Source: Crocinitomicaceae bacterium
GTDB lineage: Bacteria > Bacteroidota > Bacteroidia > Flavobacteriales_D > Crocinitomicaceae
Length of the DNA stretch: 64,000 nucleotides
Direction: 5' to 3'
Assembly: GCA_030830785.1 (NCBI GenBank)
Contig: JAURMI010000002.1
Location: forward strand, 62,001-126,000
Shown: positions 1 through 64,000 of the stretch, one piece after another
Layout of the letters: each line of letters starts with the position of its first letter
Position numbering within the stretch: the stretch's first letter is position 1
The notes under the pieces: generated by a model
Seen by the model: the letters and a program-made list of their open reading frames with translations, nothing else
Databases searched by the model: none
Told to the model about the DNA's origin: nothing
Translations under genes and position numbers: made by a program

Positions 1-546
1 AACAAGATTTACCTCGTCAGAAAGCCCAGGGCTCACTTGGCCCATTCCAAATTCAGAACGCTTAACAGCACCAGTAATATGAAGGCCTGCGACTGGAGTG
101 CCTTTGTGATTTTTACTAGAGCCCGTATGCACACCGGTCAAAACGACATTTTTAGTAACCCCATGCATGGTAAGGTCACCTTCAATGGTGTAGGTGCCTT
201 TGATTTTAGTTTCTTTTACAGCATTACTTTTGAAAACAATACTTGGATATTTTTCTACATCAAAGCAATCTGCTGTGCGCAAATGATTATCTCGCGCCTC
301 TATGCCAGTATTGACTGAAGATGCCTCGGCATTGAGTATAATCGTAGCCTCGTTAAAGTCTTCATTTGGTGTGTTTACCTCCATGGTGAATTTGGTAAAA
401 TTACCATGCACATTAGTAATTCCATTATGTACAATGGTGAAGCCCAAACGAGAGTGAGCACCATCAACTGACCACAGGCCAGTTTGAACTGCTACAAAAG
501 AGAATAAGGCGAAAGCACCAACAATTGTGATTGCTAAATTTTTCAT
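1..546 (-). CDS. YceI-family periplasmic protein (partial, C-terminus cut off by window edge)
   Basis: The open frame runs from ATG at 546 without a stop to base 1, giving 182 visible residues. Residues 1-20 form a signal peptide (Lys then a hydrophobic run). The mature part opens with WSVDGAHSRLGFTIVH, the typical YceI start, followed by IEARDNHLRTADCFDVEKYP and GDLTMHGVTKNV, both YceI landmarks. YceI proteins are lipocalin-like beta-barrels that bind isoprenoid or other hydrophobic ligands in the periplasm. Family members are usually about 190-200 residues, so only a short C-terminal piece is missing. The gene is read away from mfd's 3' end in the same direction. The ligand cannot be told from sequence. 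Confidence 0.88.
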   Translation of the reverse strand, partial: MKNLAITIVGAFALFSFVAVQTGLWSVDGAHSRLGFTIVHNGITNVHGNFTKFTMEVNTPNEDFNEATIILNAEASSVNTGIEARDNHLRTADCFDVEKYPSIVFKSNAVKETKIKGTYTIEGDLTMHGVTKNVVLTGVHTGSSKNHKGTPVAGLHITGAVKRSEFGMGQVSPGLSDEVNLV

Positions 547-637
547 TTTAAAAGTTTTAAAGGTTAAACAAGGATAAGGTTTAAAAGTTCGAAGTAAGCG
601 CAAAAATAGTGTTTTAATTCATGATATAAATTGAGGG

Positions 638-3600
638 CTATTGTTGTAATAAAGCCAATTTTTCAAAAGCATCTTTTATATGTTCAATGGGTTCAATTAC
701 CAAACGCAATTTGTCTCCTTTCTGAACAAGTTTGTAGCCATTGGGCTGAGCCAAAATGCCATTTAATATGTTTTGAAAATCCTGAGTTTCGTAAAAAGGT
801 GATTGCGGATTGGAAATAAAATACCCTACAAGTTTTTCAGACTTAAGCACCAAGCGCTCCAAGCCCATTGATTGTGCTAACCAGCGCAACTCAAAGGAAA
901 ACAACAACTCCTTTACCTCCTTTGGAAGCGGTCCAAAACGATCAATAAGTTCAGCACTAAAAGTATTAAGGGCCGCCTTATCCTTTAAATCATCTAAAGC
1001 TTGATATAAACTTAAGCGTTCGGCAACCTGATTGACATAGTGATCCGGAATGCGAACTTCCAAATCGGTTTCGAATATGCAATCTTGAACAAAGCCATTT
1101 AATTGATCACTATGCCGCTGTTCAAAAAGATCTTTAAATTCAGCTTCTTTGAGTTCTTGCATGGCCTCGTTTAAGATTTTTTGATACATCTCAAAACCAA
1201 TTTCTGCTATAAAACCACTTTGTTCACCTCCCAACATGTTTCCTGCACCACGAATATCGAGGTCTTTCATGGCAATGTTGAAGCCCGAACCCAAATCTGA
1301 AAATTGCACTAAAGCTTCTAGGCGTTTTCGTGCTTCAGAAGTCATGATGCTAAATTTAGGAGCAATGAGATAACAAAATCCTTTTTTATTGCTTCGTCCT
1401 ACCCTACCACGTAATTGGTGCAAGTCACTAAGGCCAAATTGATGAGCATCATTGATGATAATCGTATTGGCATTGGAAATATCAATTCCCGATTCAATTA
1501 TTGTTGTGGCCAGCAGAACATCATAAGCACCTTCAATAAAATCGAGCATCACTTTTTCAAGTTGTTTCCCATCCATTTGTCCATGTCCAATTCCAACCCT
1601 TACCCCAGGGCACAAGCGCTGGATCATTCCTGAAAGCTCCCGAATATTCGATAAACGGTTATTTACGAAAAAAACCTGACCACCTCGCCCTACTTCATAA
1701 GCAATCGCATCCCTTATTAATTCTTCATTAAAGGAAACAATTTCTGTTAAAACGGGTTGGCGATTGGGAGGCGGTGTATTAATGATACTTAAGTCACGAG
1801 CCCCCATTAAAGAAAATTGCAGCGTGCGAGGAATTGGCGTTGCAGTAAGGGTTAGTGTATCTACACTGGTGCGCAAAGTTTTTAGCTTGTCTTTTACTGC
1901 TACTCCAAATTTTTGCTCTTCGTCAATAATCATAAGACCTAAATCCTTGAATTTTACACGATCTGCAACCAAGGCATGCGTGCCAACCAAAATATCAATT
2001 TGACCTTCAGCTAACCTTTTAAGTGTCGCGGTGATCTCTTTACTAGACTTAAAGCGATTAATATATTCTACAGTTACTGGCAAGCCCTCCAATCTATTTT
2101 TAAAGGTGCGGAAGTGTTGCAATGATAATATTGTTGTTGGAACTAAAACTGCAACTTGTTTTGAATCCGCAACAGCCTTAAATGCTGCACGAATGGCTAC
2201 CTCTGTTTTTCCAAAACCAACATCCCCACAAATTAAACGGTCCATCGGTCGAGGGGACTCCATATCTCGTTTGATATCTTGAGTGGCTTTGAATTGGTCG
2301 GGTGTATCTTCGAACATAAATGAAGCTTCAAGCTCATTTTGCAAATAGCTATCAGGGCTAAATGAAAATCCAGGCTTACTTCTTCGTTGGGCATAAAGTT
2401 TAATCAAATCAAAGGCAAGTTCCTTGATTTTCTTTTTGGTCTTGTTCTTTAAATTAGACCAAGATTGCGTGCCTAATTTATTAAGTGTTGGTGCGCTCCC
2501 CTCTTTTCCCGTGAATTTAGAAATGCGATGTAAAGAATGGATGCCAACATACAGAACATCGCCATCTTTGTATACCAAACGAATGGCTTCTTGCTCCTTT
2601 CCATTAACATCTATGGTTTCTAAACCAGAAAACTGCCCAATTCCGTGATCAATGTGCGTTACATAATCACCTTTTTGTAGCTGGTAAATCTCTTTAATTG
2701 TTAGGGCTTGTTTGGCCTGTCTAAAGCCTTCTTTTAGCCTAAATCGATGATAACGTTCAAATAATTGATGGTCTGTGTAACAGACAAGCTTGACACTAGG
2801 AAGGATAAAACCCTCATGCAGTGCCAAGGGCAAGGCTGTGAATTCTGCCTCAAGACCCATATCCATGAAAATTTGATATAAGCGTTCAATCTGGCGCGGT
2901 TGATTGGAAAAAACTAAATTCTCAAATCCTTGAGCGCGTCTTGATTTTAGGTCTGAATCTAAGCGCTCAAAATCCTTGTTAAAACTTGGTTGAGGCAGAC
3001 AGTCAAATTCTTCAGCATGTGTTGCCCTAAAATTGTATTTAGGGCCGAATTCTATAAGGCGATGTGCTCTGAGTTGTTTTTCAAAGTCAAGATGTGAAAC
3101 AAATTTTTCATGTGGTAAGGCATATGTCACTGGCCCTTCATGTTTGCTATGAATTTCAACAGCTCGCTCGTATTCTCGCTTTAATATCTCATAAGTGCGC
3201 TCTACGTCTGCCATCCAGCAAGTGGCCTCAATGCCAACAAAACCCAATAAACTTTCCTGGACATCCATGCTGTGACCCATTTGAATATTGGGAATCACAT
3301 TGAAAAATTGATGGCTAACTATTGATAATTGACTGGAGGGGTCAAAAGTGCGAATACTTTCTATTTCATCGCCAAAAAATTCGATGCGGAATGGATTTTC
3401 ATTTGCATAAGAAAATACATCTAAAATACCACCGCGTATAGAAAATTGGCCGGGTTCATAGACAAAATCAACGCGCTCAAACTGGTATTCTAATAGTAAT
3501 TCATTTAAAAAATCAGTACTATAAGACTTAGAGACTTCTAAGCGCATCGTATGCTTAACAAGATTTTTTTTGGAGGGGATTTTTTCAAATAAAGCCTCAG

Positions 3601-3973
3601 GATAGGTGACAATCCATACAGATCGTTTGTCGCTAATTTTTTCTAAGACCTCTGCCCTAGCAACAACATTTGCATTGTCGGTTTGCTCCAATTGATACGG
3701 GACTCTGTAAGATGATGGAAAAAACAGAACGCGATTGTCTTGAGGGGAAAGCCCTTCTAAATCATTTAGAAAATAAGCTGCTTCTTCCTTATCGGCTAAA
3801 ACAAAAAGGTGTATCCCCGGCACTTGATCAGCCACCAAAATTGAAAGTAAAGACTTTGCAGATCCTATAAGACCTTTCCAGTGTATGCGCGCCTCACTAA
3901 GCTCCAAGGCTGCAGCTGTTCGGTCAATGGCCGAATGTTTGGCAAGGGTTTTGATAAAGTGCTTTAATTCCAT
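638..3973 (-). CDS. mfd: Transcription-repair coupling factor Mfd
   Basis: Mfd is a double-stranded DNA translocase that displaces RNA polymerase stalled at lesions and recruits UvrA. About 1,111 residues, normal for the family. In order: an N-terminal UvrB-like part, a CarD-like RNA polymerase interaction domain around residue 440 (KGDYVTHIDHGIGQFSG), a superfamily 2 helicase with Walker A GDVGFGKTE near 582 and DEEQKFGV (Walker B/DEAD box) near 685, the RG-module QLRGRVGRS, and a C-terminal TRCF domain. I place the start at the ATG at 3973 (MELKHF); a longer in-frame TTG start at 3985 would add only four residues and overlaps a TAATTTTG -7-like box at 3983-3990. Divergent from the exbB gene. 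Confidence 0.97.
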   Translation of the reverse strand: MELKHFIKTLAKHSAIDRTAAALELSEARIHWKGLIGSAKSLLSILVADQVPGIHLFVLADKEEAAYFLNDLEGLSPQDNRVLFFPSSYRVPYQLEQTDNANVVARAEVLEKISDKRSVWIVTYPEALFEKIPSKKNLVKHTMRLEVSKSYSTDFLNELLLEYQFERVDFVYEPGQFSIRGGILDVFSYANENPFRIEFFGDEIESIRTFDPSSQLSIVSHQFFNVIPNIQMGHSMDVQESLLGFVGIEATCWMADVERTYEILKREYERAVEIHSKHEGPVTYALPHEKFVSHLDFEKQLRAHRLIEFGPKYNFRATHAEEFDCLPQPSFNKDFERLDSDLKSRRAQGFENLVFSNQPRQIERLYQIFMDMGLEAEFTALPLALHEGFILPSVKLVCYTDHQLFERYHRFRLKEGFRQAKQALTIKEIYQLQKGDYVTHIDHGIGQFSGLETIDVNGKEQEAIRLVYKDGDVLYVGIHSLHRISKFTGKEGSAPTLNKLGTQSWSNLKNKTKKKIKELAFDLIKLYAQRRSKPGFSFSPDSYLQNELEASFMFEDTPDQFKATQDIKRDMESPRPMDRLICGDVGFGKTEVAIRAAFKAVADSKQVAVLVPTTILSLQHFRTFKNRLEGLPVTVEYINRFKSSKEITATLKRLAEGQIDILVGTHALVADRVKFKDLGLMIIDEEQKFGVAVKDKLKTLRTSVDTLTLTATPIPRTLQFSLMGARDLSIINTPPPNRQPVLTEIVSFNEELIRDAIAYEVGRGGQVFFVNNRLSNIRELSGMIQRLCPGVRVGIGHGQMDGKQLEKVMLDFIEGAYDVLLATTIIESGIDISNANTIIINDAHQFGLSDLHQLRGRVGRSNKKGFCYLIAPKFSIMTSEARKRLEALVQFSDLGSGFNIAMKDLDIRGAGNMLGGEQSGFIAEIGFEMYQKILNEAMQELKEAEFKDLFEQRHSDQLNGFVQDCIFETDLEVRIPDHYVNQVAERLSLYQALDDLKDKAALNTFSAELIDRFGPLPKEVKELLFSFELRWLAQSMGLERLVLKSEKLVGYFISNPQSPFYETQDFQNILNGILAQPNGYKLVQKGDKLRLVIEPIEHIKDAFEKLALLQQ

Positions 3974-4139
3974 GCGGGGCTGCAAAATTAAACAAAGTAT
4001 CCACCATGAAGAAAATAAATGTCACCTTTTAAGAACTTTGCGTTACTAATAACAATCTGGTGTGAATATCTCCAAATGTCGCCAAACATGTGGCTAATAG
4101 CATTTACTAATTTTATCCTACCAAATTAGATTTTCGATT

Positions 4140-4889
4140 ATGAAGCAAACAAAAAAACACATTTTAACTGCAATCTTTTTGATAAGCGCTGGCTTACTCA
4201 ATGCGCAAGTTTCAACCAATGGCTCAAAGGAAGCCTTTAAAACTGTTGAAGAGATATCAGCCATAGATTTTTTAATGAAGGGGGGCGTATTTTTAATCCC
4301 CATTGCACTTTTACTTTTTTATTCGACCTATGTTGCTGTAGAGCGCTTTTTGTATATCCGACGTATGACTGCTCAAAAAAAAGAAGTCATAGCTAGTATT
4401 AATGAGATTCTTAAATCAGGATCGGAACAAAAAATTCAGAATGCACTCAATGTGGCCAGCCAAGACCAAACCGCCTTTGGATCTGTCATTCAAGAAGGCA
4501 TTCAATCGATCGGAAGACCCGTTAGCCAAATAGAATCCAACATGGAAAAAGTAGCCAATATTGAGATAAGTAAAATGGAAAAAAATCTCAATCATCTTGG
4601 CCTTATTGCAGGAATAGCCCCTACGCTCGGTTTTATTGGTACTATATCTGGTGTTATAAAGATCTTTTATAATATCTCGATTTCCGAAAATGTTTCTATT
4701 GGTAATATTTCAGGAGGGCTATATGAAAAAATGATTTCTTCAGGTTCTGGATTAATTGTGGGTATAATCGCCTTTACCGCCTACCATATTTTGAATGGAA
4801 TTATAGACAATTATGCGCTTGCAATTCAGAAAATAAACCTTGAGTTTGTAAAATTAATAGACCCTAAAGATGGCAATAAAGCGAAATAA
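4140..4889 (+). CDS. exbB: MotA/TolQ/ExbB proton channel family protein
   Basis: This is the proton-channel subunit of a TonB-type energy-transduction motor in the inner membrane. The 249-residue protein has an N-terminal hydrophobic stretch that resembles a signal peptide (residues 8-22), a transmembrane helix near 48-70, and the conserved double-helix region GLIAGIAPTLGFIGTISGVI near 152-172, followed by another membrane helix near 200-222. The Thr/Gly-rich signature and spacing are those of ExbB/TolQ. The 3' end overlaps the next gene by 20 nt, so the two are translationally coupled. The extended N-terminus is common in Bacteroidota ExbB proteins. TolQ is the alternative name; the TonB-like third gene favours ExbB. 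Confidence 0.9.
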   Translation: MKQTKKHILTAIFLISAGLLNAQVSTNGSKEAFKTVEEISAIDFLMKGGVFLIPIALLLFYSTYVAVERFLYIRRMTAQKKEVIASINEILKSGSEQKIQNALNVASQDQTAFGSVIQEGIQSIGRPVSQIESNMEKVANIEISKMEKNLNHLGLIAGIAPTLGFIGTISGVIKIFYNISISENVSIGNISGGLYEKMISSGSGLIVGIIAFTAYHILNGIIDNYALAIQKINLEFVKLIDPKDGNKAK

Positions 4890-5277
4890 ACGGTTTCATG
4901 CAGAGGTTGCTACTTCTGCTTTGAGCGATATCATGTTCTTTTTATTGTTGTTCTTTTTGATCATCTCAACTCTGGCAAACCCCAATGTTATTAAGGTGCC
5001 ACTACCCAAGTCAGACGCCAATGAAAAAACGCAACAACAACACGTTACGCTTACACTAAAATTTGACGAAAATAAACAACGTCACTTTTATGTCAATAAC
5101 GACGAAATTGCAATGGATCAGCTTGAGGGCGTGCTGATTGACCAAACCAAGAAACTCGACGATAATACCGTCATATTGCGCTTGCCTTTTGATGCAGAAG
5201 TTCAAGAACTCGTGGATTTATTAAAAATTGGCATGCTCAATGACTTAAAAATGATTATTGCTACCAAGGAAGGGTAA
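4870..5277 (+). CDS. exbD: ExbD/TolR family biopolymer transport protein
   Basis: The partner of ExbB in the proton-driven motor. It is 135 residues long with a short cytoplasmic N-terminus, one membrane helix (residues 20-37, DIMFFLLLFFLIISTL) carrying the critical Asp at the start of the helix (SDIMFF), and a periplasmic domain with the usual KVPLPKSDANEK linker and a repeated alpha/beta fold (VILRLPFDAEVQELVDLL). It starts inside exbB (20-nt overlap) and is followed after 17 nt by the TonB-like gene, so the three make one operon. Assignment to ExbD versus TolR is by context. Confidence 0.92.
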   Translation: MAIKRNKRFHAEVATSALSDIMFFLLLFFLIISTLANPNVIKVPLPKSDANEKTQQQHVTLTLKFDENKQRHFYVNNDEIAMDQLEGVLIDQTKKLDDNTVILRLPFDAEVQELVDLLKIGMLNDLKMIIATKEG

Positions 5278-5294
5278 ATCAAATTTTTATCATC

Positions 5295-6056
5295 ATGGAC
5301 AAACTCCAATCAGATCGAGAAAAGGAACAAGTAGACGCAAGAAATTCACTAATCATAAGTAGCTTATGGTTGTTATTTATGTTTTTTGTTGCTTTTTTTA
5401 TAAAATTTGATGCAAGGCCTGATCAATTAATTGACACCCCGCCGCTGCGCTCTGATGAAGTCATTGAAGAATTTCAGATAGATAATGTTTCGCTTGCGGA
5501 TGTTTCGGGTGGTTCTCGGGGTGGCGGAACTCCGGGCTCTGGACGCATAGGGTCTGCAGCAGACCAAACTGAAAGGGTAGCAACCACGTACCGAAGTGAT
5601 TTTAACCGCAATAACGGAAATTCCAATAACCACAATTCAACAAATGGACAAAAGCCTAGCGCTTCCCCTCAACCCACAAATTTCTTCGGGGGTGGCGGCA
5701 GTGGTAATGGAAACGGTTCTGGAACTGGGCAATTTGGTGGGCCAGGCAATGGAAATGGAGAGGGCGATGGAACTGAAGATGGAAGAGGGTCTGGACAAGG
5801 TAGGATTCGGTTAAATAATGTAAGTCTACCACAATATAAAAATGATTTTGATTGCCGCATTAAATTCAAGGTACAAGTCAATGCCAACGGGCAAGTAATC
5901 GGGTTTAGGACTATAAAATCTGAAACAACATGTACTGATGACCGCACAATAAACGATATCAAAGAGCGCATCAAACGCGAGGTCAAATACAACAAAGATC
6001 CAGGAGCAAGTGTAGTTGAGATGGATTATACCATTGACCTCAAGGCGAGATCTTAA
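5295..6056 (+). CDS. TonB-like energy transducer (Gly/Asn-rich linker)
   Basis: The 253-residue protein has one N-terminal membrane anchor (about 18-36), then a long low-complexity linker of Gly, Ser and Asn (about 74-170), and a C-terminal globular domain (about 172-253) that begins RIRLNNVSLPQY and ends in alternating polar/hydrophobic strands. This layout (anchor, extended flexible span, small C-terminal domain) with adjacency to exbB and exbD indicates the transducer that carries motor force to outer-membrane receptors. The linker is Gly-rich rather than Pro-rich, which is unusual for TonB. The last 75 nt have a diverged second copy at 9428-9502. The domain itself is only weakly TonB-like by eye. 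Confidence 0.75.
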   Translation: MDKLQSDREKEQVDARNSLIISSLWLLFMFFVAFFIKFDARPDQLIDTPPLRSDEVIEEFQIDNVSLADVSGGSRGGGTPGSGRIGSAADQTERVATTYRSDFNRNNGNSNNHNSTNGQKPSASPQPTNFFGGGGSGNGNGSGTGQFGGPGNGNGEGDGTEDGRGSGQGRIRLNNVSLPQYKNDFDCRIKFKVQVNANGQVIGFRTIKSETTCTDDRTINDIKERIKREVKYNKDPGASVVEMDYTIDLKARS

Positions 6057-6370
6057 ATTGCTAAAACATAAGCATTGGCTCAGTTTTTAAATTTTCCGAA
6101 CCCCTCTAGAATTTTAAATGTTAAAATTGGTATTGCTAGCAATAAGTTTCAGGTGATTTTGCTGCTGAAATTACTTGGCCAGATAAAAGAAGATCTAAAC
6201 CAGCAAAAGGTAGCAAAGCGCCAAGATATAGCAAACCTAAAAAATAATATGTCAAGTTTTGGAGGCCGAAGTATAGAATGTCTAATTTTTTAATATGTCT
6301 GATATAGAATTTATAAACAATAGTAATGGGGTAGTTATTAAGCTACCCCATTTTTTATGTTTGATATATT
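6057..6370. other. 314-nt intergenic region after tonB-like gene
   Basis: No gene can be supported here. A 72-codon frame at 6075-6293 (+) depends on a TTG start without a clear ribosome binding site and matches nothing I recognise. The only clear signal is the intrinsic terminator at 6327-6356. Base composition is AT-rich like the accessory block that follows. Confidence 0.6.
6327..6356 (+). terminator. Intrinsic terminator of the exbB-exbD-tonB operon
   Basis: A perfect 8-bp stem, TGGGGTAG (6327-6334) with CTACCCCA (6343-6350), extendable by one A-T and one G-T pair, is followed by six T's on the plus strand. It lies 270 nt after the tonB-like stop. On the minus strand the stem is not followed by a T run, so it serves the plus-strand operon better than the secreted-protein genes. 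Confidence 0.8.
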
Positions 6371-6781
6371 TTAATTTAAAACTAAAAAAATAAAATAACC
6401 ATTTTCATTATCATTAACGCCGGCGCTACAAAAAATACCAATTGTATCAATATCAGGCAATAACAAAAGATAATTATGAGATGGACTGTTAATCCATCCA
6501 TTTAAACAATATCTGGCATCAGGTAAATTTGATAAAAAAGCGCCACATTCTGCATATACCGATTTAAATTCAGGATAATCATGTGTTAATGTTTCAATAC
6601 TAACACAATATCTTGTTTGACATTCAGCCTTCTTATTATCAGAATCGGTAAGTTTAACTACATTTAAACCTTTACTAACTCGATATGAATTTAATTCTTT
6701 AACAAATTCATGTTGAAGTTTTGTGTTATCAATTTGTGCAAATGCAATAAATGGGAATAACAAAATGATTAGCTTTTTCAT
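6371..6781 (-). CDS. Secreted CAP/SCP-domain protein
   Basis: The 136-residue protein starts with a signal peptide (about 1-15, MKKLIILLFPFIAFAQ). The mature part looks like a small CAP (CRISP/antigen 5/PR-1, SCP) domain: an N-terminal helix with ELNSYRVSKGL, a central HDYPEF where the family has a conserved His, AEC with a conserved Glu, and WINSPSHNYLLL matching the family's W..SP.H...L motif. Bacterial CAP proteins are secreted and of mostly unknown biochemical role. It is the last gene of a tight five-gene minus-strand series (8619 to 6371, gaps of 4-27 nt). Its AT-rich base usage resembles its neighbours in this block rather than the flanking housekeeping genes. Confidence 0.78.
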   Translation of the reverse strand: MKKLIILLFPFIAFAQIDNTKLQHEFVKELNSYRVSKGLNVVKLTDSDNKKAECQTRYCVSIETLTHDYPEFKSVYAECGAFLSNLPDARYCLNGWINSPSHNYLLLLPDIDTIGIFCSAGVNDNENGYFIFLVLN

Positions 6782-6807
6782 GTCTATTCATTTATTAGTT
6801 CAAATTA

Positions 6808-7410
6808 TTAGGGCACTACTTTAAGCGCAGCAGTTAAGGAACTCGGACCACCATTAGAAGTATAGTTTACAACTACTACTACTTCTTTACCAAGTTCCAT
6901 TTTTGCAATCGATGAGGCGGGTATAACACTCCCTGAAAAGAAAATAAATTCGCCAGCAGAAGTAGCAATATGACCACCCGTAACATTATAACTTACTTCC
7001 AATGGGCTATCCCTAAGGATAAGGGTTATACGACATCCAGATCTTTTAGATATTTCATCATTCATTAACTCAGGTTGAGGCATGGCTTTCACTCTATATT
7101 TGAAAGTGCCATGATCGTGAATAAACCCATCTGAACTTCGGCCTTTCAATTTTAGACTTACCGTATTGGCCCCTCCCGGACGCAAAATATATCCATTATA
7201 TACATTTCCATTTACTTCAAAGCTATCTGGAAGGGCTGTGGCATTCTCTACATCCAAAATAAGCTGCTCACCCTCGGGAATTACAGGTACAATTTTATTA
7301 TCGTATCCTCTGTAAAGAATCATTGTTTCAGGCATTGCCACAACTCCTGGTTGGGCCTTTAATGTAAGCGAATGAACAAATACTAATATTAGAATTATTG
7401 TTGTTTTCAT
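6808..7410 (-). CDS. Secreted protein resembling the C-terminal domains of GldM
   Basis: The ATG at 7410 gives a 200-residue protein with a clean signal peptide (MKTTIILILVFVHSLTLKAQ); an upstream in-frame extension to 7467 would overlap the previous gene and bury the signal sequence. The mature part starts VVAMPETMILYRGYDN, very like the segment VA...MNVLYRGVDNP that opens the third periplasmic domain of GldM, and later has FKYRVKAMPQPEL, which matches the GldM strand preceding the last domain. GldM is the periplasm-spanning T9SS motor protein, but here the N-terminal membrane helix and first two domains are absent. It may be a secreted or periplasmic relative. The role is unknown. Confidence 0.65.
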   Translation of the reverse strand: MKTTIILILVFVHSLTLKAQPGVVAMPETMILYRGYDNKIVPVIPEGEQLILDVENATALPDSFEVNGNVYNGYILRPGGANTVSLKLKGRSSDGFIHDHGTFKYRVKAMPQPELMNDEISKRSGCRITLILRDSPLEVSYNVTGGHIATSAGEFIFFSGSVIPASSIAKMELGKEVVVVVNYTSNGGPSSLTAALKVVP

Positions 7411-7433
7411 GGCTAATGGTTTTTCTTTTGATG

Positions 7434-7853
7434 TTAGAAAATAAATGAAGTCTTGAATATTGTACAATAATAAAACATGGTATCATCAATATAATATGCG
7501 GATTTTGTTGGTGTCATGATAATTCCAGATGCGGCACCAGGACCATTAGCTACAAATTCAATTTGGAATTCTCGATCCGATTCTTTTGATAAAACAATAA
7601 AATTACATTCTCCTGACTTTATACCATTTTCGTCTTTTATAACACATTTATTAGCATCAAAATCTATGTCATATGTATAAGTATTAGGTTTTACATCCCA
7701 TTCATCCTCAGTATTTTGAATTAATTCAGCTAATGATGAGAATTTTTGATACCCATTTAAACGAGATGTTTCAAATATTTGGATAGTAACTACTTGAGTA
7801 TAACTTGTAATTGCACTGAAACTAAAAAATGCTAAAAAAAATAGATTTTTCAT
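7434..7853 (-). CDS. Hypothetical secreted protein
   Basis: A 139-residue protein that I do not recognise. Residues 1-19 form a signal peptide ending SYTQ, with predicted cleavage before VVTIQIF. The remainder is rich in beta-prone and polar residues (YTYDIDFDANKCVIKD) with cysteines at about 71, 84 and 132, and ends in Phe (KTSFIF). It sits 27 nt after the previous gene and 23 nt before the GldM-C-like gene, so it is probably co-transcribed with both. No lipobox is seen. Confidence 0.7.
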   Translation of the reverse strand: MKNLFFLAFFSFSAITSYTQVVTIQIFETSRLNGYQKFSSLAELIQNTEDEWDVKPNTYTYDIDFDANKCVIKDENGIKSGECNFIVLSKESDREFQIEFVANGPGAASGIIMTPTKSAYYIDDTMFYYCTIFKTSFIF

Positions 7854-7880
7854 TAGAAATTATTTGCTTTTTGTGTTGAT

Positions 7881-8390
7881 TTATATTTTGTGCAAGATTC
7901 CGAACAAACACGTGAATTCGCCATTCACACAATACACAGTTATTTCATAATAATTTGGCGTATCGGGGCCAAAACTCGTTGTATTTTTAAAATGCACTTT
8001 ATAGTCAGCTGCATAAATACTATTGCTCTCATTTTGTGAACAATCATTTTTACCTAAAGACTCAACTCTAACATTGTTTTTGTTTTTTAATTGATTAAAT
8101 CCTTGAGTTATATAGGCTTCATTTACTGCTTGATTCGGATTGTTATTCATTTCATCTAAATCGGGCGTGATTAAACCGGATATAAATTGCAAACCCGCAT
8201 CATGTGCATTTTTCCACATATAATTCACAAATTCGAGAATATCCTGCTCTGTTATTGAGCTGGATAGTTTTTGACTAATTACGCTATCTAATTCTTGAAG
8301 TTTTGCAATACATAAGCTGTCTTTATTATTGCCCTGAGCAAAAACCGGGAAAATGAATAGTGATAGGCTTAAAAAACAACAAAATTTCAT
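7881..8390 (-). CDS. Hypothetical secreted protein
   Basis: A 169-residue protein without a recognisable family. A signal peptide covers residues 1-18 (LSLFIFPVFAQ, cleavage near AQ/GN). The mature region has a helical first half (SITEQDILEFVNYMWKN) and a beta-rich second half (NYYEITVYCVNGEFTCLFG) in which pairs of cysteines could form disulfides. It starts 4 nt after the stop of the two-helix membrane protein gene upstream, which suggests coupled expression. The first-half-helix, second-half-sheet layout could be a small NTF2-like or cystatin-like fold, but that is a guess. Confidence 0.7.
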   Translation of the reverse strand: MKFCCFLSLSLFIFPVFAQGNNKDSLCIAKLQELDSVISQKLSSSITEQDILEFVNYMWKNAHDAGLQFISGLITPDLDEMNNNPNQAVNEAYITQGFNQLKNKNNVRVESLGKNDCSQNESNSIYAADYKVHFKNTTSFGPDTPNYYEITVYCVNGEFTCLFGILHKI

Positions 8391-8394
8391 AAGC

Positions 8395-8619
8395 TTACTT
8401 ATTTCTTCGCAATAATCGATTGAAATTGTATAGTAGCAAACATATAAAGCTACTCACTAGGGTGATATTAGCAACTGGGTCTGGTTTAAAGAAATGCTCT
8501 AATTGGAGGCTTGTAAAATCACTCCACGAACGGCCATAAATAAGCAGGTTAGCAAAAATCCCAAACAATAAAGTGAGATTGACAGCCACGATGGTTGAAA
8601 CCGACAAAAACTTTTTCAT
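8395..8619 (-). CDS. Small two-helix membrane protein
   Basis: A 74-residue protein with two hydrophobic segments (about 7-27, TIVAVNLTLLFGIFANLLIY, and 50-66, ITLVSSFICLLLYNF) and a positively charged C-terminus (NRLLRRNK), so both ends are likely cytoplasmic. It is the first gene of the five-gene series of secreted proteins. No family recognised. The coding call rests on the membrane-protein pattern and the 4-nt spacing to the next gene. Confidence 0.6.
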   Translation of the reverse strand: MKKFLSVSTIVAVNLTLLFGIFANLLIYGRSWSDFTSLQLEHFFKPDPVANITLVSSFICLLLYNFNRLLRRNK

Positions 8620-8758
8620 AATAATTAGAATTGAGCGTTAAAAATAAATTGATCAGCGTTGTGTTTTATGGTATTATCACAATGAACCTCTAGATGATAA
8701 TGCGAATAATTAAAAGAGTTACATCATTAAAACCTATGAGCAATCATTTATTGCTAAC

Positions 8759-9379
8759 TTATTTTAAAAAATCATAGGTTTTGAAATGCTGAATGCGCAG
8801 TGCAATGCCAAATTCATTATTCAATGGAGCGGGGCTCAAATTCAGTGAGTTTTGTAATTGAACCAGATTATTCCTGTGATAAACCTCTACTTTGGTTAGC
8901 CACGCACGCGATTTTTTTGATCCGCCACTTTCTAAATGATACAAGCCCAAACCATAGCGCAATGCCACTTGGTTCTTGTCTTGTATGCGTGCAGCATTGA
9001 AGAGATAATGGTATTCAGGCGTAATGAAACACTCCAGCATTTCTGCCTTACATTTAGCACCCTTTTTACGCTGATTTAACTTCAAGAGGTTTTTACGAAA
9101 ATGGACATCTGCAAAAAGCCCTTCTATTTGAGTACTGTTGTTCTGTAAGGCATTTTGACTCACCTTTATACCCAATTCCGGCACCGCGTATTTGCCAATT
9201 TGCCGACAAAGGCCAACTTGAAAAGAAGGCTCTAGTGCGTTAGAAGTAAGAGAAGAATTACTTGTGCCAAAATTATACATGCCAATGACGCCCAAATTTT
9301 TTTTAGTGCGCACATAATACTGCCCCTCTACATGATGGATACTTAAAATCAAAAATAAAATTGCCAATGCCTTTGTCAT
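8759..9379 (-). CDS. Hypothetical secreted protein, probably beta-barrel or beta-rich
   Basis: A 206-residue protein with a signal peptide (1-19, ending HVEGQ). The rest alternates polar and hydrophobic residues in a way typical of outer-membrane or beta-sandwich proteins (VGLCRQIGKYAVPELGIKVS, FITPEYHYLFNAA, FGIALRIQHFKTYDFLK). Two Cys near residue 106-112 (KCKAEMLEC) form a tight pair. I do not recognise the family. It stands alone, 139 nt upstream of the five-gene series and just before the tonB-like remnant. Confidence 0.65.
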   Translation of the reverse strand: MTKALAILFLILSIHHVEGQYYVRTKKNLGVIGMYNFGTSNSSLTSNALEPSFQVGLCRQIGKYAVPELGIKVSQNALQNNSTQIEGLFADVHFRKNLLKLNQRKKGAKCKAEMLECFITPEYHYLFNAARIQDKNQVALRYGLGLYHLESGGSKKSRAWLTKVEVYHRNNLVQLQNSLNLSPAPLNNEFGIALRIQHFKTYDFLK

Positions 9380-9427
9380 GAGTTGAGTTTCTTATGTAAC
9401 CAAAAAATTTCTGGTGGTTACAATTAA

Positions 9428-9502
9428 TTCAAATTCAACAAAGACCCCGGAGCAGGCATTGTAGAAAAGGATTATTCCATTAACTTTAAGGCGAGATCTT
9501 AA
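9428..9502 (+). pseudogene. 3'-terminal remnant of a second tonB-like gene
   Basis: These 75 nt align without gaps to the last 75 nt of the intact tonB-like gene (5982-6056), with about 60 identities. The in-frame translation FKFNKDPGAGIVEKDYSINF plus KARS and a stop compares with VKYNKDPGASVVEMDYTIDL plus KARS. Most differences are at third codon positions or are conservative changes, so the sequence diverged as a working gene before it was truncated. An in-frame TAA lies just upstream and no start is available, so it is not expressed as a TonB. Its stop shares four bases with the stop of fbp on the other strand. Confidence 0.85.
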
Positions 9503-10497
9503 TTGAGGCCCATGGCCTTTTCTACCATTTCTTTCGAGCCAATGTAAAGGGCTGCCCTTTGATGTAGTTCAGTGGGTTCGATATCTAATATTTGCTGATT
9601 GCCATCAGTAGCCAAGCCGCCGGCCTGCTCGGCAATAAAGGCCAAGGGGTTGCATTCATAAAGCAAGCGCAACCTGCCTTTTGGTGCTGAAGACACCGCT
9701 GGATAGATATAAATACCTCCTTTTAATAGGTTGCGATGAAAATCGGCAACCAAGGAGCCGATATAACGCCCAGAATAGGGCTTTCCTGTTTGATTTTGAT
9801 CAGATTGGCAATATGCCAAATAAGTGCGAAGTTGTGGGTTAAAATCATTGCGATTGCCCTCATTTACAGAATATAGCCTTCCATTTTGAGGCATTTTCAA
9901 ATGAGGATGCGATAAATAAAACTCACCTCGTGCAGTATCAAGTGTGAAGCCATGTACGCCATTTCCTGTAGTAAAAACTAACAGAGTTGAAGAACCAAAC
10001 AAAACATAGCCAGCAACCACCTGTTTCGAACCAGGCTGCAGCATATCCTTCAATTCTGCTTTTGCGCCCACATTGGTTATGCGCCGATAGATTGAAAATA
10101 TAGTGCCAATTGGTACATTCACATCAATATTTGAAGATCCATCTAAAGGGTCAAACAAAACAACGTAGTTTGCATTTTTGGCGGCTTGTGATTCGAATGC
10201 CACAAAATCATCATTTTCCTCAGAAGCAATTCCACACACAAAACCCCCTTGTTCAAAGGCATTTTTAAATAAATTATCGGCAATGAGGTCTAGTTTTTGC
10301 TGGGCTTCTCCTTGAATGTTTTGCTTTCCTTGAGCACCCAATACGTGATTGAGTAATCCGGCTTTAGAAATATCTGCTTGAAGTGCTTTTGAAGCGCTTA
10401 CGATGTTTTCAAGCAAATTTTGAAGATCCTCGATTAAAAAAGGAAAATCTTCTCGATTTTTAGATATAAACTCTTTTAAAGAAGTGAGTTTAAGCAT
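9499..10497 (-). CDS. fbp: Class I fructose-1,6-bisphosphatase
   Basis: Hydrolyses fructose 1,6-bisphosphate to fructose 6-phosphate, the committed step of gluconeogenesis, in the cytoplasm. 332 residues, the normal size. The signature metal-binding loop FDPLDGSSNIDVN lies near residue 114-126, preceded by the acidic ASEENDDF, and the substrate-binding C-terminal motif GGIYIYP...KGRLRLLYECNPLAFIAEQAGG is intact (near 259-290). It follows the stress-protein gene by one base and is probably co-transcribed. Its stop codon overlaps the convergent tonB-like remnant. Confidence 0.97.
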   Translation of the reverse strand: MLKLTSLKEFISKNREDFPFLIEDLQNLLENIVSASKALQADISKAGLLNHVLGAQGKQNIQGEAQQKLDLIADNLFKNAFEQGGFVCGIASEENDDFVAFESQAAKNANYVVLFDPLDGSSNIDVNVPIGTIFSIYRRITNVGAKAELKDMLQPGSKQVVAGYVLFGSSTLLVFTTGNGVHGFTLDTARGEFYLSHPHLKMPQNGRLYSVNEGNRNDFNPQLRTYLAYCQSDQNQTGKPYSGRYIGSLVADFHRNLLKGGIYIYPAVSSAPKGRLRLLYECNPLAFIAEQAGGLATDGNQQILDIEPTELHQRAALYIGSKEMVEKAMGLN

Positions 10498-10498
10498 T

Positions 10499-11323
10499 TT
10501 ACATTGAGAACATGTTGCTGTAGTCTGATCCTAGATGAATGGGATTGACTATAAGCGTTGGAATCAAAGCATCGTTAGTAATCATATACTGTTCGTGGTT
10601 ACTACCAAGGGCAGCAAATATATTATTGCGATGAAGATTCATAATGGCAATAAGATCGGCTTCCACACTAACTGCATACTTCACCACTTCTTTATCAAAG
10701 CCCGAACTTGGTACAATTGCACTAGTCATTTCTATTCCGCGATCTTTAAAAAATCCTTCTGAAAAGGTAATATTTGATTTGACTTGATTTCGCAAAAATT
10801 CATCTGTTTCGGAAGGCGTAACGACGTGAACCTTCGAATTGAAATATTTTGCCAAATTGGCAACGATAGATAATTTTTGCTTTGTCTCTTTATGAAGATC
10901 CATAGGCACCACAATGGAATCATAACCACTTGGTTTAACGGCTTTTTCTTGGACAATGATAAAAGGGACTTGAGAACTTGTCACCACTTTTAAGGCATGG
11001 CTACCTGTAATATGTTGCCAACCGTGTGCACCGTGCGTACCCATAACGATGAGTTCTGCCTGATGTTCAGCTGCAAAAGCACCGATATCTTCAAAAATAC
11101 TCCCGATTCGAACATTGGCAATTAGCGTTACGCCTTCGTGCTCGAAATTGCCAATAATATTTTCTAACTGAGCCAAGGATTCTGGAATTTGAGCATCCTT
11201 AGATACCACATGTAATACTTGTATTTGAGCACCAAGAGGTTTTGCTGTGGCAATGGCGTGCTGTAGCGCTATGTCGGCAACTGTAGTGAAATCGTGAGGA
11301 ACGATGAAGGTTTTGGTTTGCAT
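10499..11323 (-). CDS. Universal stress protein, tandem Usp domains
   Basis: 274 residues made of two Usp-fold halves (about 1-142 and 146-274). The first begins KTFIVPHDFTTVADIALQHA and has VMGTHGAHGW...GSHALKV, close to the G-2x-G-9x-GS nucleotide-binding motif but with one residue fewer in the spacer. The second half (SIVVPMDLHKET...IAIMNLHRNN) lacks that glycine loop, so at most one half probably binds ATP. Such cytoplasmic proteins are linked to stress survival and growth arrest. A TAACTTTG -7-like element lies at 11338-11345 on the minus strand. The stop is one base before the fbp start. Confidence 0.88.
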   Translation of the reverse strand: MQTKTFIVPHDFTTVADIALQHAIATAKPLGAQIQVLHVVSKDAQIPESLAQLENIIGNFEHEGVTLIANVRIGSIFEDIGAFAAEHQAELIVMGTHGAHGWQHITGSHALKVVTSSQVPFIIVQEKAVKPSGYDSIVVPMDLHKETKQKLSIVANLAKYFNSKVHVVTPSETDEFLRNQVKSNITFSEGFFKDRGIEMTSAIVPSSGFDKEVVKYAVSVEADLIAIMNLHRNNIFAALGSNHEQYMITNDALIPTLIVNPIHLGSDYSNMFSM

Positions 11324-11421
11324 AAGCGATTTTTTTGCAAAGTTAAAACAAAGTGTAGTAAGAACGCACTTGTTTTCTCTTTATTTTTGTGCAAAGCCTA
11401 TACTCATTCACAACAAATTAA

Positions 11422-12948
11422 ATGGCCATAATTGGTAAGCTCATCCAACGCAGTACAGCAATTGGGTTTAAAAGGATTTCTCGCTCGCGTGCCGACTATA
11501 AACAACAGCTCGCAGCGTTAAGAAAAAACATTGACGCCGCAAAAAAAACAAGTTTCGGTGTAAGTTATCAATTTAACGCCTTATTGGCTAAAAATGATCT
11601 CGTTTCTCGCTTCCAACAAGTCGTGCCAATTACCGATTATGAGTGTTTTGAAAAAGAATGGCTCCGAGAGGCTATAAATGGTAAAAAGGATCAAATTTGG
11701 CCAGGAAGAATAAAATACTTTGCCTTGTCATCGGGAACTACAGGAGCACCGAGCAAACGTATTCCAGTGAGTACTGAAATGATTCGATCCTTTCAACGCG
11801 TTTCATTAAGACAATTTTCTATACTTCATGACTTGAATCTTACCGATTCGTTCTACAGTGCAAAAATGTTGGCTGTCGGCGGTTCTACCAAACTAAAAAA
11901 AATCAATCAGCATTACGAAGGTGACCTAAGCGGTATTTTAAAAAAACATGCTTCACTGATTGCCGCACCTTTTACCAAACCAAATAAAAAAATTACACGA
12001 CTTAAAGATTGGAAGGAAAAACTTCCTATGATGGTAAAAGAAGCCCCAAAATGGGACATCGGAATGATGGCAGGGATTCCAAGTTGGTGCATTTTATTAT
12101 TGGAAGAAATTGTGAGCCACTACAAGCTCAATAGTATTCACGACATATGGCCAAATTTTCAGGTTTATGTGCATGGGGGAGTTTTTATGGCACCTTTTGA
12201 AGAACGCTTGAATAAAGTTTGCCAAAAACCGATTGTTTTACTCGATACTTATCTAGCGAGCGAAGGTTATTTTGCCTACCAAACAAATCCCAGGAATAAA
12301 GGTATGACTATGCTGATGAACAATAGTATATTTTTTGAATTTGTACCGTTCAATACCCAATATTTTACCCCTAATGGTGAGCTCATTGATAAACACCGGG
12401 CCTATACCATTAGCGAGGTTAAAGCGGGTGTTGATTATGCCATGGTTATTACGACAAATGCAGGTTTATGGCGCTATATGCTCGGAGATCTCGTACAATT
12501 TATAGATACCACCACACATGAAATGAAAATAAGCGGCCGCATCAAGCAGTTTTTAAGCATTTGTGGTGAACATTTATCCTTGGATAATATCAATCAGGCC
12601 ATACTCAACGTATGTACAGCACATCAAATCTCCATTTCTGAGTTTACGATTTTTGCAGACCAAAAAGCATTTCAGCATTGTTGGTATTTAGGTTGTGACC
12701 AGGTAGTGAATACAGATCAACTCATTGAACAAATAGATCATGTGTTGCAATCTCTAAATGATGATTATGCTTATGTGCGCAAACATAATATGGCTATACC
12801 CAAAGCAAAGGTGCTCCCCAACAGTGTATTTTATAATTATTTAGAAAGCATTGGCAAGCTCGGCGCTCAAAATAAAATTCCGCGCGTCTTAAATAATGAA
12901 CAATCAACAGACTGGATAAACTATCTTAATGCAAATGGGTACCTCTAA
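11422..12948 (+). CDS. GH3-family acyl-adenylating enzyme
   Basis: 508 residues of the GH3 auxin-responsive family within the ANL (adenylate-forming) superfamily. Landmarks are the phosphate-binding motif SSGTTGAPSKRIPVS (near 109-123), the second motif YLASEGYFAYQ (near 277-287) and the third motif YMLGDLVQF (near 352-360), followed by a hinge Lys region SGRIKQFLSICGEHL. Plant GH3 proteins join amino acids to jasmonate or auxin; bacterial members have no established substrate, although they are common in Bacteroidota. It is transcribed alone; a TATTTTTG box at 11382-11389 lies upstream. Its last 23 nt overlap the 3' end of the convergent porP-like gene. Confidence 0.9.
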   Translation: MAIIGKLIQRSTAIGFKRISRSRADYKQQLAALRKNIDAAKKTSFGVSYQFNALLAKNDLVSRFQQVVPITDYECFEKEWLREAINGKKDQIWPGRIKYFALSSGTTGAPSKRIPVSTEMIRSFQRVSLRQFSILHDLNLTDSFYSAKMLAVGGSTKLKKINQHYEGDLSGILKKHASLIAAPFTKPNKKITRLKDWKEKLPMMVKEAPKWDIGMMAGIPSWCILLLEEIVSHYKLNSIHDIWPNFQVYVHGGVFMAPFEERLNKVCQKPIVLLDTYLASEGYFAYQTNPRNKGMTMLMNNSIFFEFVPFNTQYFTPNGELIDKHRAYTISEVKAGVDYAMVITTNAGLWRYMLGDLVQFIDTTTHEMKISGRIKQFLSICGEHLSLDNINQAILNVCTAHQISISEFTIFADQKAFQHCWYLGCDQVVNTDQLIEQIDHVLQSLNDDYAYVRKHNMAIPKAKVLPNSVFYNYLESIGKLGAQNKIPRVLNNEQSTDWINYLNANGYL

Positions 12949-13969
12949 AAGCTGATTTTTTCAAGAAGGTGTAAGCCAAATTTAGCTCAATAGAATGTTT
13001 GTATGCAGACGAGGCCGCGCCTAAATCTAAATCATAAGAAAGGCCCATGTCAAAGGCACCAAAATCTATTGCAAAATAAGGAGCAATGGCCGCAGATGAC
13101 CTAAAATAAAACCCAGTGGTTAGAAAACGATTACTCACCTCGTTTGTGATTTGCGAACTACCCCTAAGTTGCATCCTATACATGGCCCCCAACATACTCT
13201 CTGTATGGCCACCCTGCCTAATATGTGAAAGCGAAAATTGCATCGCGGAAATCTCATTTAACCCCATTGTAAGGCTAGCAAATCCGACCCATTTTTGATA
13301 AAGACGGTCTGCAGAAAGCGTATTGTATTGTAATCTTGGTCGATTTACATGCTGGATTGATAGTCCGGTTTGCAAAGACCACTGACCATCCCTGAGCTCA
13401 CCGCGCTGGTTTGGTTGAAAACGATAAGCTACCCCAAGGCCGGCATCTACAAAAGCAAAACTGACAAAATCATTTTCCTCTCCTGAAAAAATGCTTGGAT
13501 CTAAGGTAGTACCATTCCATTGTGAATAATAAAGTAGCCGACTAAAATCAGCAGAACGCTGTTGAATGGCCGTTTGTAGTCCGGCGTCGAGCCAATGACC
13601 TTTCGCCAATGGAATATGACCACTTGTAGTTATTCCAAAAGATTTTTGTGACATCCGTGAATCTCCACCAACATCGTTGCTAAAAAAAGGCGCTATTCCC
13701 ACAAAGGCTCGGTCATTTTGATTTGAACGACCTGCAGTAAATTCTGCCATACCATAACTGGTTAAAAACTGCGTGCCAGATCCGATCCATTGATTGCGGT
13801 TTAACATCGTCAGTTTTTCAAAGCCCTTGTAAGTTCCAACAAAAGCAGGGTTTAAAAATGATATGCTTCTATCTGCCTGAGTTAAGTGAAAATCTTGCGC
13901 TTTAGTTTGCCAAGCGCAAAATAAAAGGATGAGCATTACACTTAATTTTCTTCCGAGTAATCGCATCAT
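12926..13969 (-). CDS. PorP/SprF family type IX secretion membrane protein
   Basis: 347 residues with a signal peptide (about 1-24, ending WQTKAQ) and the hallmark N-terminus DFHLTQADRSISFLNPAFVGTYKGF, matching PorP/SprF proteins, which in the T9SS link secreted adhesins to the outer membrane. The rest is an alternating outer-membrane beta-barrel pattern (LDAGLQTAIQQRSADFSR, ATGFYFRSSAAIAPYFAIDF-like strands) with a terminal AYTFLKK strand region. It begins immediately after the stop of the CHU_C-type cargo gene (TAAATG), the usual pairing of a SprF-like helper with a SprB-like or type B cargo. A second in-frame Met lies one codon later. Confidence 0.9.
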   Translation of the reverse strand: MMRLLGRKLSVMLILLFCAWQTKAQDFHLTQADRSISFLNPAFVGTYKGFEKLTMLNRNQWIGSGTQFLTSYGMAEFTAGRSNQNDRAFVGIAPFFSNDVGGDSRMSQKSFGITTSGHIPLAKGHWLDAGLQTAIQQRSADFSRLLYYSQWNGTTLDPSIFSGEENDFVSFAFVDAGLGVAYRFQPNQRGELRDGQWSLQTGLSIQHVNRPRLQYNTLSADRLYQKWVGFASLTMGLNEISAMQFSLSHIRQGGHTESMLGAMYRMQLRGSSQITNEVSNRFLTTGFYFRSSAAIAPYFAIDFGAFDMGLSYDLDLGAASSAYKHSIELNLAYTFLKKSAFRGTHLH

Positions 13970-16900
13970 TTATCGAATTAAGGTAATGTTTCCAGTAAAT
14001 TTCTTGGAGCTGCCGTTGTCAAAGGTTACATCACATATATAAGCGTAAACCCCACTATTGCATGGTTTACTTTTATAATTTCCATCCCACTTAAATTGCT
14101 TGTTCGTTGAAGAATAAATTAAGTTGCCCCAGCGGTCTAGTATCTTAAAATTCAATGATACTACATCTTTTCCTGCTATGATCTGATATACCTCGTTTAG
14201 CCCATTACCTACCCCATTTGGCGAGAAAGCAGTTGGAAAAAACACACCGGTTGCACATTCGGGACTGCTTGCATCCGGGTCGCAAGGGTCAAGTGGATCT
14301 GAACCATTTGCAACCTCAGTACCATCATTGATGCCATCGCCATCGGTATCCGGATTATTTGGATTAGTCCCTAAAATTGCTTCTTGTGCATCGGTTAGTC
14401 CATCAAAATCTGAATCGATTTGACAGCCTGGCAAGGTGTCATCTGGATCGCATGGATTTAGCGGGTCTGAACCATTTGTAATTTCTGTGCCATCATCTAT
14501 GCCATCTCCATCGGTATCTGGATTCGTAGGATTGGTTCCGGCTGTTGCCTCTTGACTATTAGTAAGCCCATCTCCATCTTGATCACAAGGCCCAGCATTC
14601 AGATTTGGTATACAAGGGTTGTTATTATCAGGATCCATTTCATCCATCACGCCATCACCGTCAGTGTCTATAATTGAAGACTCAAGCGCATCGATAATTC
14701 CATCACCATCCGTGTCTAATGGTGAACCTACATTGCCAATCTCTGCACAATCGTCTTCGCCATCGCCATCTGTATCTGGATTGTTAGGGTCTGTTCCCAA
14801 CAAAATTTCATCGACATTTAAACAACCATCGCCATCTAAATCCGGAATATCTGGCACAAATACGGCTACTATCGTTTCTGGGCCATTGATATTTACAAAA
14901 TTTGAATCCAGTGTATTGGCCAGCCCCATTGGGCCTGTTGTGATGGTCCAATGGCTAAACATGTAGCCTGCATTAGGCTTTGCAACAACATTGGTTTGAA
15001 TGCCGCCAAAGTAATCTGTTGTCCAAGGATAGTTAGGAGGGTAAATTGAATTGACCTTAATTTGACCTGCACCTGCAGGACTCACATCAAAAGTGGTTGC
15101 AAATGGGCCAGTTAGCTGATAGCAATCAATAAGGCCCTGGGTAAGTGCATTACATCTTGTATTGATATAATTTTTAAGCGCGAGAACATTGTTTTGCCAA
15201 GTAGTCATTGAGCCCCCCCACTTTGCTATTTGTGCAGGCATTTCTGGCTCAATTTCTGCAAGCATAGAGTCTAAAAGTGGAATCATAAACGAACATGAAA
15301 GTTTGGTGTTCATGAGGTCTACATATCTTGAAATATAATATTGTTCTACTATTGGATTCTCATTGATGAGTTTCTGCAAAATAGAAGTATGGCCCTGTCC
15401 TCCTGGATTTGGCAGGTTTTCTACATTACAAGGATCGGCATTGGGTTGCGTACTTGGCACACCTGTGTAGTTAATGTAATGGCCAAAAGTGGCATCTAAA
15501 TCCCAAAGTACATAACCCCATTTTTTATGATTACCAGTAGTATCGAGGCCCCTCCACCAGGCCGTATTCCAGTTGAGCCAATCTGTAGTTACTGTTACTG
15601 AATTCAAAACAAAGTAATCTACCAATGATTTCCAACTAAATAAACTGTCTACGTAGGCAAAATTTGCCGCATTGCCCATATTGTTGTTTGCGACAAAATT
15701 CTTGAGACTATTCCAGGCTGGGGTAGCGTTTGGCGAGCCGTATTCCTGCCAAGTTCCGCCCCATGTTTTGAGATAATACAAATCATATTTACCTTGATCG
15801 TAATATTCATCAGTAAAGTCGTGGTCATCGGCCTTTTCGCGAATTTCATAAACACCCCAATAGCTACCATTCAAATACAATACACATGGTCTCCAGGTAC
15901 GTTCATCTAATTTTAAATCTGCCCTATCAGAGAGCGTATGAACGTATGCATCTCGAATGTGTGCGCCACCATTTGAAAATGGATAATTGTCATTGGCAGC
16001 AGGTTTTAAAATCACACGCTGGTACCTATCTCTGGTTCTTTCTGGAAAAATTAAATGCTCGATATCGCCATTGTGTCCGAATTGATCTCGGCAAATGAAA
16101 TCAAAACCCCTTTGCTGATAAGCCCATGAATCATTGCCGTGTTTGTTAAAATTCCCTTCCGCCTCATCAATGTAGGTGCCGTCTTGCTCAAACAATTCAA
16201 AAGAACCGATGCGATTTTGTGGGTTTTGACTTCCGTTTGCAATAAGCGTGTAAACACCTTGACTACAAACCGAAACCACCGGGATTGCGTGGTTTACATC
16301 GATAAAATATGTATTTGTTTCTATAAACGAGGAAAGAGTTGGGCCAAAGGCAGCTGCACGCAGTACCTTCGTAGAGGGTATAGAGATGGGGCCCGAATAA
16401 GCCGTTGACCCTGCTACAGGGTCTGTGCCATCTAAAGTATAACGAATGGTGGCAGAAGGATCTGCACAAGTAATACTCACTGTTTGTGCGCCATTGTAAA
16501 ACCCTGCTTGCAAGGAAAATACTGGTTTAGGTGGATAAAAATCAACTCCTCCCGCATTATTCGCATTGGGGGTTGGCGTTGTAAAAAGCTTGAAATCAAT
16601 GGCGCCGTTACTCGATCTACCTACCGAATGATTTGATTTGGTGAGATGGACAATTTTAAATGAGTCTGAAACTGCGGCAGTTGGGTCACAGAGAATAATC
16701 CAATCTCCTCCTGTTTGAGATAAGTTAAAATTAGGGTGGTATTCATTGCCATTAACCGTATTGCGCTTTGAGCAAAAAACCATTTTAAATCCATTGGGTG
16801 CTATAGATCCACTGGGAATCTGCCACTTGGTCAAATTACTTGCTTTGTCTGATAAATACCAACCTGTTAAATCAATAGTAGACCCTGTAGTGTTATAAAG

Positions 16901-17035
16901 CTCTATCCAATCTTCTCTTTGACCATATGCATCTGTTGGCCCCGAAATATTTGAACATGAATATTCATTTATTATAACTTGCGATATTCCTAAAAACGGA
17001 AATGAGAAAATTAAAGAGAGTAATAAGTGTTTCAT
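13970..17035 (-). CDS. Large secreted CotH-kinase protein with T9SS type B sorting domain
   Basis: 1,021 residues. In order: signal peptide (1-18), lamin-tail domain (about 20-150, [10 protein letters not shown]...[10 protein letters not shown]), a chitobiase C-terminal-like domain (about 167-245, [14 protein letters not shown]), a CotH kinase-like domain (about 330-640, with [16 protein letters not shown] and [11 protein letters not shown]), an InlB-repeat-like strand region (about 665-735), thrombospondin type 3-like Asp-rich calcium-binding repeats (about 735-930, [11 protein letters not shown]), and a CHU_C gliding-type C-terminal domain (about 937-1021, [19 protein letters not shown] through GNITLIR). 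The last directs export by T9SS. CotH domains phosphorylate proteins; activity here is not certain. Immediately upstream of the SprF-like gene. Confidence 0.92.
14255..14595 (-). repeat. Two tandem 168-nt repeats encoding TSP3-type calcium-binding units
   Basis: Within the CotH protein, two 56-residue units follow one another, each of the form [35 protein letters not shown] and a Cys near unit position 50. About three quarters of the first 50 positions agree. The unit length in DNA is 168 nt, consistent with a tandem duplication. A more diverged run of similar Asp-rich motifs precedes them. Confidence 0.85.
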
Positions 17036-17104
17036 TTAGCTTGTTTTAGCAGCATCAATATTACTGAAATATCAATTTTTATCCAAACTATCAGACGTAT
17101 TATC

Positions 17105-17134
17105 TTGTGAAAAGTTGTTTTTTTGTTATCATTG
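17105..17134 (+). promoter_or_regulatory. Possible Bacteroidota promoter for the lipoprotein gene
   Basis: TTG at 17105-17107, a 19-nt spacer, then TATCATTG at 17127-17134 (seven of eight matches to TAnnTTTG). It lies 12 nt before the ATG at 17147, leaving almost no leader. Confidence 0.45.
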
Positions 17135-17146
17135 CGAAAAAAAAGT

Positions 17147-17578
17147 ATGAAAAGTTTAGCTTGGATTTTGGGCTTGAGTTTTATGATGATTAGCTTGAAT
17201 GGTTGTAAAAAGTATGAAGGTGTTGGCGGTAGAAGTAAAATTACCGGCAAACTTACCATTAACGAAAAGTTGTATATCAATGGCGTTCTAACACAAACTG
17301 TGAGTTACCCAGCTGCTACCGAGGATGTCTATATCGTATATGGAACACAGGACAGCATTTTTGATGATAAAATTGAATGCAACTACGACGGCACGTTTAG
17401 TTTCGATTATTTATTTCCTGGCACCTACACTGTTTTTGCCTACAATGAGATTTTCCATACAGGTAATTCTGTTACCAACAACGATGATGACTATTATACA
17501 AAGGAGCCTGTAACTTTTACTGTAAATGTTGCAAAAAACAGTAGCATCGATTTAGGGGAAATAATCGTTTTAAGATAA
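17147..17578 (+). CDS. Lipoprotein with transthyretin/carboxypeptidase-regulatory-like fold
   Basis: From the ATG at 17147 the protein has 143 residues; a signal sequence of 18-19 residues ends in the lipobox LNGC, so the mature protein is lipid-anchored at a Cys. The rest is beta-rich and resembles a carboxypeptidase regulatory (CarboxypepD_reg) or prealbumin-like domain: KITGKLTINEK at the start, YDGTFSFDYLFPGTYTVFAY in the middle and a final DLGEIIVL strand. An upstream in-frame extension to 17123 would put charged residues before the signal peptide. Its stop overlaps the start of the next gene (TAATG), so the two are coupled. Confidence 0.75.
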   Translation: MKSLAWILGLSFMMISLNGCKKYEGVGGRSKITGKLTINEKLYINGVLTQTVSYPAATEDVYIVYGTQDSIFDDKIECNYDGTFSFDYLFPGTYTVFAYNEIFHTGNSVTNNDDDYYTKEPVTFTVNVAKNSSIDLGEIIVLR

Positions 17579-18282
17579 TGCGAATAGTACAATTTGTTGC
17601 GCTCATTTTTCCACTACTTGGGTGGGGGCAAAATAATACCGTGTTTCAACTTTGGAATGAAGCAGGTATTGGCTATAAAATTGATAAGAAGCAACAAATT
17701 GGTTTAGACCTTACAACCCGCTTTGATAATTTAGGTCTGAGTACCTATTTTCCGCAGCTATCTTACAAGTATAAAATCAACAAAAATATCCGGCCATCAA
17801 TCGATTATCGATTTATTGGAGACCGGACCATATCTGGCAGTTTCATAGAAAAGCATCGACTCAATTTGAATTTACAACTAAGTAAAGATATCAATCGCTT
17901 TGAGTTTGATTTACGCCTGCGCTACCAATATTCATCTAACCGACTGGTGGCTAATATTGAACCTGAATTCGGAAGAGCAATTCGCATTCGTCCAAGCGTT
18001 GCTTACAATGTAAAGAATATTAAATTAACACCTCAATTTTCTTCGGAATTCTTTACGGGGCCAATGGATTACCAAAAAGGTTATCATCTCAATCGCATCA
18101 GATGGAAGCTCGGAATGAGTTATGCTTTTGATGGGCCATCGCAAATAGAAGTTGCTTATTTTTATGATCAACGTATTTCTGATCCCGGAGCCTTGAATCG
18201 TGCTATCTTGAATTTGTCTTACAACTATCAAATTAAAAACAAATCCAAATCGAGTAAAAACCGTAATCCGCGAAGCTTATAA
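17578..18282 (+). CDS. DUF2490-like outer-membrane beta-barrel protein
   Basis: 234 residues with a short signal peptide (about 1-17, ending LLGWGQ). The mature protein reads FQLWNEAGIGYKIDKKQQIG, the WxE..igyk start of DUF2490 proteins, and then a succession of amphipathic strands (PSIDYRFIGDRTISGSFIEKHR, FDLRLRYQY, SQIEVAYFYDQRIS), ending in a Lys/Ser/Arg-rich tail. The function of DUF2490 proteins is unknown; they are predicted outer-membrane barrels. Translationally coupled to the lipoprotein upstream. Its 3' end is only 3 nt from the stop of the convergent cyclase gene. Confidence 0.72.
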   Translation: MRIVQFVALIFPLLGWGQNNTVFQLWNEAGIGYKIDKKQQIGLDLTTRFDNLGLSTYFPQLSYKYKINKNIRPSIDYRFIGDRTISGSFIEKHRLNLNLQLSKDINRFEFDLRLRYQYSSNRLVANIEPEFGRAIRIRPSVAYNVKNIKLTPQFSSEFFTGPMDYQKGYHLNRIRWKLGMSYAFDGPSQIEVAYFYDQRISDPGALNRAILNLSYNYQIKNKSKSSKNRNPRSL

Positions 18283-18285
18283 TTG

Positions 18286-19872
18286 CTAAACTTCCAGACT
18301 TTCATATCCATCCTCATTTAATCGGTCTATAATTACTTCGAGATTTGCTAGTTTTTTCGTTCTTCGGGTTTCAATTGCAGTGGAGGTGAAATATTGATGC
18401 TGACTAATAAAGTTGACCTGAATTTGATCCCATTCTTTTCTGGATTTGATTTTACCTTGTTCAAGGAGCTCTTTACATAATTTGTCTGAAATCTCTTCAA
18501 AATCATCCCGTCCTAAATAGTCCAGATCTGCATCACAAATTATTTCTTGTAGTTTATTAATTGGTTTATGGGGAATCTCAGTTACATAAATGAGCTCCAC
18601 AATGGTTTTTATATGTTGTTCCGTATAGCCATATTTTGGCAAAATTTCTTGTGCCATTCGTGCTCCAATTGGTTCGTTTTTGTCGTATTGCTCAATAAAA
18701 CCTGAATCGTGAAAAATAGCGGCAGTCTTAAGTAAAAACAAGCTTTCATCAGTTACACCCTCCAAAAGAGCAATACGTTCTACAGATTTGACAACATCTT
18801 TGGTGTGTGCAATAGAATGATAGTACAAACTTGGTGATAGATTTTTTTGAAGAATATCCATTACGTGGTGTTCTGCTTTGTAATATTTTATCGAACTATA
18901 ATGATGCAATTTTTTAATTTCTTCGAAGCGCGAATTCGGCAACAAACCCTCTGCGTTTATAGAAAGTTCTGGTTTGATGCGCTCTATTACATACATGTCC
19001 TCATTGGTCCGAGATTTAGTAAGTACTTTGCCTTTGTATTGATATTCAAAATACGGTTCAACATGTTGGAACGTATTGCCAGTAACCGTAACTTTTCCTG
19101 GTTCACCGAGCATTTCCATACGCTGTGCTAGATTAACAGATGAGCCCCACACATCATAAGCTAGTCGGATGTTGCCAATAATTCCCGCAATCACCGGACC
19201 TGTATTAATACCTAATCGAATTTCCCAATAATCTTCATGATTAGCAATGGCTTCATATTTAAGCTTTTCCATAAATGCCTGGATCTGAAGTGCTGCACAA
19301 CAAGCATCAATTGGATTGGTAGAATTCTCTATCGGAACCCCTCCCGCACACATATAGGCATCGCCGATGGTTTTAATTTTTTCAAGATTATTGGCCTGTA
19401 TTATTTCATCAAATTTCTGAAAAAGGATGTCAAGTTTTGAAACAATTAGACTAGGGGCCATTGACTCAGAAATACGCGTAAATCCTACCACATCGGTAAA
19501 CATAATAGAAACTTGTTTGAAGGCCTGTGCCTTTACCTTACCGTTTCGTTTGAGCTCTATAACTACTTGAGAAGGCAAGGTATTAAGTAGCCATTGCTCA
19601 GTGCGGTCTTTTTCTATTTTTAAGAGTGCCTGTTGCTCATCTACCTTGTTTTTTTCTTCCTCTAATAGTCGCTTTTGCTCCTCAATTTTGGTTTTTTGCT
19701 GTCTGATTTCTTTTGTTCGATCGGCAATTTTAACCTCCAAACGCACTTGATTTCTCCGCGCAGTTTCTATGCGTCTTCTAATAAATATTAGAACGATTAA
19801 TAAAAAAATAGTGGCCACCAATATAGATAGCCACCATGATTGAAAAATAAAGAAAATGAGCAAGTTGCCCAT
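18286..19872 (-). CDS. Membrane-anchored adenylate cyclase fused to an HD phosphohydrolase domain
   Basis: 528 residues: a membrane helix (about 12-30), a charged coiled coil (35-95), a class III nucleotide cyclase domain (about 118-305) and an HD metal-dependent phosphohydrolase domain (about 340-500). The cyclase keeps both metal Asp residues (FTDVVGFT near 122-129, TIGDAYM near 167-173), Lys in EKIKTIGD and Asp in YDVWGSSVNLAQRM, the pair that specifies ATP rather than GTP, and the transition-state Asn and Arg. The HD part has YHSIAHTKDVV, IFHDSGF and DADLDYLG. It may make cAMP and hydrolyse a phosphorylated nucleotide; the HD substrate is unknown. Six nt after the barrel gene upstream, likely same operon. 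Confidence 0.85.
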   Translation of the reverse strand: MGNLLIFFIFQSWWLSILVATIFLLIVLIFIRRRIETARRNQVRLEVKIADRTKEIRQQKTKIEEQKRLLEEEKNKVDEQQALLKIEKDRTEQWLLNTLPSQVVIELKRNGKVKAQAFKQVSIMFTDVVGFTRISESMAPSLIVSKLDILFQKFDEIIQANNLEKIKTIGDAYMCAGGVPIENSTNPIDACCAALQIQAFMEKLKYEAIANHEDYWEIRLGINTGPVIAGIIGNIRLAYDVWGSSVNLAQRMEMLGEPGKVTVTGNTFQHVEPYFEYQYKGKVLTKSRTNEDMYVIERIKPELSINAEGLLPNSRFEEIKKLHHYSSIKYYKAEHHVMDILQKNLSPSLYYHSIAHTKDVVKSVERIALLEGVTDESLFLLKTAAIFHDSGFIEQYDKNEPIGARMAQEILPKYGYTEQHIKTIVELIYVTEIPHKPINKLQEIICDADLDYLGRDDFEEISDKLCKELLEQGKIKSRKEWDQIQVNFISQHQYFTSTAIETRRTKKLANLEVIIDRLNEDGYESLEV

Positions 19873-19878
19873 AAAAAG

Positions 19879-20973
19879 TTAAAATTTATAAAACCAACTT
19901 GCCATAGGTAATGGGAATGAAGTATCTTCAGAAATAACCCCAGCTAAACTAATTTGAAAAGCTTTATCTTCTGTTCGTTGAAAACGCATACCTGGCATGA
20001 GAATCAAAATATTTTGTGCCGATGAAGACTGCCATTCCCCAACCACAACTTGTTGAATTTGCCATGTGGTTTGATTATATTCAGTGGTAACAGGTTGATA
20101 GCCCTGATTATTATTGCTTTTTCCAATAATGTACATGCAATCATAAATAAAGCGGGCCTTTTTCCCTACTTTGGTTTGCCCAGCCAATCCAATAATGGGC
20201 GCTTGAATATTAAACCCAGGATTAATTGTTCTGGTGCCTTGAACTGGGATAATCGGGTATTCACCATTGATGGATGGATATGTTCCTGGCTGCAAAACAT
20301 CCACCGAATAGGTATACTTATTGCCGTCATTAAAATGCCCGTATCCCAAGGACAAAGTTGCATTTGATTTGCGATCGCCATAGGTAATCATTCCCCAATA
20401 CAATCCGCCTCTACCGCGCCCGGAATTCAAATATCCAGAGGTGCCAAGCAAAGAACCAACGCCTACGTTAATTCTTGGGTTTGCTGTGCCGTGTGTGTAT
20501 TTAAATGCCAAAGCTATTGGTGAACCTATCCAAGAGGACATGACACCAACTGACAAATCTTTGTTGACAGCAAAATGAACTTCAGGACCATAAAGATTGA
20601 TCATGGCATAGTTTTCACCTTTTTTGATTGGAAAGCAATTGGTTGTGAATTGATAGCGGGTCGTAAAAACCCCTACGGTATTTACTTCGCCATCTTTTTC
20701 TACATCCTCTGAATAATCTAGCTTGCGAATCGATTTTATATCGCTTTTTGGGATATAAACCTTACCTAGCGATTGGGTTAAGACCAACACCTCTCGGCCA
20801 TCATCTGAAAGGATAACACCAACGTATTCATTGCCATCATTTTTAATAACAATGTATTTGGTTGTATCCGTTGTTGGCATCTCATTATTTGGTGTTTGTG
20901 CCGAAAGGCTAAAACTCCCGAATATACAAAAGGCAACGAACAAACCTATTCTTTTAAATATTAAAAATTTCAT
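19879..20973 (-). CDS. Hypothetical secreted protein with N-terminal small beta domain and predicted barrel
   Basis: 364 residues with a signal peptide (about 1-25, ending SLSAQ). The first mature part (about 38-95) reads KYIVIKNDGNEYVGVILSDD and GREVLVLTQSLGKVYIPKSD, a compact five-strand pattern ending in SIRKLD, suggestive of an SH3/Sm-like domain. From about 110 onward, Gly/aromatic-rich amphipathic strands (FHAVNKDLSVG-type and SLGYGHFNDGNKYTYS) and a terminal Phe (SWFYKF) suggest an outer-membrane barrel. This two-part layout recurs in Bacteroidota without a known function. Lies between the TolB-like/barrel gene (27 nt upstream) and the cyclase (6 nt downstream). Confidence 0.68.
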   Translation of the reverse strand: MKFLIFKRIGLFVAFCIFGSFSLSAQTPNNEMPTTDTTKYIVIKNDGNEYVGVILSDDGREVLVLTQSLGKVYIPKSDIKSIRKLDYSEDVEKDGEVNTVGVFTTRYQFTTNCFPIKKGENYAMINLYGPEVHFAVNKDLSVGVMSSWIGSPIALAFKYTHGTANPRINVGVGSLLGTSGYLNSGRGRGGLYWGMITYGDRKSNATLSLGYGHFNDGNKYTYSVDVLQPGTYPSINGEYPIIPVQGTRTINPGFNIQAPIIGLAGQTKVGKKARFIYDCMYIIGKSNNNQGYQPVTTEYNQTTWQIQQVVVGEWQSSSAQNILILMPGMRFQRTEDKAFQISLAGVISEDTSFPLPMASWFYKF

Positions 20974-21000
20974 GACAATAAAATTTAGTTATACGTAAAA

Positions 21001-22191
21001 TTAATAATAACGTTGCGGACTTTGCTTATTAATTGGTTGTTTACTTTTTACCACATTAAAGCCCATATTAACTCCTAAGAAGCCGCCACCACGTTGTGAG
21101 CTGTAAAAAATATTTACAGGAACATTAAGCGCGCCCGCCTGAAAAGTCCTACCAAAGGCAATAATAAATGAGGTGCTAAGACGAGGCGAACCATCTTTAT
21201 CAAAATGTGTTTCAAAACCTGGATTGTCAAGAAGATCTCCGTTTTGGTCTACAATGTTGTTTTGATTGGCATAGCTAATCCACTCCCAGTCTTTGTAATA
21301 TCTTCCTGTTATGCCATACAATCCGTCTTTATCCAAATATCCATTGGATGTATACGAAATACCAAATCGAGGGCCAAATGCAAATTCATAATTGCCTTTA
21401 CCAAATCTAAAACCATTTAATAATGAAATTGAAGGAATAAACTGGCTTTGTTCTAAACCTGAAATATTTACAATACCTTCTACGAGCGCTGAGAAGTTTT
21501 CTGTGCCCACATATTGCCCTTCAATTTGATAACCTATCATCGAGGTAAAAGGCTGTATGCCCAAACCACCGTATTTTATATCCCTTGAAGCAAATTCTCT
21601 AACGTCACCCGTCAAAACTGCTCCACCAATGCGCGGGCCTGAATTATTAACTTTACCCACATTGTTTGAGGTTATAATTTCATTTTTAAAAGCCAAGCGA
21701 TCAGAAAGTGCTTTTTCTACCGTAAGGCCGTGCATTTCAAACAATACAATTTCTATCATACGCTGAATTTCTGTTTCTTGGTTGTCAAATTCCCGAACCG
21801 AAGACTTATAAAGGTTTTGTGCCTTTACATCGATAATCTTAATTGTAACAACAATTTTATTACCCAGCCCATCAATAGAACCCGACATTACATAATCTAC
21901 CTTAAGCTCTTCACCTAATCTGGCTAAACACCCTTGGCCATAACAGCCCACCTTGTATTCTTCTTTAGCTTTGATAATTTCATTCATGTCGAATTCATCA
22001 TAAACTTTATACTTATTCATTTTAATGAGCTCCAGGCGCATCATTTTGGCGGCAGACTCAGGTTTAATTGTTAATGAATTAATGTTTGGATTAGAAACTG
22101 CAATTGAATTAGTCGGTTGAGCAAAAAAGCCACCGAGACCTAATAAGATAGCTGAAAGCAAGCTTGTTAGTTTGAATTGATTTGTTTTCAT
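21001..22191 (-). CDS. Secreted protein with TolB/CsgG-like N-terminal domain and C-terminal barrel-like region
   Basis: 396 residues. A signal peptide (about 1-25, ending GGFFAQ) precedes a domain (about 35-160) with MMRLELIKMNKYKVYDEFDM, a conserved Cys pair region YKVGCYGQGCLARLGEELK and DYVMSGSIDGLGNKIVVTIK. This is the pattern of periplasmic alpha/beta domains that sense or assemble at the outer membrane (TolB N-terminal/CsgG type). The second half (about 190-396) has outer-membrane-like strands (EFAFGPRFGISYTSNG, FLGVNMGFNVV). First gene of a probable three-gene unit with the next secreted protein and the cyclase. Assignment is by pattern only. Confidence 0.65.
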   Translation of the reverse strand: MKTNQFKLTSLLSAILLGLGGFFAQPTNSIAVSNPNINSLTIKPESAAKMMRLELIKMNKYKVYDEFDMNEIIKAKEEYKVGCYGQGCLARLGEELKVDYVMSGSIDGLGNKIVVTIKIIDVKAQNLYKSSVREFDNQETEIQRMIEIVLFEMHGLTVEKALSDRLAFKNEIITSNNVGKVNNSGPRIGGAVLTGDVREFASRDIKYGGLGIQPFTSMIGYQIEGQYVGTENFSALVEGIVNISGLEQSQFIPSISLLNGFRFGKGNYEFAFGPRFGISYTSNGYLDKDGLYGITGRYYKDWEWISYANQNNIVDQNGDLLDNPGFETHFDKDGSPRLSTSFIIAFGRTFQAGALNVPVNIFYSSQRGGGFLGVNMGFNVVKSKQPINKQSPQRYY

Positions 22192-22288
22192 AATTATAAA
22201 TTTTATGATACAAAGTTGCAGATGAAGCGGCTAAAAATAAAACTGAATATCGGAAACAAAAATTGAGCAGTTGCGAAAAACGCAAGTT

Positions 22289-23302
22289 TTAGTCCGTTTC
22301 TGGAATATCTGCTTCAATTTTCTTACGAAAACTCAAAATTGTTCTTTCGAATTCTAAAAAGAAATTGTTGCGTTCGCGTTCATTGACAACGCTAATCAGA
22401 CTCGAGTTGACCAATTGCTTATCTATGACCTGCTTGGCATCCTGTACATATTGCAGGTCGGTCGTTTGTAGGTAGTTCATGATGTTATGAGACAAAAACA
22501 AGCCTTGTTTGCCTTTACTTTCGTAATAAAAAGCAGAATCTGCATTGATTGTCTCATTGAGATACATTTCAAATGTGTTGCCATTTGCTGGTGCTTGGGT
22601 GCCAAAAATGAATTTTTTACCAAGGTCTGCTTGCGCCCTTAGGTGAGCAGAGAACATCATTAAACGATCGCAGAGAAAAAGAGCATAACTAGGCTCTTCA
22701 AATTGATTTGACTTGAAATAATACAATATTTGTCGCAAAAACCCACGCATGAGCTCGGGGTCGAAAATCTCAACTGAAGAGGTGGTATTATAAGCTTGCA
22801 ATATGGACTTCCCTAATTCAAAGGCACGTTCGGTTGTTTTTTCATGATGAAACAACACATTTTTGTAATCTGGGATTTGTAAATGTGTTTTGGCCCAAAA
22901 GAACAATTTAAAGCGCACCAACTGCGGAAAATTCAAGAGCTGAAAAAAGTGCGTATTGTTTATGGTGAGCATGATTTTAGGGTCCTCTAGATGCTTTAAT
23001 CGCTCAAAGGCTTCGAGTATGCCTTCTAGATAGGATTCTAATGAAAAATCATAAGCGTTCAATGGCGTATACCGAAATATGACATTTGATTTTTGAAGCT
23101 GAATCAATGAGTCAAAAGAAATATCGAAAGCCTTACACAACCTTTTGAGCTCATCTATTGTTAGCGCAGTCTCGTTGCGCATTCGTCTGTAGGCAGCGTC
23201 AGTACTTATATGCAATGTATCACTTAGTACATTGCCTAATGAATCACCAACCGGTAATTTTGCCTTGATGAGTTGAAGCAATTGGTCTTGAATGCTTTCC
23301 AT
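22289..23302 (-). CDS. HTH-type transcriptional regulator
   Basis: 337 residues. The N-terminal 75 residues form a helix-turn-helix in which SDTLHISTDAAYRRMRNE is the likely recognition unit and LTIDELKRLCKAFDISFDSL the following helices, as in XRE-like or BetR-like regulators of Bacteroidota. The rest is all-helical (FERLKHLEDPKIMLTINNTH, VIDKQLVNSSLISVVNERER) and may form a TPR-like or dimerisation domain. It lies 17 nt after murF-alr and in the same direction, so it could share that transcript. Target genes are unknown. The divergent position relative to no other gene gives no further clue. Confidence 0.75.
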   Translation of the reverse strand: MESIQDQLLQLIKAKLPVGDSLGNVLSDTLHISTDAAYRRMRNETALTIDELKRLCKAFDISFDSLIQLQKSNVIFRYTPLNAYDFSLESYLEGILEAFERLKHLEDPKIMLTINNTHFFQLLNFPQLVRFKLFFWAKTHLQIPDYKNVLFHHEKTTERAFELGKSILQAYNTTSSVEIFDPELMRGFLRQILYYFKSNQFEEPSYALFLCDRLMMFSAHLRAQADLGKKFIFGTQAPANGNTFEMYLNETINADSAFYYESKGKQGLFLSHNIMNYLQTTDLQYVQDAKQVIDKQLVNSSLISVVNERERNNFFLEFERTILSFRKKIEADIPETD

Positions 23303-23319
23303 TTTGCAATATACAAAGA

Positions 23320-25566
23320 TTAATTATTGGTATAAATTCTTTGAACGCGAGGGGAAATGCCGGTTAACACTTCATATGGGATGGTTTGGGCCTTTTTTGC
23401 AAAAGAAGCTAATGATTGGTTCGGACCAATGATTTCAACTTCAGAATCCAGGCGCGCATGCGGTGCGCTAACAATTATCATGTCCATGCAAACGCGTCCT
23501 ATGGTAGGACAATACCTGCCATCAATATAAACACCGCCTGCACCGTTGCTCAAATTTCGATCAAAACCATCTGCATAACCAACAGGAATAATTGCAACTT
23601 GCATATCTTCTACCAATGGAGAAGTGCAACTGTATCCTACACAAGCTCCTTTTTTTAATTGCTTTATTTGCGAAATTTGAGTTTTCCAGCTAAAAATTGG
23701 TTTGAGTTTGGATTCAAACGATGGATCATGATGGATGCCAAATAAGCCAATTCCCAATCTAACCATATCAAATTGTGCATCTGTAAATGAAACACTTCCT
23801 TCTGAATTTAATAAATGCTTATCAAAGTGATAAGATAAATTTTTGGTGAACTGAGCACAACAGCCATTGAAAATCGAAATTTGCATTTCATTCATAGGAT
23901 TTTTTGGATCATCTGCACATGCCAAATGACTATAAACGCTTTTAATTAGCACTTCTGGTTGAGCACTAATAGTTTGCAGCACTTGTTGAATTTCGGAAGG
24001 TGCAAAACCCAAACGATGCATTCCTGAATCGATTTTTATATGAACCGGATAAGCTTGTTTATGCTGAGCAATAAGTACACGTATGAACGCATCGAGATGC
24101 TCTAAACTATATATTGCTGGTTCAAGCTCGTGTTTAACACAGCGTTCAAAACCGATTGGTTCGGCGTTCATGACTAGAATTGGCAAGCGAATTCCTGCCT
24201 CGCGCAAGCGCACCCCTTCATCGGCATAGGCAACCCCTAGGTAATTTACGCCGCTTTTTTCAAGTTGTTCGGCCAATTGTATTAACCCTGCACCATAGGC
24301 TTGCGCTTTAACCATGGCTAAAATTTTTGTTTCGGGTCTTAAGGCTTTTTGAAATTGACGCAAATTATGATGCAAAGCCGAGAGGTCATATGTCACAGTT
24401 GTACTATGGGATTTAAGGCGCCAACTTGCCAATAGCACTTCTGTAAGTTCCTGTTTTCCTTTTATTAATACCAAGTGGTTTTCAATTGGAGGTAATTCTT
24501 GAGGCATTTCACTCCAAATATAAAAGTGATCGATTGCGTGTGTTTTAAATAAGTCAAGTATTTGCGTCTTTAATTGATCTTGGGACTTGTCTAAGAAACA
24601 ACAAACCAATGTAGGTCTTTGATTTGCCGAATCATTTAGAAAAATTAAAGATGCAGCAAAGGCATTCAAGTCAAGTGTATAAGAGTCATTGATTAATGTT
24701 GACCCTTTAATACCATCAATCAATTCCATTCTATTGGCCAAGGAAGGCAATTCGGCAATTGCCTCCTTAGAACAAGAATGGAATTTTAATGCACAATATA
24801 ATGCCATACGAGCATTAAAATTTCTAAGAGGGTCTTTAAAGGGGATCGCTTGTGCTAAAGTAGCATATGAATCAGGTAAGCTTATGTTTTCAAATTCTTG
24901 GTCAATAAGCCAAGTACAATTTTTAGACAAAATCTTTAGCGCTTCTCTATAAGCCAAATCCGATTCAAACTCATGGCGGTGATAACCAATTGTTGAAGTA
25001 ATTACACAAAATTTTGGAGCAATAATTTCTTCTAAACGCTCCATTTCCCCTTGCTTGCTAATTGCTACTTCAATTATTGCCAGATCGCCACTCAAGGGAA
25101 GTTCCAACAATGACAAAGCTACCCCTAGCTGAGAATTAAAACTTTTTGGACTACGGTGAACATTCAAAGCCGGACTCAACAAATGGTAAATCCATTCCTT
25201 TATCGTTGTCTTGCCAATTGCACCGCCAACCGCCAAGATTGGATAAGTGATACGACCACGGTGAAAAGCGGCTAAATTTTGGAGTGCAAAAAGTGTATTT
25301 GAAACAACAAAGTAAACCGCATTTTGCTCTTTTTTTGCTGGAAGTTTGTCTACTACAAAATGACGCACTCCTTTTTGATAGGCATCCAAAATAAATTGAT
25401 CGCCGTTTTGAAATGCGCCTTTTAAAGCAAAAAAAACAACTCCTTCAGAGCGAATGATTAATCGCGAATCATAAGCAACCTCATCAATGCGCCCTGAAAG
25501 ATCCAACATAGTTGAATCGGCAGAAATTATTGATGCAAATTGCTTTATACTTAAGTTTAATTTCAT
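23320..25566 (-). CDS. Bifunctional MurF / alanine racemase
   Basis: 748 residues joining two steps of peptidoglycan precursor synthesis: the N-terminal half (about 1-385) is MurF (UDP-MurNAc-tripeptide:D-Ala-D-Ala ligase) with an ATP loop AVGGAIGKTTIKEW, and the C-terminal half (about 390-748) is a PLP-dependent alanine racemase with AMVKAQAYGAG (catalytic Lys), IKIDSGMHRLGF and GYADGFDRNL. The start is the ATG at 25566 because its TGA-overlapping arrangement with tdk (ATGA) is a typical coupled start; a longer reading would enter tdk. The fusion is well known in Bacteroidota. The MurF glycine loop departs from the usual GSNGKT, but such variants occur in these fusions. Confidence 0.93.
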   Translation of the reverse strand: MKLNLSIKQFASIISADSTMLDLSGRIDEVAYDSRLIIRSEGVVFFALKGAFQNGDQFILDAYQKGVRHFVVDKLPAKKEQNAVYFVVSNTLFALQNLAAFHRGRITYPILAVGGAIGKTTIKEWIYHLLSPALNVHRSPKSFNSQLGVALSLLELPLSGDLAIIEVAISKQGEMERLEEIIAPKFCVITSTIGYHRHEFESDLAYREALKILSKNCTWLIDQEFENISLPDSYATLAQAIPFKDPLRNFNARMALYCALKFHSCSKEAIAELPSLANRMELIDGIKGSTLINDSYTLDLNAFAASLIFLNDSANQRPTLVCCFLDKSQDQLKTQILDLFKTHAIDHFYIWSEMPQELPPIENHLVLIKGKQELTEVLLASWRLKSHSTTVTYDLSALHHNLRQFQKALRPETKILAMVKAQAYGAGLIQLAEQLEKSGVNYLGVAYADEGVRLREAGIRLPILVMNAEPIGFERCVKHELEPAIYSLEHLDAFIRVLIAQHKQAYPVHIKIDSGMHRLGFAPSEIQQVLQTISAQPEVLIKSVYSHLACADDPKNPMNEMQISIFNGCCAQFTKNLSYHFDKHLLNSEGSVSFTDAQFDMVRLGIGLFGIHHDPSFESKLKPIFSWKTQISQIKQLKKGACVGYSCTSPLVEDMQVAIIPVGYADGFDRNLSNGAGGVYIDGRYCPTIGRVCMDMIIVSAPHARLDSEVEIIGPNQSLASFAKKAQTIPYEVLTGISPRVQRIYTNN

Positions 25567-26138
25567 GCCTTCGCTTTTTGAAAGCATGCCCTGCATAAAG
25601 GCTTATATTTTTCGGTGGCGCCAACCAAAACTTGTTCTTTTTGAGAAACCGTTCTATGAGAAAACTGGGCTAAATTTCCACACGATACACAAACTGCATG
25701 CACTTTACTTACAAATTCGGCAATGGCCATTAAATCGGGTATGGGGCCAAAAGGCTGCCCTAGATAGTCCATGTCAAGACCTGCAATTACTACCCTCACT
25801 CCTTTTTGGGCCAATTCAACACATACTTGAATTATTTGCCGATCAAAAAATTGGGCCTCATCGATAGCAACAATCTGTTCTCCATTCCAATGCTTCAAAA
25901 TTGACGCTGATTCTGAGACGCGTGTCGCATTCCATGACTGCCCTTGATGACTCACCACTGACTCTGCTGCGTAGCGGTTGTCTAATACTGGTTTGAATAA
26001 AATAATAGACTGATTGGCAAATTCTGCTCGCCTCAATCTTCTTAATAGTTCTTCTGTTTTTCCAGAAAACATCGATCCACAGATTACTTCTATCCAACCC
26101 AATTGTGTATTTTCTTTATTAAATTGTTCTAAAAACAT
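25563..26138 (-). CDS. tdk: Thymidine kinase
   Basis: Type II thymidine kinase that phosphorylates thymidine (salvage pathway). 191 residues, normal size. The P-loop CGSMFSGKTEELLRRL lies near 20-35, the Asp-Glu Walker B motif AIDEAQFF near 95-102, the lasso/quinone loop region GLDMDYLGQPFG near 119-130, and the zinc-binding Cys pairs CVSC (near 152) and CRAC (near 186). The last codon overlaps the start of murF-alr (ATGA). The gene is divergent from the acidic protein at 26231. Confidence 0.95.
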   Translation of the reverse strand: MFLEQFNKENTQLGWIEVICGSMFSGKTEELLRRLRRAEFANQSIILFKPVLDNRYAAESVVSHQGQSWNATRVSESASILKHWNGEQIVAIDEAQFFDRQIIQVCVELAQKGVRVVIAGLDMDYLGQPFGPIPDLMAIAEFVSKVHAVCVSCGNLAQFSHRTVSQKEQVLVGATEKYKPLCRACFQKAKA

Positions 26139-26145
26139 AATGCTG

Positions 26146-26178
26146 TTGAATAAGATTGTGAAATGTTTTCTAATTTTG
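26146..26178 (+). promoter_or_regulatory. Bacteroidota-type promoter for the acidic protein gene
   Basis: TTG at 26146-26148, a 22-nt spacer, and TAATTTTG at 26171-26178, a full match to TAnnTTTG. The expected transcription start is near 26185, giving a leader of about 45 nt before the ATG at 26231. Confidence 0.6.
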
Positions 26179-26230
26179 ATTCGGTTGCTTATTAAGCTTC
26201 CTTTTGCACGAAATTAATAAGATATCAGCA

Positions 26231-27148
26231 ATGTCAGATAAAAGTCCTTCTTTAATGATTAAAACAATTCTCGGACACCTACAAAATGGTGTCGAAAAAC
26301 TCGAATCTGGAAACCTTAGCCCTGAAGATATGGAATTATTGGTAGAGGATTCAAAGGACCTATATGAGCGGATGATTATTTTACGATACAAGATTTATGA
26401 ATCTAATGTACTCGGAGTAAAAGGGGCGGTTGTATCGGCTAGTATCAGGCAGCCAGAAATTGGCACTCCTATAGATTTATTTGAATCTATTGATCAAAAC
26501 AACATAGACCCTGAATTCGAAATTTCCTATTCTAACGAACCAACTTCTTTGGATGAATCCATCAGAGAATCTGAGTTGCCATCTGAATCTAGCTTCGAAG
26601 AGGAGCAAAATCTTGAAGAAAATTTAGCTACTCAGGATGAAGAAAAATCTTCTGAAGATCTCTTTGAAGCAGACCAAGAAGAAGGACATGAAGATTTTGA
26701 GGATGAAAAGCAAGAAATAGTTGCCGTTGAGCAAAGCATCACAATGGAAGAAAGTGAAGAGGAGGATGCGCAAGTAGACCAAGCCCAAACCAAGGAGGGC
26801 AACATGGCAGAATCAAGCGCATCGGAGGAATCTCAATTTGACAAAGACCAACCATTATGGATGGCTCAAATGGAGGCAAATATACGTGACAATAGGAGTG
26901 TTTTTCCATTGGAAAGCCTAATTGGCGCTTTTACCCTCAACGAAAAACTCCAATTTATAAATGAACTCTTCGATGGGTCATCTGATGATTTTTCTTCTCA
27001 CATCAAAGCCCTAGATCAGATGGATTCCTTGCAAGCTGCACGCAAAAAACTTACCGAGTTAGAAGACACCTATAATTGGGATATTGAATCAGAAGTTTTA
27101 GAAGATTTCATCTTTAAAATTTGTCGAAGATATGCGCCAAGCGCTTAG
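26231..27148 (+). CDS. Acidic protein with a conserved C-terminal helical domain
   Basis: The ATG at 26231 gives 305 residues. It has a short helical N-terminus (IKTILGHLQNGVEKLESGNL, with LVEDSKDLYERMIILRYKIY), then a long Glu/Asp-rich and probably disordered middle, about half of it acidic residues (about 85-215), and a C-terminal domain (about 220-305) with FPLESLIGAFTLNEKLQFIN, ELFDGSSDDFSSHIKALDQM and YNWDIESEVLEDFIFKI. The C-terminal pattern is, in my recollection, shared by unnamed Bacteroidota proteins near the tdk region; no function is known. No signal peptide, so cytoplasmic. It ends inside the following peptidase gene (17-nt overlap). Confidence 0.8.
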   Translation: MSDKSPSLMIKTILGHLQNGVEKLESGNLSPEDMELLVEDSKDLYERMIILRYKIYESNVLGVKGAVVSASIRQPEIGTPIDLFESIDQNNIDPEFEISYSNEPTSLDESIRESELPSESSFEEEQNLEENLATQDEEKSSEDLFEADQEEGHEDFEDEKQEIVAVEQSITMEESEEEDAQVDQAQTKEGNMAESSASEESQFDKDQPLWMAQMEANIRDNRSVFPLESLIGAFTLNEKLQFINELFDGSSDDFSSHIKALDQMDSLQAARKKLTELEDTYNWDIESEVLEDFIFKICRRYAPSA

Positions 27149-28388
27149 CCTTGTTCTCTTATTATTTACGTTATCTTGCCTTGGACAAGATTTTCAATAT
27201 CGACAAACCATTGATTCTTTATGTTCGCCTAGTTTTGGCGGAAGAGGATACGTCGACCAAGGGGCACCCAAAGCAGCTCAATACATTGGTGCTCAATTTA
27301 AAAAAATTGGTCTCAAACCATTAACAAAGAAATACCAACAGTACTTTTCGTTTCCTGTACAAACATTTCCAGGGTCGTGTAGTTTTGTGCTAGATAAGGA
27401 TACTTTAGTACCGGGTAAAGATTTTATCGTAGATCCAGCCTCTTCAGCAGTGCAAGCAAATCAATTCAAACTTGTTTTTTGTAATGCTGCAAAGCTATAT
27501 CAGGGTGTTAATAATTTTAAACCATGCCCTGCAAATCATATTTTGGTGGTACAAGCCTTTGGTTTTGGAGGTGACACGAACAAAGTCTTGCAAACGAGGC
27601 TTCTAGAACTCAAACAATTTGCACCTACCATTGAACTCATTGAGAAAAAACTAACTTGGTCTGTTAGTCAAAAAGCAAGCGCTTATCCCGCATTTAAAAT
27701 ACTTTCAAGTGCCATAAGTCTCGATGCAAAAGAAGCTTTTATTGATTTAGACGCCCAGTTTTATTCAAAATTTCAAACAAGCAATGTTGTTGGTTTTCTT
27801 AAAGCTAAGAAAAATGCAAAGCATAAACCTTTCATCGTACTAACTGCACATTATGACCATCTCGGCAAAATGGGTCAAGACACTTATTTCCCGGGTGCCA
27901 ATGACAATGCCTCTGGAGTCGGTATGCTGCTCTATATAGCCAATGAATTATCTAATTATAGAAATCCTGAATTTAATTATGCATTTATTGCTTTTGGTGG
28001 CGAGGAGGCGGGCTTGGTTGGGTCAAACTATTTTGTCGCCCATCCCTTAATTGAATTAAATTCAATACGCTTTTTACTCAATACCGATATTATGGGAAGT
28101 GGCGAGCAAGGCATTACAGTTGTGAATGCAACGCTTTTTAACGAAGAATTTGAATTACTGAATAAAATAAATAAGGATGGCAACTTTGTGAGTGAAATAA
28201 AATCTAGAGGGCCAGCAGCCAACTCAGATCACTATTATTTTACTCAGGCAGGTGTGCCTTCATTTTTTATTTATACCATGGGGCCCAACAAACATTATCA
28301 CGACATTGATGATTGTTCATCTCAATTGAGCTATGCAGCATTTGAACCCTTAGCACAACTCTTTCTTCGTTTTTTATCCTCATTTTAG
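27132..28388 (+). CDS. Secreted M28-family zinc aminopeptidase
   Basis: 418 residues with a signal peptide (about 1-20, ending LSCLGQ). The M28 zinc-site residues are all visible: HYDHLG (near 239), GANDNASG (254), FGGEEAGL (289), NTDIMG (316) and HYHDIDD (388). It therefore should be a co-catalytic two-zinc aminopeptidase that releases N-terminal amino acids in the periplasm or outside. The insert between residues 100 and 220 resembles a PA-like domain. It starts 17 nt inside the acidic protein gene and its 3' end overlaps the AtpI-like gene on the other strand by 9 nt. Confidence 0.92.
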   Translation: MRQALSLVLLLFTLSCLGQDFQYRQTIDSLCSPSFGGRGYVDQGAPKAAQYIGAQFKKIGLKPLTKKYQQYFSFPVQTFPGSCSFVLDKDTLVPGKDFIVDPASSAVQANQFKLVFCNAAKLYQGVNNFKPCPANHILVVQAFGFGGDTNKVLQTRLLELKQFAPTIELIEKKLTWSVSQKASAYPAFKILSSAISLDAKEAFIDLDAQFYSKFQTSNVVGFLKAKKNAKHKPFIVLTAHYDHLGKMGQDTYFPGANDNASGVGMLLYIANELSNYRNPEFNYAFIAFGGEEAGLVGSNYFVAHPLIELNSIRFLLNTDIMGSGEQGITVVNATLFNEEFELLNKINKDGNFVSEIKSRGPAANSDHYYFTQAGVPSFFIYTMGPNKHYHDIDDCSSQLSYAAFEPLAQLFLRFLSSF

Positions 28389-28763
28389 CCGACGCACGAA
28401 GTAGCTCGTTTGAAAAACAAGTACGCTAAGCGCCATACTTAAGAGGTACATGACCAAGGTTCTTGGTTTGTATGTTAAAATTAAAGCCGCACATGATGAC
28501 ATATAACCGATTAATTGCAACACAATAAGAACAATAAGTCGGATTATTTGAGCCGATGCATCTCCATTATTATTATTGACAAACAAAACGGCTGCAGATA
28601 AAAAAGTAATCAACAAGGAAATAAATTGAACGACCAACATATGTTGGATATCTATATTAAAAACTTTTGTCAATTGTAGAATTACAAAAACCACGTGGAC
28701 AGAGAAAAGTACAGCTAAATAGGATTTTATGCCAATGGGTCTTCGATTTTTAGTTTTCATCAT
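28380..28763 (-). CDS. ATP synthase subunit I-like membrane protein
   Basis: 127 residues with four predicted membrane helices (about 14-36, 42-62, 72-92, 97-118) and a short Lys-rich N-terminus (MKTKNRRPIGIK), the layout of AtpI-like proteins that lie at the head of F-ATPase operons in Bacteroidota. The start overlaps the last codons of the AtpZ-like gene by 14 nt (or 11 if the second Met is used). No atpB follows: the next gene on this strand is not an ATPase gene, and the M28 peptidase converges on it. Identification is by size, topology and neighbours. Confidence 0.6.
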   Translation of the reverse strand: MMKTKNRRPIGIKSYLAVLFSVHVVFVILQLTKVFNIDIQHMLVVQFISLLITFLSAAVLFVNNNNGDASAQIIRLIVLIVLQLIGYMSSCAALILTYKPRTLVMYLLSMALSVLVFQTSYFVRRLK

Positions 28764-28959
28764 TGAGCTGTTTTACTTCTTTGATAACAATATATAGGCC
28801 GATGCCAATGCCGATAAATGCAAAAATGATCGTCATAATTTGACCATAATGCCATTTGTTATCCAAATAATTTCCTAAAAAGGTAAACCCTCCAATAATG
28901 AGCGCCATCTGAATGGCTGCCGAACTAAGCTTTAAATATGGATTTGAAGACGGCTTACT
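28750..28959 (-). CDS. AtpZ/AtpI family protein
   Basis: The ATG at 28959 gives 69 residues with two membrane helices (about 12-31 IQMALIIGGFTFLGNYL; about 38-58 IMTIIFAFIGIGIGLYIVI) separated by DNKWHYGQ, the AtpZ/AtpI pattern. These proteins help assemble the c-ring or act as a Mg/Ca channel of F-type ATP synthases. Its start overlaps the bactofilin stop (ATGAGTAA arrangement) and it overlaps the next gene. An upstream reading from 28989 would lie inside bactofilin and is not needed. Confidence 0.85.
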   Translation of the reverse strand, partial: SKPSSNPYLKLSSAAIQMALIIGGFTFLGNYLDNKWHYGQIMTIIFAFIGIGIGLYIVIKEVKQLNDEN

Positions 28960-29371
28960 CATCAAATGCAGCTTCAGTAGCTTCTGCATCTAGCTTTTGG
29001 GTACTAACACCAGCCCTCATTACACATGCGCCCTCAAAAAATGCGCCTTCTTCAATGTGTAATTTCATCGTTTGAATATCGCCTTTGATTCTAGCTGTTG
29101 AACGTAAAGCCAATAAATTTTCTACAATGACTTGGCCTTCCATGGCGCCTTCTATCTCTGCATTAACGCACACCAAATTTCCGTTGATTTTTCCAGAAGC
29201 ACCAACAATAACGCGTCCTGCACAGGAAACATTACCATTTACCTCCCCATCTAAAATAATATTGGAATCAGATGTTAAGTCACCATTGATTTCGGTACCA
29301 GAATTAATTCTATTGTTTTGATCGGTATTATCAGATTGTTGAGAACCACCGAAGATGTCTTTTCTTAGCAT
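28955..29371 (-). CDS. Bactofilin (polymer-forming cytoskeletal protein)
   Basis: 138 residues. A disordered N-terminus (about 1-25) is followed by the bactofilin beta-helix (about 28-105) with repeating hydrophobic positions: GEVNGNVSCAGRVIVGASGK, INGNLVCVNAEIEG, MEGQVIVENLLALRSTARIK. Bactofilins polymerise into filaments that position cell-wall enzymes or other proteins. It follows the PorW/SprE-like gene by five bases and overlaps the start of the AtpZ gene. Good length and pattern agreement. Confidence 0.9.
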   Translation of the reverse strand: MLRKDIFGGSQQSDNTDQNNRINSGTEINGDLTSDSNIILDGEVNGNVSCAGRVIVGASGKINGNLVCVNAEIEGAMEGQVIVENLLALRSTARIKGDIQTMKLHIEEGAFFEGACVMRAGVSTQKLDAEATEAAFDE

Positions 29372-29376
29372 ATTGC

Positions 29377-32001
29377 TTAGTAATTGTCGATAAAAAATCC
29401 TTTATATTCGTCAAATTTCGACGTTTCTATCAACTTTTTCAAATTTTCTTGATTGATTATGTAAATTTTATTATTCTGAAACTCATCCAAATACTCTACC
29501 CCAGCCTTATAAGCATTGATATAATCCCAAGCAATCTTAGTAGTTGGAAATTCAGAAACTAAAATAAAATTGGTTTCTTTTAGGGTCATTTTGACAGAGG
29601 CCTTGACCTTAGTTGTCTTGAATGCACGCGAAGAAAAGTTTGCAATTGCGGTGCGCGCATCATCTGCCTCTTCATCCTCATCTAGCAATACAATTACAAA
29701 TTGAGAAACGTTTGGTATATCCTTAAAAATTGAAGTTTCAATTTGAGATTTATTAATTGCAAAACTTGAATAACCCTTTTCAATTATATCTAGCATTTCT
29801 TTTGCGCGAATTGCTTGAGCAGATTTTGGTTTCTCATTTATTATTCTTTGCAATAAAGGGATTAACTCACTTTTATTCTCAGTTTGCTGACCAATTGCCA
29901 GTGTGTTTAATAATAAATACTCTGCTCGGTAGGCATTTGCGGGGTCTTGATCAATAATGAGTTGTGTTGCTTGTCTTACTTCTGAATAATGTTCTAGCTC
30001 GTATTTTTTTAAAAGATCTAAAAAGGCTTCTTGGTCCTTTTGAGCACTTAGCTTTTGTTTCACATAAAAATCTGGATCTTTAAAAAACTTCGCGGCATCT
30101 GAATTGGGATATTTATTTAAAATATATTGTCTGTATTGGTCCTCTTGGCCTGTGCCCTGATAAATTTTATACAATTGAAAGGCTGCCGACAAGTCATTAG
30201 GGTGATCTAAATTCTTTTCGAGTATTGCCTTAAACTGAGCTGCGGCTAATTGGGCTTCATCGAGAATTTCTTTATAAAGTACACCTGAAGTATAGAGTGC
30301 ATCAAGCAAGCGTTCTTGAGAAGCTTTTAAAGATTCTTCGGTCAGCGGTATATCTTTTAAAAGGCTTTCTATACTGAGTGAATCTTTTGTCACTATTGGG
30401 CTTTGTGCCAGACTACTATCTTGTGAATCGATATCTATCGCTGAATTTAAAATAATACGTTCGCTGCGGCGCCAATCATCTGTGTTTTCCCTAAGACCCC
30501 AATTTTTTCTAAATTCATTATATCCGTCTTCGCGCAATTTAGGATTGTTAAATACAAACTTGTTAGAGTTTGCATTATTGTTTGTTGGCTGGCTTTGCTG
30601 TAATGCAAGTAATTTAGCTGCTTCTTGTTCTTTTCTGCGCTGCTCATCGCGCTTAATTTGCTTAAGGGTCTCTTTTAAAAAGTCCTCTCGGTCTTTTTCA
30701 GACAAAGCTGCTATTTTTTGAACAGAATCCTCAAATTGGGCAGTTTCTATTGCTTTAACTAAATCTGCTAGTTTAACAGCTTTACTTTTGATAAGCTCTC
30801 CATTAGGGTAATCATCGGTAATGAATCGCGCACTTGAATCGTAGTATTTTTGTGCCCAAACAAAGTTTTTCTCCTCAAAAGACAGATCTCCAAGTTTTTG
30901 GTATGATTGAGCCCGTTGGCGTTTGTTATTATTTGAAAAAAATGCCGAAGAAGTTAAATATGATTTGGCCTGTGGTCGGTTGCCTTGAGTTAATTCTAAC
31001 AGCGCCATTGCATAATAGATCTGGTCTTTAAATGTGGCATTTTTGGCATCGCGTAACATTTTTTCTAAATCAGACATTAGGCGCTCATCACCACTAACAA
31101 TGGCCCGATTTAAACGCGCATTGAAAGCTATTTCTGGAGCAGCTGAAGGTTTTGTTGCTTTTGAAAAATGAAGTGCCGCTTCATCAGACTTATTCAACAA
31201 CTGATTAACCTGTCCTAAAATGAAGTGCAAGCGCGTTTTTTGTTTCGCATCACCACATTTATCAATGGCCATTTGTAGGCCCTCAATGGCCGATTCGTAA
31301 TCTTTTCTGCGCAGCTCTAAATCAGCATAAGTCTTGTGAATTTCAAATTGTAGGTCCCTGGACATCGGGGCCCCTGCTTGAGGATTTTTATCTCTTAAAA
31401 ACCAAATGTAGTCTCTGAGTATTTTATCATTTTGCATCACAGCGCGCTCATTTAGTGCGTCCAAAATAAGTTTAGCATCAGCATATTTGCGCTGTTCGAT
31501 ATGTATACGTGCAATCCACAAACTTGCAACATAAGCGCTTGGATCGTCGACAAAAAACCGCTTTACAAACTGAAAATTTTCAAGTGCTTTTTGATAGTCT
31601 CGACGATAGAAGTAGGCCTCACCAACAGTGAGCCAATTCTCATCAATCCATTTGTTGTACTCAACTGTTTTATAGTACATATTTTCTGCAGTAGGCATGC
31701 TGTGATTGAGAATTACCTTAACACATTTCACTACCGCTGTATCAATAGCTGGAATCATTCCTTTTACTTCCTTTTCATCAGGAGTAGGGAAAACAGGTAA
31801 AATCGTATAAAAATTTTCTTTACGACTATCGTTATATGTTTTCAACGAGACCCGTAAAAGTTCCTTGGCGTTGAAGTGCCCATTATATTTTGCCGTGGTT
31901 TGATGATAAAATCTATTGAGCGGCGTATTATTTTCTGTCGAGCAAGCCCATGACATGAAAACAAGCAGTAATGTCAGAAATAAATTTAGGCTTGAGCGCA
32001 T
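29377..32001 (-). CDS. PorW/SprE-like T9SS lipoprotein with TPR repeats
   Basis: 874 residues. The N-terminus MRSSLNLFLTLLLVFMSWACS is a lipoprotein signal ending in the lipobox SWAC. The early segment NRFYHQTTAKYNGHFNAKEL and the run FPTPDEKEVKGMIPAIDTAV match SprE/PorW of the type IX secretion system. TPR helices cover roughly 115-430 and 570-770 (for example YRRDYQKALENFQFVKRFF), with a Gln/Lys/Glu-rich hinge near 460-500. PorW/SprE supports assembly and function of the secretion machine at the outer membrane. The following bactofilin-AtpZ order is a known Bacteroidota arrangement. Confidence 0.88.
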   Translation of the reverse strand: MRSSLNLFLTLLLVFMSWACSTENNTPLNRFYHQTTAKYNGHFNAKELLRVSLKTYNDSRKENFYTILPVFPTPDEKEVKGMIPAIDTAVVKCVKVILNHSMPTAENMYYKTVEYNKWIDENWLTVGEAYFYRRDYQKALENFQFVKRFFVDDPSAYVASLWIARIHIEQRKYADAKLILDALNERAVMQNDKILRDYIWFLRDKNPQAGAPMSRDLQFEIHKTYADLELRRKDYESAIEGLQMAIDKCGDAKQKTRLHFILGQVNQLLNKSDEAALHFSKATKPSAAPEIAFNARLNRAIVSGDERLMSDLEKMLRDAKNATFKDQIYYAMALLELTQGNRPQAKSYLTSSAFFSNNNKRQRAQSYQKLGDLSFEEKNFVWAQKYYDSSARFITDDYPNGELIKSKAVKLADLVKAIETAQFEDSVQKIAALSEKDREDFLKETLKQIKRDEQRRKEQEAAKLLALQQSQPTNNNANSNKFVFNNPKLREDGYNEFRKNWGLRENTDDWRRSERIILNSAIDIDSQDSSLAQSPIVTKDSLSIESLLKDIPLTEESLKASQERLLDALYTSGVLYKEILDEAQLAAAQFKAILEKNLDHPNDLSAAFQLYKIYQGTGQEDQYRQYILNKYPNSDAAKFFKDPDFYVKQKLSAQKDQEAFLDLLKKYELEHYSEVRQATQLIIDQDPANAYRAEYLLLNTLAIGQQTENKSELIPLLQRIINEKPKSAQAIRAKEMLDIIEKGYSSFAINKSQIETSIFKDIPNVSQFVIVLLDEDEEADDARTAIANFSSRAFKTTKVKASVKMTLKETNFILVSEFPTTKIAWDYINAYKAGVEYLDEFQNNKIYIINQENLKKLIETSKFDEYKGFFIDNY

Positions 32002-32051
32002 TGGAATTGAGTAGACATTATAACGTAAATAATACGTTTTTAGTATAAAAA

Positions 32052-32762
32052 TTATGCAATATTGGTAAAGACTTGTTGGATATCGTCATCGTCTTCAATT
32101 TTATCCAGCATTTTTTCGATTTCCGTTAACTGATCTTCTGTGAAATCAACTGGGCTCGTAGCAATGCGTTTAAGACTAGACTTTTGCACTTCTATTTGCA
32201 TGTCTTCTAAAGCTTTAGCTAAGGTTCCAAATGAAGTGTAATCACCGTACAGGGTTAATAATTCATCCTCAACTTCAATTTCTTCACAACCAGCATCGAT
32301 AAGTTCGAGTTCTAGCATTTCAGGATCCATTTGAGCCGTACGCACAATTTCAAAAACACTTTTACGCGCAAAAATAAATTCCATAGAACCATTTGGAACC
32401 AATGCTCCGCCAGCCTTATTAAAATATGATTTCACATTGGCAACTGTTCGGGTTGGATTATCAGTAGCGCACTCTACATAAACCAAAACACCATGAGGCC
32501 CTTTCCCTTCGTAATTGACCTCAGTGAAGGAGGCAATATCTTTTTGAGCAGCACGCTTGATTGCAGACTCAATATTGTCCTTGGGCATGTTTTCTGACTT
32601 TGCATTTTGAATAGCCGTTCGCAACTTTGCATTGGTGGTTGGATCCATTCCGCCTTCTTTGGCAGCCATGGTGATGGCCTTACCAAGTTTAGGAAACATC
32701 TTAGACATTTTGTCCCAACGTTTTTCTTTTGCTGCTCTACGGTATTCAAATGCTCTTCCCAT
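32052..32762 (-). CDS. YebC/PmpR-family regulator
   Basis: 236 residues with the whole family signature: [69 protein letters not shown] and the final acidic helix [10 protein letters not shown]-like end. YebC proteins bind nucleic acid; recent work also connects the family to relief of ribosome stalling at proline runs, and older annotation calls them transcription regulators. It starts 60 nt after engB and has its own promoter (see 32778-32808). Confidence 0.95.
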
Positions 32763-32777
32763 TATCAGATTTTAGGG

Positions 32778-32808
32778 CAAAAATAAGGAATTCGATAAGA
32801 AAATTCAA
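32778..32808 (-). promoter_or_regulatory. Bacteroidota-type promoter for yebC
   Basis: On the minus strand TTG (plus 32806-32808), a 20-nt spacer and TATTTTTG (plus 32778-32785) match TTG-N17-23-TAnnTTTG. The predicted start of transcription is about 10 nt upstream of the ATG at 32762, in a 60-nt gap after engB, so yebC need not rely on engB read-through. Confidence 0.62.
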
Positions 32809-32822
32809 GGATAGGGCTGGAC

Positions 32823-33413
32823 TCAGGCTAATATTTGTTCGATATAATTGAGCAAAGACTCTTTGCCAAATCCCGATTCACTTGAAGTGGTAAAAACTGG
32901 AGGTAATTCTTCCCAAAATTTAAGCATCTCCCTTTTGTATTTGGCAAGGTTTTTTTGGAGGGCTGTACTCGAAAGTTTATCGATTTTTGTGAAAACCATG
33001 GCAAATGGAAGCCCTTTTTCACCACACCAATTCATGAATTCTAGGTCTATTTTTTGAGGCTCTAGCCGCGCATCGAGCAATACAAAAATATTGTAAAGTG
33101 TTTCACGCTTTGTGAGGTAATCTGCAATGAACCGCTCAAAAGAACTTCGCTTACTTCGGCTAACTTTAGCATAACCATAGCCAGGCAAATCAACCAAATA
33201 CCAATGCTCATTAATTAAAAAATGATTGATGAGTTGGGTTTTGCCCGGGGTACCTGAAGTCTTGGCCAAGCCTTTTTTACCTGTAAGCATATTAATCAAT
33301 GAAGACTTACCTACATTTGAGCGGCCAATAAACGCAAATTCTGCTTTGCCATCACTAGGACATTTACTGACTTCGGTATTAGAAATAATGAAATCTGCGC
33401 TCTTGATTTGCAT
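32823..33413 (-). CDS. engB: Ribosome biogenesis GTPase YihA/EngB
   Basis: 196 residues. The GTPase motifs are G1 GRSNVGKS (30-37), G2/G3 [11 protein letters not shown] (near 74-84) and G4 FTKIDKL (near 141-147), typical of the TrmE-Era-EngB class. EngB acts in assembly of the large ribosomal subunit and is usually essential. A TAAATTTG box at 33418-33425 ends four nt before the ATG, so the message may be leaderless. The gene is divergent from the MerR regulator. The region upstream overlaps a coding reading on the other strand only by chance. Confidence 0.96.
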
Positions 33414-33498
33414 CCTACAAATTTACTTGATTCTTTTATTTTCTATGATTTTTGAACAATCTATTTATACGGTTGTTAGCAAAGAATTAAGAAGAGTA

Positions 33499-34368
33499 AT
33501 GGCTGATTATAAAATCAAAGACATTGAAATTTTAACAGGAATCAAAGCGCATACGATACGTATATGGGAGAAGCGCTATGGAATTCTTATACCCGATAGG
33601 ACAGACACTAAAATTAGAACCTATTCGGATGCTGATTTATCCTTATTACTCAATGTTTGCTTACTTAACAAAAAGGGTATTAAAATATCAAAGATTGCCA
33701 ATATGGGTACTGATGCCATACATGATATGGTATCTGAAATCAGACTGAATACTACGGTAGATAACGCTGAAGAAAAATTAATTTTAGCCTTATTAGAACT
33801 TGATGAACTACTCTTTCGCAACACGCTGGCTGACCTCATCAATGAAAAAGGATTGGAAGCCACCTTTGCCCAAAATCTGATCCCATTTTTAGACAGAATT
33901 GGTGTTATGTGGCTGGTAAATAGCATATCGGCAGCGCAAGAACATTTCATTTCTAACCTCATCAGACAAAAAGTAGTTTCCGAAATTGACAAATTGCCCA
34001 TTGCTCAAGAGTCTAAGGAAAAGATTTTGCTATTTTTACCCGAACATGATTGGCATGAAATTGGATTGTTATTTTATCAATACTTACTCCGAAATAAGGG
34101 AATAAAGACTTATTATCTCGGACAAAGCCTACCCTACGACTCATTAGTTGACTGCATAAAGCAACTTCAACCTACCATTGTTTTGAGCAGTTGGCTAACA
34201 GCTGTTGACGAGCATTTCATTGTTGGCTATTTTAAAAATTTGGCAATTGATGCGCCCAATGTGCGCTTATTTGCTGGTGGTGCTCAAATTCATACGCACA
34301 GTGCAGCACTCCAAGGCAGCGTCATTGAGGTTAAAAATTCAGAAAGTTTATTGGCTTTAATTGATTAA
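33499..34368 (+). CDS. MerR-family regulator with cobalamin-binding (CarH/LitR-like) domain
   Basis: From the ATG at 33499 the protein has 289 residues: a MerR winged helix (about 1-72, DIEILTGIKAHTIRIWEKRY), a four-helix bundle (about 85-165) and a Rossmann-like B12-binding domain (about 170-289). It keeps the two residue sets that hold adenosylcobalamin in CarH: W138-x9-E148-H149 and D184-W185-H186 (the DxH cobalt ligand). Such proteins repress genes in the dark and release DNA when light breaks the Co-C bond. No carotenoid gene is nearby, so its target is elsewhere or unusual. A start at 33445 is possible. The 3' end overlaps leuS by 4 nt. Confidence 0.85.
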   Translation: MADYKIKDIEILTGIKAHTIRIWEKRYGILIPDRTDTKIRTYSDADLSLLLNVCLLNKKGIKISKIANMGTDAIHDMVSEIRLNTTVDNAEEKLILALLELDELLFRNTLADLINEKGLEATFAQNLIPFLDRIGVMWLVNSISAAQEHFISNLIRQKVVSEIDKLPIAQESKEKILLFLPEHDWHEIGLLFYQYLLRNKGIKTYYLGQSLPYDSLVDCIKQLQPTIVLSSWLTAVDEHFIVGYFKNLAIDAPNVRLFAGGAQIHTHSAALQGSVIEVKNSESLLALID

Positions 34369-37142
34369 AGAACAATATTGACAATTTTACCATGCACTAC
34401 AATTACCTTTTTTGGTGATTTACCTTCCAACCACTTTTGCGTTTCGGGTTTTGAAAGAACAACTGCTTCTACTTCTGTTGCAGTTAATGAAAGATCAAGA
34501 CTCAATTTAAAGCGCATTTTACCGTTGAATGAAACCGGATAATCAAAGGTGCTTTCCTGTAAAAAAGCAGGATTGAAAATAGGATACGATTCATTAAATA
34601 TACTCGAGGCCTCAGGATGGATTAAAGACCAAATTTCTTCACAAATATGTGGCGCATAAGGAGCCATGAGGATTGTGAGCTGTTCTAAAATTAGGCGGTT
34701 ATTGCATTTTTGCTCTGTAAGTTCATTCACACAAATCATAAAACTCGACACTCCAGTATTGAAGGAGAACCGATCGAGGTCGTCGGTGAGTTTTTTTATC
34801 GTTTTATGGAGCGATTTTAGGGCTTCTGGTGTAGGTTCATTGTCTAAAACTTTAAAGGTGCCTTTGCTGTGAAATAAACGCCAGTATTTCTTTAAAAAAC
34901 TATGCACCCCCGTTATGCCTTTGGTATCCCATGGCTTGCTTTGCTCTAGTGGCCCCAAAAACATTTCGTACATGCGCAGCGTATCTGCACCATACTTTTC
35001 ACAAAGATCGTCTGGCGTAACAACGTTATACCAACGCTTTGACATTTTATCCACTTCTCTTTTAACAATTACTTTACCCTGTGCATTGGAAACAAACTCT
35101 TGATTGGTAAATTGTGGTTGCCATGTTTTTAGCGCGTCCAATTGTATGCTGTCGTCATCATTGAGTAAATCAACAAGAATGCGCACCTCTCGGAACCCTT
35201 CTTTGTTAGTAGGAAGCATGTCTGATGAGTACATCTTTTGATCAGGACCAATAAAGGCAATCGCCGATTTACCTAAAATCATGCCTTGATTGATAAGTTT
35301 TGAAAACGGCTCATCAAAGGAAATAAATCCTAAATCGAAAAGTACTTTAGTCCAAAAACGTGCATAGAGCAAATGGCCTGTTGCGTGTTCGGAACCTCCA
35401 ATATATAAATCCACTTGTTTCCAATAGGCCAATTTTTCTGGGTCAGCGAAGGCCTTGTCGTTATATGGATCCATATAGCGCAAGAAGTACCAAGAACTCC
35501 CGGCCCAACCAGGCATTGTATTGTATTCCATCCTGTCGCCAAGTTGGCATGACCAAGCTGATTTAGGGGCCCTTGCGAGCGGTGGTTCGCCATTCTCGGT
35601 TGGCAAATAGGCGTCTACCTCTGGTAAAGTCACTGGTAATTGTGTGTCATCTACAAGCATAGGCACACCATCCTTATAATAGACCGGGAAGGGTTCGCCC
35701 CAATAGCGCTGGCGCGAGAAAACTGCATCGCGCAAACGGTAGTTAGTTTTTCCTTGTCCAATGCCATTCTTTTCCATCTCAGCAATGACTCGCTCGGTAG
35801 CAGATTTTATATCTAATCCATTTAGAAAATCTGAATTCGCTATGACGCCCTCTTTTTCAGCAAAAGCAGACTCTGAAATGTCTTGATCTGCAAAAATATT
35901 TGGGATGGGCAATCCAAAATGCTTGGCAAAATCGTAATCGCGTTGATCTCCGCAAGGGACCGCCATCACAGCCCCTGTGCCATAGGACGCTAAAACATAA
36001 TCGCCGATCCATATTGGAATTTCTTCACCTGTAAATGGGTGAATGGCATAAGCACCTGTAAATGCCCCTGTAATATTTTTAACATCTGCTTGGCGATCGC
36101 GCTCTGTTTTGAGTGCAGCTTGTTGTTGGTAGGCTTGAATGGTTGTAGCTTGATCGGCTGAAGAAATTTCATTTACAAGTGGGTGCTCAGGGGCTAATAC
36201 CATAAAACTCACACCAAAAATAGTATCTGGTCTGGTAGTGAAAACCTCTATTTGTGACGAACTATTTTTCACGCCAAAATGAACACTAGCCCCTTTTGAT
36301 TTTCCTATCCAATTGCGTTGCTGTTCCTTGAGGGCATCTGTCCAATCGATGCGTTCAAGCCCTTCTAGCAAACGCTCAGCATAGGCCTTGATGCGCATTG
36401 ACCATTGCATCATCTGCTTTTGCTCAACAGGATGACCTCCGCGTTCAGAAACTCCATTGACAATTTCATCATTGGCCAATACCGTACCGAGAGCAGGGCA
36501 CCAATTCACCCAACTTTCTGCCAAGTAAGCCATTCTGTATTGTTGTAATACTTCTTCTTTTTGTCTTGTGGTGAAAGCATTCCATGCTGAGGCATCAAAT
36601 TGTTGCTCACAATCGTGCAAAGCAGTGGTATAGAGATTTCCTTCTTTTTCAAACTGAGCAACTAAGGTTTTGATATCTCTTGCTTTATTGGCACTTGTAT
36701 CATAATAAGCGTTGAAAAGTTGCTTGAAAATCCATTGAGTCCATTTATAATAGGATGGATCTGAGGTGCGTACTTCGCGGCTCCAGTCAAAACTAAAGCC
36801 CATTAAATCGAGCTGCTGACGGTATCTGTTGATATTTTCTTTGGTGGTAATTGCAGGATGCTGGCCTGTTTGAATGGCGTATTGTTCAGCTGGAAGGCCA
36901 AACGAATCATAACCCATCGGATGCAAAACATTGAACCCCTTCAGGCGTTTGTATCGGGCATATATATCTGAGGCAATATAACCTAGCGGATGCCCTACGT
37001 GCAAGCCCGCCCCTGAAGGATAGGGAAACATATCCAAGACATAAAATTTGGGTTTATTTGGGTCTTCGGTAACTTTATATGTGTTGCGCTCTTGCCAAAG
37101 TTTTCGCCATTTGGCCTCAATTGCTTTAAAAGAGTAGTCCAT
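34365..37142 (-). CDS. leuS: Leucyl-tRNA synthetase
   Basis: 925 residues from the ATG at 37142 (MDYSFKAIE); an upstream reading to 37163 adds a non-homologous CILKAN. Class I synthetase signatures are present: the HIGH-like motif HVGHPLGY near 48-55 and KMSKRWYN near 698-705, with the editing (CP1) domain between (TRPDTIFGVSFMVLAPEHPL near 305). It charges tRNA-Leu with leucine in the cytoplasm. It is the last gene of the tatA-gatA-mltD-glycosyltransferase series; its stop overlaps the end of the MerR regulator gene. Confidence 0.97.
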   Translation of the reverse strand: MDYSFKAIEAKWRKLWQERNTYKVTEDPNKPKFYVLDMFPYPSGAGLHVGHPLGYIASDIYARYKRLKGFNVLHPMGYDSFGLPAEQYAIQTGQHPAITTKENINRYRQQLDLMGFSFDWSREVRTSDPSYYKWTQWIFKQLFNAYYDTSANKARDIKTLVAQFEKEGNLYTTALHDCEQQFDASAWNAFTTRQKEEVLQQYRMAYLAESWVNWCPALGTVLANDEIVNGVSERGGHPVEQKQMMQWSMRIKAYAERLLEGLERIDWTDALKEQQRNWIGKSKGASVHFGVKNSSSQIEVFTTRPDTIFGVSFMVLAPEHPLVNEISSADQATTIQAYQQQAALKTERDRQADVKNITGAFTGAYAIHPFTGEEIPIWIGDYVLASYGTGAVMAVPCGDQRDYDFAKHFGLPIPNIFADQDISESAFAEKEGVIANSDFLNGLDIKSATERVIAEMEKNGIGQGKTNYRLRDAVFSRQRYWGEPFPVYYKDGVPMLVDDTQLPVTLPEVDAYLPTENGEPPLARAPKSAWSCQLGDRMEYNTMPGWAGSSWYFLRYMDPYNDKAFADPEKLAYWKQVDLYIGGSEHATGHLLYARFWTKVLFDLGFISFDEPFSKLINQGMILGKSAIAFIGPDQKMYSSDMLPTNKEGFREVRILVDLLNDDDSIQLDALKTWQPQFTNQEFVSNAQGKVIVKREVDKMSKRWYNVVTPDDLCEKYGADTLRMYEMFLGPLEQSKPWDTKGITGVHSFLKKYWRLFHSKGTFKVLDNEPTPEALKSLHKTIKKLTDDLDRFSFNTGVSSFMICVNELTEQKCNNRLILEQLTILMAPYAPHICEEIWSLIHPEASSIFNESYPIFNPAFLQESTFDYPVSFNGKMRFKLSLDLSLTATEVEAVVLSKPETQKWLEGKSPKKVIVVHGKIVNIVL

Positions 37143-37180
37143 GTTTGCTTTTAGAATGCACAAAGATACAAAGCTAGAAT

Positions 37181-37897
37181 TTAAAGGAACATAAAGTAAA
37201 GACCTAGAAACAATAATAAAAGGTCATAACTGCCTTTGGGAAGTCGTAATTCGAGTTTAATGACAAGAAGGGTCAACATAATCCAAACCCAAGGTAAATT
37301 AATATAAAATGAAAATAATGATAGAAGGAATACAACTAAAAAACTTGCGTTTCTTGCGCCGAGCATTCCAGCAAGCGTATTTATCTTCCCGTTATCTACT
37401 TCTATATCTTCAATATCTACCTGAAGACTTAAGGCAAAATAAAATAATAAAAACGGTGTAAAAATCAAATTCATATTCCCTGCCAGGCCTGGAATTAAGT
37501 TTAGCTGAATAAACCACATCACTGCAATTAGTATATTTTTTAATAAGGGAATCCGACGCCAATTTATACGGCTTTCGTAAGTGAAAACCAAGAGAAATTG
37601 AATGAGCAATAATAGCCAAAACCATAAAAATGGCAGAACTGAGAAAAATGCATAGAAATAAATTCCTGCTGGAATAAAAACCAAACTAAAAAAAACTCCA
37701 GACTTTAAATTAGTGTGCAATTTGCTTTGAAACCAAAAATAAATGTGACCAATAGCTAGGCCTTGAGCAATAGATTTAATTAATGCTTCAAAATTAAATT
37801 GTCCGATACCATTTCCCCAGTGAAACAGCCCGTAACTAAAACATAGCACAGAAATCGCTAATATTATATTACGGATCAAATCAACTTTCAATAGCAT
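37181..37897 (-). CDS. UbiA-like polytopic membrane protein lacking the first Asp-rich motif
   Basis: 238 residues (ATG at 37897; a longer reading starts at 37918). About seven to eight membrane helices. A segment with SLQVDIEDIEVDNGKINTLA and GMLG has the DxxDxxxD arrangement and following IxTLxxxLG of the second Asp-rich loop of UbiA prenyltransferases, and TYESRINWRRIPLLKNI resembles the UbiA loop between helices. The first motif (NDxxDxxxD), needed for catalysis together with the second, is not found in the N-terminal half. So it is either a divergent prenyltransferase or a non-catalytic relative. It lies between two LPS-type genes and leuS. Confidence 0.55.
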   Translation of the reverse strand: MLLKVDLIRNIILAISVLCFSYGLFHWGNGIGQFNFEALIKSIAQGLAIGHIYFWFQSKLHTNLKSGVFFSLVFIPAGIYFYAFFSVLPFLWFWLLLLIQFLLVFTYESRINWRRIPLLKNILIAVMWFIQLNLIPGLAGNMNLIFTPFLLFYFALSLQVDIEDIEVDNGKINTLAGMLGARNASFLVVFLLSLFSFYINLPWVWIMLTLLVIKLELRLPKGSYDLLLLFLGLYFMFL

Positions 37898-38867
37898 GAA
37901 TAATATCTTTGAGTTCAATTTCCTGAATGCATTGGCAATTTTTACCTGAAGCGCATGCTTTACAAGATTTCCTAGCAGTTAAAGCCACTACTTTTGGCCC
38001 AAGTGCTGCCCATCGACCTGAATGAACAGGATTTCGTTGTGAAAACAGACCAATAGCGCGGATACCAGACAAACCCGCGATGTGATAAGGGCCCGTTGAA
38101 CAAGCTACCAAGGCTTTTACTTTTGAAATAACCGCAATAAATGAAGGTAAATCCCATTTTCCAGTGAAGTCAAAAATCCGTGGGTCATTTGGAATTTGCT
38201 CTCTAAAATTAGACCCTTCTTTTTCTGTCCCGGTAAAAAAAATTAAATACCCTTTTGAACTCAGCTGTTTTGCAAGTTTAATGTAATTCCCCATGTCATA
38301 CTCCACTCCACTCCCATTTGATTTTGGATGCATTAAAATTACATTTTGCCAATCCGACATTTGATGGTCAAGCTGAAGTTGAGATGGAAGAAAACTTAAA
38401 TTTGCATTTATTTTTTCCAAACTTGGGGTTTCTAATATGCCCAAAGGAATAAGGAGTTTAAAATTTAATTGCGCTTCGTGTATAGGAGAATGAATTCTTG
38501 AAAATCTTGGGCGTTGATTACAATAAAACCAATGAAACCATCGGTGAGAAGTCCCAATGCGCATGGCAATTTTTGCTTTTTTACACCATGCGGCCACTTG
38601 TTTATTTGGAAACACATGAACAACTACATCAAAATTTCCAAGAAGTGCCATCCGGTCATTTTGACCCAGCGCTTGAATTTCTTCTAAAGTCAAAATAGCA
38701 TCGATAGATGAAAAGCAATCTACTACTGCCCTTGTGTATTTTGTACACAAAAAAGTCAATTTTGCCGTGGGGAATTTTTCTTTAAGTGCCATGCAAATTG
38801 GGAGCGTCAAACACACATCACCTATTGCATCGGTTCTGCTGAGCAAAATATTTTTGGGGTTAAGCAT
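37881..38867 (-). CDS. Glycosyltransferase family 9 (heptosyltransferase-like)
   Basis: 328 residues from the ATG at 38867 (MLNPKNILLSRTDAIGDVCL). The GT9 motifs are the N-terminal KNILLSRTDAIGDVCLTLPI and the C-terminal ACSTGPYHIAGLSGIRAIGL, the ADP-heptose binding region. These enzymes add heptose or a related sugar to the lipopolysaccharide inner core in the cytoplasm. The C-terminus is unusually Cys-rich (SCKACASGKNCQC), a candidate metal site. It overlaps the previous GT2 gene by 8 nt and the UbiA-like gene by up to 17 nt (start dependent). Confidence 0.85.
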   Translation of the reverse strand: MLNPKNILLSRTDAIGDVCLTLPICMALKEKFPTAKLTFLCTKYTRAVVDCFSSIDAILTLEEIQALGQNDRMALLGNFDVVVHVFPNKQVAAWCKKAKIAMRIGTSHRWFHWFYCNQRPRFSRIHSPIHEAQLNFKLLIPLGILETPSLEKINANLSFLPSQLQLDHQMSDWQNVILMHPKSNGSGVEYDMGNYIKLAKQLSSKGYLIFFTGTEKEGSNFREQIPNDPRIFDFTGKWDLPSFIAVISKVKALVACSTGPYHIAGLSGIRAIGLFSQRNPVHSGRWAALGPKVVALTARKSCKACASGKNCQCIQEIELKDIIHAIES

Positions 38868-39615
38868 CTTGCCAATGTTTTCGCAAAAGTGCATATTTTT
38901 GATGTGTACCATAGGCACTTCTTATTGCAATATGCCAGCCAGCTAATCCATCTAAAAATCCCAATTTAATAAAGTAACTTTTGATGAATTGCGCCATGGT
39001 TTTGATTCCTATTTTGAACAAAGAACTTTTAACCTTTTTGGCATATAATTCTTTTGCTGCAATTTGTGAAAAAAAGGCAATCTGTTTGAAATGATCTTCT
39101 TTGGTATAGTAGGAATAATGCAATAAATCACCTTTTAAATGCGTAATAGAAAGATTTTCTTCAGCGATAAGTTTGTCATGCGGATTTGTGCCACCCCAAG
39201 AGGCATTTGCTTTTGACACCAAGCGCAATTTCGTATCTGGGTACCAACCACTGTGATGAATCCATTTTCCGCAGTATGAGGTCAAACGATTCATAGTGTA
39301 TCCTCCATTTTTGGGGGCCTTCTTCTTAATAGATAGGATTGACTGTTTTAAGGTTGGAGTCAATGCCTCATCAGCATCCAATGATAAAATCCATGGATGT
39401 TTTGCGCGCTGCAAGGCTTCGTTTTTTTGTTGGATGTGTCCTACAAATTCATTTTGTTCAAAGCGTACTCCAAAACTTTGACATATCTCTTGGGTTTTAT
39501 CTGTAGAAAATGAATCTAAAACAAGAATCTCATCACATACCTCTTGTAAAGATTCTAAACAGCGTCCTATATTACGCTCTTCATTGTAAGTAATTATTAC
39601 GCCTGAGAGCTTCAT
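38860..39615 (-). CDS. Glycosyltransferase family 2 (WaaE/KdtX-like)
   Basis: 251 residues with the GT-A fold: VIITYNEERNIGRCLESLQ at the N-terminus, DEILVLDSFSTDKTQEI, and the DxD-like LSLDADEALTP near 95, followed by WIHHSGWYPDTKLRLV-type acceptor region. The best fit is the LPS core beta-1,4-glucosyltransferase WaaE/KdtX type. It uses a nucleotide sugar and likely acts on the inner core alongside the GT9 gene with which it overlaps. Seven nt after the mltD-like gene. Confidence 0.9.
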   Translation of the reverse strand: MKLSGVIITYNEERNIGRCLESLQEVCDEILVLDSFSTDKTQEICQSFGVRFEQNEFVGHIQQKNEALQRAKHPWILSLDADEALTPTLKQSILSIKKKAPKNGGYTMNRLTSYCGKWIHHSGWYPDTKLRLVSKANASWGGTNPHDKLIAEENLSITHLKGDLLHYSYYTKEDHFKQIAFFSQIAAKELYAKKVKSSLFKIGIKTMAQFIKSYFIKLGFLDGLAGWHIAIRSAYGTHQKYALLRKHWQDA

Positions 39616-39621
39616 TAGTCA

Positions 39622-41103
39622 CTACTTTACACGGATACGTTGGCCAACTACAATGACATTAACGCGAATACCTGGATTTAATTTTTGTAATTGTGCCTGA
39701 GTCATATTATAACGCTTGGCAATTTTACTAAAAGTATCTCCAGCCTTCACAGTATAATACTTTTTGGCTGGCGGAGTTGGTTTGGGAGTTGGAGTTGGTT
39801 TCTTTTCGGAATAAATAGAAAGTTTTTGACCCACATAAATATTGGTAGTCCTTAAATTATTCCATTCCATTACTTGTTCGGTACTTACATCATAGCGCGA
39901 AGCTATTTGTTGAATATTTTCGCCGGATTTGACTTGATGATAAATCAGATTATCAGTTTGATTGTTTTTTACACTTGGCGAATTATCGGTTGATGAATTT
40001 TGATTTTCGGTTGGCCTTGCTGATGCTGACTTCGGGTTATAGAGCGCATCTTCAAGTAAGTAAAGCGAATCTTCATAGCCAACGATTAATCCAATTTTTT
40101 CTAATGGACCTGTAATGCAACTCGATGGCGACATTTTAGGAATATACGTAGATTTATAAATGGGATTCAAGCTCTGTATTTGTTCTAAATCCCAGTCAAC
40201 AAGTTTGGCTATAGTTTGCATATGAATACCTGAGGTTAAACACATGGTGTCTAATTGCGCATTGTGAATATCTGCCTCCATTGGAATAATATTGTATTGA
40301 GCGTGATAAGTCATCATGTAAGCAGCAGCAATAAAATTAGGTACGTAACCTTGCGTTTCCTTTGGTAGAAAAGGCCGTACCTCCCAATAGGTTTTTTTAC
40401 CTCCAGATCTTCTAATTGCATTATTGACATTTCCTGGGCCGGCATTATAGGCTGCCAATGCTAAATTCCAGTCGCCATAAATGCCAAATAGCTTTTTTAG
40501 GTAACGACAAGCGGCATCGGTGGATTTTTCCGGATCCATGCGCTCATCAATGTAAGAATTTTCTTTGAGGTCAAAATAAAGTCCTGTCTTATACATAAAT
40601 TGCCAAAGCCCTAATGCGCCTGCTCTTGATTTCACTTGTGGACGCAAGCCACTCTCAATAACAGACAAAAATCGAAGTTCCAAAGGCAAACCATATTCTG
40701 AGAGTTTTTCTTCAAACATATCAAAATACAATGCCGAACGACCTAGAGCAACGCGAATAAATCCACGTCTTTGTTCTTCAAAAAACCTTATTCTAGAAAG
40801 AGTGGTTTGATTGCAATCTAAATGGAATGGCGTAAGTTCATTCATTTGTGACAATCGTGCGCAAATCATTGAATCAGAAAAAGTTGGTATTTGCCCTTCC
40901 GTATAATTCAATGCGGTAATTATAGAGTCATATTTACTTGAATTTGCATAGTCTGCGTAAAATAAATTCAAACTTTGTTGAACTGTATTTACAAATGGGT
41001 CAGGATCTAAGATGTCCGAAGGGCGCGCTAAGTGTGCTGGCTTTTGCGCTACTATCATAGAAGCTGTTAAGACGAAGAAACTTATCAAAAACAATTTGCT
41101 CAT
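39622..41103 (-). CDS. MltD-like lytic transglycosylase with two LysM repeats
   Basis: 493 residues with a signal peptide (about 1-19, ending MIVAQ). A transglycosylase SLT domain lies at about 135-265; the catalytic Glu is in LSVIESGLRP (near 146), and downstream motifs are GALGLWQFM and ALAAYNAGPGNV. Two LysM peptidoglycan-binding repeats follow (about 388-431, YHQVKSGENIQQIASRYDVS, and about 448-491, YYTVKAGDTFSKIAKRYNMT), separated by a Pro/Thr-rich linker. It cleaves peptidoglycan glycan strands in the periplasm. Its ATG overlaps the gatA stop (ATGA). Confidence 0.95.
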   Translation of the reverse strand: MSKLFLISFFVLTASMIVAQKPAHLARPSDILDPDPFVNTVQQSLNLFYADYANSSKYDSIITALNYTEGQIPTFSDSMICARLSQMNELTPFHLDCNQTTLSRIRFFEEQRRGFIRVALGRSALYFDMFEEKLSEYGLPLELRFLSVIESGLRPQVKSRAGALGLWQFMYKTGLYFDLKENSYIDERMDPEKSTDAACRYLKKLFGIYGDWNLALAAYNAGPGNVNNAIRRSGGKKTYWEVRPFLPKETQGYVPNFIAAAYMMTYHAQYNIIPMEADIHNAQLDTMCLTSGIHMQTIAKLVDWDLEQIQSLNPIYKSTYIPKMSPSSCITGPLEKIGLIVGYEDSLYLLEDALYNPKSASARPTENQNSSTDNSPSVKNNQTDNLIYHQVKSGENIQQIASRYDVSTEQVMEWNNLRTTNIYVGQKLSIYSEKKPTPTPKPTPPAKKYYTVKAGDTFSKIAKRYNMTQAQLQKLNPGIRVNVIVVGQRIRVK

Positions 41104-42503
41104 AGTATTTCCTGAATTTTAGTTGATGCATAAAATAGCAAATCTTCTTCCAAATCTTGTGCCATTAGTTGTACGCCAAATGGCAATCCATTTGAGTGAA
41201 CGCCAAATGGAATACTAATTGCTGGATTTCCTGTAAGGTTGGCATGAACCGTAAAAATATCTTGCAAATACATTTGTATTGGGTCTTTCACTGCATTTAG
41301 TTCAAAAGCTGTTGTAGGCGTGGTAGGCATTAAAAGCACATCGCAAGATTTCAACAAGTTTGAAGTGTGGTCTTTTAACATACGTCGTACTTGTTGTGCT
41401 TTGGTGTAATAAGCATCATAATAACCCTGTGACAACACAAATGTTCCAGTCATGATACGACGCTGTACTTCTAAACCAAAACCCTCACTTCTTGATTTGG
41501 TATAAGTTTCCTCAACTCCTTTTGCAGAAGAACTCCGATATCCGTAATGGACACCGTCAAAACGTGCCAAATTTGAGGATGCTTCTGCTGTGGTAAGCAC
41601 GTAATAGGCCGGCACCATATATTCTAAATAAGGAAAACTCATTTCAATTATTTGGTGACCCGCTGATTTGAGGTGATCCAAAGTTTGGATTAATTTATCT
41701 TTAATTTGCTGATCTAATCCAGGATGGGTCAAACATTCAGATAAGATTCCAATCTTTAACTTATCAGAAAATGTTGAGCGATTGCGAACAGGAACACTTG
41801 AGCTAGTAGCATCGTATTGATCGTGACCTGCGGTAATTTCTAATAACAATTGGTTGTCCTTAAGATCATTGGTAAAAAAACCTATTTGATCAAAAGAGGA
41901 TGCATATGCAATTAACCCATATCTACTAAGCCTTCCATATGTTGGTTTTAGACCAATGGTTCCTGTCCAAGAAGCTGGTTGACGAACTGATCCTCCGGTA
42001 TCGGAACCCAAAGAAACCGTGCAGAGTTGAGCTGCAACCGCTACTGCGCTCCCTCCAGATGAACCACCGGGCACATATTGGTTGTTCCAATTATTAAGAA
42101 CGGGGCCAAAAGCCGAATTTTCATTTGAGCTCCCCATTGCAAATTCATCACAATTTAATCGGCCTATAACAATAGCATCTTCATCGAGTAATCTTTGCAA
42201 AACAGTAGCAGTGTAAATTGACTCAAATCCAGATAAAATTTTCGATGCAGCTGATACCTTATGCCCTTTGTAACATATATTATCTTTTATTCCAACAATG
42301 ACACCTGCTAACTTTCCAGCAGTGCCATTTTTAATTTTCTCATCTACTCGAATAGCTTGCTCCTTGGCAGTTTGTTCAAAAACTTCTAAAAACGCATTAA
42401 GATGTTGATTTGCAGCAATTGCAGACAAATGCTCTTCGACTATATCTAAAGCCGACTTGCCAGAACGCAAGGCATCCTGAATTGCTGAGATAGTTCGGTA
42501 CAT
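41100..42503 (-). CDS. gatA: Asp/Glu-tRNA amidotransferase subunit A
   Basis: 467 residues from the ATG at 42503 (MYRTISAIQ); a longer reading to 42572 lies across tatA. The amidase signature is intact: GIKDNICYKG with the catalytic Lys (near 70), PGGSSGGSAVAVAA (near 140) and SDTGGSVRQPASW with the catalytic Ser (near 165). GatA supplies ammonia for converting Glu-tRNA-Gln to Gln-tRNA-Gln (or Asp-tRNA-Asn). gatB and gatC are not in this window. It starts 4 nt after tatA and its stop overlaps the next start (ATGA). The window also holds the tRNA-Gln gene. Confidence 0.95.
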   Translation of the reverse strand: MYRTISAIQDALRSGKSALDIVEEHLSAIAANQHLNAFLEVFEQTAKEQAIRVDEKIKNGTAGKLAGVIVGIKDNICYKGHKVSAASKILSGFESIYTATVLQRLLDEDAIVIGRLNCDEFAMGSSNENSAFGPVLNNWNNQYVPGGSSGGSAVAVAAQLCTVSLGSDTGGSVRQPASWTGTIGLKPTYGRLSRYGLIAYASSFDQIGFFTNDLKDNQLLLEITAGHDQYDATSSSVPVRNRSTFSDKLKIGILSECLTHPGLDQQIKDKLIQTLDHLKSAGHQIIEMSFPYLEYMVPAYYVLTTAEASSNLARFDGVHYGYRSSSAKGVEETYTKSRSEGFGLEVQRRIMTGTFVLSQGYYDAYYTKAQQVRRMLKDHTSNLLKSCDVLLMPTTPTTAFELNAVKDPIQMYLQDIFTVHANLTGNPAISIPFGVHSNGLPFGVQLMAQDLEEDLLFYASTKIQEIL

Positions 42504-42507
42504 GCCC

Positions 42508-42726
42508 TTACTTTTCTTCTTTAGAATTCTCGTTTGAAGTGTTGGTTTCAGGATTGTCTCCTTTGGAAGCATCCTTGAATTCTTTTACTCCTTGACCAAG
42601 ACCCTTCATCAATTCAGGGATTTTTCTGCCGCCAAAGAATAGAAGTACTATCACCAATATTATAATTATTTGCGGCACACCAATTACCCCAAATTCTATA
42701 TGCTTAATACTTTCTAAATGGACCAT
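42508..42726 (-). CDS. tatA: Twin-arginine translocase subunit TatA/TatE
   Basis: 72 residues with one N-terminal membrane helix (about 13-30, [19 protein letters not shown]) preceded by EFGVIG, a conserved FGG hinge and the amphipathic helix [20 protein letters not shown], then an acidic/Lys tail. This is the classic TatA/E layout. It forms the pore for export of folded proteins, including those with RR signals such as ActB in this window. First gene of the tatA-gatA-mltD series. Confidence 0.93.
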
Positions 42727-42779
42727 GATAAAATATTTTCAATAAACAAATATACTATTAAAGAAATTGACGCAGCGTT

Positions 42780-45479
42780 CTATAATTTTCTTGCTACTTC
42801 AACCTCCTCGTATGCTTCAATAATATCGCCAATTTGAATGTCGTTGAAATTATCTATGTTTAAACCACATTCATAATTATTCTTGACTTCTTTGACATCG
42901 TCTTTAAATCGCTTCAATGAACCAAGATTGCCAGAATGAACAACAATACCATCGCGGATAAGGCGTACCTTAGAAGTCCTTTTAATGATTCCATCAAGTA
43001 CGTAACAACCTGCTATTGTTCCAACCTTAGTAATCTCGAAAGCTTCTCTTACCTCAGCAGATCCAGTAACTTTTTCTTCAATGTCAGGTGAAAGCATCCC
43101 TTCCATTGCTGCTTTTATTTCTTCAATGGCCTTATAAATTACCGAATACATCCTGATATCGATTTGTTCGCTTTCAGCCAATTTACGTGCTGGCAATGTA
43201 GGTCTTACTTGGAAACCGACAATAATTGCGTCAGAGGCTGAAGCAAGGTTGACATCTGCCTCAGTGATTGCGCCAACACCTTTTAATACGATGTTAACTT
43301 GGATTTCTTCAGTAGAAAGGTTTAAAAGTGAATCAGAAAGGGCTTCAATTGAACCATCTACATCACCTTTAACGATAATATTCAATTCTTTAAAATCACC
43401 AATGGCTAAACGACGACCAATTTCATCGAGGGTAATATGTTTTGTTGTGCGCAAACCTTGTTCTCGATATAACTGCTCTCTTTTTTGAGCAATTGATTTT
43501 GCTTCTTTTTCATCGTCCAAAACGTTGAAATTATCGCCTGCACTAGGGGCGCCATTGATTCCGAGAACTGCAACAGGTTGCGCAGGACCAGCCTCTTTTA
43601 ATGCTATTCCGTGTTCATCTTGCATAGCGCGTACACGGCCATAATAGCGGCCCACTAAAATAACATCACCAATGCGCATGGTGCCTGCCTCAACGAGCAT
43701 GTTTGTCACATATCCTTTCCCTTTATCTAAAGAAGACTCGATAACTGTTCCAATTGCATTTTTATTTGGGTTGGCTTTAAGATCAAGTAATTCCGCTTCG
43801 AGTAAAACTTTATCTAGCAAGGCATCTATATTCAAATTCTGTTTTGCAGAAATTTCTTGAACTTGGTATTTGCCACCCCAATCTTCTACAAGAATATTCA
43901 TGGCTGATAACTGTTCGCGAATTTTATCTGCATTAGCACCGGGCTTATCAATTTTATTGATGGCAAAAATCATTGGTACATTTGCGGCTTGTGCATGAGA
44001 AATCGCCTCCTTTGTTTGAGGCATTACATCATCGTCAGCAGCTACAATAATTATCGCAACATCTGTTACTTGGGCTCCTCTTGCGCGCATCGCAGTGAAG
44101 GCTTCGTGACCAGGCGTATCTAAAAAGGTCATTTTACGACCATCCTTTAAGGTAACAGAATAAGCACCAATATGTTGGGTAATACCGCCTGCTTCACCTT
44201 CAGTAACATTCGCATTTCGGATGCGGTCGAGCAAGGAAGTTTTACCATGATCCACGTGGCCCATAACAGTAATGATTGGCGGGCGTGCAATTAATTCTTC
44301 GGGCTGATCTTCAACCACCGAAATAGCATCCTGTAATTCTGCACTGATGAATTCAGTATCAAATCCAAACTCATCTGCTACAATTTGAATAGTTTCTGCA
44401 TCAAGGCGTTGATTGATCGAAGCAAAAATACCCAATGACATACAAACAGAAATAACTTGGGTTGGCTGAATATTCATCATAGAAGCAAGCTCAGAAACGG
44501 TAACGAATTCGGTAAGTTTTAGTGTTTTTTCTTCGAGTTCGGCCATTGCCATCTCTTCTTGACGGCGCTGAGCATTTATATCTCGTTTTTGACGACGATT
44601 TTTTGAAGCTTTCGATTTACCTCCTTGATTAGAAAGTCTTGCAAGCGTTTCTTTGATCTCTTTTTGAATATCCTGGTCGGAAATTTCAGCCTTTTCTATT
44701 TTAGGCTTATTATTGGCATTATTGGTATTGCTCGGATCTACTTTCTTGATGCGTTTGCGTTTGCGCTTTGAATTGGCATCGTCTGAAGATGAGGCAACTG
44801 GTGTTCGAGGCCTTTCTGTCGGTAATTCAATTTTACCAAGCACCGTTGGCCCTGATAGGGATTGTCTAGACACGCGAATTGTTTCAATTGGTGCCGGACT
44901 CTCTAAAGTTGCTTCCACATCGGATTTATCAGATGAGGTAGTAGGACTTTCAGGTTTTGCTTTCTCTTGGTGAGTCGAAGCATTGTCTTTAGCTTTATTG
45001 CTGTCCTTGGCTTTTTCAGGTCGAGTGCGTTGATTAATGGCCTCTAAATTGATTTTACCGACAACATTAATTTTTGTCTCTACACTTTTAGATTGAATTT
45101 CTGATTTAGTATCACTTGAGTCTGAGGAGAGGTCTGTTGGTGAAGTCTCGTTAAGAACCTGACGTTTAATTTCTTCTAAATTAATTTCTTCATCATCGTC
45201 TTCCTCGACTGCCTGCGCATCATTAGGCTCATCAACAGTTTTATCTTTTAGAGATAAAGATTCACGCTTCTCTCTTCTTAAAACAGCTTTAGACTGCTCT
45301 TTCATACTTTGGTCTGCGGCAAACTCTTGACATAAAATATCATAGTGCTCTTGATCCAAACGTGAGTTTGGTGTCGGATCAATGACTATCCCTTTTGAAC
45401 CCAAGAATTCAACAATAGTTGGTATTCCTACATTCAATTCTCCTGCTGCTTTTCCTAAACGAATCGGTTTTCCCGCCAT
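42780..45479 (-). CDS. infB: Translation initiation factor IF-2
   Basis: 899 residues. The N-terminal third (about 1-300) is a charged, probably disordered extension starting with the IF2-N motif [20 protein letters not shown]; a second IF2-N-like unit follows near 325. The GTPase has G1 [14 protein letters not shown] (near 408), G3 [17 protein letters not shown] and G4 [10 protein letters not shown], then the C-terminal beta-barrel domains. It positions initiator tRNA on the 30S subunit. Third gene of rimP-nusA-infB, 32 nt after nusA. Confidence 0.97.
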
Positions 45480-45511
45480 AATTTACTTTTGCGCTCCTTA
45501 ATATTTTAAAG

Positions 45512-46747
45512 TTATTCAAATTCCGCTTTTAAAATACGGAATACTTCTTCAATGGTTTCTTTTTCGAGGTCTGTACGTGCTACTAAATCATCAATGCTGA
45601 TCTCAAGAACAGCCTTGGCCGTATCACAACCAATTGCTTTGAGCTCATCGATTATCCAACCATCGATTTCATCGGCAAATTCTTCTAAATCAACATCCTC
45701 AATATCGACTTCGCCATCGCGATAAACATCAATCTCGTAACCACAAAGTTTTCCAGCAAGTTTTATATTATTACCCCCTTTACCAATGGCCAAAGACACT
45801 TGATCGGGTTTTAAAAATACTTTGACGCGTTTTTCATCATCTAAAATTTCCATGGAAGTAATCTTAGCAGGTGATAATGCGCGCTGGATGAGTAATTGCT
45901 GATTACTAGTAAAATTAATTACGTCAATGTTTTCATTGCGCAATTCTCTAACAATTCCATGAATACGAGATCCTTTCATTCCAACACAAGCGCCTACAGG
46001 ATCAATGCGGTCATCGTAAGATTCTACAGCTACTTTTGCACGTTCTCCTGGTTCACGGACAATATTCTTAATCGTAATAAGGCCATCAAACACCTCCGGA
46101 ACCTCTAACTCAAACAAACGCTCCAAAAACTCAGGAGCAGTGCGTGAAAGAATAATAACTGGGGTGCTATTGCGCATGTCCACTTTAGCAACCACTGCAC
46201 GAACAGACTCACCTTTTTTAAAGAAATCAGATGGGATTTGCTCGCTCTTTGGAAGTATTAGTTCGTTGCTGTCGTCATCCATTATAAGGATTTCTTTTTT
46301 CCAAACTTGATATACCTCACCAGTTACAATTTCACCAATTCGCTCTTTATATTTGTTATAAAGTTGGTCTTTTTCAAGCTCCATAATTCGAGAAATAAGG
46401 TTTTGACGCAATGCAAGTACATTGCGACGACCAAAATCCTCAAATTTAAATTCTTCAGTTACCTCCTCACCTATTTCAAAGTCAGGTTCAATTTTAATGG
46501 CATCTGAATAAGCTATTTCTGTATTTGAATCCTCTACTTCACCATCATCTACAATTTCTTTATTTAAAAAGATTTGTACGTCACCCTTATCAATGTTGAC
46601 AACGATGTCTATATGTTCATCAGTATTGAATTTCTTTTTGAGCATGGCACGAAATACATCTTCTAGCACATGCTGCATTGTTTGCTTATCAATATTTTTA
46701 AGTTCTTTAAACTCTGAAAATGAGTCAACAAGTTCCAAACTATTCAT
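45512..46747 (-). CDS. nusA: Transcription termination/antitermination factor NusA
   Basis: 411 residues: N-terminal RNA polymerase-binding domain (about 1-130), S1 domain (about 135-205, GEIVTGEVYQVWKKEILIMD), KH1 (about 215-290, DPVGACVGMKGSRIHGIVRE) and KH2 (about 295-350, VSLAIGKGGNNIKLAGKLCG), ending in an acidic helical tail (IEEVFRILKAEFE). NusA promotes pausing and intrinsic termination, and in several bacteria is autoregulated. Five nt after rimP. The leader of this operon contains a terminator-like hairpin (47243-47269). Confidence 0.97.
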   Translation of the reverse strand: MNSLELVDSFSEFKELKNIDKQTMQHVLEDVFRAMLKKKFNTDEHIDIVVNIDKGDVQIFLNKEIVDDGEVEDSNTEIAYSDAIKIEPDFEIGEEVTEEFKFEDFGRRNVLALRQNLISRIMELEKDQLYNKYKERIGEIVTGEVYQVWKKEILIMDDDSNELILPKSEQIPSDFFKKGESVRAVVAKVDMRNSTPVIILSRTAPEFLERLFELEVPEVFDGLITIKNIVREPGERAKVAVESYDDRIDPVGACVGMKGSRIHGIVRELRNENIDVINFTSNQQLLIQRALSPAKITSMEILDDEKRVKVFLKPDQVSLAIGKGGNNIKLAGKLCGYEIDVYRDGEVDIEDVDLEEFADEIDGWIIDELKAIGCDTAKAVLEISIDDLVARTDLEKETIEEVFRILKAEFE

Positions 46748-46752
46748 GGGTA

Positions 46753-47229
46753 TTATTTAAATGAAATTACAATTTTTGCATCTTTTACTTGGTTGAAGGG
46801 TAGTTCAATTATTTCTTCTACCCAAACTTTTTTCTTTTTATTTTCTTCGCGTTTTTGCTCGCGTTTTTTAAAAATTAGATTGTCATCGGCCATTTTTACA
46901 AGTTCAGCTTCAAAATTATCTCCTTGTAATGACTGCACTTTAAAACTACGTCCAACATTCTTAGCAAACTGGTTGATATGCCTGATTGGCTTATCTAGAC
47001 CTGCAGAAGAAACGTGTAATTCAAAGTCAGCTTTTTCTCTGTCCAAATTGTGTTCTATATTTCTAGAAACAGAAACACAATCATGCACACTTACTCCGCC
47101 CTTTAGTTTATCCAATTCAACATGAATCACATTTGTGGGTGAAATGCGCAAATCGACAAGGTATAGACCATTATTGAGTTCGTCTATTCTTTCGGCAATT
47201 AATGATTCTATAAGTTTCTTATCTAACAT
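46753..47229 (-). CDS. rimP: Ribosome maturation factor RimP
   Basis: 158 residues from the ATG at 47229 (MLDKKLIESLIAERIDEL); an upstream frame to 47286 would start inside the leader hairpin and has no homologous sequence. Typical RimP N-terminal domain with GLYLVDLRISPTNVIHVELD, CVSVSRNIEHNLDREKADFE and the conserved HVSSAGLDKPIRH, then a SH3-like C-terminal domain. It aids 30S assembly. First gene of the operon; the promoter lies at 47295-47324. Confidence 0.93.
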   Translation of the reverse strand: MLDKKLIESLIAERIDELNNGLYLVDLRISPTNVIHVELDKLKGGVSVHDCVSVSRNIEHNLDREKADFELHVSSAGLDKPIRHINQFAKNVGRSFKVQSLQGDNFEAELVKMADDNLIFKKREQKREENKKKKVWVEEIIELPFNQVKDAKIVISFK

Positions 47230-47242
47230 AGTATTGTTATCG

Positions 47243-47269
47243 AAAAAAAGAGGGGACTTGCGTCCCCTC
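47243..47269 (-). terminator. Terminator-like hairpin between the promoter and start codon of rimP
   Basis: Read on the minus strand, a perfect 8-bp stem GAGGGGAC / GTCCCCTC closes a GCAA tetraloop (a GNRA loop) and is followed by seven T's (plus 47243-47249). It has the form of a strong intrinsic terminator, yet it lies 13 nt upstream of the rimP ATG and downstream of the predicted promoter. On the plus strand the stem is followed only by GTTTTATC. It is either an attenuator for the rimP-nusA-infB operon or marks the end of a short leader RNA. The structure is seen directly; the regulatory role is inferred. Confidence 0.8.
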
Positions 47270-47294
47270 GTTTTATCATTAATCAAATGTGTTG

Positions 47295-47324
47295 CAAATA
47301 TACGGCATTTAAATTAATCCACAA
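47295..47324 (-). promoter_or_regulatory. Promoter of rimP-nusA-infB
   Basis: On the minus strand TTG (plus 47322-47324), a 19-nt spacer and TATATTTG (plus 47295-47302), a full match to TTG-N19-TAnnTTTG. Transcription would start near 47288, giving a leader of about 60 nt that includes the hairpin at 47250-47269. Confidence 0.75.
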
Positions 47325-47334
47325 AATCATAATG

Positions 47335-47342
47335 TATCTTTG
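47335..47342 (+). promoter_or_regulatory. Possible -7 element of the DUF3109 gene
   Basis: TATCTTTG matches TAnnTTTG and ends four nt before the ATG at 47347. No TTG lies at the expected -33 distance. If used, the message would have no leader. Confidence 0.35.
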
Positions 47343-47346
47343 TATT

Positions 47347-47925
47347 ATGTTAGTCGAAATTGAAGATAAAATTATTTCCACTCAAATCTTCGAAAGAAAA
47401 TTTGTATGCGATCTTAATGCCTGCAAAGGAGCATGCTGTGTTGAAGGAGATCAAGGCGCACCGCTTACTCAAAGTGAAGTTTCTTTGATTGAAAAAAATC
47501 TTGAATACATTAAGCCCTACATGCGAAAAGAGGGAGTCGAGGCAATAAAAACTAATGGTGTAGCCTCATTGGATGAGGATTTTGAGGCCCAAACAACCTT
47601 AGTAGATAATAAAGAATGTGCTTTTGTCTACTTTGATGAAGCTAATATTGCCAAATGTGCTATTGAAAAAGCGCAACGCGAGAATAAAATTGATTTTATC
47701 AAACCCATTTCGTGCCACTTGTATCCTATTCGCACTAAACAATTCAATAATTACACCGCCCTTAATTATGAGCAATGGACAATTTGCCAACCAGCTTGCG
47801 CTTGTGGAGAAAAATTGAATATGCCCGTTTTTAAATTTTTAAAAGCGCCATTAATCAGAGCTTTTGGAGAAGATTTTTACAAGGAGCTGGAAAATATTTC
47901 ACAACAATTAGAATCAGCTAAGTGA
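47347..47925 (+). CDS. DUF3109 / YkgJ-type cysteine-cluster protein
   Basis: 192 residues from the ATG at 47347 (MLVEIEDKII). Cysteines recur in patterns suited to binding a metal or Fe-S cluster: CDLNACKGACCVEGDQG near residues 22-38, a later CAFVYFDEANIAKCAIE, then ISCHLYPIR and CQPACACGEKL. The sequence opening (FERKFVCDL.ACKGACCVEG) is the DUF3109 signature. Its role is unknown. Reading the gene from 47287 would add residues that overlap the rimP promoter. It converges on coxA with a shared terminator between them. Confidence 0.88.
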   Translation: MLVEIEDKIISTQIFERKFVCDLNACKGACCVEGDQGAPLTQSEVSLIEKNLEYIKPYMRKEGVEAIKTNGVASLDEDFEAQTTLVDNKECAFVYFDEANIAKCAIEKAQRENKIDFIKPISCHLYPIRTKQFNNYTALNYEQWTICQPACACGEKLNMPVFKFLKAPLIRAFGEDFYKELENISQQLESAK

Positions 47926-47954
47926 TTTGCATAGTTTAGAAAAATTCATTCAAT

Positions 47955-47985
47955 AAAAAAGGCCCTAATGCTAGGGCCTTTTTTT
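47955..47985. terminator. Bidirectional terminator between the DUF3109 gene and coxA
   Basis: The stem GGCCCTA (47961-47967) / TAGGGCC (47972-47978) with an ATGC loop is flanked by six A's on the left and seven T's on the right, so both directions give an intrinsic terminator. It ends the plus-strand DUF3109 transcript and the minus-strand act-cox operon. Confidence 0.92.
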
Positions 47986-48000
47986 GAAATACAAAATTAT

Positions 48001-49806
48001 CTAATGTGACTGCTCACCTTCTTTTAGTGGTGTTACTTGAGTAATAAAATCACTCTCTTCACCTGGGACAGAATAGTCATAAGGCCAACGGTGTACTGTT
48101 GGCAATTCACCTGGCCAATTTCCATGAATATGTTCTACAGGAGTGGTCCACTCTAAGGTTGTTGAAGACCATGGATTTTGCGGTGATTTAGGGCCTCTAA
48201 AAATCGAGTAGAAAAAATTGAACAAGAAAATTAACTGACCTAGGGCTGCAATGATAGCAAAAACAGTTATGATTTCGTTTAAATCAACCATCAGATTTAA
48301 TGAATTGTTATCAAATTCTCCGTAAGCAGAGTAATCATAATAACGACGCGGCGCACCAGCCAATCCTACAAAGTGCATTGGGAAGAAAACTCCATAGGCG
48401 CCAACTAATGTAATCCAGAAATGTGCATATCCCAATCTAGTATTGAGCATCTTGCCAAACATTTTTGGGAACCAATGGTAAATACCCCCAAACATACCAA
48501 ATACAGCAGACATCCCCATAACAATGTGAAAGTGCGCTACAACGAAATAAGTATCGTGCAACATAATGTCAAGGGCTGAATCTGCCAAAATAATTCCAGT
48601 TACGCCACCAGTAATAAAAGTAGAAACCAAGCCTATAGCAAATAGCATGGCAGGAGTCAATACCAAGGAACCTTTCCACAAGGTTGTTAAATAATTAAAT
48701 ACTTTAACGGCCGATGGAATGGCAATCAAAAGTGTGGTAAATACAAAGACGCTACCCAGAAATGGATTCATTCCTGTTACGAACATGTGATGCCCCCAAA
48801 CAATAAAGGATAAAAATCCAATTGCAAGGATTGAGCCAATCATTGCCTTGTATCCAAAGATTGGTTTTCTAGAATTGGTCGCAATGATTTCCGACGATAA
48901 TCCCAAGGCAGGTAATAATACAATATATACCTCAGGGTGACCCAAGAACCAGAACAAATGCTGATAAAGAATAGGAGAACCACCGTGATTGGTTAGCATT
49001 TCACCCCCAACAATAATGTCAGATAAATAAAATGAAGTTCCCATAAGGCGATCCATAATTAAAAGGAGTGCTGCAGATAAAAGAACAGGAAACGATAAAA
49101 CACCTAAAACTGCCGTTACAAAGAACGCCCAAATTGTTAATGGCATACGCGTCATTTTCATTCCTTTGGTTCTAAGGTTGATGATCGTAACGATGTAATT
49201 CAACGAACCGAGCAATGATGAGGCAATGAAAATGGCCATCGAAACCAACCAAAGTGTCATTCCAAAGCCTGAACCTGAAACTGCCTGTGGCAACGCAGAT
49301 AGCGGTGGATAGACTGTCCAGCCGGCCATAGCGGGCCCTGACTCAACAAATAATGATACAATCATTAGCAACGATGAAAGTGCAAAAAACCAGTATGAAA
49401 GCATATTTAAAAAACCTGAAGCCATATCACGAGCGCCTAATTGAAGAGGAATCAAAATGTTAGAAAACGTTCCCGACAAACCTCCTGTAAGAAGGAAGAA
49501 TACCATAATGGTTCCGTGAATGGTGACCAAGCCTAAATACATATCTTCTTTGAGGACACCATTAGGCGCCCATTTTTCGCCAAGGAAAAAAGATAAGAAA
49601 TCTGAACTTTCTCCTGGCCAAGCCAATTGTATTCTAAACATGATCGATAACATCATTGCAACTAGACCCATAAAGACAGCAGTCATTAAGAATTGCTTGC
49701 CAATCATTTTATGGTCTTGAGAAAAGATGTATTTAGAGATAAAATGCTCCTCATGATGATGGTGTTCATCATGATGTCCGTGTGCCTGTGCGTCGTGTGA
49801 AGCCAT
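48001..49806 (-). CDS. coxA: Cytochrome c oxidase subunit I (aa3-type)
   Basis: 601 residues with twelve expected membrane helices, a His-rich N-terminus (HGHHDEHHHHEEH) and all key residues: WFLGHPEVYIVLLP with the Cu-B His and cross-linked Tyr (near 270-285), FIVWGHHMFVTGM with two Cu-B His, and HDTYFVVAHFHIVMG with both heme a His ligands. It reduces oxygen to water at the heme a3-Cu-B site and pumps protons. Last gene of the act-cox operon, 28 nt after coxB; no coxC follows. Confidence 0.97.
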   Translation of the reverse strand: MASHDAQAHGHHDEHHHHEEHFISKYIFSQDHKMIGKQFLMTAVFMGLVAMMLSIMFRIQLAWPGESSDFLSFFLGEKWAPNGVLKEDMYLGLVTIHGTIMVFFLLTGGLSGTFSNILIPLQLGARDMASGFLNMLSYWFFALSSLLMIVSLFVESGPAMAGWTVYPPLSALPQAVSGSGFGMTLWLVSMAIFIASSLLGSLNYIVTIINLRTKGMKMTRMPLTIWAFFVTAVLGVLSFPVLLSAALLLIMDRLMGTSFYLSDIIVGGEMLTNHGGSPILYQHLFWFLGHPEVYIVLLPALGLSSEIIATNSRKPIFGYKAMIGSILAIGFLSFIVWGHHMFVTGMNPFLGSVFVFTTLLIAIPSAVKVFNYLTTLWKGSLVLTPAMLFAIGLVSTFITGGVTGIILADSALDIMLHDTYFVVAHFHIVMGMSAVFGMFGGIYHWFPKMFGKMLNTRLGYAHFWITLVGAYGVFFPMHFVGLAGAPRRYYDYSAYGEFDNNSLNLMVDLNEIITVFAIIAALGQLIFLFNFFYSIFRGPKSPQNPWSSTTLEWTTPVEHIHGNWPGELPTVHRWPYDYSVPGEESDFITQVTPLKEGEQSH

Positions 49807-49834
49807 TATTTTGTTATTTATCGTTTCTAAAAAA

Positions 49835-51058
49835 TTAATTCATTGTTGTGTCTGTTGCTTCTGCAGGGGTAACTGCAGCAACAGGAAAATACTGATCTTT
49901 AAAGGTTGCCTTTTTCTTGGCATCCATCCATTTTTTATAGGCGGGTTTATCTAGGACAACCACAATCATTTTCATTTTATAATGCGCGCCACCACAAATT
50001 TTATTACACATCAATATGTAATTGAAATTTTCGTCATTTTTTTCTCGACGCATTTCTGTTGTGGTCATGTTGGGTGTGAATTTCAAGCGAGTAGCCATAC
50101 CGGGAACAGCATTCATTTGTGCGCGAAAGTGAGGGAAATACGCAGAGTGAATGACATCCTTAGCACGCAATGCTACTTCATATTCCTGACCTTTACACAA
50201 GTATAGGGTGTCTTTTTGAATGATATCGTCCCAAGCGTTAGCATCAAGTTTAGCGTTATGATTTTGTTTCATTTGTGTCAAAAATCGATAAGTCCTTTCT
50301 TTTCTAGATAAATCAGCTCTAATTACATTAAGTGTTGAGTCACTAAAAACAGTATCTCTATTGTTGATTAAATTTTGTAAAATCCGTATGCCCGACGGCC
50401 CGTTCAACATATAATTCAAAGACGAATCAATGGTATTGGTTGTCAAGAGCGCTAACTCGTTGTTGTCTAGCGTTAATTTATAATCATAGAGGCCCAGTGT
50501 ATTGTCTGCTCCAGCATATCGGGCAGTCCAATCAAATTGTTTAGAGAATAACTCTATTTTTTCAGCTTCAGGTTTAGTTGGACCTGTCAAATGGCTCCAA
50601 GTCTGCAAACCTAGTATAATAATTACCGCTAAAACTATCGCTGGAACAACTGTCCAGAGCATTTCTAACTTATTATTGTGCGGATAATAAAAAGCGGGCA
50701 CACCAGGTTTCTTTACATATTTCCATGTAAAATAAAATAGGAGGAAATTCGTAAAAAAGAAAATCACAATGATAATCACCAAATTTAAATTGAAGAGCCA
50801 ATCCATTTCATTTCCTTCATCCGAAGCTGCCGGCCCTCTGCCCGTCCAACCATAAGCATACATAAGGTAAATGAACCAGCCGAACATGAACAGCATAAAG
50901 CCAAACATTAAACGGCCATTTAAATTGTTATCTCGACTAGATATTTCGTTTTCCTGACGCTTACGTAATTTGGCAGATATTTCGTAAATCCTAGCCAATT
51001 GTGCAACCGCAATTACACCTAAAACAATGACAATTAAAATGATTAATTTATTTTCCAT
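49835..51058 (-). CDS. coxB: Cytochrome c oxidase subunit II
   Basis: 407 residues with two N-terminal membrane regions (about 3-20 and 50-70) and a further helix near 130-150; the C-terminal cupredoxin domain holds the CuA site (CNKICGGAHYKM near 348-359), with both Cys, the His and Met. It receives electrons from cytochrome c. It is longer than the usual subunit II because of an extended N-terminal region and a helical insertion (about 215-275), as in other Bacteroidota. 22 nt after actF. Confidence 0.94.
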   Translation of the reverse strand: MENKLIILIVIVLGVIAVAQLARIYEISAKLRKRQENEISSRDNNLNGRLMFGFMLFMFGWFIYLMYAYGWTGRGPAASDEGNEMDWLFNLNLVIIIVIFFFTNFLLFYFTWKYVKKPGVPAFYYPHNNKLEMLWTVVPAIVLAVIIILGLQTWSHLTGPTKPEAEKIELFSKQFDWTARYAGADNTLGLYDYKLTLDNNELALLTTNTIDSSLNYMLNGPSGIRILQNLINNRDTVFSDSTLNVIRADLSRKERTYRFLTQMKQNHNAKLDANAWDDIIQKDTLYLCKGQEYEVALRAKDVIHSAYFPHFRAQMNAVPGMATRLKFTPNMTTTEMRREKNDENFNYILMCNKICGGAHYKMKMIVVVLDKPAYKKWMDAKKKATFKDQYFPVAAVTPAEATDTTMN

Positions 51059-51080
51059 GACTTTTTATATTGTCTTCAAA

Positions 51081-52268
51081 TTAAATTTCGTGGTGATTAC
51101 TTTCATCTAAGAATGGGTGATTAACAGGTGTCAATGGCGCTTTACTTAAATTGCGCAAAACGACATATATAAAAGTTCCTGCCATAAGCAAGGCCATTCC
51201 GATTTCTAAAGCACCCAACTTGGCATTTGCCCCTAACGAACCTGCTGATACCATAATGTAGACATCTAGCCAATGGCCCATTAGAATGGTTAAGCCAACA
51301 AAAACAAGAATTCCCGCGTTTCGTTTAGCGTCGCGCGACATCAAAATCAACATTGGGAATGCAAAATTAATGATGAACATGCCAAAATATAATAATTTAA
51401 ATTCAGCAATTCTTGTTTGAAAATACACTACTTCTTCCCCGATATTTGCATACCAAATCAACATAAATTGTGAAAACCATAAATATGACCATAAGAAAGA
51501 TGTGGCAAAAGTCCATTTACCTAAATCGTGAATGTGAGAGTTGTTGACGTTTGAAAGGTGACCTAATTTTTTAAGATATAATGTGGTCAGAACCAAAACT
51601 ACCATCGTTGAGCACCACATACCGGCAAATGTATACCAACCAAAAAGGGTAGAAAACCAATGCACATCGATCGACATGATCCAATCCCAAGCAGAAGTTG
51701 AGCTAAATACTGCAAAGAATACTAAAAATAAGGCTCCTCTTTTATAATTTTTGAAGTGCAATGCTGTGCCTCCAACGCTATCCTCTTCTAATGATCGCTT
51801 TTTGAATCCTCTCCAAAATAAGAAATAAGTTGTAAAATAAACTATGGTGCGAATCCAAAAGAATATTGGGTTTAGGTAAGCTGCTTTATGACGCACTAAT
51901 TCGTCGTGAGCTTTTACTTTTGGGTCCATCCAAGAATAAATGTGTGCGCCATCGTTTATTGTAATCACTAACAAAACTAAGCCTAAAACGATCATACCTA
52001 TAGGTAAGAACCCAGCTACTGCCTCAATTACACGCTTAATTGCTGCATACCATCCAGATTCTGTTGCGTATTTAAGCGCAAGGAAAAACAATGCGCCCAA
52101 GCCCAAAGCAAAGAAAAAGAAGCCACTGATCAAGCCCGAGGCCATCAAACGCGTAAAGAAATGATGATCAGATGCAGAAAGTACCACACCGATAATAGTT
52201 AGCAATGTGCCCAGACCCATGAGTCCGAATGCTACATTTTTTGCTTTTTTAGTTATTTGAAATTCCAT
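51081..52268 (-). CDS. actF: Alternative Complex III subunit ActF
   Basis: 395 residues with about ten membrane helices (VAFGLMGLGTLLTIIGVVLS, FFFALGLGALFFLALKYATE). ActF is a quinol-binding membrane subunit related to NrfD/PsrC. The order actABCDEF then coxB then coxA supports the name. In the inner membrane it would pair with ActC. Confidence 0.9.
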   Translation of the reverse strand: MEFQITKKAKNVAFGLMGLGTLLTIIGVVLSASDHHFFTRLMASGLISGFFFFALGLGALFFLALKYATESGWYAAIKRVIEAVAGFLPIGMIVLGLVLLVITINDGAHIYSWMDPKVKAHDELVRHKAAYLNPIFFWIRTIVYFTTYFLFWRGFKKRSLEEDSVGGTALHFKNYKRGALFLVFFAVFSSTSAWDWIMSIDVHWFSTLFGWYTFAGMWCSTMVVLVLTTLYLKKLGHLSNVNNSHIHDLGKWTFATSFLWSYLWFSQFMLIWYANIGEEVVYFQTRIAEFKLLYFGMFIINFAFPMLILMSRDAKRNAGILVFVGLTILMGHWLDVYIMVSAGSLGANAKLGALEIGMALLMAGTFIYVVLRNLSKAPLTPVNHPFLDESNHHEI

Positions 52269-52280
52269 TGCTCGTCTTGA

Positions 52281-53012
52281 TTAATTCGCGTTAGTAGTGT
52301 CAGAAACCAAAGTTGAAACTGCTGCGCCGTTGGCATCAAACTTACCATAATTGGCATCCTGTATACGACGTATATAATGTATAATGCTCCAAATTTCTTT
52401 TTTGTTCAAAATAGAACCATGTGAACCCATCATGCCTTTACCATAGTAAATGGAATAAAACATCTGCCCCTCAGTTGCAGCTAAGCCCACATAATTAGGA
52501 ACTCCAGAATAAGCTTTTGACACAACCATTGGGCCCTGACCATCACCTTTCTCTCCATGGCAATGCTGACACATAGCAGTAAACAGTTCCTTGCCCTTAG
52601 AAATATAAGTCTCGGCGTTATCTTTATCTAAAGTAATTGGGTTTTTGTCATTGACAGCTAAAGTATATTCATCTGCAGTTGAGTAATCCCAACCATATAA
52701 ACCATGTGTTTGGCGAAAAGCCACATTTGGCTTGCGAAAATAAGGCAACATGAGCATAACTTCTGACGAATCTGTTCCATAGTATGGCACCGTGTTGCGC
52801 GGTGGCGTCAGAGCTGATAAACGACCTTTCCATTGTTTGTTTTCTCGGCCTCGAACCTCCCCATAATCTACATAGGTTTCTATGCCCGGCGTCCGATACA
52901 TATCAGGTGCATATTCTAATCCTGGGCTGTCTGCATTGGAAACACATGAGTTCAGAAGCAATGAAAGGCTTAAGATTGCTCCACTAAGTGTTGTGTATAT
53001 TATTTTTTTCAT
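52281..53012 (-). CDS. actE: Alternative Complex III cytochrome c subunit ActE (lipoprotein)
   Basis: 243 residues. The signal LSGAILSLSLLLNSC ends in a lipobox, so the protein is membrane-anchored. One heme-binding motif CQHCHGEKGDG lies at about 151-161, and a Met ligand candidate follows (YYGKGMMGSHGSI). This is the mono-heme cytochrome that passes electrons toward cytochrome c or the oxidase. 12 nt after actD's stop and 12 nt before actF. Confidence 0.92.
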   Translation of the reverse strand: MKKIIYTTLSGAILSLSLLLNSCVSNADSPGLEYAPDMYRTPGIETYVDYGEVRGRENKQWKGRLSALTPPRNTVPYYGTDSSEVMLMLPYFRKPNVAFRQTHGLYGWDYSTADEYTLAVNDKNPITLDKDNAETYISKGKELFTAMCQHCHGEKGDGQGPMVVSKAYSGVPNYVGLAATEGQMFYSIYYGKGMMGSHGSILNKKEIWSIIHYIRRIQDANYGKFDANGAAVSTLVSDTTNAN

Positions 53013-53024
53013 AAGACCCTGAAC

Positions 53025-53561
53025 TTATTTAATTTCTTTTTTATCCAACTCTAAATATCCTACTTCTTGCAACATTTTGTCGAGTTCTTTCTCGGAAATT
53101 TTGTTATTCTCACTCAAGCGTATTTCCATCACAAATTTATCGTCCGTTGTGCGCGGATCAGGATTTTGAGCGGGCATGCCAGGAAGTGTTTTGTTTCGAA
53201 GTAAATACGTGATCGCCATTCCGTGTGCGGCGCACATTACAGTAAACTCAAAACTTATGGGCACAAAGGCCAAGATATTTTCTAAATATGAAAAATTCGG
53301 TTTTCCACCAATATTCATAGGCCAATCGGTTACCATAAAAAATCGCATACCAATTGTTGCAAGTGTTAAGCCCGTTAGACCATACAAAAAGGCCATGATT
53401 CCTAGTCGTGTATTTTTAACACCAATAATTGGATCAATACCATGTATAGGGAATGGAGAAAAAACCTCTGTTATTTTTACTCCTTTTTCGACGAGTTTTT
53501 TTGCGCTATCTTTTAGCACATGATCATCGTCGTACATTACATATAGAACTTTGTCTGACAT
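53025..53561 (-). CDS. actD: Alternative Complex III subunit ActD (DUF3341)
   Basis: 178 residues with two membrane helices (about 57-77 and 96-118) and the DUF3341 pattern: VKITEVFSPFPIHGIDPIIG at the N-terminus and MPAQNPDPRTTDDKF near the C-terminus. ActD is the small membrane subunit of ACIII. 9 nt after actC. Confidence 0.93.
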   Translation of the reverse strand: MSDKVLYVMYDDDHVLKDSAKKLVEKGVKITEVFSPFPIHGIDPIIGVKNTRLGIMAFLYGLTGLTLATIGMRFFMVTDWPMNIGGKPNFSYLENILAFVPISFEFTVMCAAHGMAITYLLRNKTLPGMPAQNPDPRTTDDKFVMEIRLSENNKISEKELDKMLQEVGYLELDKKEIK

Positions 53562-53570
53562 AGCATTTAC

Positions 53571-54959
53571 TTAATGATGTTTATGATAATCTGGAGACTC
53601 TTTATAAGACTGCCCTGAACCCTTCAATATAGATTTCACTTCATTGAGCGCTAGAACAGGAAAGAACCGCGCGAATAATAAGAAGAACACAAAGAACAAG
53701 CCAATTGTACCGATGTATACGGCGATATCAATATGACTAGGGAAATGCATACTCCAAGCAGCTGGCACATAATCTCGGTGTATTGAGGTAACGATAATTA
53801 CGTAGCGCTCAAACCACATACCTATGTTTACAACTATTGAAATAAAGAAAGTAAATAATAAACTTCTTCTCAAACGACGAATCCACATGAGCTGTGGTGA
53901 GATTACATTACATGTCATCATTGACCAATATGCCCACCAATAAGGTCCTGTGGCTCTATTAAGAAAGGCATAAGACTCATATTCTACTCCAGAATACCAT
54001 GAAATAAATAGTTCTGTAATATAGGCTGTACCCACAATTGAACCAGTTACCATGATGACAATATTCATGTATTCAACATGTTTGGTATGAATGTAAGCTT
54101 CCAAGGCCATGGCTTTTCGCATAACCAATAAAAGGGTTTGTACCATTGCAAAACCTGAAAATACTGCTCCTGCCACAAAATATGGAGGGAAAATAGTGGT
54201 GTGCCAACCCGGAATAACAGATGTAGCAAAGTCAAAGGATACAATGGAGTGTACAGAGAATACGAGTGGTGTAGCTAAGCCCGCCAAAACTAAAGAAACC
54301 AATTCAAAACGATTCCAATGCTTTGCACGGCCAGACCATCCAAATGAAAGTATACTATACATTTTTTTGGACAAAGGTTTTTTAGCCCTATCACGGATTG
54401 TTGCGAAATCTGGTATTAATCCTATGTACCAGAATACTAGAGAAACAGATAAGTAAGTCGAAATAGCAAATACATCCCAAAGTAAAGGAGAATTAAAGTT
54501 CACCCATAAAGACCCAAATTGATTTGGAATGGGCATTACCCAGTATCCTACCCACAAGCGTCCCATGTGAATTAGCGGAAAGGTGCCTGCCATAAATACG
54601 GCAAAAATTGTCATTGCTTCAGCCGATCGGTTAATTGCCATACGCCATTTCTGACGGAACAATAACAATACTGCTGAAATGAGGGTGCCGGCATGACCAA
54701 TACCTACCCACCATACAAAGTTGGTGATGTCCCAGGCCCAGCCAATTGTTTTGTTCAAGCCCCAAACACCCACTCCCGTGCCGAGTAAATACATTATACT
54801 ACCTACGCCATAAAGACCAATTACTAAGGCGATTCCAAATAGGATGTACCACATTTTAGGTGCTTTGTCTTCAATTGGTCGACAAACATCTTCTGTGACG
54901 TCATGGTAGGTCTTGTGACCTAATATGAGGGGCTCTCTGATTGCTGCTTCCTTTTGCAT
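53571..54959 (-). CDS. actC: Alternative Complex III subunit ActC (NrfD/PsrC-like)
   Basis: 462 residues with about ten membrane helices and NrfD-like motifs (WWVGIGHAGTLISAVLLLF, SIVSFDFATSVIPGWHTTIF). ActC probably oxidises menaquinol and passes electrons to the iron-sulfur subunit ActB. It lies 24 nt after actB and 9 nt before actD. Confidence 0.94.
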   Translation of the reverse strand: MQKEAAIREPLILGHKTYHDVTEDVCRPIEDKAPKMWYILFGIALVIGLYGVGSIMYLLGTGVGVWGLNKTIGWAWDITNFVWWVGIGHAGTLISAVLLLFRQKWRMAINRSAEAMTIFAVFMAGTFPLIHMGRLWVGYWVMPIPNQFGSLWVNFNSPLLWDVFAISTYLSVSLVFWYIGLIPDFATIRDRAKKPLSKKMYSILSFGWSGRAKHWNRFELVSLVLAGLATPLVFSVHSIVSFDFATSVIPGWHTTIFPPYFVAGAVFSGFAMVQTLLLVMRKAMALEAYIHTKHVEYMNIVIMVTGSIVGTAYITELFISWYSGVEYESYAFLNRATGPYWWAYWSMMTCNVISPQLMWIRRLRRSLLFTFFISIVVNIGMWFERYVIIVTSIHRDYVPAAWSMHFPSHIDIAVYIGTIGLFFVFFLLFARFFPVLALNEVKSILKGSGQSYKESPDYHKHH

Positions 54960-54983
54960 TGCAGTGTTTTAGTTGAATATTAA

Positions 54984-57900
54984 TTAATGTTGTTGATGTG
55001 CTGATACCTTAATGTGTTCGAGCACGGCATTCTCTTCGTTGCGCACCTTCACCTGATACCAAACATTAGGCTTAACACCAACTTCTTCAAGTGCTTGGTA
55101 AGCCCTAGTACTTTCTGATTTTTCACGAATCATTGATTTGAGATCATTCCAATCTCCTACAACGATTGCCTCCGTAGGACAAGCATCTGAACACGCTGTA
55201 GTTAAATCTCCATCATTGACAGTACGTGCCTCTTTCTTCGCTACCAATTTAGTGGCTTGAATTCTTTGAACACAAAGTGAACATTTTTCCATAACCCCAC
55301 GCGTTCTTACTGTAACATCTGGATTGAGTACCATACGTCCTAGATCGTCTTGAGCTGGATTAATTTCGGTGAACTTTTTATATGAGGGATAATTAAACCA
55401 ATTGAATCGACGCACTTTATATGGGCAGTTATTTGCGCAATATCGTGTACCAATACAACGATTGTAAGTCATTTGGTTTAACCCCTCATTTGAGTGGGTT
55501 GTTGCTGCGACAGGGCAAACCGTTTCACATGGCGCATGATTACAATGATGACACATTAAAGGCATGTGAACCACAGATGGATTAAGTGCCGCCTTTTCTG
55601 CATTATCATAGTTAAAATTCTCCTTGTCTTTTTTAACGCCTACTGCGGCTTCTTCATCAGAGGCAAAATAACGGTCTATTCGCAACCAATGCATTTCACG
55701 ACCTCGACGCACCTCATCTTTCCCAACAACTGGAACATTATTCTCAGACTGGCAGGCAATCAAACACGAACCACATCCAATACAAGAGGATAAATCTATT
55801 GAAATCCCCCATCGATGACCGATTTTCTCAACAGGGTGTGCTGCCCAAAGATCAAATTCTGAAACTGGCGCTTCAACATGTTCTCCATGTTTGTCAAGTT
55901 TTTGAAGTTTATGACCTTCATTGAAAGCATCTTTATCGTGATTTTTAAAAATGGAAAGCGTTGTTTCGCGAACAATAGAATCTCGACCCATTACAGTATG
56001 ATGAATCTGAGTTGCAGCAATTGGATAGGTGCCTTCCGTCGGTGTGATTTTTGCTGCTGCGCTGTAAAGGAATGTTGCGCCAGTGGATACCAATCCAAAA
56101 ACATTTGCACCAATCGGCGTAAGTTTTCCATCCTCAGTTTTAGCGTGCCCTCCATATTCTTTTGTCTGGAATGCAGCTTTCCCAATTTTCTCTCCATTTG
56201 CCCCTCGGCCGTAACCCAAGGCAATTCCAATCGTTTTTGGGGCTTGACCTGGAAGTGGATACACCGGAAGGGTAAGTGATTTTCCGTTTACTGATACCGT
56301 AGCTAAATTAAGGCCGTGTTCTTGATCATAGGTGGTAGCATAAGTGCCTTCCATCTCGACAGGATTCATAGTGATGTAATTATCCCAAGTTACTTTTGTA
56401 ACCGGATCTGGCATCTCCTGTAACCACGGATTATTTGCAAATTGACCATTTCCTATTGCAGATTTTTGATAAAACACAACTTCAGTGTCTGCGGACTTTG
56501 GTAATTGTTTAATCGGTGCTGCCGAAAAAGCCAAGGCATTTGACTCAATATCCAAAGTTGTACAACTATTGTGAGTAAGGTAATTAAAATCTCCACTCGG
56601 ATTCATGGCAGCAAAAGTGGCTTTTATATAATCATAGGCAACCGCAGAATCAGCACCTCCCCTTTGGGCAGTGCCATTCCAAACCAATAATGATTCTAAC
56701 GCACTTGAAGTGTTATGAAGTGGCCGAATTGTCGGCTGGCCTATTGCATATTCATTTGTTTTTGCACGATAATCCGCCCAATTTTCAAGCTGATGGTGTT
56801 CTGGACATACATAAGTACACAAACTAGCTGTTTCATCTTCAAAGCCAGATATAGCAATGGTTGTGCCAATTTTGCTTAAACCCTTGGCAAATGCAGCTCC
56901 GTTTGGCAAGGAGTAAACTGGATTTACACCCATCATGATCAAAACATCAGGCCCATTTCCTGCAGCCACATTTGAAGCCAAGGTTTGGGTTTTTGCATCT
57001 TCGGATTGGTGCAATTCAATTGTATTATTTAGGTCTAGGGTTGTGCCATAAGCCCCCAACAAATTGTTGAGTTGATTAGCCAATTGCTGGATGCCAATAT
57101 TATTTGAGCCCGCAACGACAATCGATTCACCTTTAGACACTTTAAGTGCTGAAATAGCTCTTTCTGCAACATCTTTCCAAGAGCCCGCAGTAGCTGCTTC
57201 ACCGTTCATTCTTTTAATCATATAATTGAGCACATCTGCCTCTTCTGATGGCTTAATCATACCACGAGCATCTGCATTCGAACCAGTTACCGTAAGCACT
57301 GACTCAAAATGATAATGCTTAGACATCCAATCTGCCTCAGGATTGCGTCGCGATCCATATTGAACAGCAAACTCAGTAGGTAAAAGCCAAGTGCTCAAGA
57401 AATCAGCGCCAATACTTACAATTGTTTTGGCTTTTGAAAAATCATAGCTTGGGATAATTCTCGAACCAAAATTTAAAAGGTTTGCTTCGCGCATGGCAGC
57501 ATATGAAATTGCATCGTATTGAATGTGTTCAAATTTTACACCCCCTTCACCATTCATATTTGAAGCCATTTGGGAAATTGCTCGCTTCAAAGAGGGTGAA
57601 ATAATGGTGTTGGAAAGTAAGGTCACTTTTTTGGCACCTGCAATTGCAGCAGCGATGCCGGCGTCTACAGTTGACCAAGAAGCTTTTTGTCCTTTTGCTA
57701 ATGGATGAGCCAAACGAGCGGAGTCGTAAAGACCCAAGACAGAAGCAATGATTTGTGGATTAGTACCACCTTTGGTAAAACCAAAGTCTTTGTTCCCTTT
57801 AATGAAAATTGGCCGGCCTTCTCGCGTTTTAACCATGATGCTTGCATAAGACGAACCGTCATAATAGGTGCTTGCATACCAAGTCGGCATACCTGGCGTG

Positions 57901-58157
57901 ACATTTTCTGGTTTTACCCCATAAGGAACAACTTTGGTAACAGGGGCTTCACATGCAGCAAGTGTGGCGGCAGCGACAGAAAATCCTAAAAATTTAAGAA
58001 AATCGCGACGTGCCGTTGAAGACTCGGCAAGATTTTCATCAGCAAGAAATTCTTCAACAGTTTGTTGGTTTACAAACTCCTGTTCTTTGTGCTTAATGAA
58101 CTCAGGTGTTTGTTTGAGCTCATCTATACCTTTCCAATATTTTTTTGACATTTCCAT
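54984..58157 (-). CDS. actB: Alternative Complex III subunit ActB (molybdopterin-like plus Fe-S)
   Basis: 1,057 residues fusing a molybdopterin-oxidoreductase-like domain (about 75-760, which in ACIII lacks the cofactor) to an Fe-S domain (about 785-1020). Iron-sulfur Cys groups are CIGCGSCLIACQ, CHHCNHAPCETVCP, CIGTRYCANNCPY, then CSLC with CSDACP, enough for three [4Fe-4S] and one [3Fe-4S] cluster. A Tat-like signal sits unusually far in, ARRDFLKFLG at about 49-58, followed by a hydrophobic stretch and AACE, a possible lipidation site at Cys69. It carries electrons within the complex on the periplasmic side. 34 nt after actA. Confidence 0.95.
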   Translation of the reverse strand: MEMSKKYWKGIDELKQTPEFIKHKEQEFVNQQTVEEFLADENLAESSTARRDFLKFLGFSVAAATLAACEAPVTKVVPYGVKPENVTPGMPTWYASTYYDGSSYASIMVKTREGRPIFIKGNKDFGFTKGGTNPQIIASVLGLYDSARLAHPLAKGQKASWSTVDAGIAAAIAGAKKVTLLSNTIISPSLKRAISQMASNMNGEGGVKFEHIQYDAISYAAMREANLLNFGSRIIPSYDFSKAKTIVSIGADFLSTWLLPTEFAVQYGSRRNPEADWMSKHYHFESVLTVTGSNADARGMIKPSEEADVLNYMIKRMNGEAATAGSWKDVAERAISALKVSKGESIVVAGSNNIGIQQLANQLNNLLGAYGTTLDLNNTIELHQSEDAKTQTLASNVAAGNGPDVLIMMGVNPVYSLPNGAAFAKGLSKIGTTIAISGFEDETASLCTYVCPEHHQLENWADYRAKTNEYAIGQPTIRPLHNTSSALESLLVWNGTAQRGGADSAVAYDYIKATFAAMNPSGDFNYLTHNSCTTLDIESNALAFSAAPIKQLPKSADTEVVFYQKSAIGNGQFANNPWLQEMPDPVTKVTWDNYITMNPVEMEGTYATTYDQEHGLNLATVSVNGKSLTLPVYPLPGQAPKTIGIALGYGRGANGEKIGKAAFQTKEYGGHAKTEDGKLTPIGANVFGLVSTGATFLYSAAAKITPTEGTYPIAATQIHHTVMGRDSIVRETTLSIFKNHDKDAFNEGHKLQKLDKHGEHVEAPVSEFDLWAAHPVEKIGHRWGISIDLSSCIGCGSCLIACQSENNVPVVGKDEVRRGREMHWLRIDRYFASDEEAAVGVKKDKENFNYDNAEKAALNPSVVHMPLMCHHCNHAPCETVCPVAATTHSNEGLNQMTYNRCIGTRYCANNCPYKVRRFNWFNYPSYKKFTEINPAQDDLGRMVLNPDVTVRTRGVMEKCSLCVQRIQATKLVAKKEARTVNDGDLTTACSDACPTEAIVVGDWNDLKSMIREKSESTRAYQALEEVGVKPNVWYQVKVRNEENAVLEHIKVSAHQQH

Positions 58158-58191
58158 GGTCTTATTTCGACAAGTATGGTGATTACTTTAT

Positions 58192-59523
58192 TTAATAGTG
58201 GCATTTTGCGCATTCCCATCCACCTAATTCATTGACGGTTATTTTACCATCATTGTTTAGGTATTGAGCATACAATTTAGGATCTTTTTTAAGTCGGCGA
58301 TGGATTTCATCGTAGTAGGCATTTTTGCCTGTGCCTATCGCTACATCCTTTTTACTATGACATTCTATACACCAACCCATGGTCAAGGTTTTGCGGGTTA
58401 ATTTAATATTACCCTCAATTTTATTGAGCTCTTCTACAGGTTGAACCATTGCTGTTTCTTGCATTTGTGTCATATCGCCATGACATTGTTTACAATCTAT
58501 GCCACCCACTACCACGTGTTGTGAGTGATTGAAGTAAACATGATCTGGCAAATTGTGTACTTTATTCCAAACGATCGGATTGGTTTTACCGTTATATGCC
58601 ATTGCAGCTTTATCCCATCCGGCAGCAGCATATATTTTTTTAATTTCATTGGCAAAAGGTTTTCCTTCACCGTCAATCTGCTTATGGCAATTCATACAAA
58701 CATTTACAGAAGGTATAGAAGCAGATTTTGATTTAGTAACGGTGTTATGACAATACTTACAGTCTATTCCGTTAATGCCCGCATGCTGACTGTGAGGAAA
58801 GGCAATGGGCTGTGAGGGCTGGTAGCCTTCCATTACGTTAATTGAGTATAAGGTTTGGAATAGTCCTACAAAAAGTGAAATCACAACCACCAAAGAAACC
58901 AAACCTACTTGGAGACGATATTTCCAGGCCAAAGCACGCAGCTCCTCGCCGTAAGTCATTTTTTCTGATTCGTCTTGCTCTGTTGCTAACCTCAGTTGAC
59001 GGCGAACACCACCAACAGCTAAAATAACTACAACAAAGATCACACCCATGATGATCCATATCCAACTATTTGATTCTTGGTCATCAGCAGCACTTATAGA
59101 TCCTACAGTATTGCCACCGCCATTTGTGTCAGTAGCCATAGCTGGATCAGGCTGTGCATCAACCCAATCTAAAATGGCATCAATATCTTCTTTTTTGAGA
59201 TCTGGGAAGGCAGACATGGCTGTTGGCGACCACTTTGATACCTCAGCGGCATACGGATCATTGGCCGCTGCTGTTTGCCAATTGTTTACCCATTGATAAA
59301 TACTTCCATCCTTTGCACCACCGTCGGCCCACTTAGCTCTAACACCAAATAATTTTGGACCTGTAGAATTTTTGTGTGGCATGTGGCATGTGGCACATTT
59401 TGCTTTGAATAAACCTTCTCCTTGGGCCAAAGCAAAATTTGAGAACACAGTAAAATTGAAGATGAATACAGCAAAAGCGAAAGATTTAAAGCGCTTAAGC
59501 AACTGAATGTTAGATATTTCCAT
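58192..59523 (-). CDS. actA: Alternative Complex III multiheme cytochrome c ActA
   Basis: 443 residues. Six CxxCH heme motifs are present: CATCH near 39, CKYCH near 253, CMNCH, CKQCH, CIECH and a final CAKCH at the very C-terminus (before the last Tyr). There is a signal region (about 12-34), a mono-heme cytochrome c domain (about 34-130), a membrane helix (about 150-170) and another near 205-225, then the pentaheme part. ActA thus combines a small cytochrome c with the usual pentaheme subunit. First gene of the operon. A TAATTTTG box and a hairpin lie upstream. Confidence 0.94.
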   Translation of the reverse strand: MEISNIQLLKRFKSFAFAVFIFNFTVFSNFALAQGEGLFKAKCATCHMPHKNSTGPKLFGVRAKWADGGAKDGSIYQWVNNWQTAAANDPYAAEVSKWSPTAMSAFPDLKKEDIDAILDWVDAQPDPAMATDTNGGGNTVGSISAADDQESNSWIWIIMGVIFVVVILAVGGVRRQLRLATEQDESEKMTYGEELRALAWKYRLQVGLVSLVVVISLFVGLFQTLYSINVMEGYQPSQPIAFPHSQHAGINGIDCKYCHNTVTKSKSASIPSVNVCMNCHKQIDGEGKPFANEIKKIYAAAGWDKAAMAYNGKTNPIVWNKVHNLPDHVYFNHSQHVVVGGIDCKQCHGDMTQMQETAMVQPVEELNKIEGNIKLTRKTLTMGWCIECHSKKDVAIGTGKNAYYDEIHRRLKKDPKLYAQYLNNDGKITVNELGGWECAKCHY

Positions 59524-59552
59524 GTAAAAACTACTAATTCACTCTTAAAAAC

Positions 59553-59569
59553 AAGTGGATAAACCACTT
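59553..59569 (-). other. Small hairpin in the actA leader
   Basis: On the minus strand AAGTGG / CCACTT pairs over a TTTAT loop, flanked by five A's before and GTTTTT after. It lies 30 nt before the actA ATG, just downstream of a TAATTTTG box (59581-59588). The stem is only 6 bp, so it could be a weak terminator, an RNA-stabilising 5' stem or chance. Confidence 0.4.
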
Positions 59570-59651
59570 TTTAACGTGCGCAAAATTAATGTTAATCAAT
59601 ACATTTTATGACATTTTCATGACAAAAAACTTCAATGCGTGTTAATTTAAA

Positions 59652-60074
59652 ATGATTCTAAATAAGCATTTGGAACAAAAGAAAATTCTACCTTTCTTTG
59701 TCCTTATGAAAGTGATGGCTGTACTCGTTTTTATCTTCCTTCAATCAAATGCTTTTTTCTCCCAAATTAATTGGATCGCAGATCCAAGAATTGAGCAGCG
59801 AATCGAATTAAAAAACAACAATCAAATGTTGGGCTATCGGGTCCAATTGTGTTTTGATTCGGATAAAAATACTGTCGATCAGTTTCGATCAAAATTTGTA
59901 AGTGTATATCCTAAAATTGACACTTACTTGCGATTTGAAGCCCCAAATTTTAATTTGATGGTTGGTGACTTTAGAACCAAAGAAGAAGCCGATGAATTAA
60001 TTCAAAATATTAGGGGGCAATACCCGCTGACTATCAGGCATCAAGTGCAAATTAATTTACCGCGGATAGATTGA
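59652..60074 (+). CDS. SPOR-domain protein
   Basis: 140 residues. An N-terminal signal/anchor (about 12-37, FFVLMKVMAVLVFIFLQSNA) precedes a SPOR domain (about 55-132) with LGYRVQLCFDSDKNTVDQFR, FEAPNFNLMVGDFRTKEEAD and ELIQNI. SPOR domains bind denuded glycan strands in the periplasm, usually at the division site. The gene is isolated, between actA (divergent) and thiL (convergent, 1 nt gap). Confidence 0.82.
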   Translation: MILNKHLEQKKILPFFVLMKVMAVLVFIFLQSNAFFSQINWIADPRIEQRIELKNNNQMLGYRVQLCFDSDKNTVDQFRSKFVSVYPKIDTYLRFEAPNFNLMVGDFRTKEEADELIQNIRGQYPLTIRHQVQINLPRID

Positions 60075-60075
60075 T

Positions 60076-61110
60076 TCAATCAAAATGTTTGAACCCTTGG
60101 GCACGCAATTGGTGTGCGGCTCCCGTTTTATCAATAAAATAGACCCCTTCAGAGGCATTGGTTATGTGGCCTATAATGGTAAAATTTGGATTTGACCCAA
60201 TGATATCAGCGTGCTTTTGTTCAACGGTAAAAAGCAATTCGTAATCTTCTCCGCCATTGAGTGCGCACATACTCGGATCGAGGTTAAAATCCAAGGCAAC
60301 CATTGATGTTTTCGCATCAATAGGAATTTTGTCGTCATAAACATGACACCCAACCTTACTTGACTTACAAAGGTGTAATATTTCACTTGCCAAGCCGTCA
60401 GAAATATCAATCATTGAAGTTGGCTTTACATCTAACTGCCTTAACATATCGATGACGTCTAGCCGGGCTTGAGGTTTGAGTTGTCTTTGTAGAATATAAT
60501 CGTGGCCATCTAAATCGGGCTGAATATTGGGGTTGGTCTTAAAAACTTCCTTTTCACGCTCCAAAACTTGTAAGCCCATATATGCGCCACCTAAATCACC
60601 AGAAACTACTAGCAAATCATATTCCTTGGCACCTGAGCGAAAACACAACTCTTTTTTACTAGCAATCCCCAATGCAGTAATGCAAATCGTTAATCCACTT
60701 TGAGATGAGGTGGTGTCACCCCCTATTAAATCAATTTTATAAGTTGCACAAGCTGCTTTGATCCCTTCATACAACTCTTCTAAGGCCTCTACAGAAAATC
60801 GATTTGAGACAGCAAGTGCCACTGTAATTTGTTTTGGCTGCGCATTCATCGCGCAAATGTCAGAAACATTGATTGCGACTGCTTTAAATCCAAGATGCTT
60901 TAAGGGCATATAGGTTAAGTCAAAGTGAACACCTTCTGCCAAAAGATCGGTGCTTACAACTTGACAAAGTCCGTTTCCAATTTCTACAACAGCAGCATCG
61001 TCTCCAATACCACATATTGATTCAGGGTGCGTAAGTTCAATGTCTTTGGTAAGATGTTCTATAAGGCCAAATTCGCCTAAATCTGACAACTCAGTGCGTT
61101 TGTCTTTCAT
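60076..61110 (-). CDS. thiL: Thiamine-monophosphate kinase
   Basis: 344 residues from the ATG at 61110 (MKDKRTELSD). ThiL phosphorylates thiamine monophosphate to thiamine pyrophosphate. Motifs: FGLIEHLTK, GIGDDAAVVE (near 35-44), VSTDLLAEGVHFD (near 52-64), NVSDICAMNAQPKQITVALA and GGDTTSSQSGL, typical of the PurM-like ATPase fold, and the C-terminal MIDISDGLASE. A longer upstream reading (MLKNQS) is not needed. A TAATTTTG box lies at 61126-61133. Confidence 0.94.
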   Translation of the reverse strand: MKDKRTELSDLGEFGLIEHLTKDIELTHPESICGIGDDAAVVEIGNGLCQVVSTDLLAEGVHFDLTYMPLKHLGFKAVAINVSDICAMNAQPKQITVALAVSNRFSVEALEELYEGIKAACATYKIDLIGGDTTSSQSGLTICITALGIASKKELCFRSGAKEYDLLVVSGDLGGAYMGLQVLEREKEVFKTNPNIQPDLDGHDYILQRQLKPQARLDVIDMLRQLDVKPTSMIDISDGLASEILHLCKSSKVGCHVYDDKIPIDAKTSMVALDFNLDPSMCALNGGEDYELLFTVEQKHADIIGSNPNFTIIGHITNASEGVYFIDKTGAAHQLRAQGFKHFD

Positions 61111-61142
61111 CGATTGGTTTTTGAGCAAAATTAACTAAATAA

Positions 61143-61170
61143 AAAAAGCTTCCGTTAACGGAAGCTTTTT
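61143..61170. terminator. Terminator after tRNA-Gln
   Basis: A perfect 28-nt palindrome: AAAAAGCTTCCGTT (61143-61156) followed by AACGGAAGCTTTTT (61157-61170). It has a 9-bp core (AAGCTTCCG) and A/T ends that give T runs in both directions. It lies 2 nt downstream of the tRNA 3' end on the minus strand and upstream of thiL, so it mainly ends the tRNA transcript. Confidence 0.85.
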
Positions 61171-61171
61171 G

Positions 61172-61244
61172 TTGGCCCACTAGGGCTCGAACCTAGACTC
61201 TTCTGAACCAAAATCAGACGTGTTGCCAGTTACACCATGGGCCA
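61172..61244 (-). tRNA. tRNA-Gln (anticodon TTG)
   Basis: Acceptor stem TGGCCCA (61244-61238) pairs with TGGGCCA (61179-61173). The anticodon arm is TCTGA / TCAGA with loop TTTTGGT, anticodon TTG; the T arm has CTAGG / CCTAG with TTCGAG-type loop. About 73 nt with an A discriminator; CCA is not encoded. The promoter is at 61271-61300 and a terminator follows. Confidence 0.93.
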
Positions 61245-61270
61245 ATTCAACACACTTTTCAATGCGAGTG

Positions 61271-61300
61271 CAAATTTAATAAGTTTTTTCTTCTCGCCAA
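61271..61300 (-). promoter_or_regulatory. Promoter of tRNA-Gln
   Basis: On the minus strand TTG (plus 61298-61300), a 19-nt spacer and TAAATTTG (plus 61271-61278), a full match to TTG-N19-TAnnTTTG, with the tRNA 5' end 27 nt downstream. Confidence 0.75.
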
Positions 61301-61373
61301 ATTGAGCATTGAAAAATTTTTAACTCGATTATTCTTAAATTCGCAGTACTTAAAATTAATTTACACAGCACTC

Positions 61374-64000
61374 ATGACATACTCTAAATGGAACACTTAC
61401 TTGGGTTGGATGGTATTTGCCATTGCCTCAGTTGTCTATCTAATGACTATAGAATCTACTGCAAGTCTTTGGGACTGTGGAGAATATATAACGGCTGCCT
61501 ACAAGCTCGAGGTTGGTCATCCGCCTGGAGCACCTTTATTTATGGTGCTAGGCCGCTTATTTTCATTTTTTGCCGCACCAGAAAATGTTGCTGTTTATAT
61601 CAATGCACTTTCTGCGCTCTCTAGTTCATTGACCATTCTTTTTATGTTTTGGTCCTTGACCTTACTCTTAAAAAAGATAGTATTAAAACAAGGTGAAACA
61701 ATAACATCTTCCAACCAATTTGCCATATTTAGCGCAGCGGCAATCGGCTCTCTTGCTTACACCTTTTCTGATTCATTTTGGTTTTCGGCTGTTGAAGGCG
61801 AGGTTTACGCTATGGCTTCTTTATTTACAGCAGTTATTTTTTGGGCCATCTTAAAATGGGATGAGGAAATGGAGCAAGTCAATTTGGGTGCTAGATTATC
61901 AGATTTGCGGCCCAATAGATGGCTTTTGCTTATTTTCTTTCTTTTGGGATTGGCAATTGGGGTTCACTTACTCGGCATCTTGGTGGTGCCTGCCATTGGT
62001 TACATGATCTATTTTCGCACAAGAGAGCAAGTCAACGCCAAAGGCATCATTCTAACTGGATTAATTTCTATTATTGCTTTAGGTTTTATTCAAGAAGGTG
62101 TGATTCCTGGAAGTATTGCCTTGGCATCGAGTTTTGAGGTTTCTTTTGCTAATATGGGCCTTCCATTTTATAGTGGCACCATTATTTTCTTTATATTATT
62201 GGTGGCTGTATGTCTTTATCTTATTCGCTATGCATACAAGACGGGTAAGACAATTATGTACAATGCCATGATGGGCTTGGTCATGCTCTTAATTGGATAT
62301 GGCTCTTTTGCAGTAATTGTAATTCGCTCAAATGCCAACACGCCACTTGACGAAAATGACCCCGAAAATCTAGTGACGCTACACTCCTATCTCAAGCGTG
62401 AACAGTATGGATCCGCCCCTATTTTTTCTGGCCCATATTGGAATTCCTACAGAAACGGCGAAGAAATGACTCAAGAAGGCCCTAAAATTTTAGATCGCTC
62501 TGAGTGGGGCGATCTTTCACCTTATTTTTTGCGGCGATTTGTAGTTTCTGAAAACGACGTAGATATCAAAGCGTTTGCGACAGAAAAGGAAGCACAAGAT
62601 TGGATTGTAAAGAACAAGGGTGCTTTTAGCATTGAGGAAAAATACTTCGAGAGTAATGCAAGTATTCGTGAAAATGCAGTGGCCACCTATTCTCAAACAA
62701 CAATTTTTCCTCGCATGTACAACGGTGACGGCAGTTCTGCTGGGCTTCATAAACAACTTTATGCCAAATGGTCTGGATATGACGCTGATGATGGCACCAA
62801 TACGGAGCTTGGCCGAGATGGAAAACGACTTCCTACATTTGGAGAAAACCTAAAATACTTTTTTCGCTACCAAGTAAATTGGATGTATTTAAGATACTTC
62901 ATGTGGAATTTTGCAGGACGGCAAAACGATTTACAAGGGCATGGCGACAACATGCATGGCAATTGGATTTCTGGAATCTCATTTTTAGATGAAATGCGTT
63001 TGGGTAGTCAAGCCCATGCACCCTATTTTACGACGCAAAATCCTGCGCACAACACGTATTTTATGTTGCCCTTGATTTTGGCCTTAATTGGTTTAGTTTT
63101 TCATTACCGCAAAACACCAAAAGACGCCTTCATTATAACACTTGCCTTTATTTTTACTGGCTTGGCTATTGTGGTTTATCTCAACCAAAAGCCTTATGAA
63201 CCACGCGAACGAGATTATGCATACTCTGGTTCATTCTATTTCTTTGCCATGTGGATTGGTATTGGCGTGTATGCCCTTTATGACATGCTAAAAACATTTT
63301 TAAAGGTTCAGGATGGAAAAATCCGTGCCGGAATTGCTACTGGTTTAGGACTAATTATTCCTGTAATTATGGGAGTTCAAAACTGGGATGATCACGACCG
63401 TAGTGGGAAAACCAGTGCTAGAGACCTTGCGCACAACTATCTTGAATCTTGTGGAAAAAATGGCATTCTTTTTACCAACGGCGATAATGACACCTTCCCG
63501 TTGTGGTACCTTCAAGAAGTGGAGGGCAAACGCACAGACGTGCGCGTTTGTAATTTATCACTGATGGGTACTGATTGGTATACCAATCAAATGAAGTTGA
63601 AAACTTATGAATCTGACCCATTGCCTATCAAGTTTAGAGAGGATCAAATTTTAATGTATGCCGGAAATACGGACCAAATTTATTTCATGCCTTTGTTGCA
63701 ACTTTTTTCTCAAAATCCGTCAGAAACGGTAATTAAAAAGGTATTGGATTTACGTTTAAAACACAATCCAGCAGAGGCCAAAATGGCGGCCAGATATTTT
63801 GACCAACAAGCACCTGCAATTTTTGCCAATATCGTGGCCAAATCTTCGGAGGCAGAGAGCTTAAAGGCACAACTAGTCAAGACAGATTCTATGAATATGG
63901 TCAAAGCTACGATAGAAAAATATCAGCAAGTATTCAATTTATTTGATGCAGCGAGAAACGGACAAGTAGAATTTAAAGAAAATAGTGCCGAGGCGCTGCA
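61374..64000 (+). CDS. DUF2723 (GT117-like) membrane glycosyltransferase, N-terminal part
   Basis: The frame starts at ATG 61374 (MTYSKWNTYLGWMVF) and continues to the window end without a stop: 875 complete codons seen. The first 350 residues have about eight to nine membrane helices and the signature SLWDCGEYITAAYKLEVGHP, which in the TMEM260/DUF2723 family carries the DxE-type catalytic motif of a lipid-linked sugar transferase. A periplasmic region with FTNGDNDTFPLWYLQEVEG (near 695-715) follows more helices near 560-670. In Bacteroidota these enzymes are thought to O-mannosylate exported proteins. The C-terminus lies outside. Confidence 0.9.
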   Translation, partial: MTYSKWNTYLGWMVFAIASVVYLMTIESTASLWDCGEYITAAYKLEVGHPPGAPLFMVLGRLFSFFAAPENVAVYINALSALSSSLTILFMFWSLTLLLKKIVLKQGETITSSNQFAIFSAAAIGSLAYTFSDSFWFSAVEGEVYAMASLFTAVIFWAILKWDEEMEQVNLGARLSDLRPNRWLLLIFFLLGLAIGVHLLGILVVPAIGYMIYFRTREQVNAKGIILTGLISIIALGFIQEGVIPGSIALASSFEVSFANMGLPFYSGTIIFFILLVAVCLYLIRYAYKTGKTIMYNAMMGLVMLLIGYGSFAVIVIRSNANTPLDENDPENLVTLHSYLKREQYGSAPIFSGPYWNSYRNGEEMTQEGPKILDRSEWGDLSPYFLRRFVVSENDVDIKAFATEKEAQDWIVKNKGAFSIEEKYFESNASIRENAVATYSQTTIFPRMYNGDGSSAGLHKQLYAKWSGYDADDGTNTELGRDGKRLPTFGENLKYFFRYQVNWMYLRYFMWNFAGRQNDLQGHGDNMHGNWISGISFLDEMRLGSQAHAPYFTTQNPAHNTYFMLPLILALIGLVFHYRKTPKDAFIITLAFIFTGLAIVVYLNQKPYEPRERDYAYSGSFYFFAMWIGIGVYALYDMLKTFLKVQDGKIRAGIATGLGLIIPVIMGVQNWDDHDRSGKTSARDLAHNYLESCGKNGILFTNGDNDTFPLWYLQEVEGKRTDVRVCNLSLMGTDWYTNQMKLKTYESDPLPIKFREDQILMYAGNTDQIYFMPLLQLFSQNPSETVIKKVLDLRLKHNPAEAKMAARYFDQQAPAIFANIVAKSSEAESLKAQLVKTDSMNMVKATIEKYQQVFNLFDAARNGQVEFKENSAEAL

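Follow-up and report, generated by a model that had tools for sequence, protein, structure and literature searches.

A predicted leader terminator of the rimP-nusA-infB operon, conserved across Bacteroidota and found before nusA in a lineage without rimP

Introduction

Why would a transcript of the operon that encodes NusA have to pass what looks like an intrinsic terminator before its first gene, and which product of the operon would such an element serve? NusA is a general termination factor that stimulates intrinsic termination, and its own level must be held. The locus that raises the question lies in a stretch of 64,000 nucleotides from a Crocinitomicaceae bacterium (contig JAURMI010000002.1, positions 62,001 to 126,000; hereafter the window, numbered from its first letter).

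A leader terminator of rimP-nusA-infB is already known in kind, and NusA feedback was proposed for it in 2010 by Naville and Gautheret, whose passages on the element (PMC2965389) name it the rimP-leader, put rimP at the top of the genes predicted to carry attenuators, and argue for a sequence-reading protein with NusA as the best candidate. In B. subtilis, NusA is described as autoregulated by NusA-stimulated termination in its leader (PMC12288461, a 2025 review citing Mondal 2016). For E. coli, the relevant passages of PMC6511841 place two terminators before rimP and report feedback by NusA, with transcripts rising in mutants with reduced NusA termination; expression of a rimP leader fusion reportedly dropped when Rho was mutated (PMC7815308), so the operon may also be subject to other routes of termination. 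In S. agalactiae, RNA-seq showed rimP-nusA-infB transcripts terminating at an intrinsic terminator 31 nt downstream of their start, and NusA feedback was suggested (PMC4448216, 2015). Closest to the present case, a structured 5' element precedes rimP in Flavobacterium psychrophilum and is present in other genera (PMC9723704); it is likely the same as the hairpin described here. A literature search that covered neither subscription papers nor supplements returned nothing beyond PMC9723704 on the element across Bacteroidota and nothing on the position of the hairpin in rimP-less bacteria, and the string 'bacteroid' does not occur in the main text of PMC2965389. Three results reported below are absent from the passages of PMC2965389 and PMC9723704 that treat the element: its count over the phylum, the inversion of some stems, and its position ahead of nusA where rimP is missing.

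Results

A terminator-like hairpin in the predicted rimP leader

The operon is encoded on the minus strand and begins with rimP (46753..47229; Pfam RimP_N 7.4e-9, RimP C-terminal domain 2.9e-6), followed by nusA (45512..46747; Pfam NusA_N 6.7e-29 and KH domains) and infB, which encodes IF2 (42780..45479; Pfam IF-2 2.6e-39). A DUF3109 gene (47347-47925, plus strand) diverges from rimP, and between both genes sit, in minus-strand order, the promoter, the hairpin, a run of seven T's and 13 nt leading to the rimP ATG (47229-47227). The promoter is of Bacteroidota type, with a -33 element TTTG (47322..47325) and a 19-nt spacer to the -7 element TATATTTG (47295..47302); we take TTTG-N19-TATATTTG to match the full consensus for the phylum, and from the spacing that we assume for such promoters transcription is predicted to start at about 47291. 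The sequence-only reading from which this work began had placed a full-consensus promoter upstream of the hairpin at 47295-47324; a promoter of this type is indeed present, but it extends about one base further (47295-47325).

The hairpin consists of a 5' arm GAGGGGAC (47262..47269, minus strand), a GCAA tetraloop (47258..47261, minus) and a 3' arm GTCCCCTC (47250..47257, minus), and it is followed directly by the T-run (47243..47249, minus), the expected 3' end of a terminated leader RNA. Its eight perfect, GC-rich base pairs end 20 nt before the rimP ATG. The predicted fold of the leader has an energy of -21.5 kcal/mol, compared with about -7.1 for shuffled sequences (z about -6.5; 0/200 shuffles as good), so that the 8-bp stem, GCAA loop and seven T's originally noticed by inspection are present far beyond chance. 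Searched as a pattern with at most two mismatches, the hairpin occurs at a single place in the genome assembly (1.9 Mb, 83% complete); a looser covariance model again ranked the rimP hairpin best (E 1.4e-8) and added two weaker places (9.1e-6 and 1.9e-4). When the 50 ORFs of the window that remain of 57 after removal of 7 overlapping ones were scanned for a terminator-like hairpin no more than 130 nt upstream, three were found. Two of them, rimP and the gene diverging from it, share the present hairpin, read on opposite strands; the third is a gene located behind tRNA-Gln. The hairpin of the third is GCTTCCGTTAACGGAAGC with a T-run at 61165-61148 (minus strand), a terminator after the tRNA-Gln gene at 61244-61171.

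The predicted folds of the leader amount to the hairpin itself, with the minimum-energy and centroid folds in agreement, and no C-rich stretch able to pair with the GAGGGG arm was found in the 5' part of the leader; the earlier statement that no competing antiterminator is apparent was thus borne out. Two other identities for the element were considered and set aside. Weak Rfam matches to enterobacterial sRNAs (the best to STnc50, at 30.7 bits where the cut-off is 55) were taken to reflect generic terminator likeness. A leader peptide running across the hairpin was rejected, an ATG being present in 53 of 102 leaders where shuffles give 43.1, in a frame that differs between relatives.

Around the element, the promoter box of the DUF3109 gene, TATCTTTG (47335-47349, plus strand), ends 4 nt before the ATG of that gene, so its mRNA is probably leaderless; the -7 boxes of the DUF3109 gene and of rimP point apart, with about 33 bp between them. 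The nearby stretch at 48001-54959 (minus strand) includes a gene for an NrfD-type subunit, and from their translations we presume the genes there to be a cytochrome oxidase and alternative complex III cluster.

Comparison with described leaders

As described in PMC2965389, the rimP-leader is a short terminator hairpin, with a G-rich 5' arm and a T-run, in the 5' UTR of rimP-nusA-infB, and this general form is shared here. Hairpin and T-stretch lie 4-130 nt before the gene in that description; here eight pairs and seven T's end 20 nt before it. The rimP-leader is placed in the 5' UTR of the operon, and the present hairpin lies in a predicted leader whose start site is itself predicted. Its general form has no visible antiterminator, and here too no competing fold was seen. 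As to sequence, the motif of the rimP-leader reads GGGc(...)gCCC, and the present stem has GGGG/CCCC followed by A, then C; the signature is not general in Bacteroidota.

The Rfam family RF01770 (rimP) occupies the same operon position in E. coli. Its model of 102 positions detected, among 14 control genomes, E. coli only; none of 20 relatives exceeded the family cut-off, this genome had no match, and in the present leader there was no match at E up to 5. Weak matches in 3 of the 20 relatives lie on contigs other than those of their rimP.

The nusA attenuator of B. subtilis resembles the present element in that an intrinsic terminator in the 5' leader controls transcription into nusA (PMC12288461); NusA dependence is reported there, whereas here it is putative. 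The leader RNA of S. agalactiae was measured at 31 nt (PMC4448216), and about 49 nt is predicted here.

Conservation across Bacteroidota

Two sets of genomes were used. For the genus and order, RimP was searched in 60 genomes, this one included, of which 58 matched; complete upstream DNA was available as 57 regions from 56 genomes (two regions from G051), after exclusion of L012 (G010) and G047, where the contig starts inside rimP. For the phylum, NusA was found in 118/118 genomes drawn. Three of these overlap with the first set, 90 others were read upstream of nusA and 25 were left unread. Among the 90, 88 have rimP within the stretch read upstream of nusA, one (L173) is cut by the contig end, and one (L161, genome G166) has no rimP.

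Before rimP, a terminator-like hairpin with a score of at least 14, a threshold chosen after seeing the spread from among five computed, was found in 139 of 145 regions (144 genomes), compared with 5.5 from dinucleotide shuffles and 36 on the opposite strand; at a score of at least 18 the corresponding numbers were 106/145, 0.5 and 16. By set, the lower threshold was reached in 57/57 genus and order regions and in 82/88 phylum regions, and a few of the automatic picks are hairpins other than the likely leader one (L122, L115, L129, and L211 in the rimP-less set discussed below). The six regions below 14 (L106, L110, L127, L128, L131, L133) are not counted among the 139; post hoc folding placed in them a hairpin beside at least seven T's and no farther than about 120 nt from the predicted start, with the best predicted fold differing from the obvious stem in L127 and L128. 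These counts come from gene-anchored regions. A phylum-wide covariance-model search was not counted as presence, because generic and two-way terminators match the model too (110/296 genomes match), and the realignment it yields mixes both strands and was left out of the pair counts below.

The arrangement of the element is conserved along with its presence. Across the 57 order-level regions the T-run stays attached to the stem, and the distance from stem to start codon ranges from about 8 to 42 nt. In 102 of the 139 leaders, where shuffles give 5.8, the stem is preceded at no more than 45 nt by the TAnnTTTG box of the Bacteroidota-type promoter, a box named in PMC9723704. By a simple ORF rule the next upstream gene is divergent in 72 of the 139, in the same direction in 63 and undecided in 4. 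Since the hairpin cannot be the end signal of a divergent gene, that explanation is ruled out for the 72, and a shared role is possible in the 63. Two hairpin and T-run units seemingly stand in tandem before rimP in L091, L092, L094-L096, L115 and L129, as judged by eye and, for L115 and L129, by folding; the first unit may be the end of the upstream gene or part of a double attenuator like that described for Gammaproteobacteria (PMC2965389).

Stem constraint within the genus and turnover between clades

Whether close relatives keep the stem, and whether its pairs covary, were the two comparisons suggested at the outset. The stem is identical in 35/35 same-genus regions, with loops of GAAA in 25, GCAA in 8 and others in 2, and compensatory pair changes are found across the 139 stems. 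Counting inward from the outermost G-C, each of five pairs occurs in at least two Watson-Crick forms, and non-pairs make up 6 of the 695 cells (five pairs in 139 stems). The 139 Bacteroidota stems have 23 different 5' arms, G-rich in 112, C-rich (that is, inverted) in 23 and neither in 4. The stem sequence turns over between clades while the hairpin and T-run stay.

The terminator at the end of the DUF3109 gene served as a loose control within the genus: of 34 readable regions (one further region was too short), 13 gave such a hairpin, in 10 stem forms. With the rimP stem identical in its letters genus-wide and the neighbouring terminator variable or not found, a constraint additional to termination may act on the sequence there. 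The T-run is broken by another letter in many leaders of the genus (TTTTATT, TTTTGTT), and these may terminate weakly.

A hairpin before nusA in a lineage without rimP

The single phylum-set genome without rimP, G166, is listed as 100% complete and has no RimP_N match. Its family, which is Kapaibacteria-type and was sampled across 27 genera, gave no RimP_N match in 39 of 40 genomes, or in 31 of the 32 with a completeness of 90% or more and a contamination of 5% or less, by a search that found RimP in 10 of 14 control genomes. The sole match, in G386, lies on a contig other than that of its nusA. RimP, a maturation factor of the 30S subunit, thus seems to be missing from this lineage as a whole.

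NusA was found in 35 of the 40 genomes and 30 loci were read. A hairpin and T-run no more than 200 nt before nusA scored at least 14 in 24 of the 30, compared with 0.7 from shuffles and 3 on the opposite strand; in the same stretch before nusA, none was found in the 88 genomes with rimP. Among the remaining six, inspection of four (L184, L185, L195, L204) shows a T-run preceded by a stem of four pairs or by a hairpin with a long loop, L190 has no hairpin by eye before nusA, and the L191 locus is cut short. The hairpin of G166 itself (L161/L204/L212) has four pairs and fails the automatic test, its leader folding no better than shuffles (z -0.78); the case for a hairpin before nusA rests on the lineage, not on G166.

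A second scan took in 80 loci from named genomes, a sample that overlaps the first and in which many genomes are probably the same; two loci of insufficient length, L236 and L253, were excluded. Where rimP is missing from the locus, the hairpin stands before nusA in 33 of 36 (the misses being L212, L216 and L243), and in relatives with rimP it stands before rimP in 35 of 42 and before nusA in 1 of 42. The record names are mostly Candidatus Kapaibacterium, Kapabacteria, Ignavibacteria or Bacteroidetes metagenome assemblies. Four loci (L224, L247, L252, L272) are labelled Desulfobulbaceae, Chloroherpeton thalassium or Armatimonadetes, and their NusA falls among Kapaibacteria/Ignavibacteria/Chlorobiota; some of these labels look wrong.

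In a NusA tree without an outgroup, one branch (support 100/99) parts the 36 rimP-less loci from the 42 with rimP; with the NusA of this window as outgroup, on a very long branch, two changes are needed. A single loss of rimP is compatible with this picture, and the lineage is therefore treated as a single natural experiment and not as several. The hairpin being kept before nusA without rimP, RimP is dispensable for it. No such separation is available for IF2: in 115 of 118 genomes infB and nusA share a contig and a strand at a distance of 3.2-4.2 kb, and infB was not found apart from nusA in any of the 118, the other three (G154, G083, G155) being split over contigs. NusA and IF2 thus cannot be told apart as the partner of the hairpin by this route.

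Discussion

Sequence and its comparison place a hairpin and T-run of conserved position and direction behind a Bacteroidota-type promoter, with compensatory changes in the stem and with independence of rimP. Conservation, covariation and direction strongly support its reading as an intrinsic terminator inside the leader. We consider it probable that the element is a leader attenuator of the operon and that the terminated fraction most likely rises with NusA, giving negative feedback. Polymerase would start near 47291 at the TATATTTG promoter and enter a leader of roughly 62 nt; the hairpin would form at about +23 to +42 and the T-run would be reached at +43 to +49. Part of the polymerases would then stop at about +49 and release an RNA of, by our reckoning, about 49 nt, and the remainder would read into rimP-nusA-infB. 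The stopping fraction would rise with NusA, holding the operon at a set level. That termination takes place here, and that read-through is partial, we infer from these features; release would be incomplete because nusA is essential where this was tested, in E. coli and B. subtilis (PMC12288461). NusA is the best candidate sensor since it is encoded in the operon, stimulates intrinsic termination, and is reported to regulate itself in B. subtilis; NusA dependence in Bacteroidota is presumed on these grounds.

The leading alternative, which we regard as unlikely, is an attenuator of fixed strength without a sensor, which would lower expression by a constant factor or respond to general conditions such as nucleotide supply. 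It would suit a leader this short, in which no second structure was seen, and a stem sequence free to change between clades. Yet promoter strength could achieve the same lowering, and the hairpin is nonetheless retained phylum-wide and even without rimP; moreover, NusA feedback is reported for the operon in B. subtilis (PMC12288461) and in E. coli (PMC6511841). That termination is set by another protein (RimP, IF2, or a reader of the GAGGGGAC stem) bound to the hairpin appears more doubtful still. The identity of the stem throughout the genus, beside a varying DUF3109 end terminator, speaks for such a protein, as does the argument for a sequence reader in PMC2965389, although NusA was its best candidate there. 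RimP, however, is absent from a lineage that keeps the hairpin, and with the C-rich strand first in 23 of the 139 stems no single sequence can be read across the phylum; IF2 is a possible sensor. Least probable is an action on rimP translation or mRNA stability, by ribosome block or protection of the 5' end, for although the stem comes as close as 20 nt to the ATG here and 8 to 12 nt in several relatives, its spacing from the start codon differs greatly between leaders, the T-run is fixed to the stem and the direction of the hairpin is kept.

With NusA-responsive attenuation as the preferred reading, we lean somewhat towards a further proposal, that the terminator belongs to nusA and not to rimP: a standing NusA-sensing part of the operon across Bacteroidota, its stem replaced several times and the element kept without rimP. 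If this is true, evolution would preserve the act of NusA-tuned termination and not a recognised RNA sequence. The case of RF01770 shows that a curated family model can overlook an element whose position and form persist but whose sequence does not. The locus described here offers one well-defined site in Bacteroidota where the action of NusA could be measured. Were the terminator a gauge of NusA, the rimP-less lineage would show which product of the operon does not matter, and the phylum-wide set would amount to a natural library in which stems and T-runs are all adjusted to a single task.
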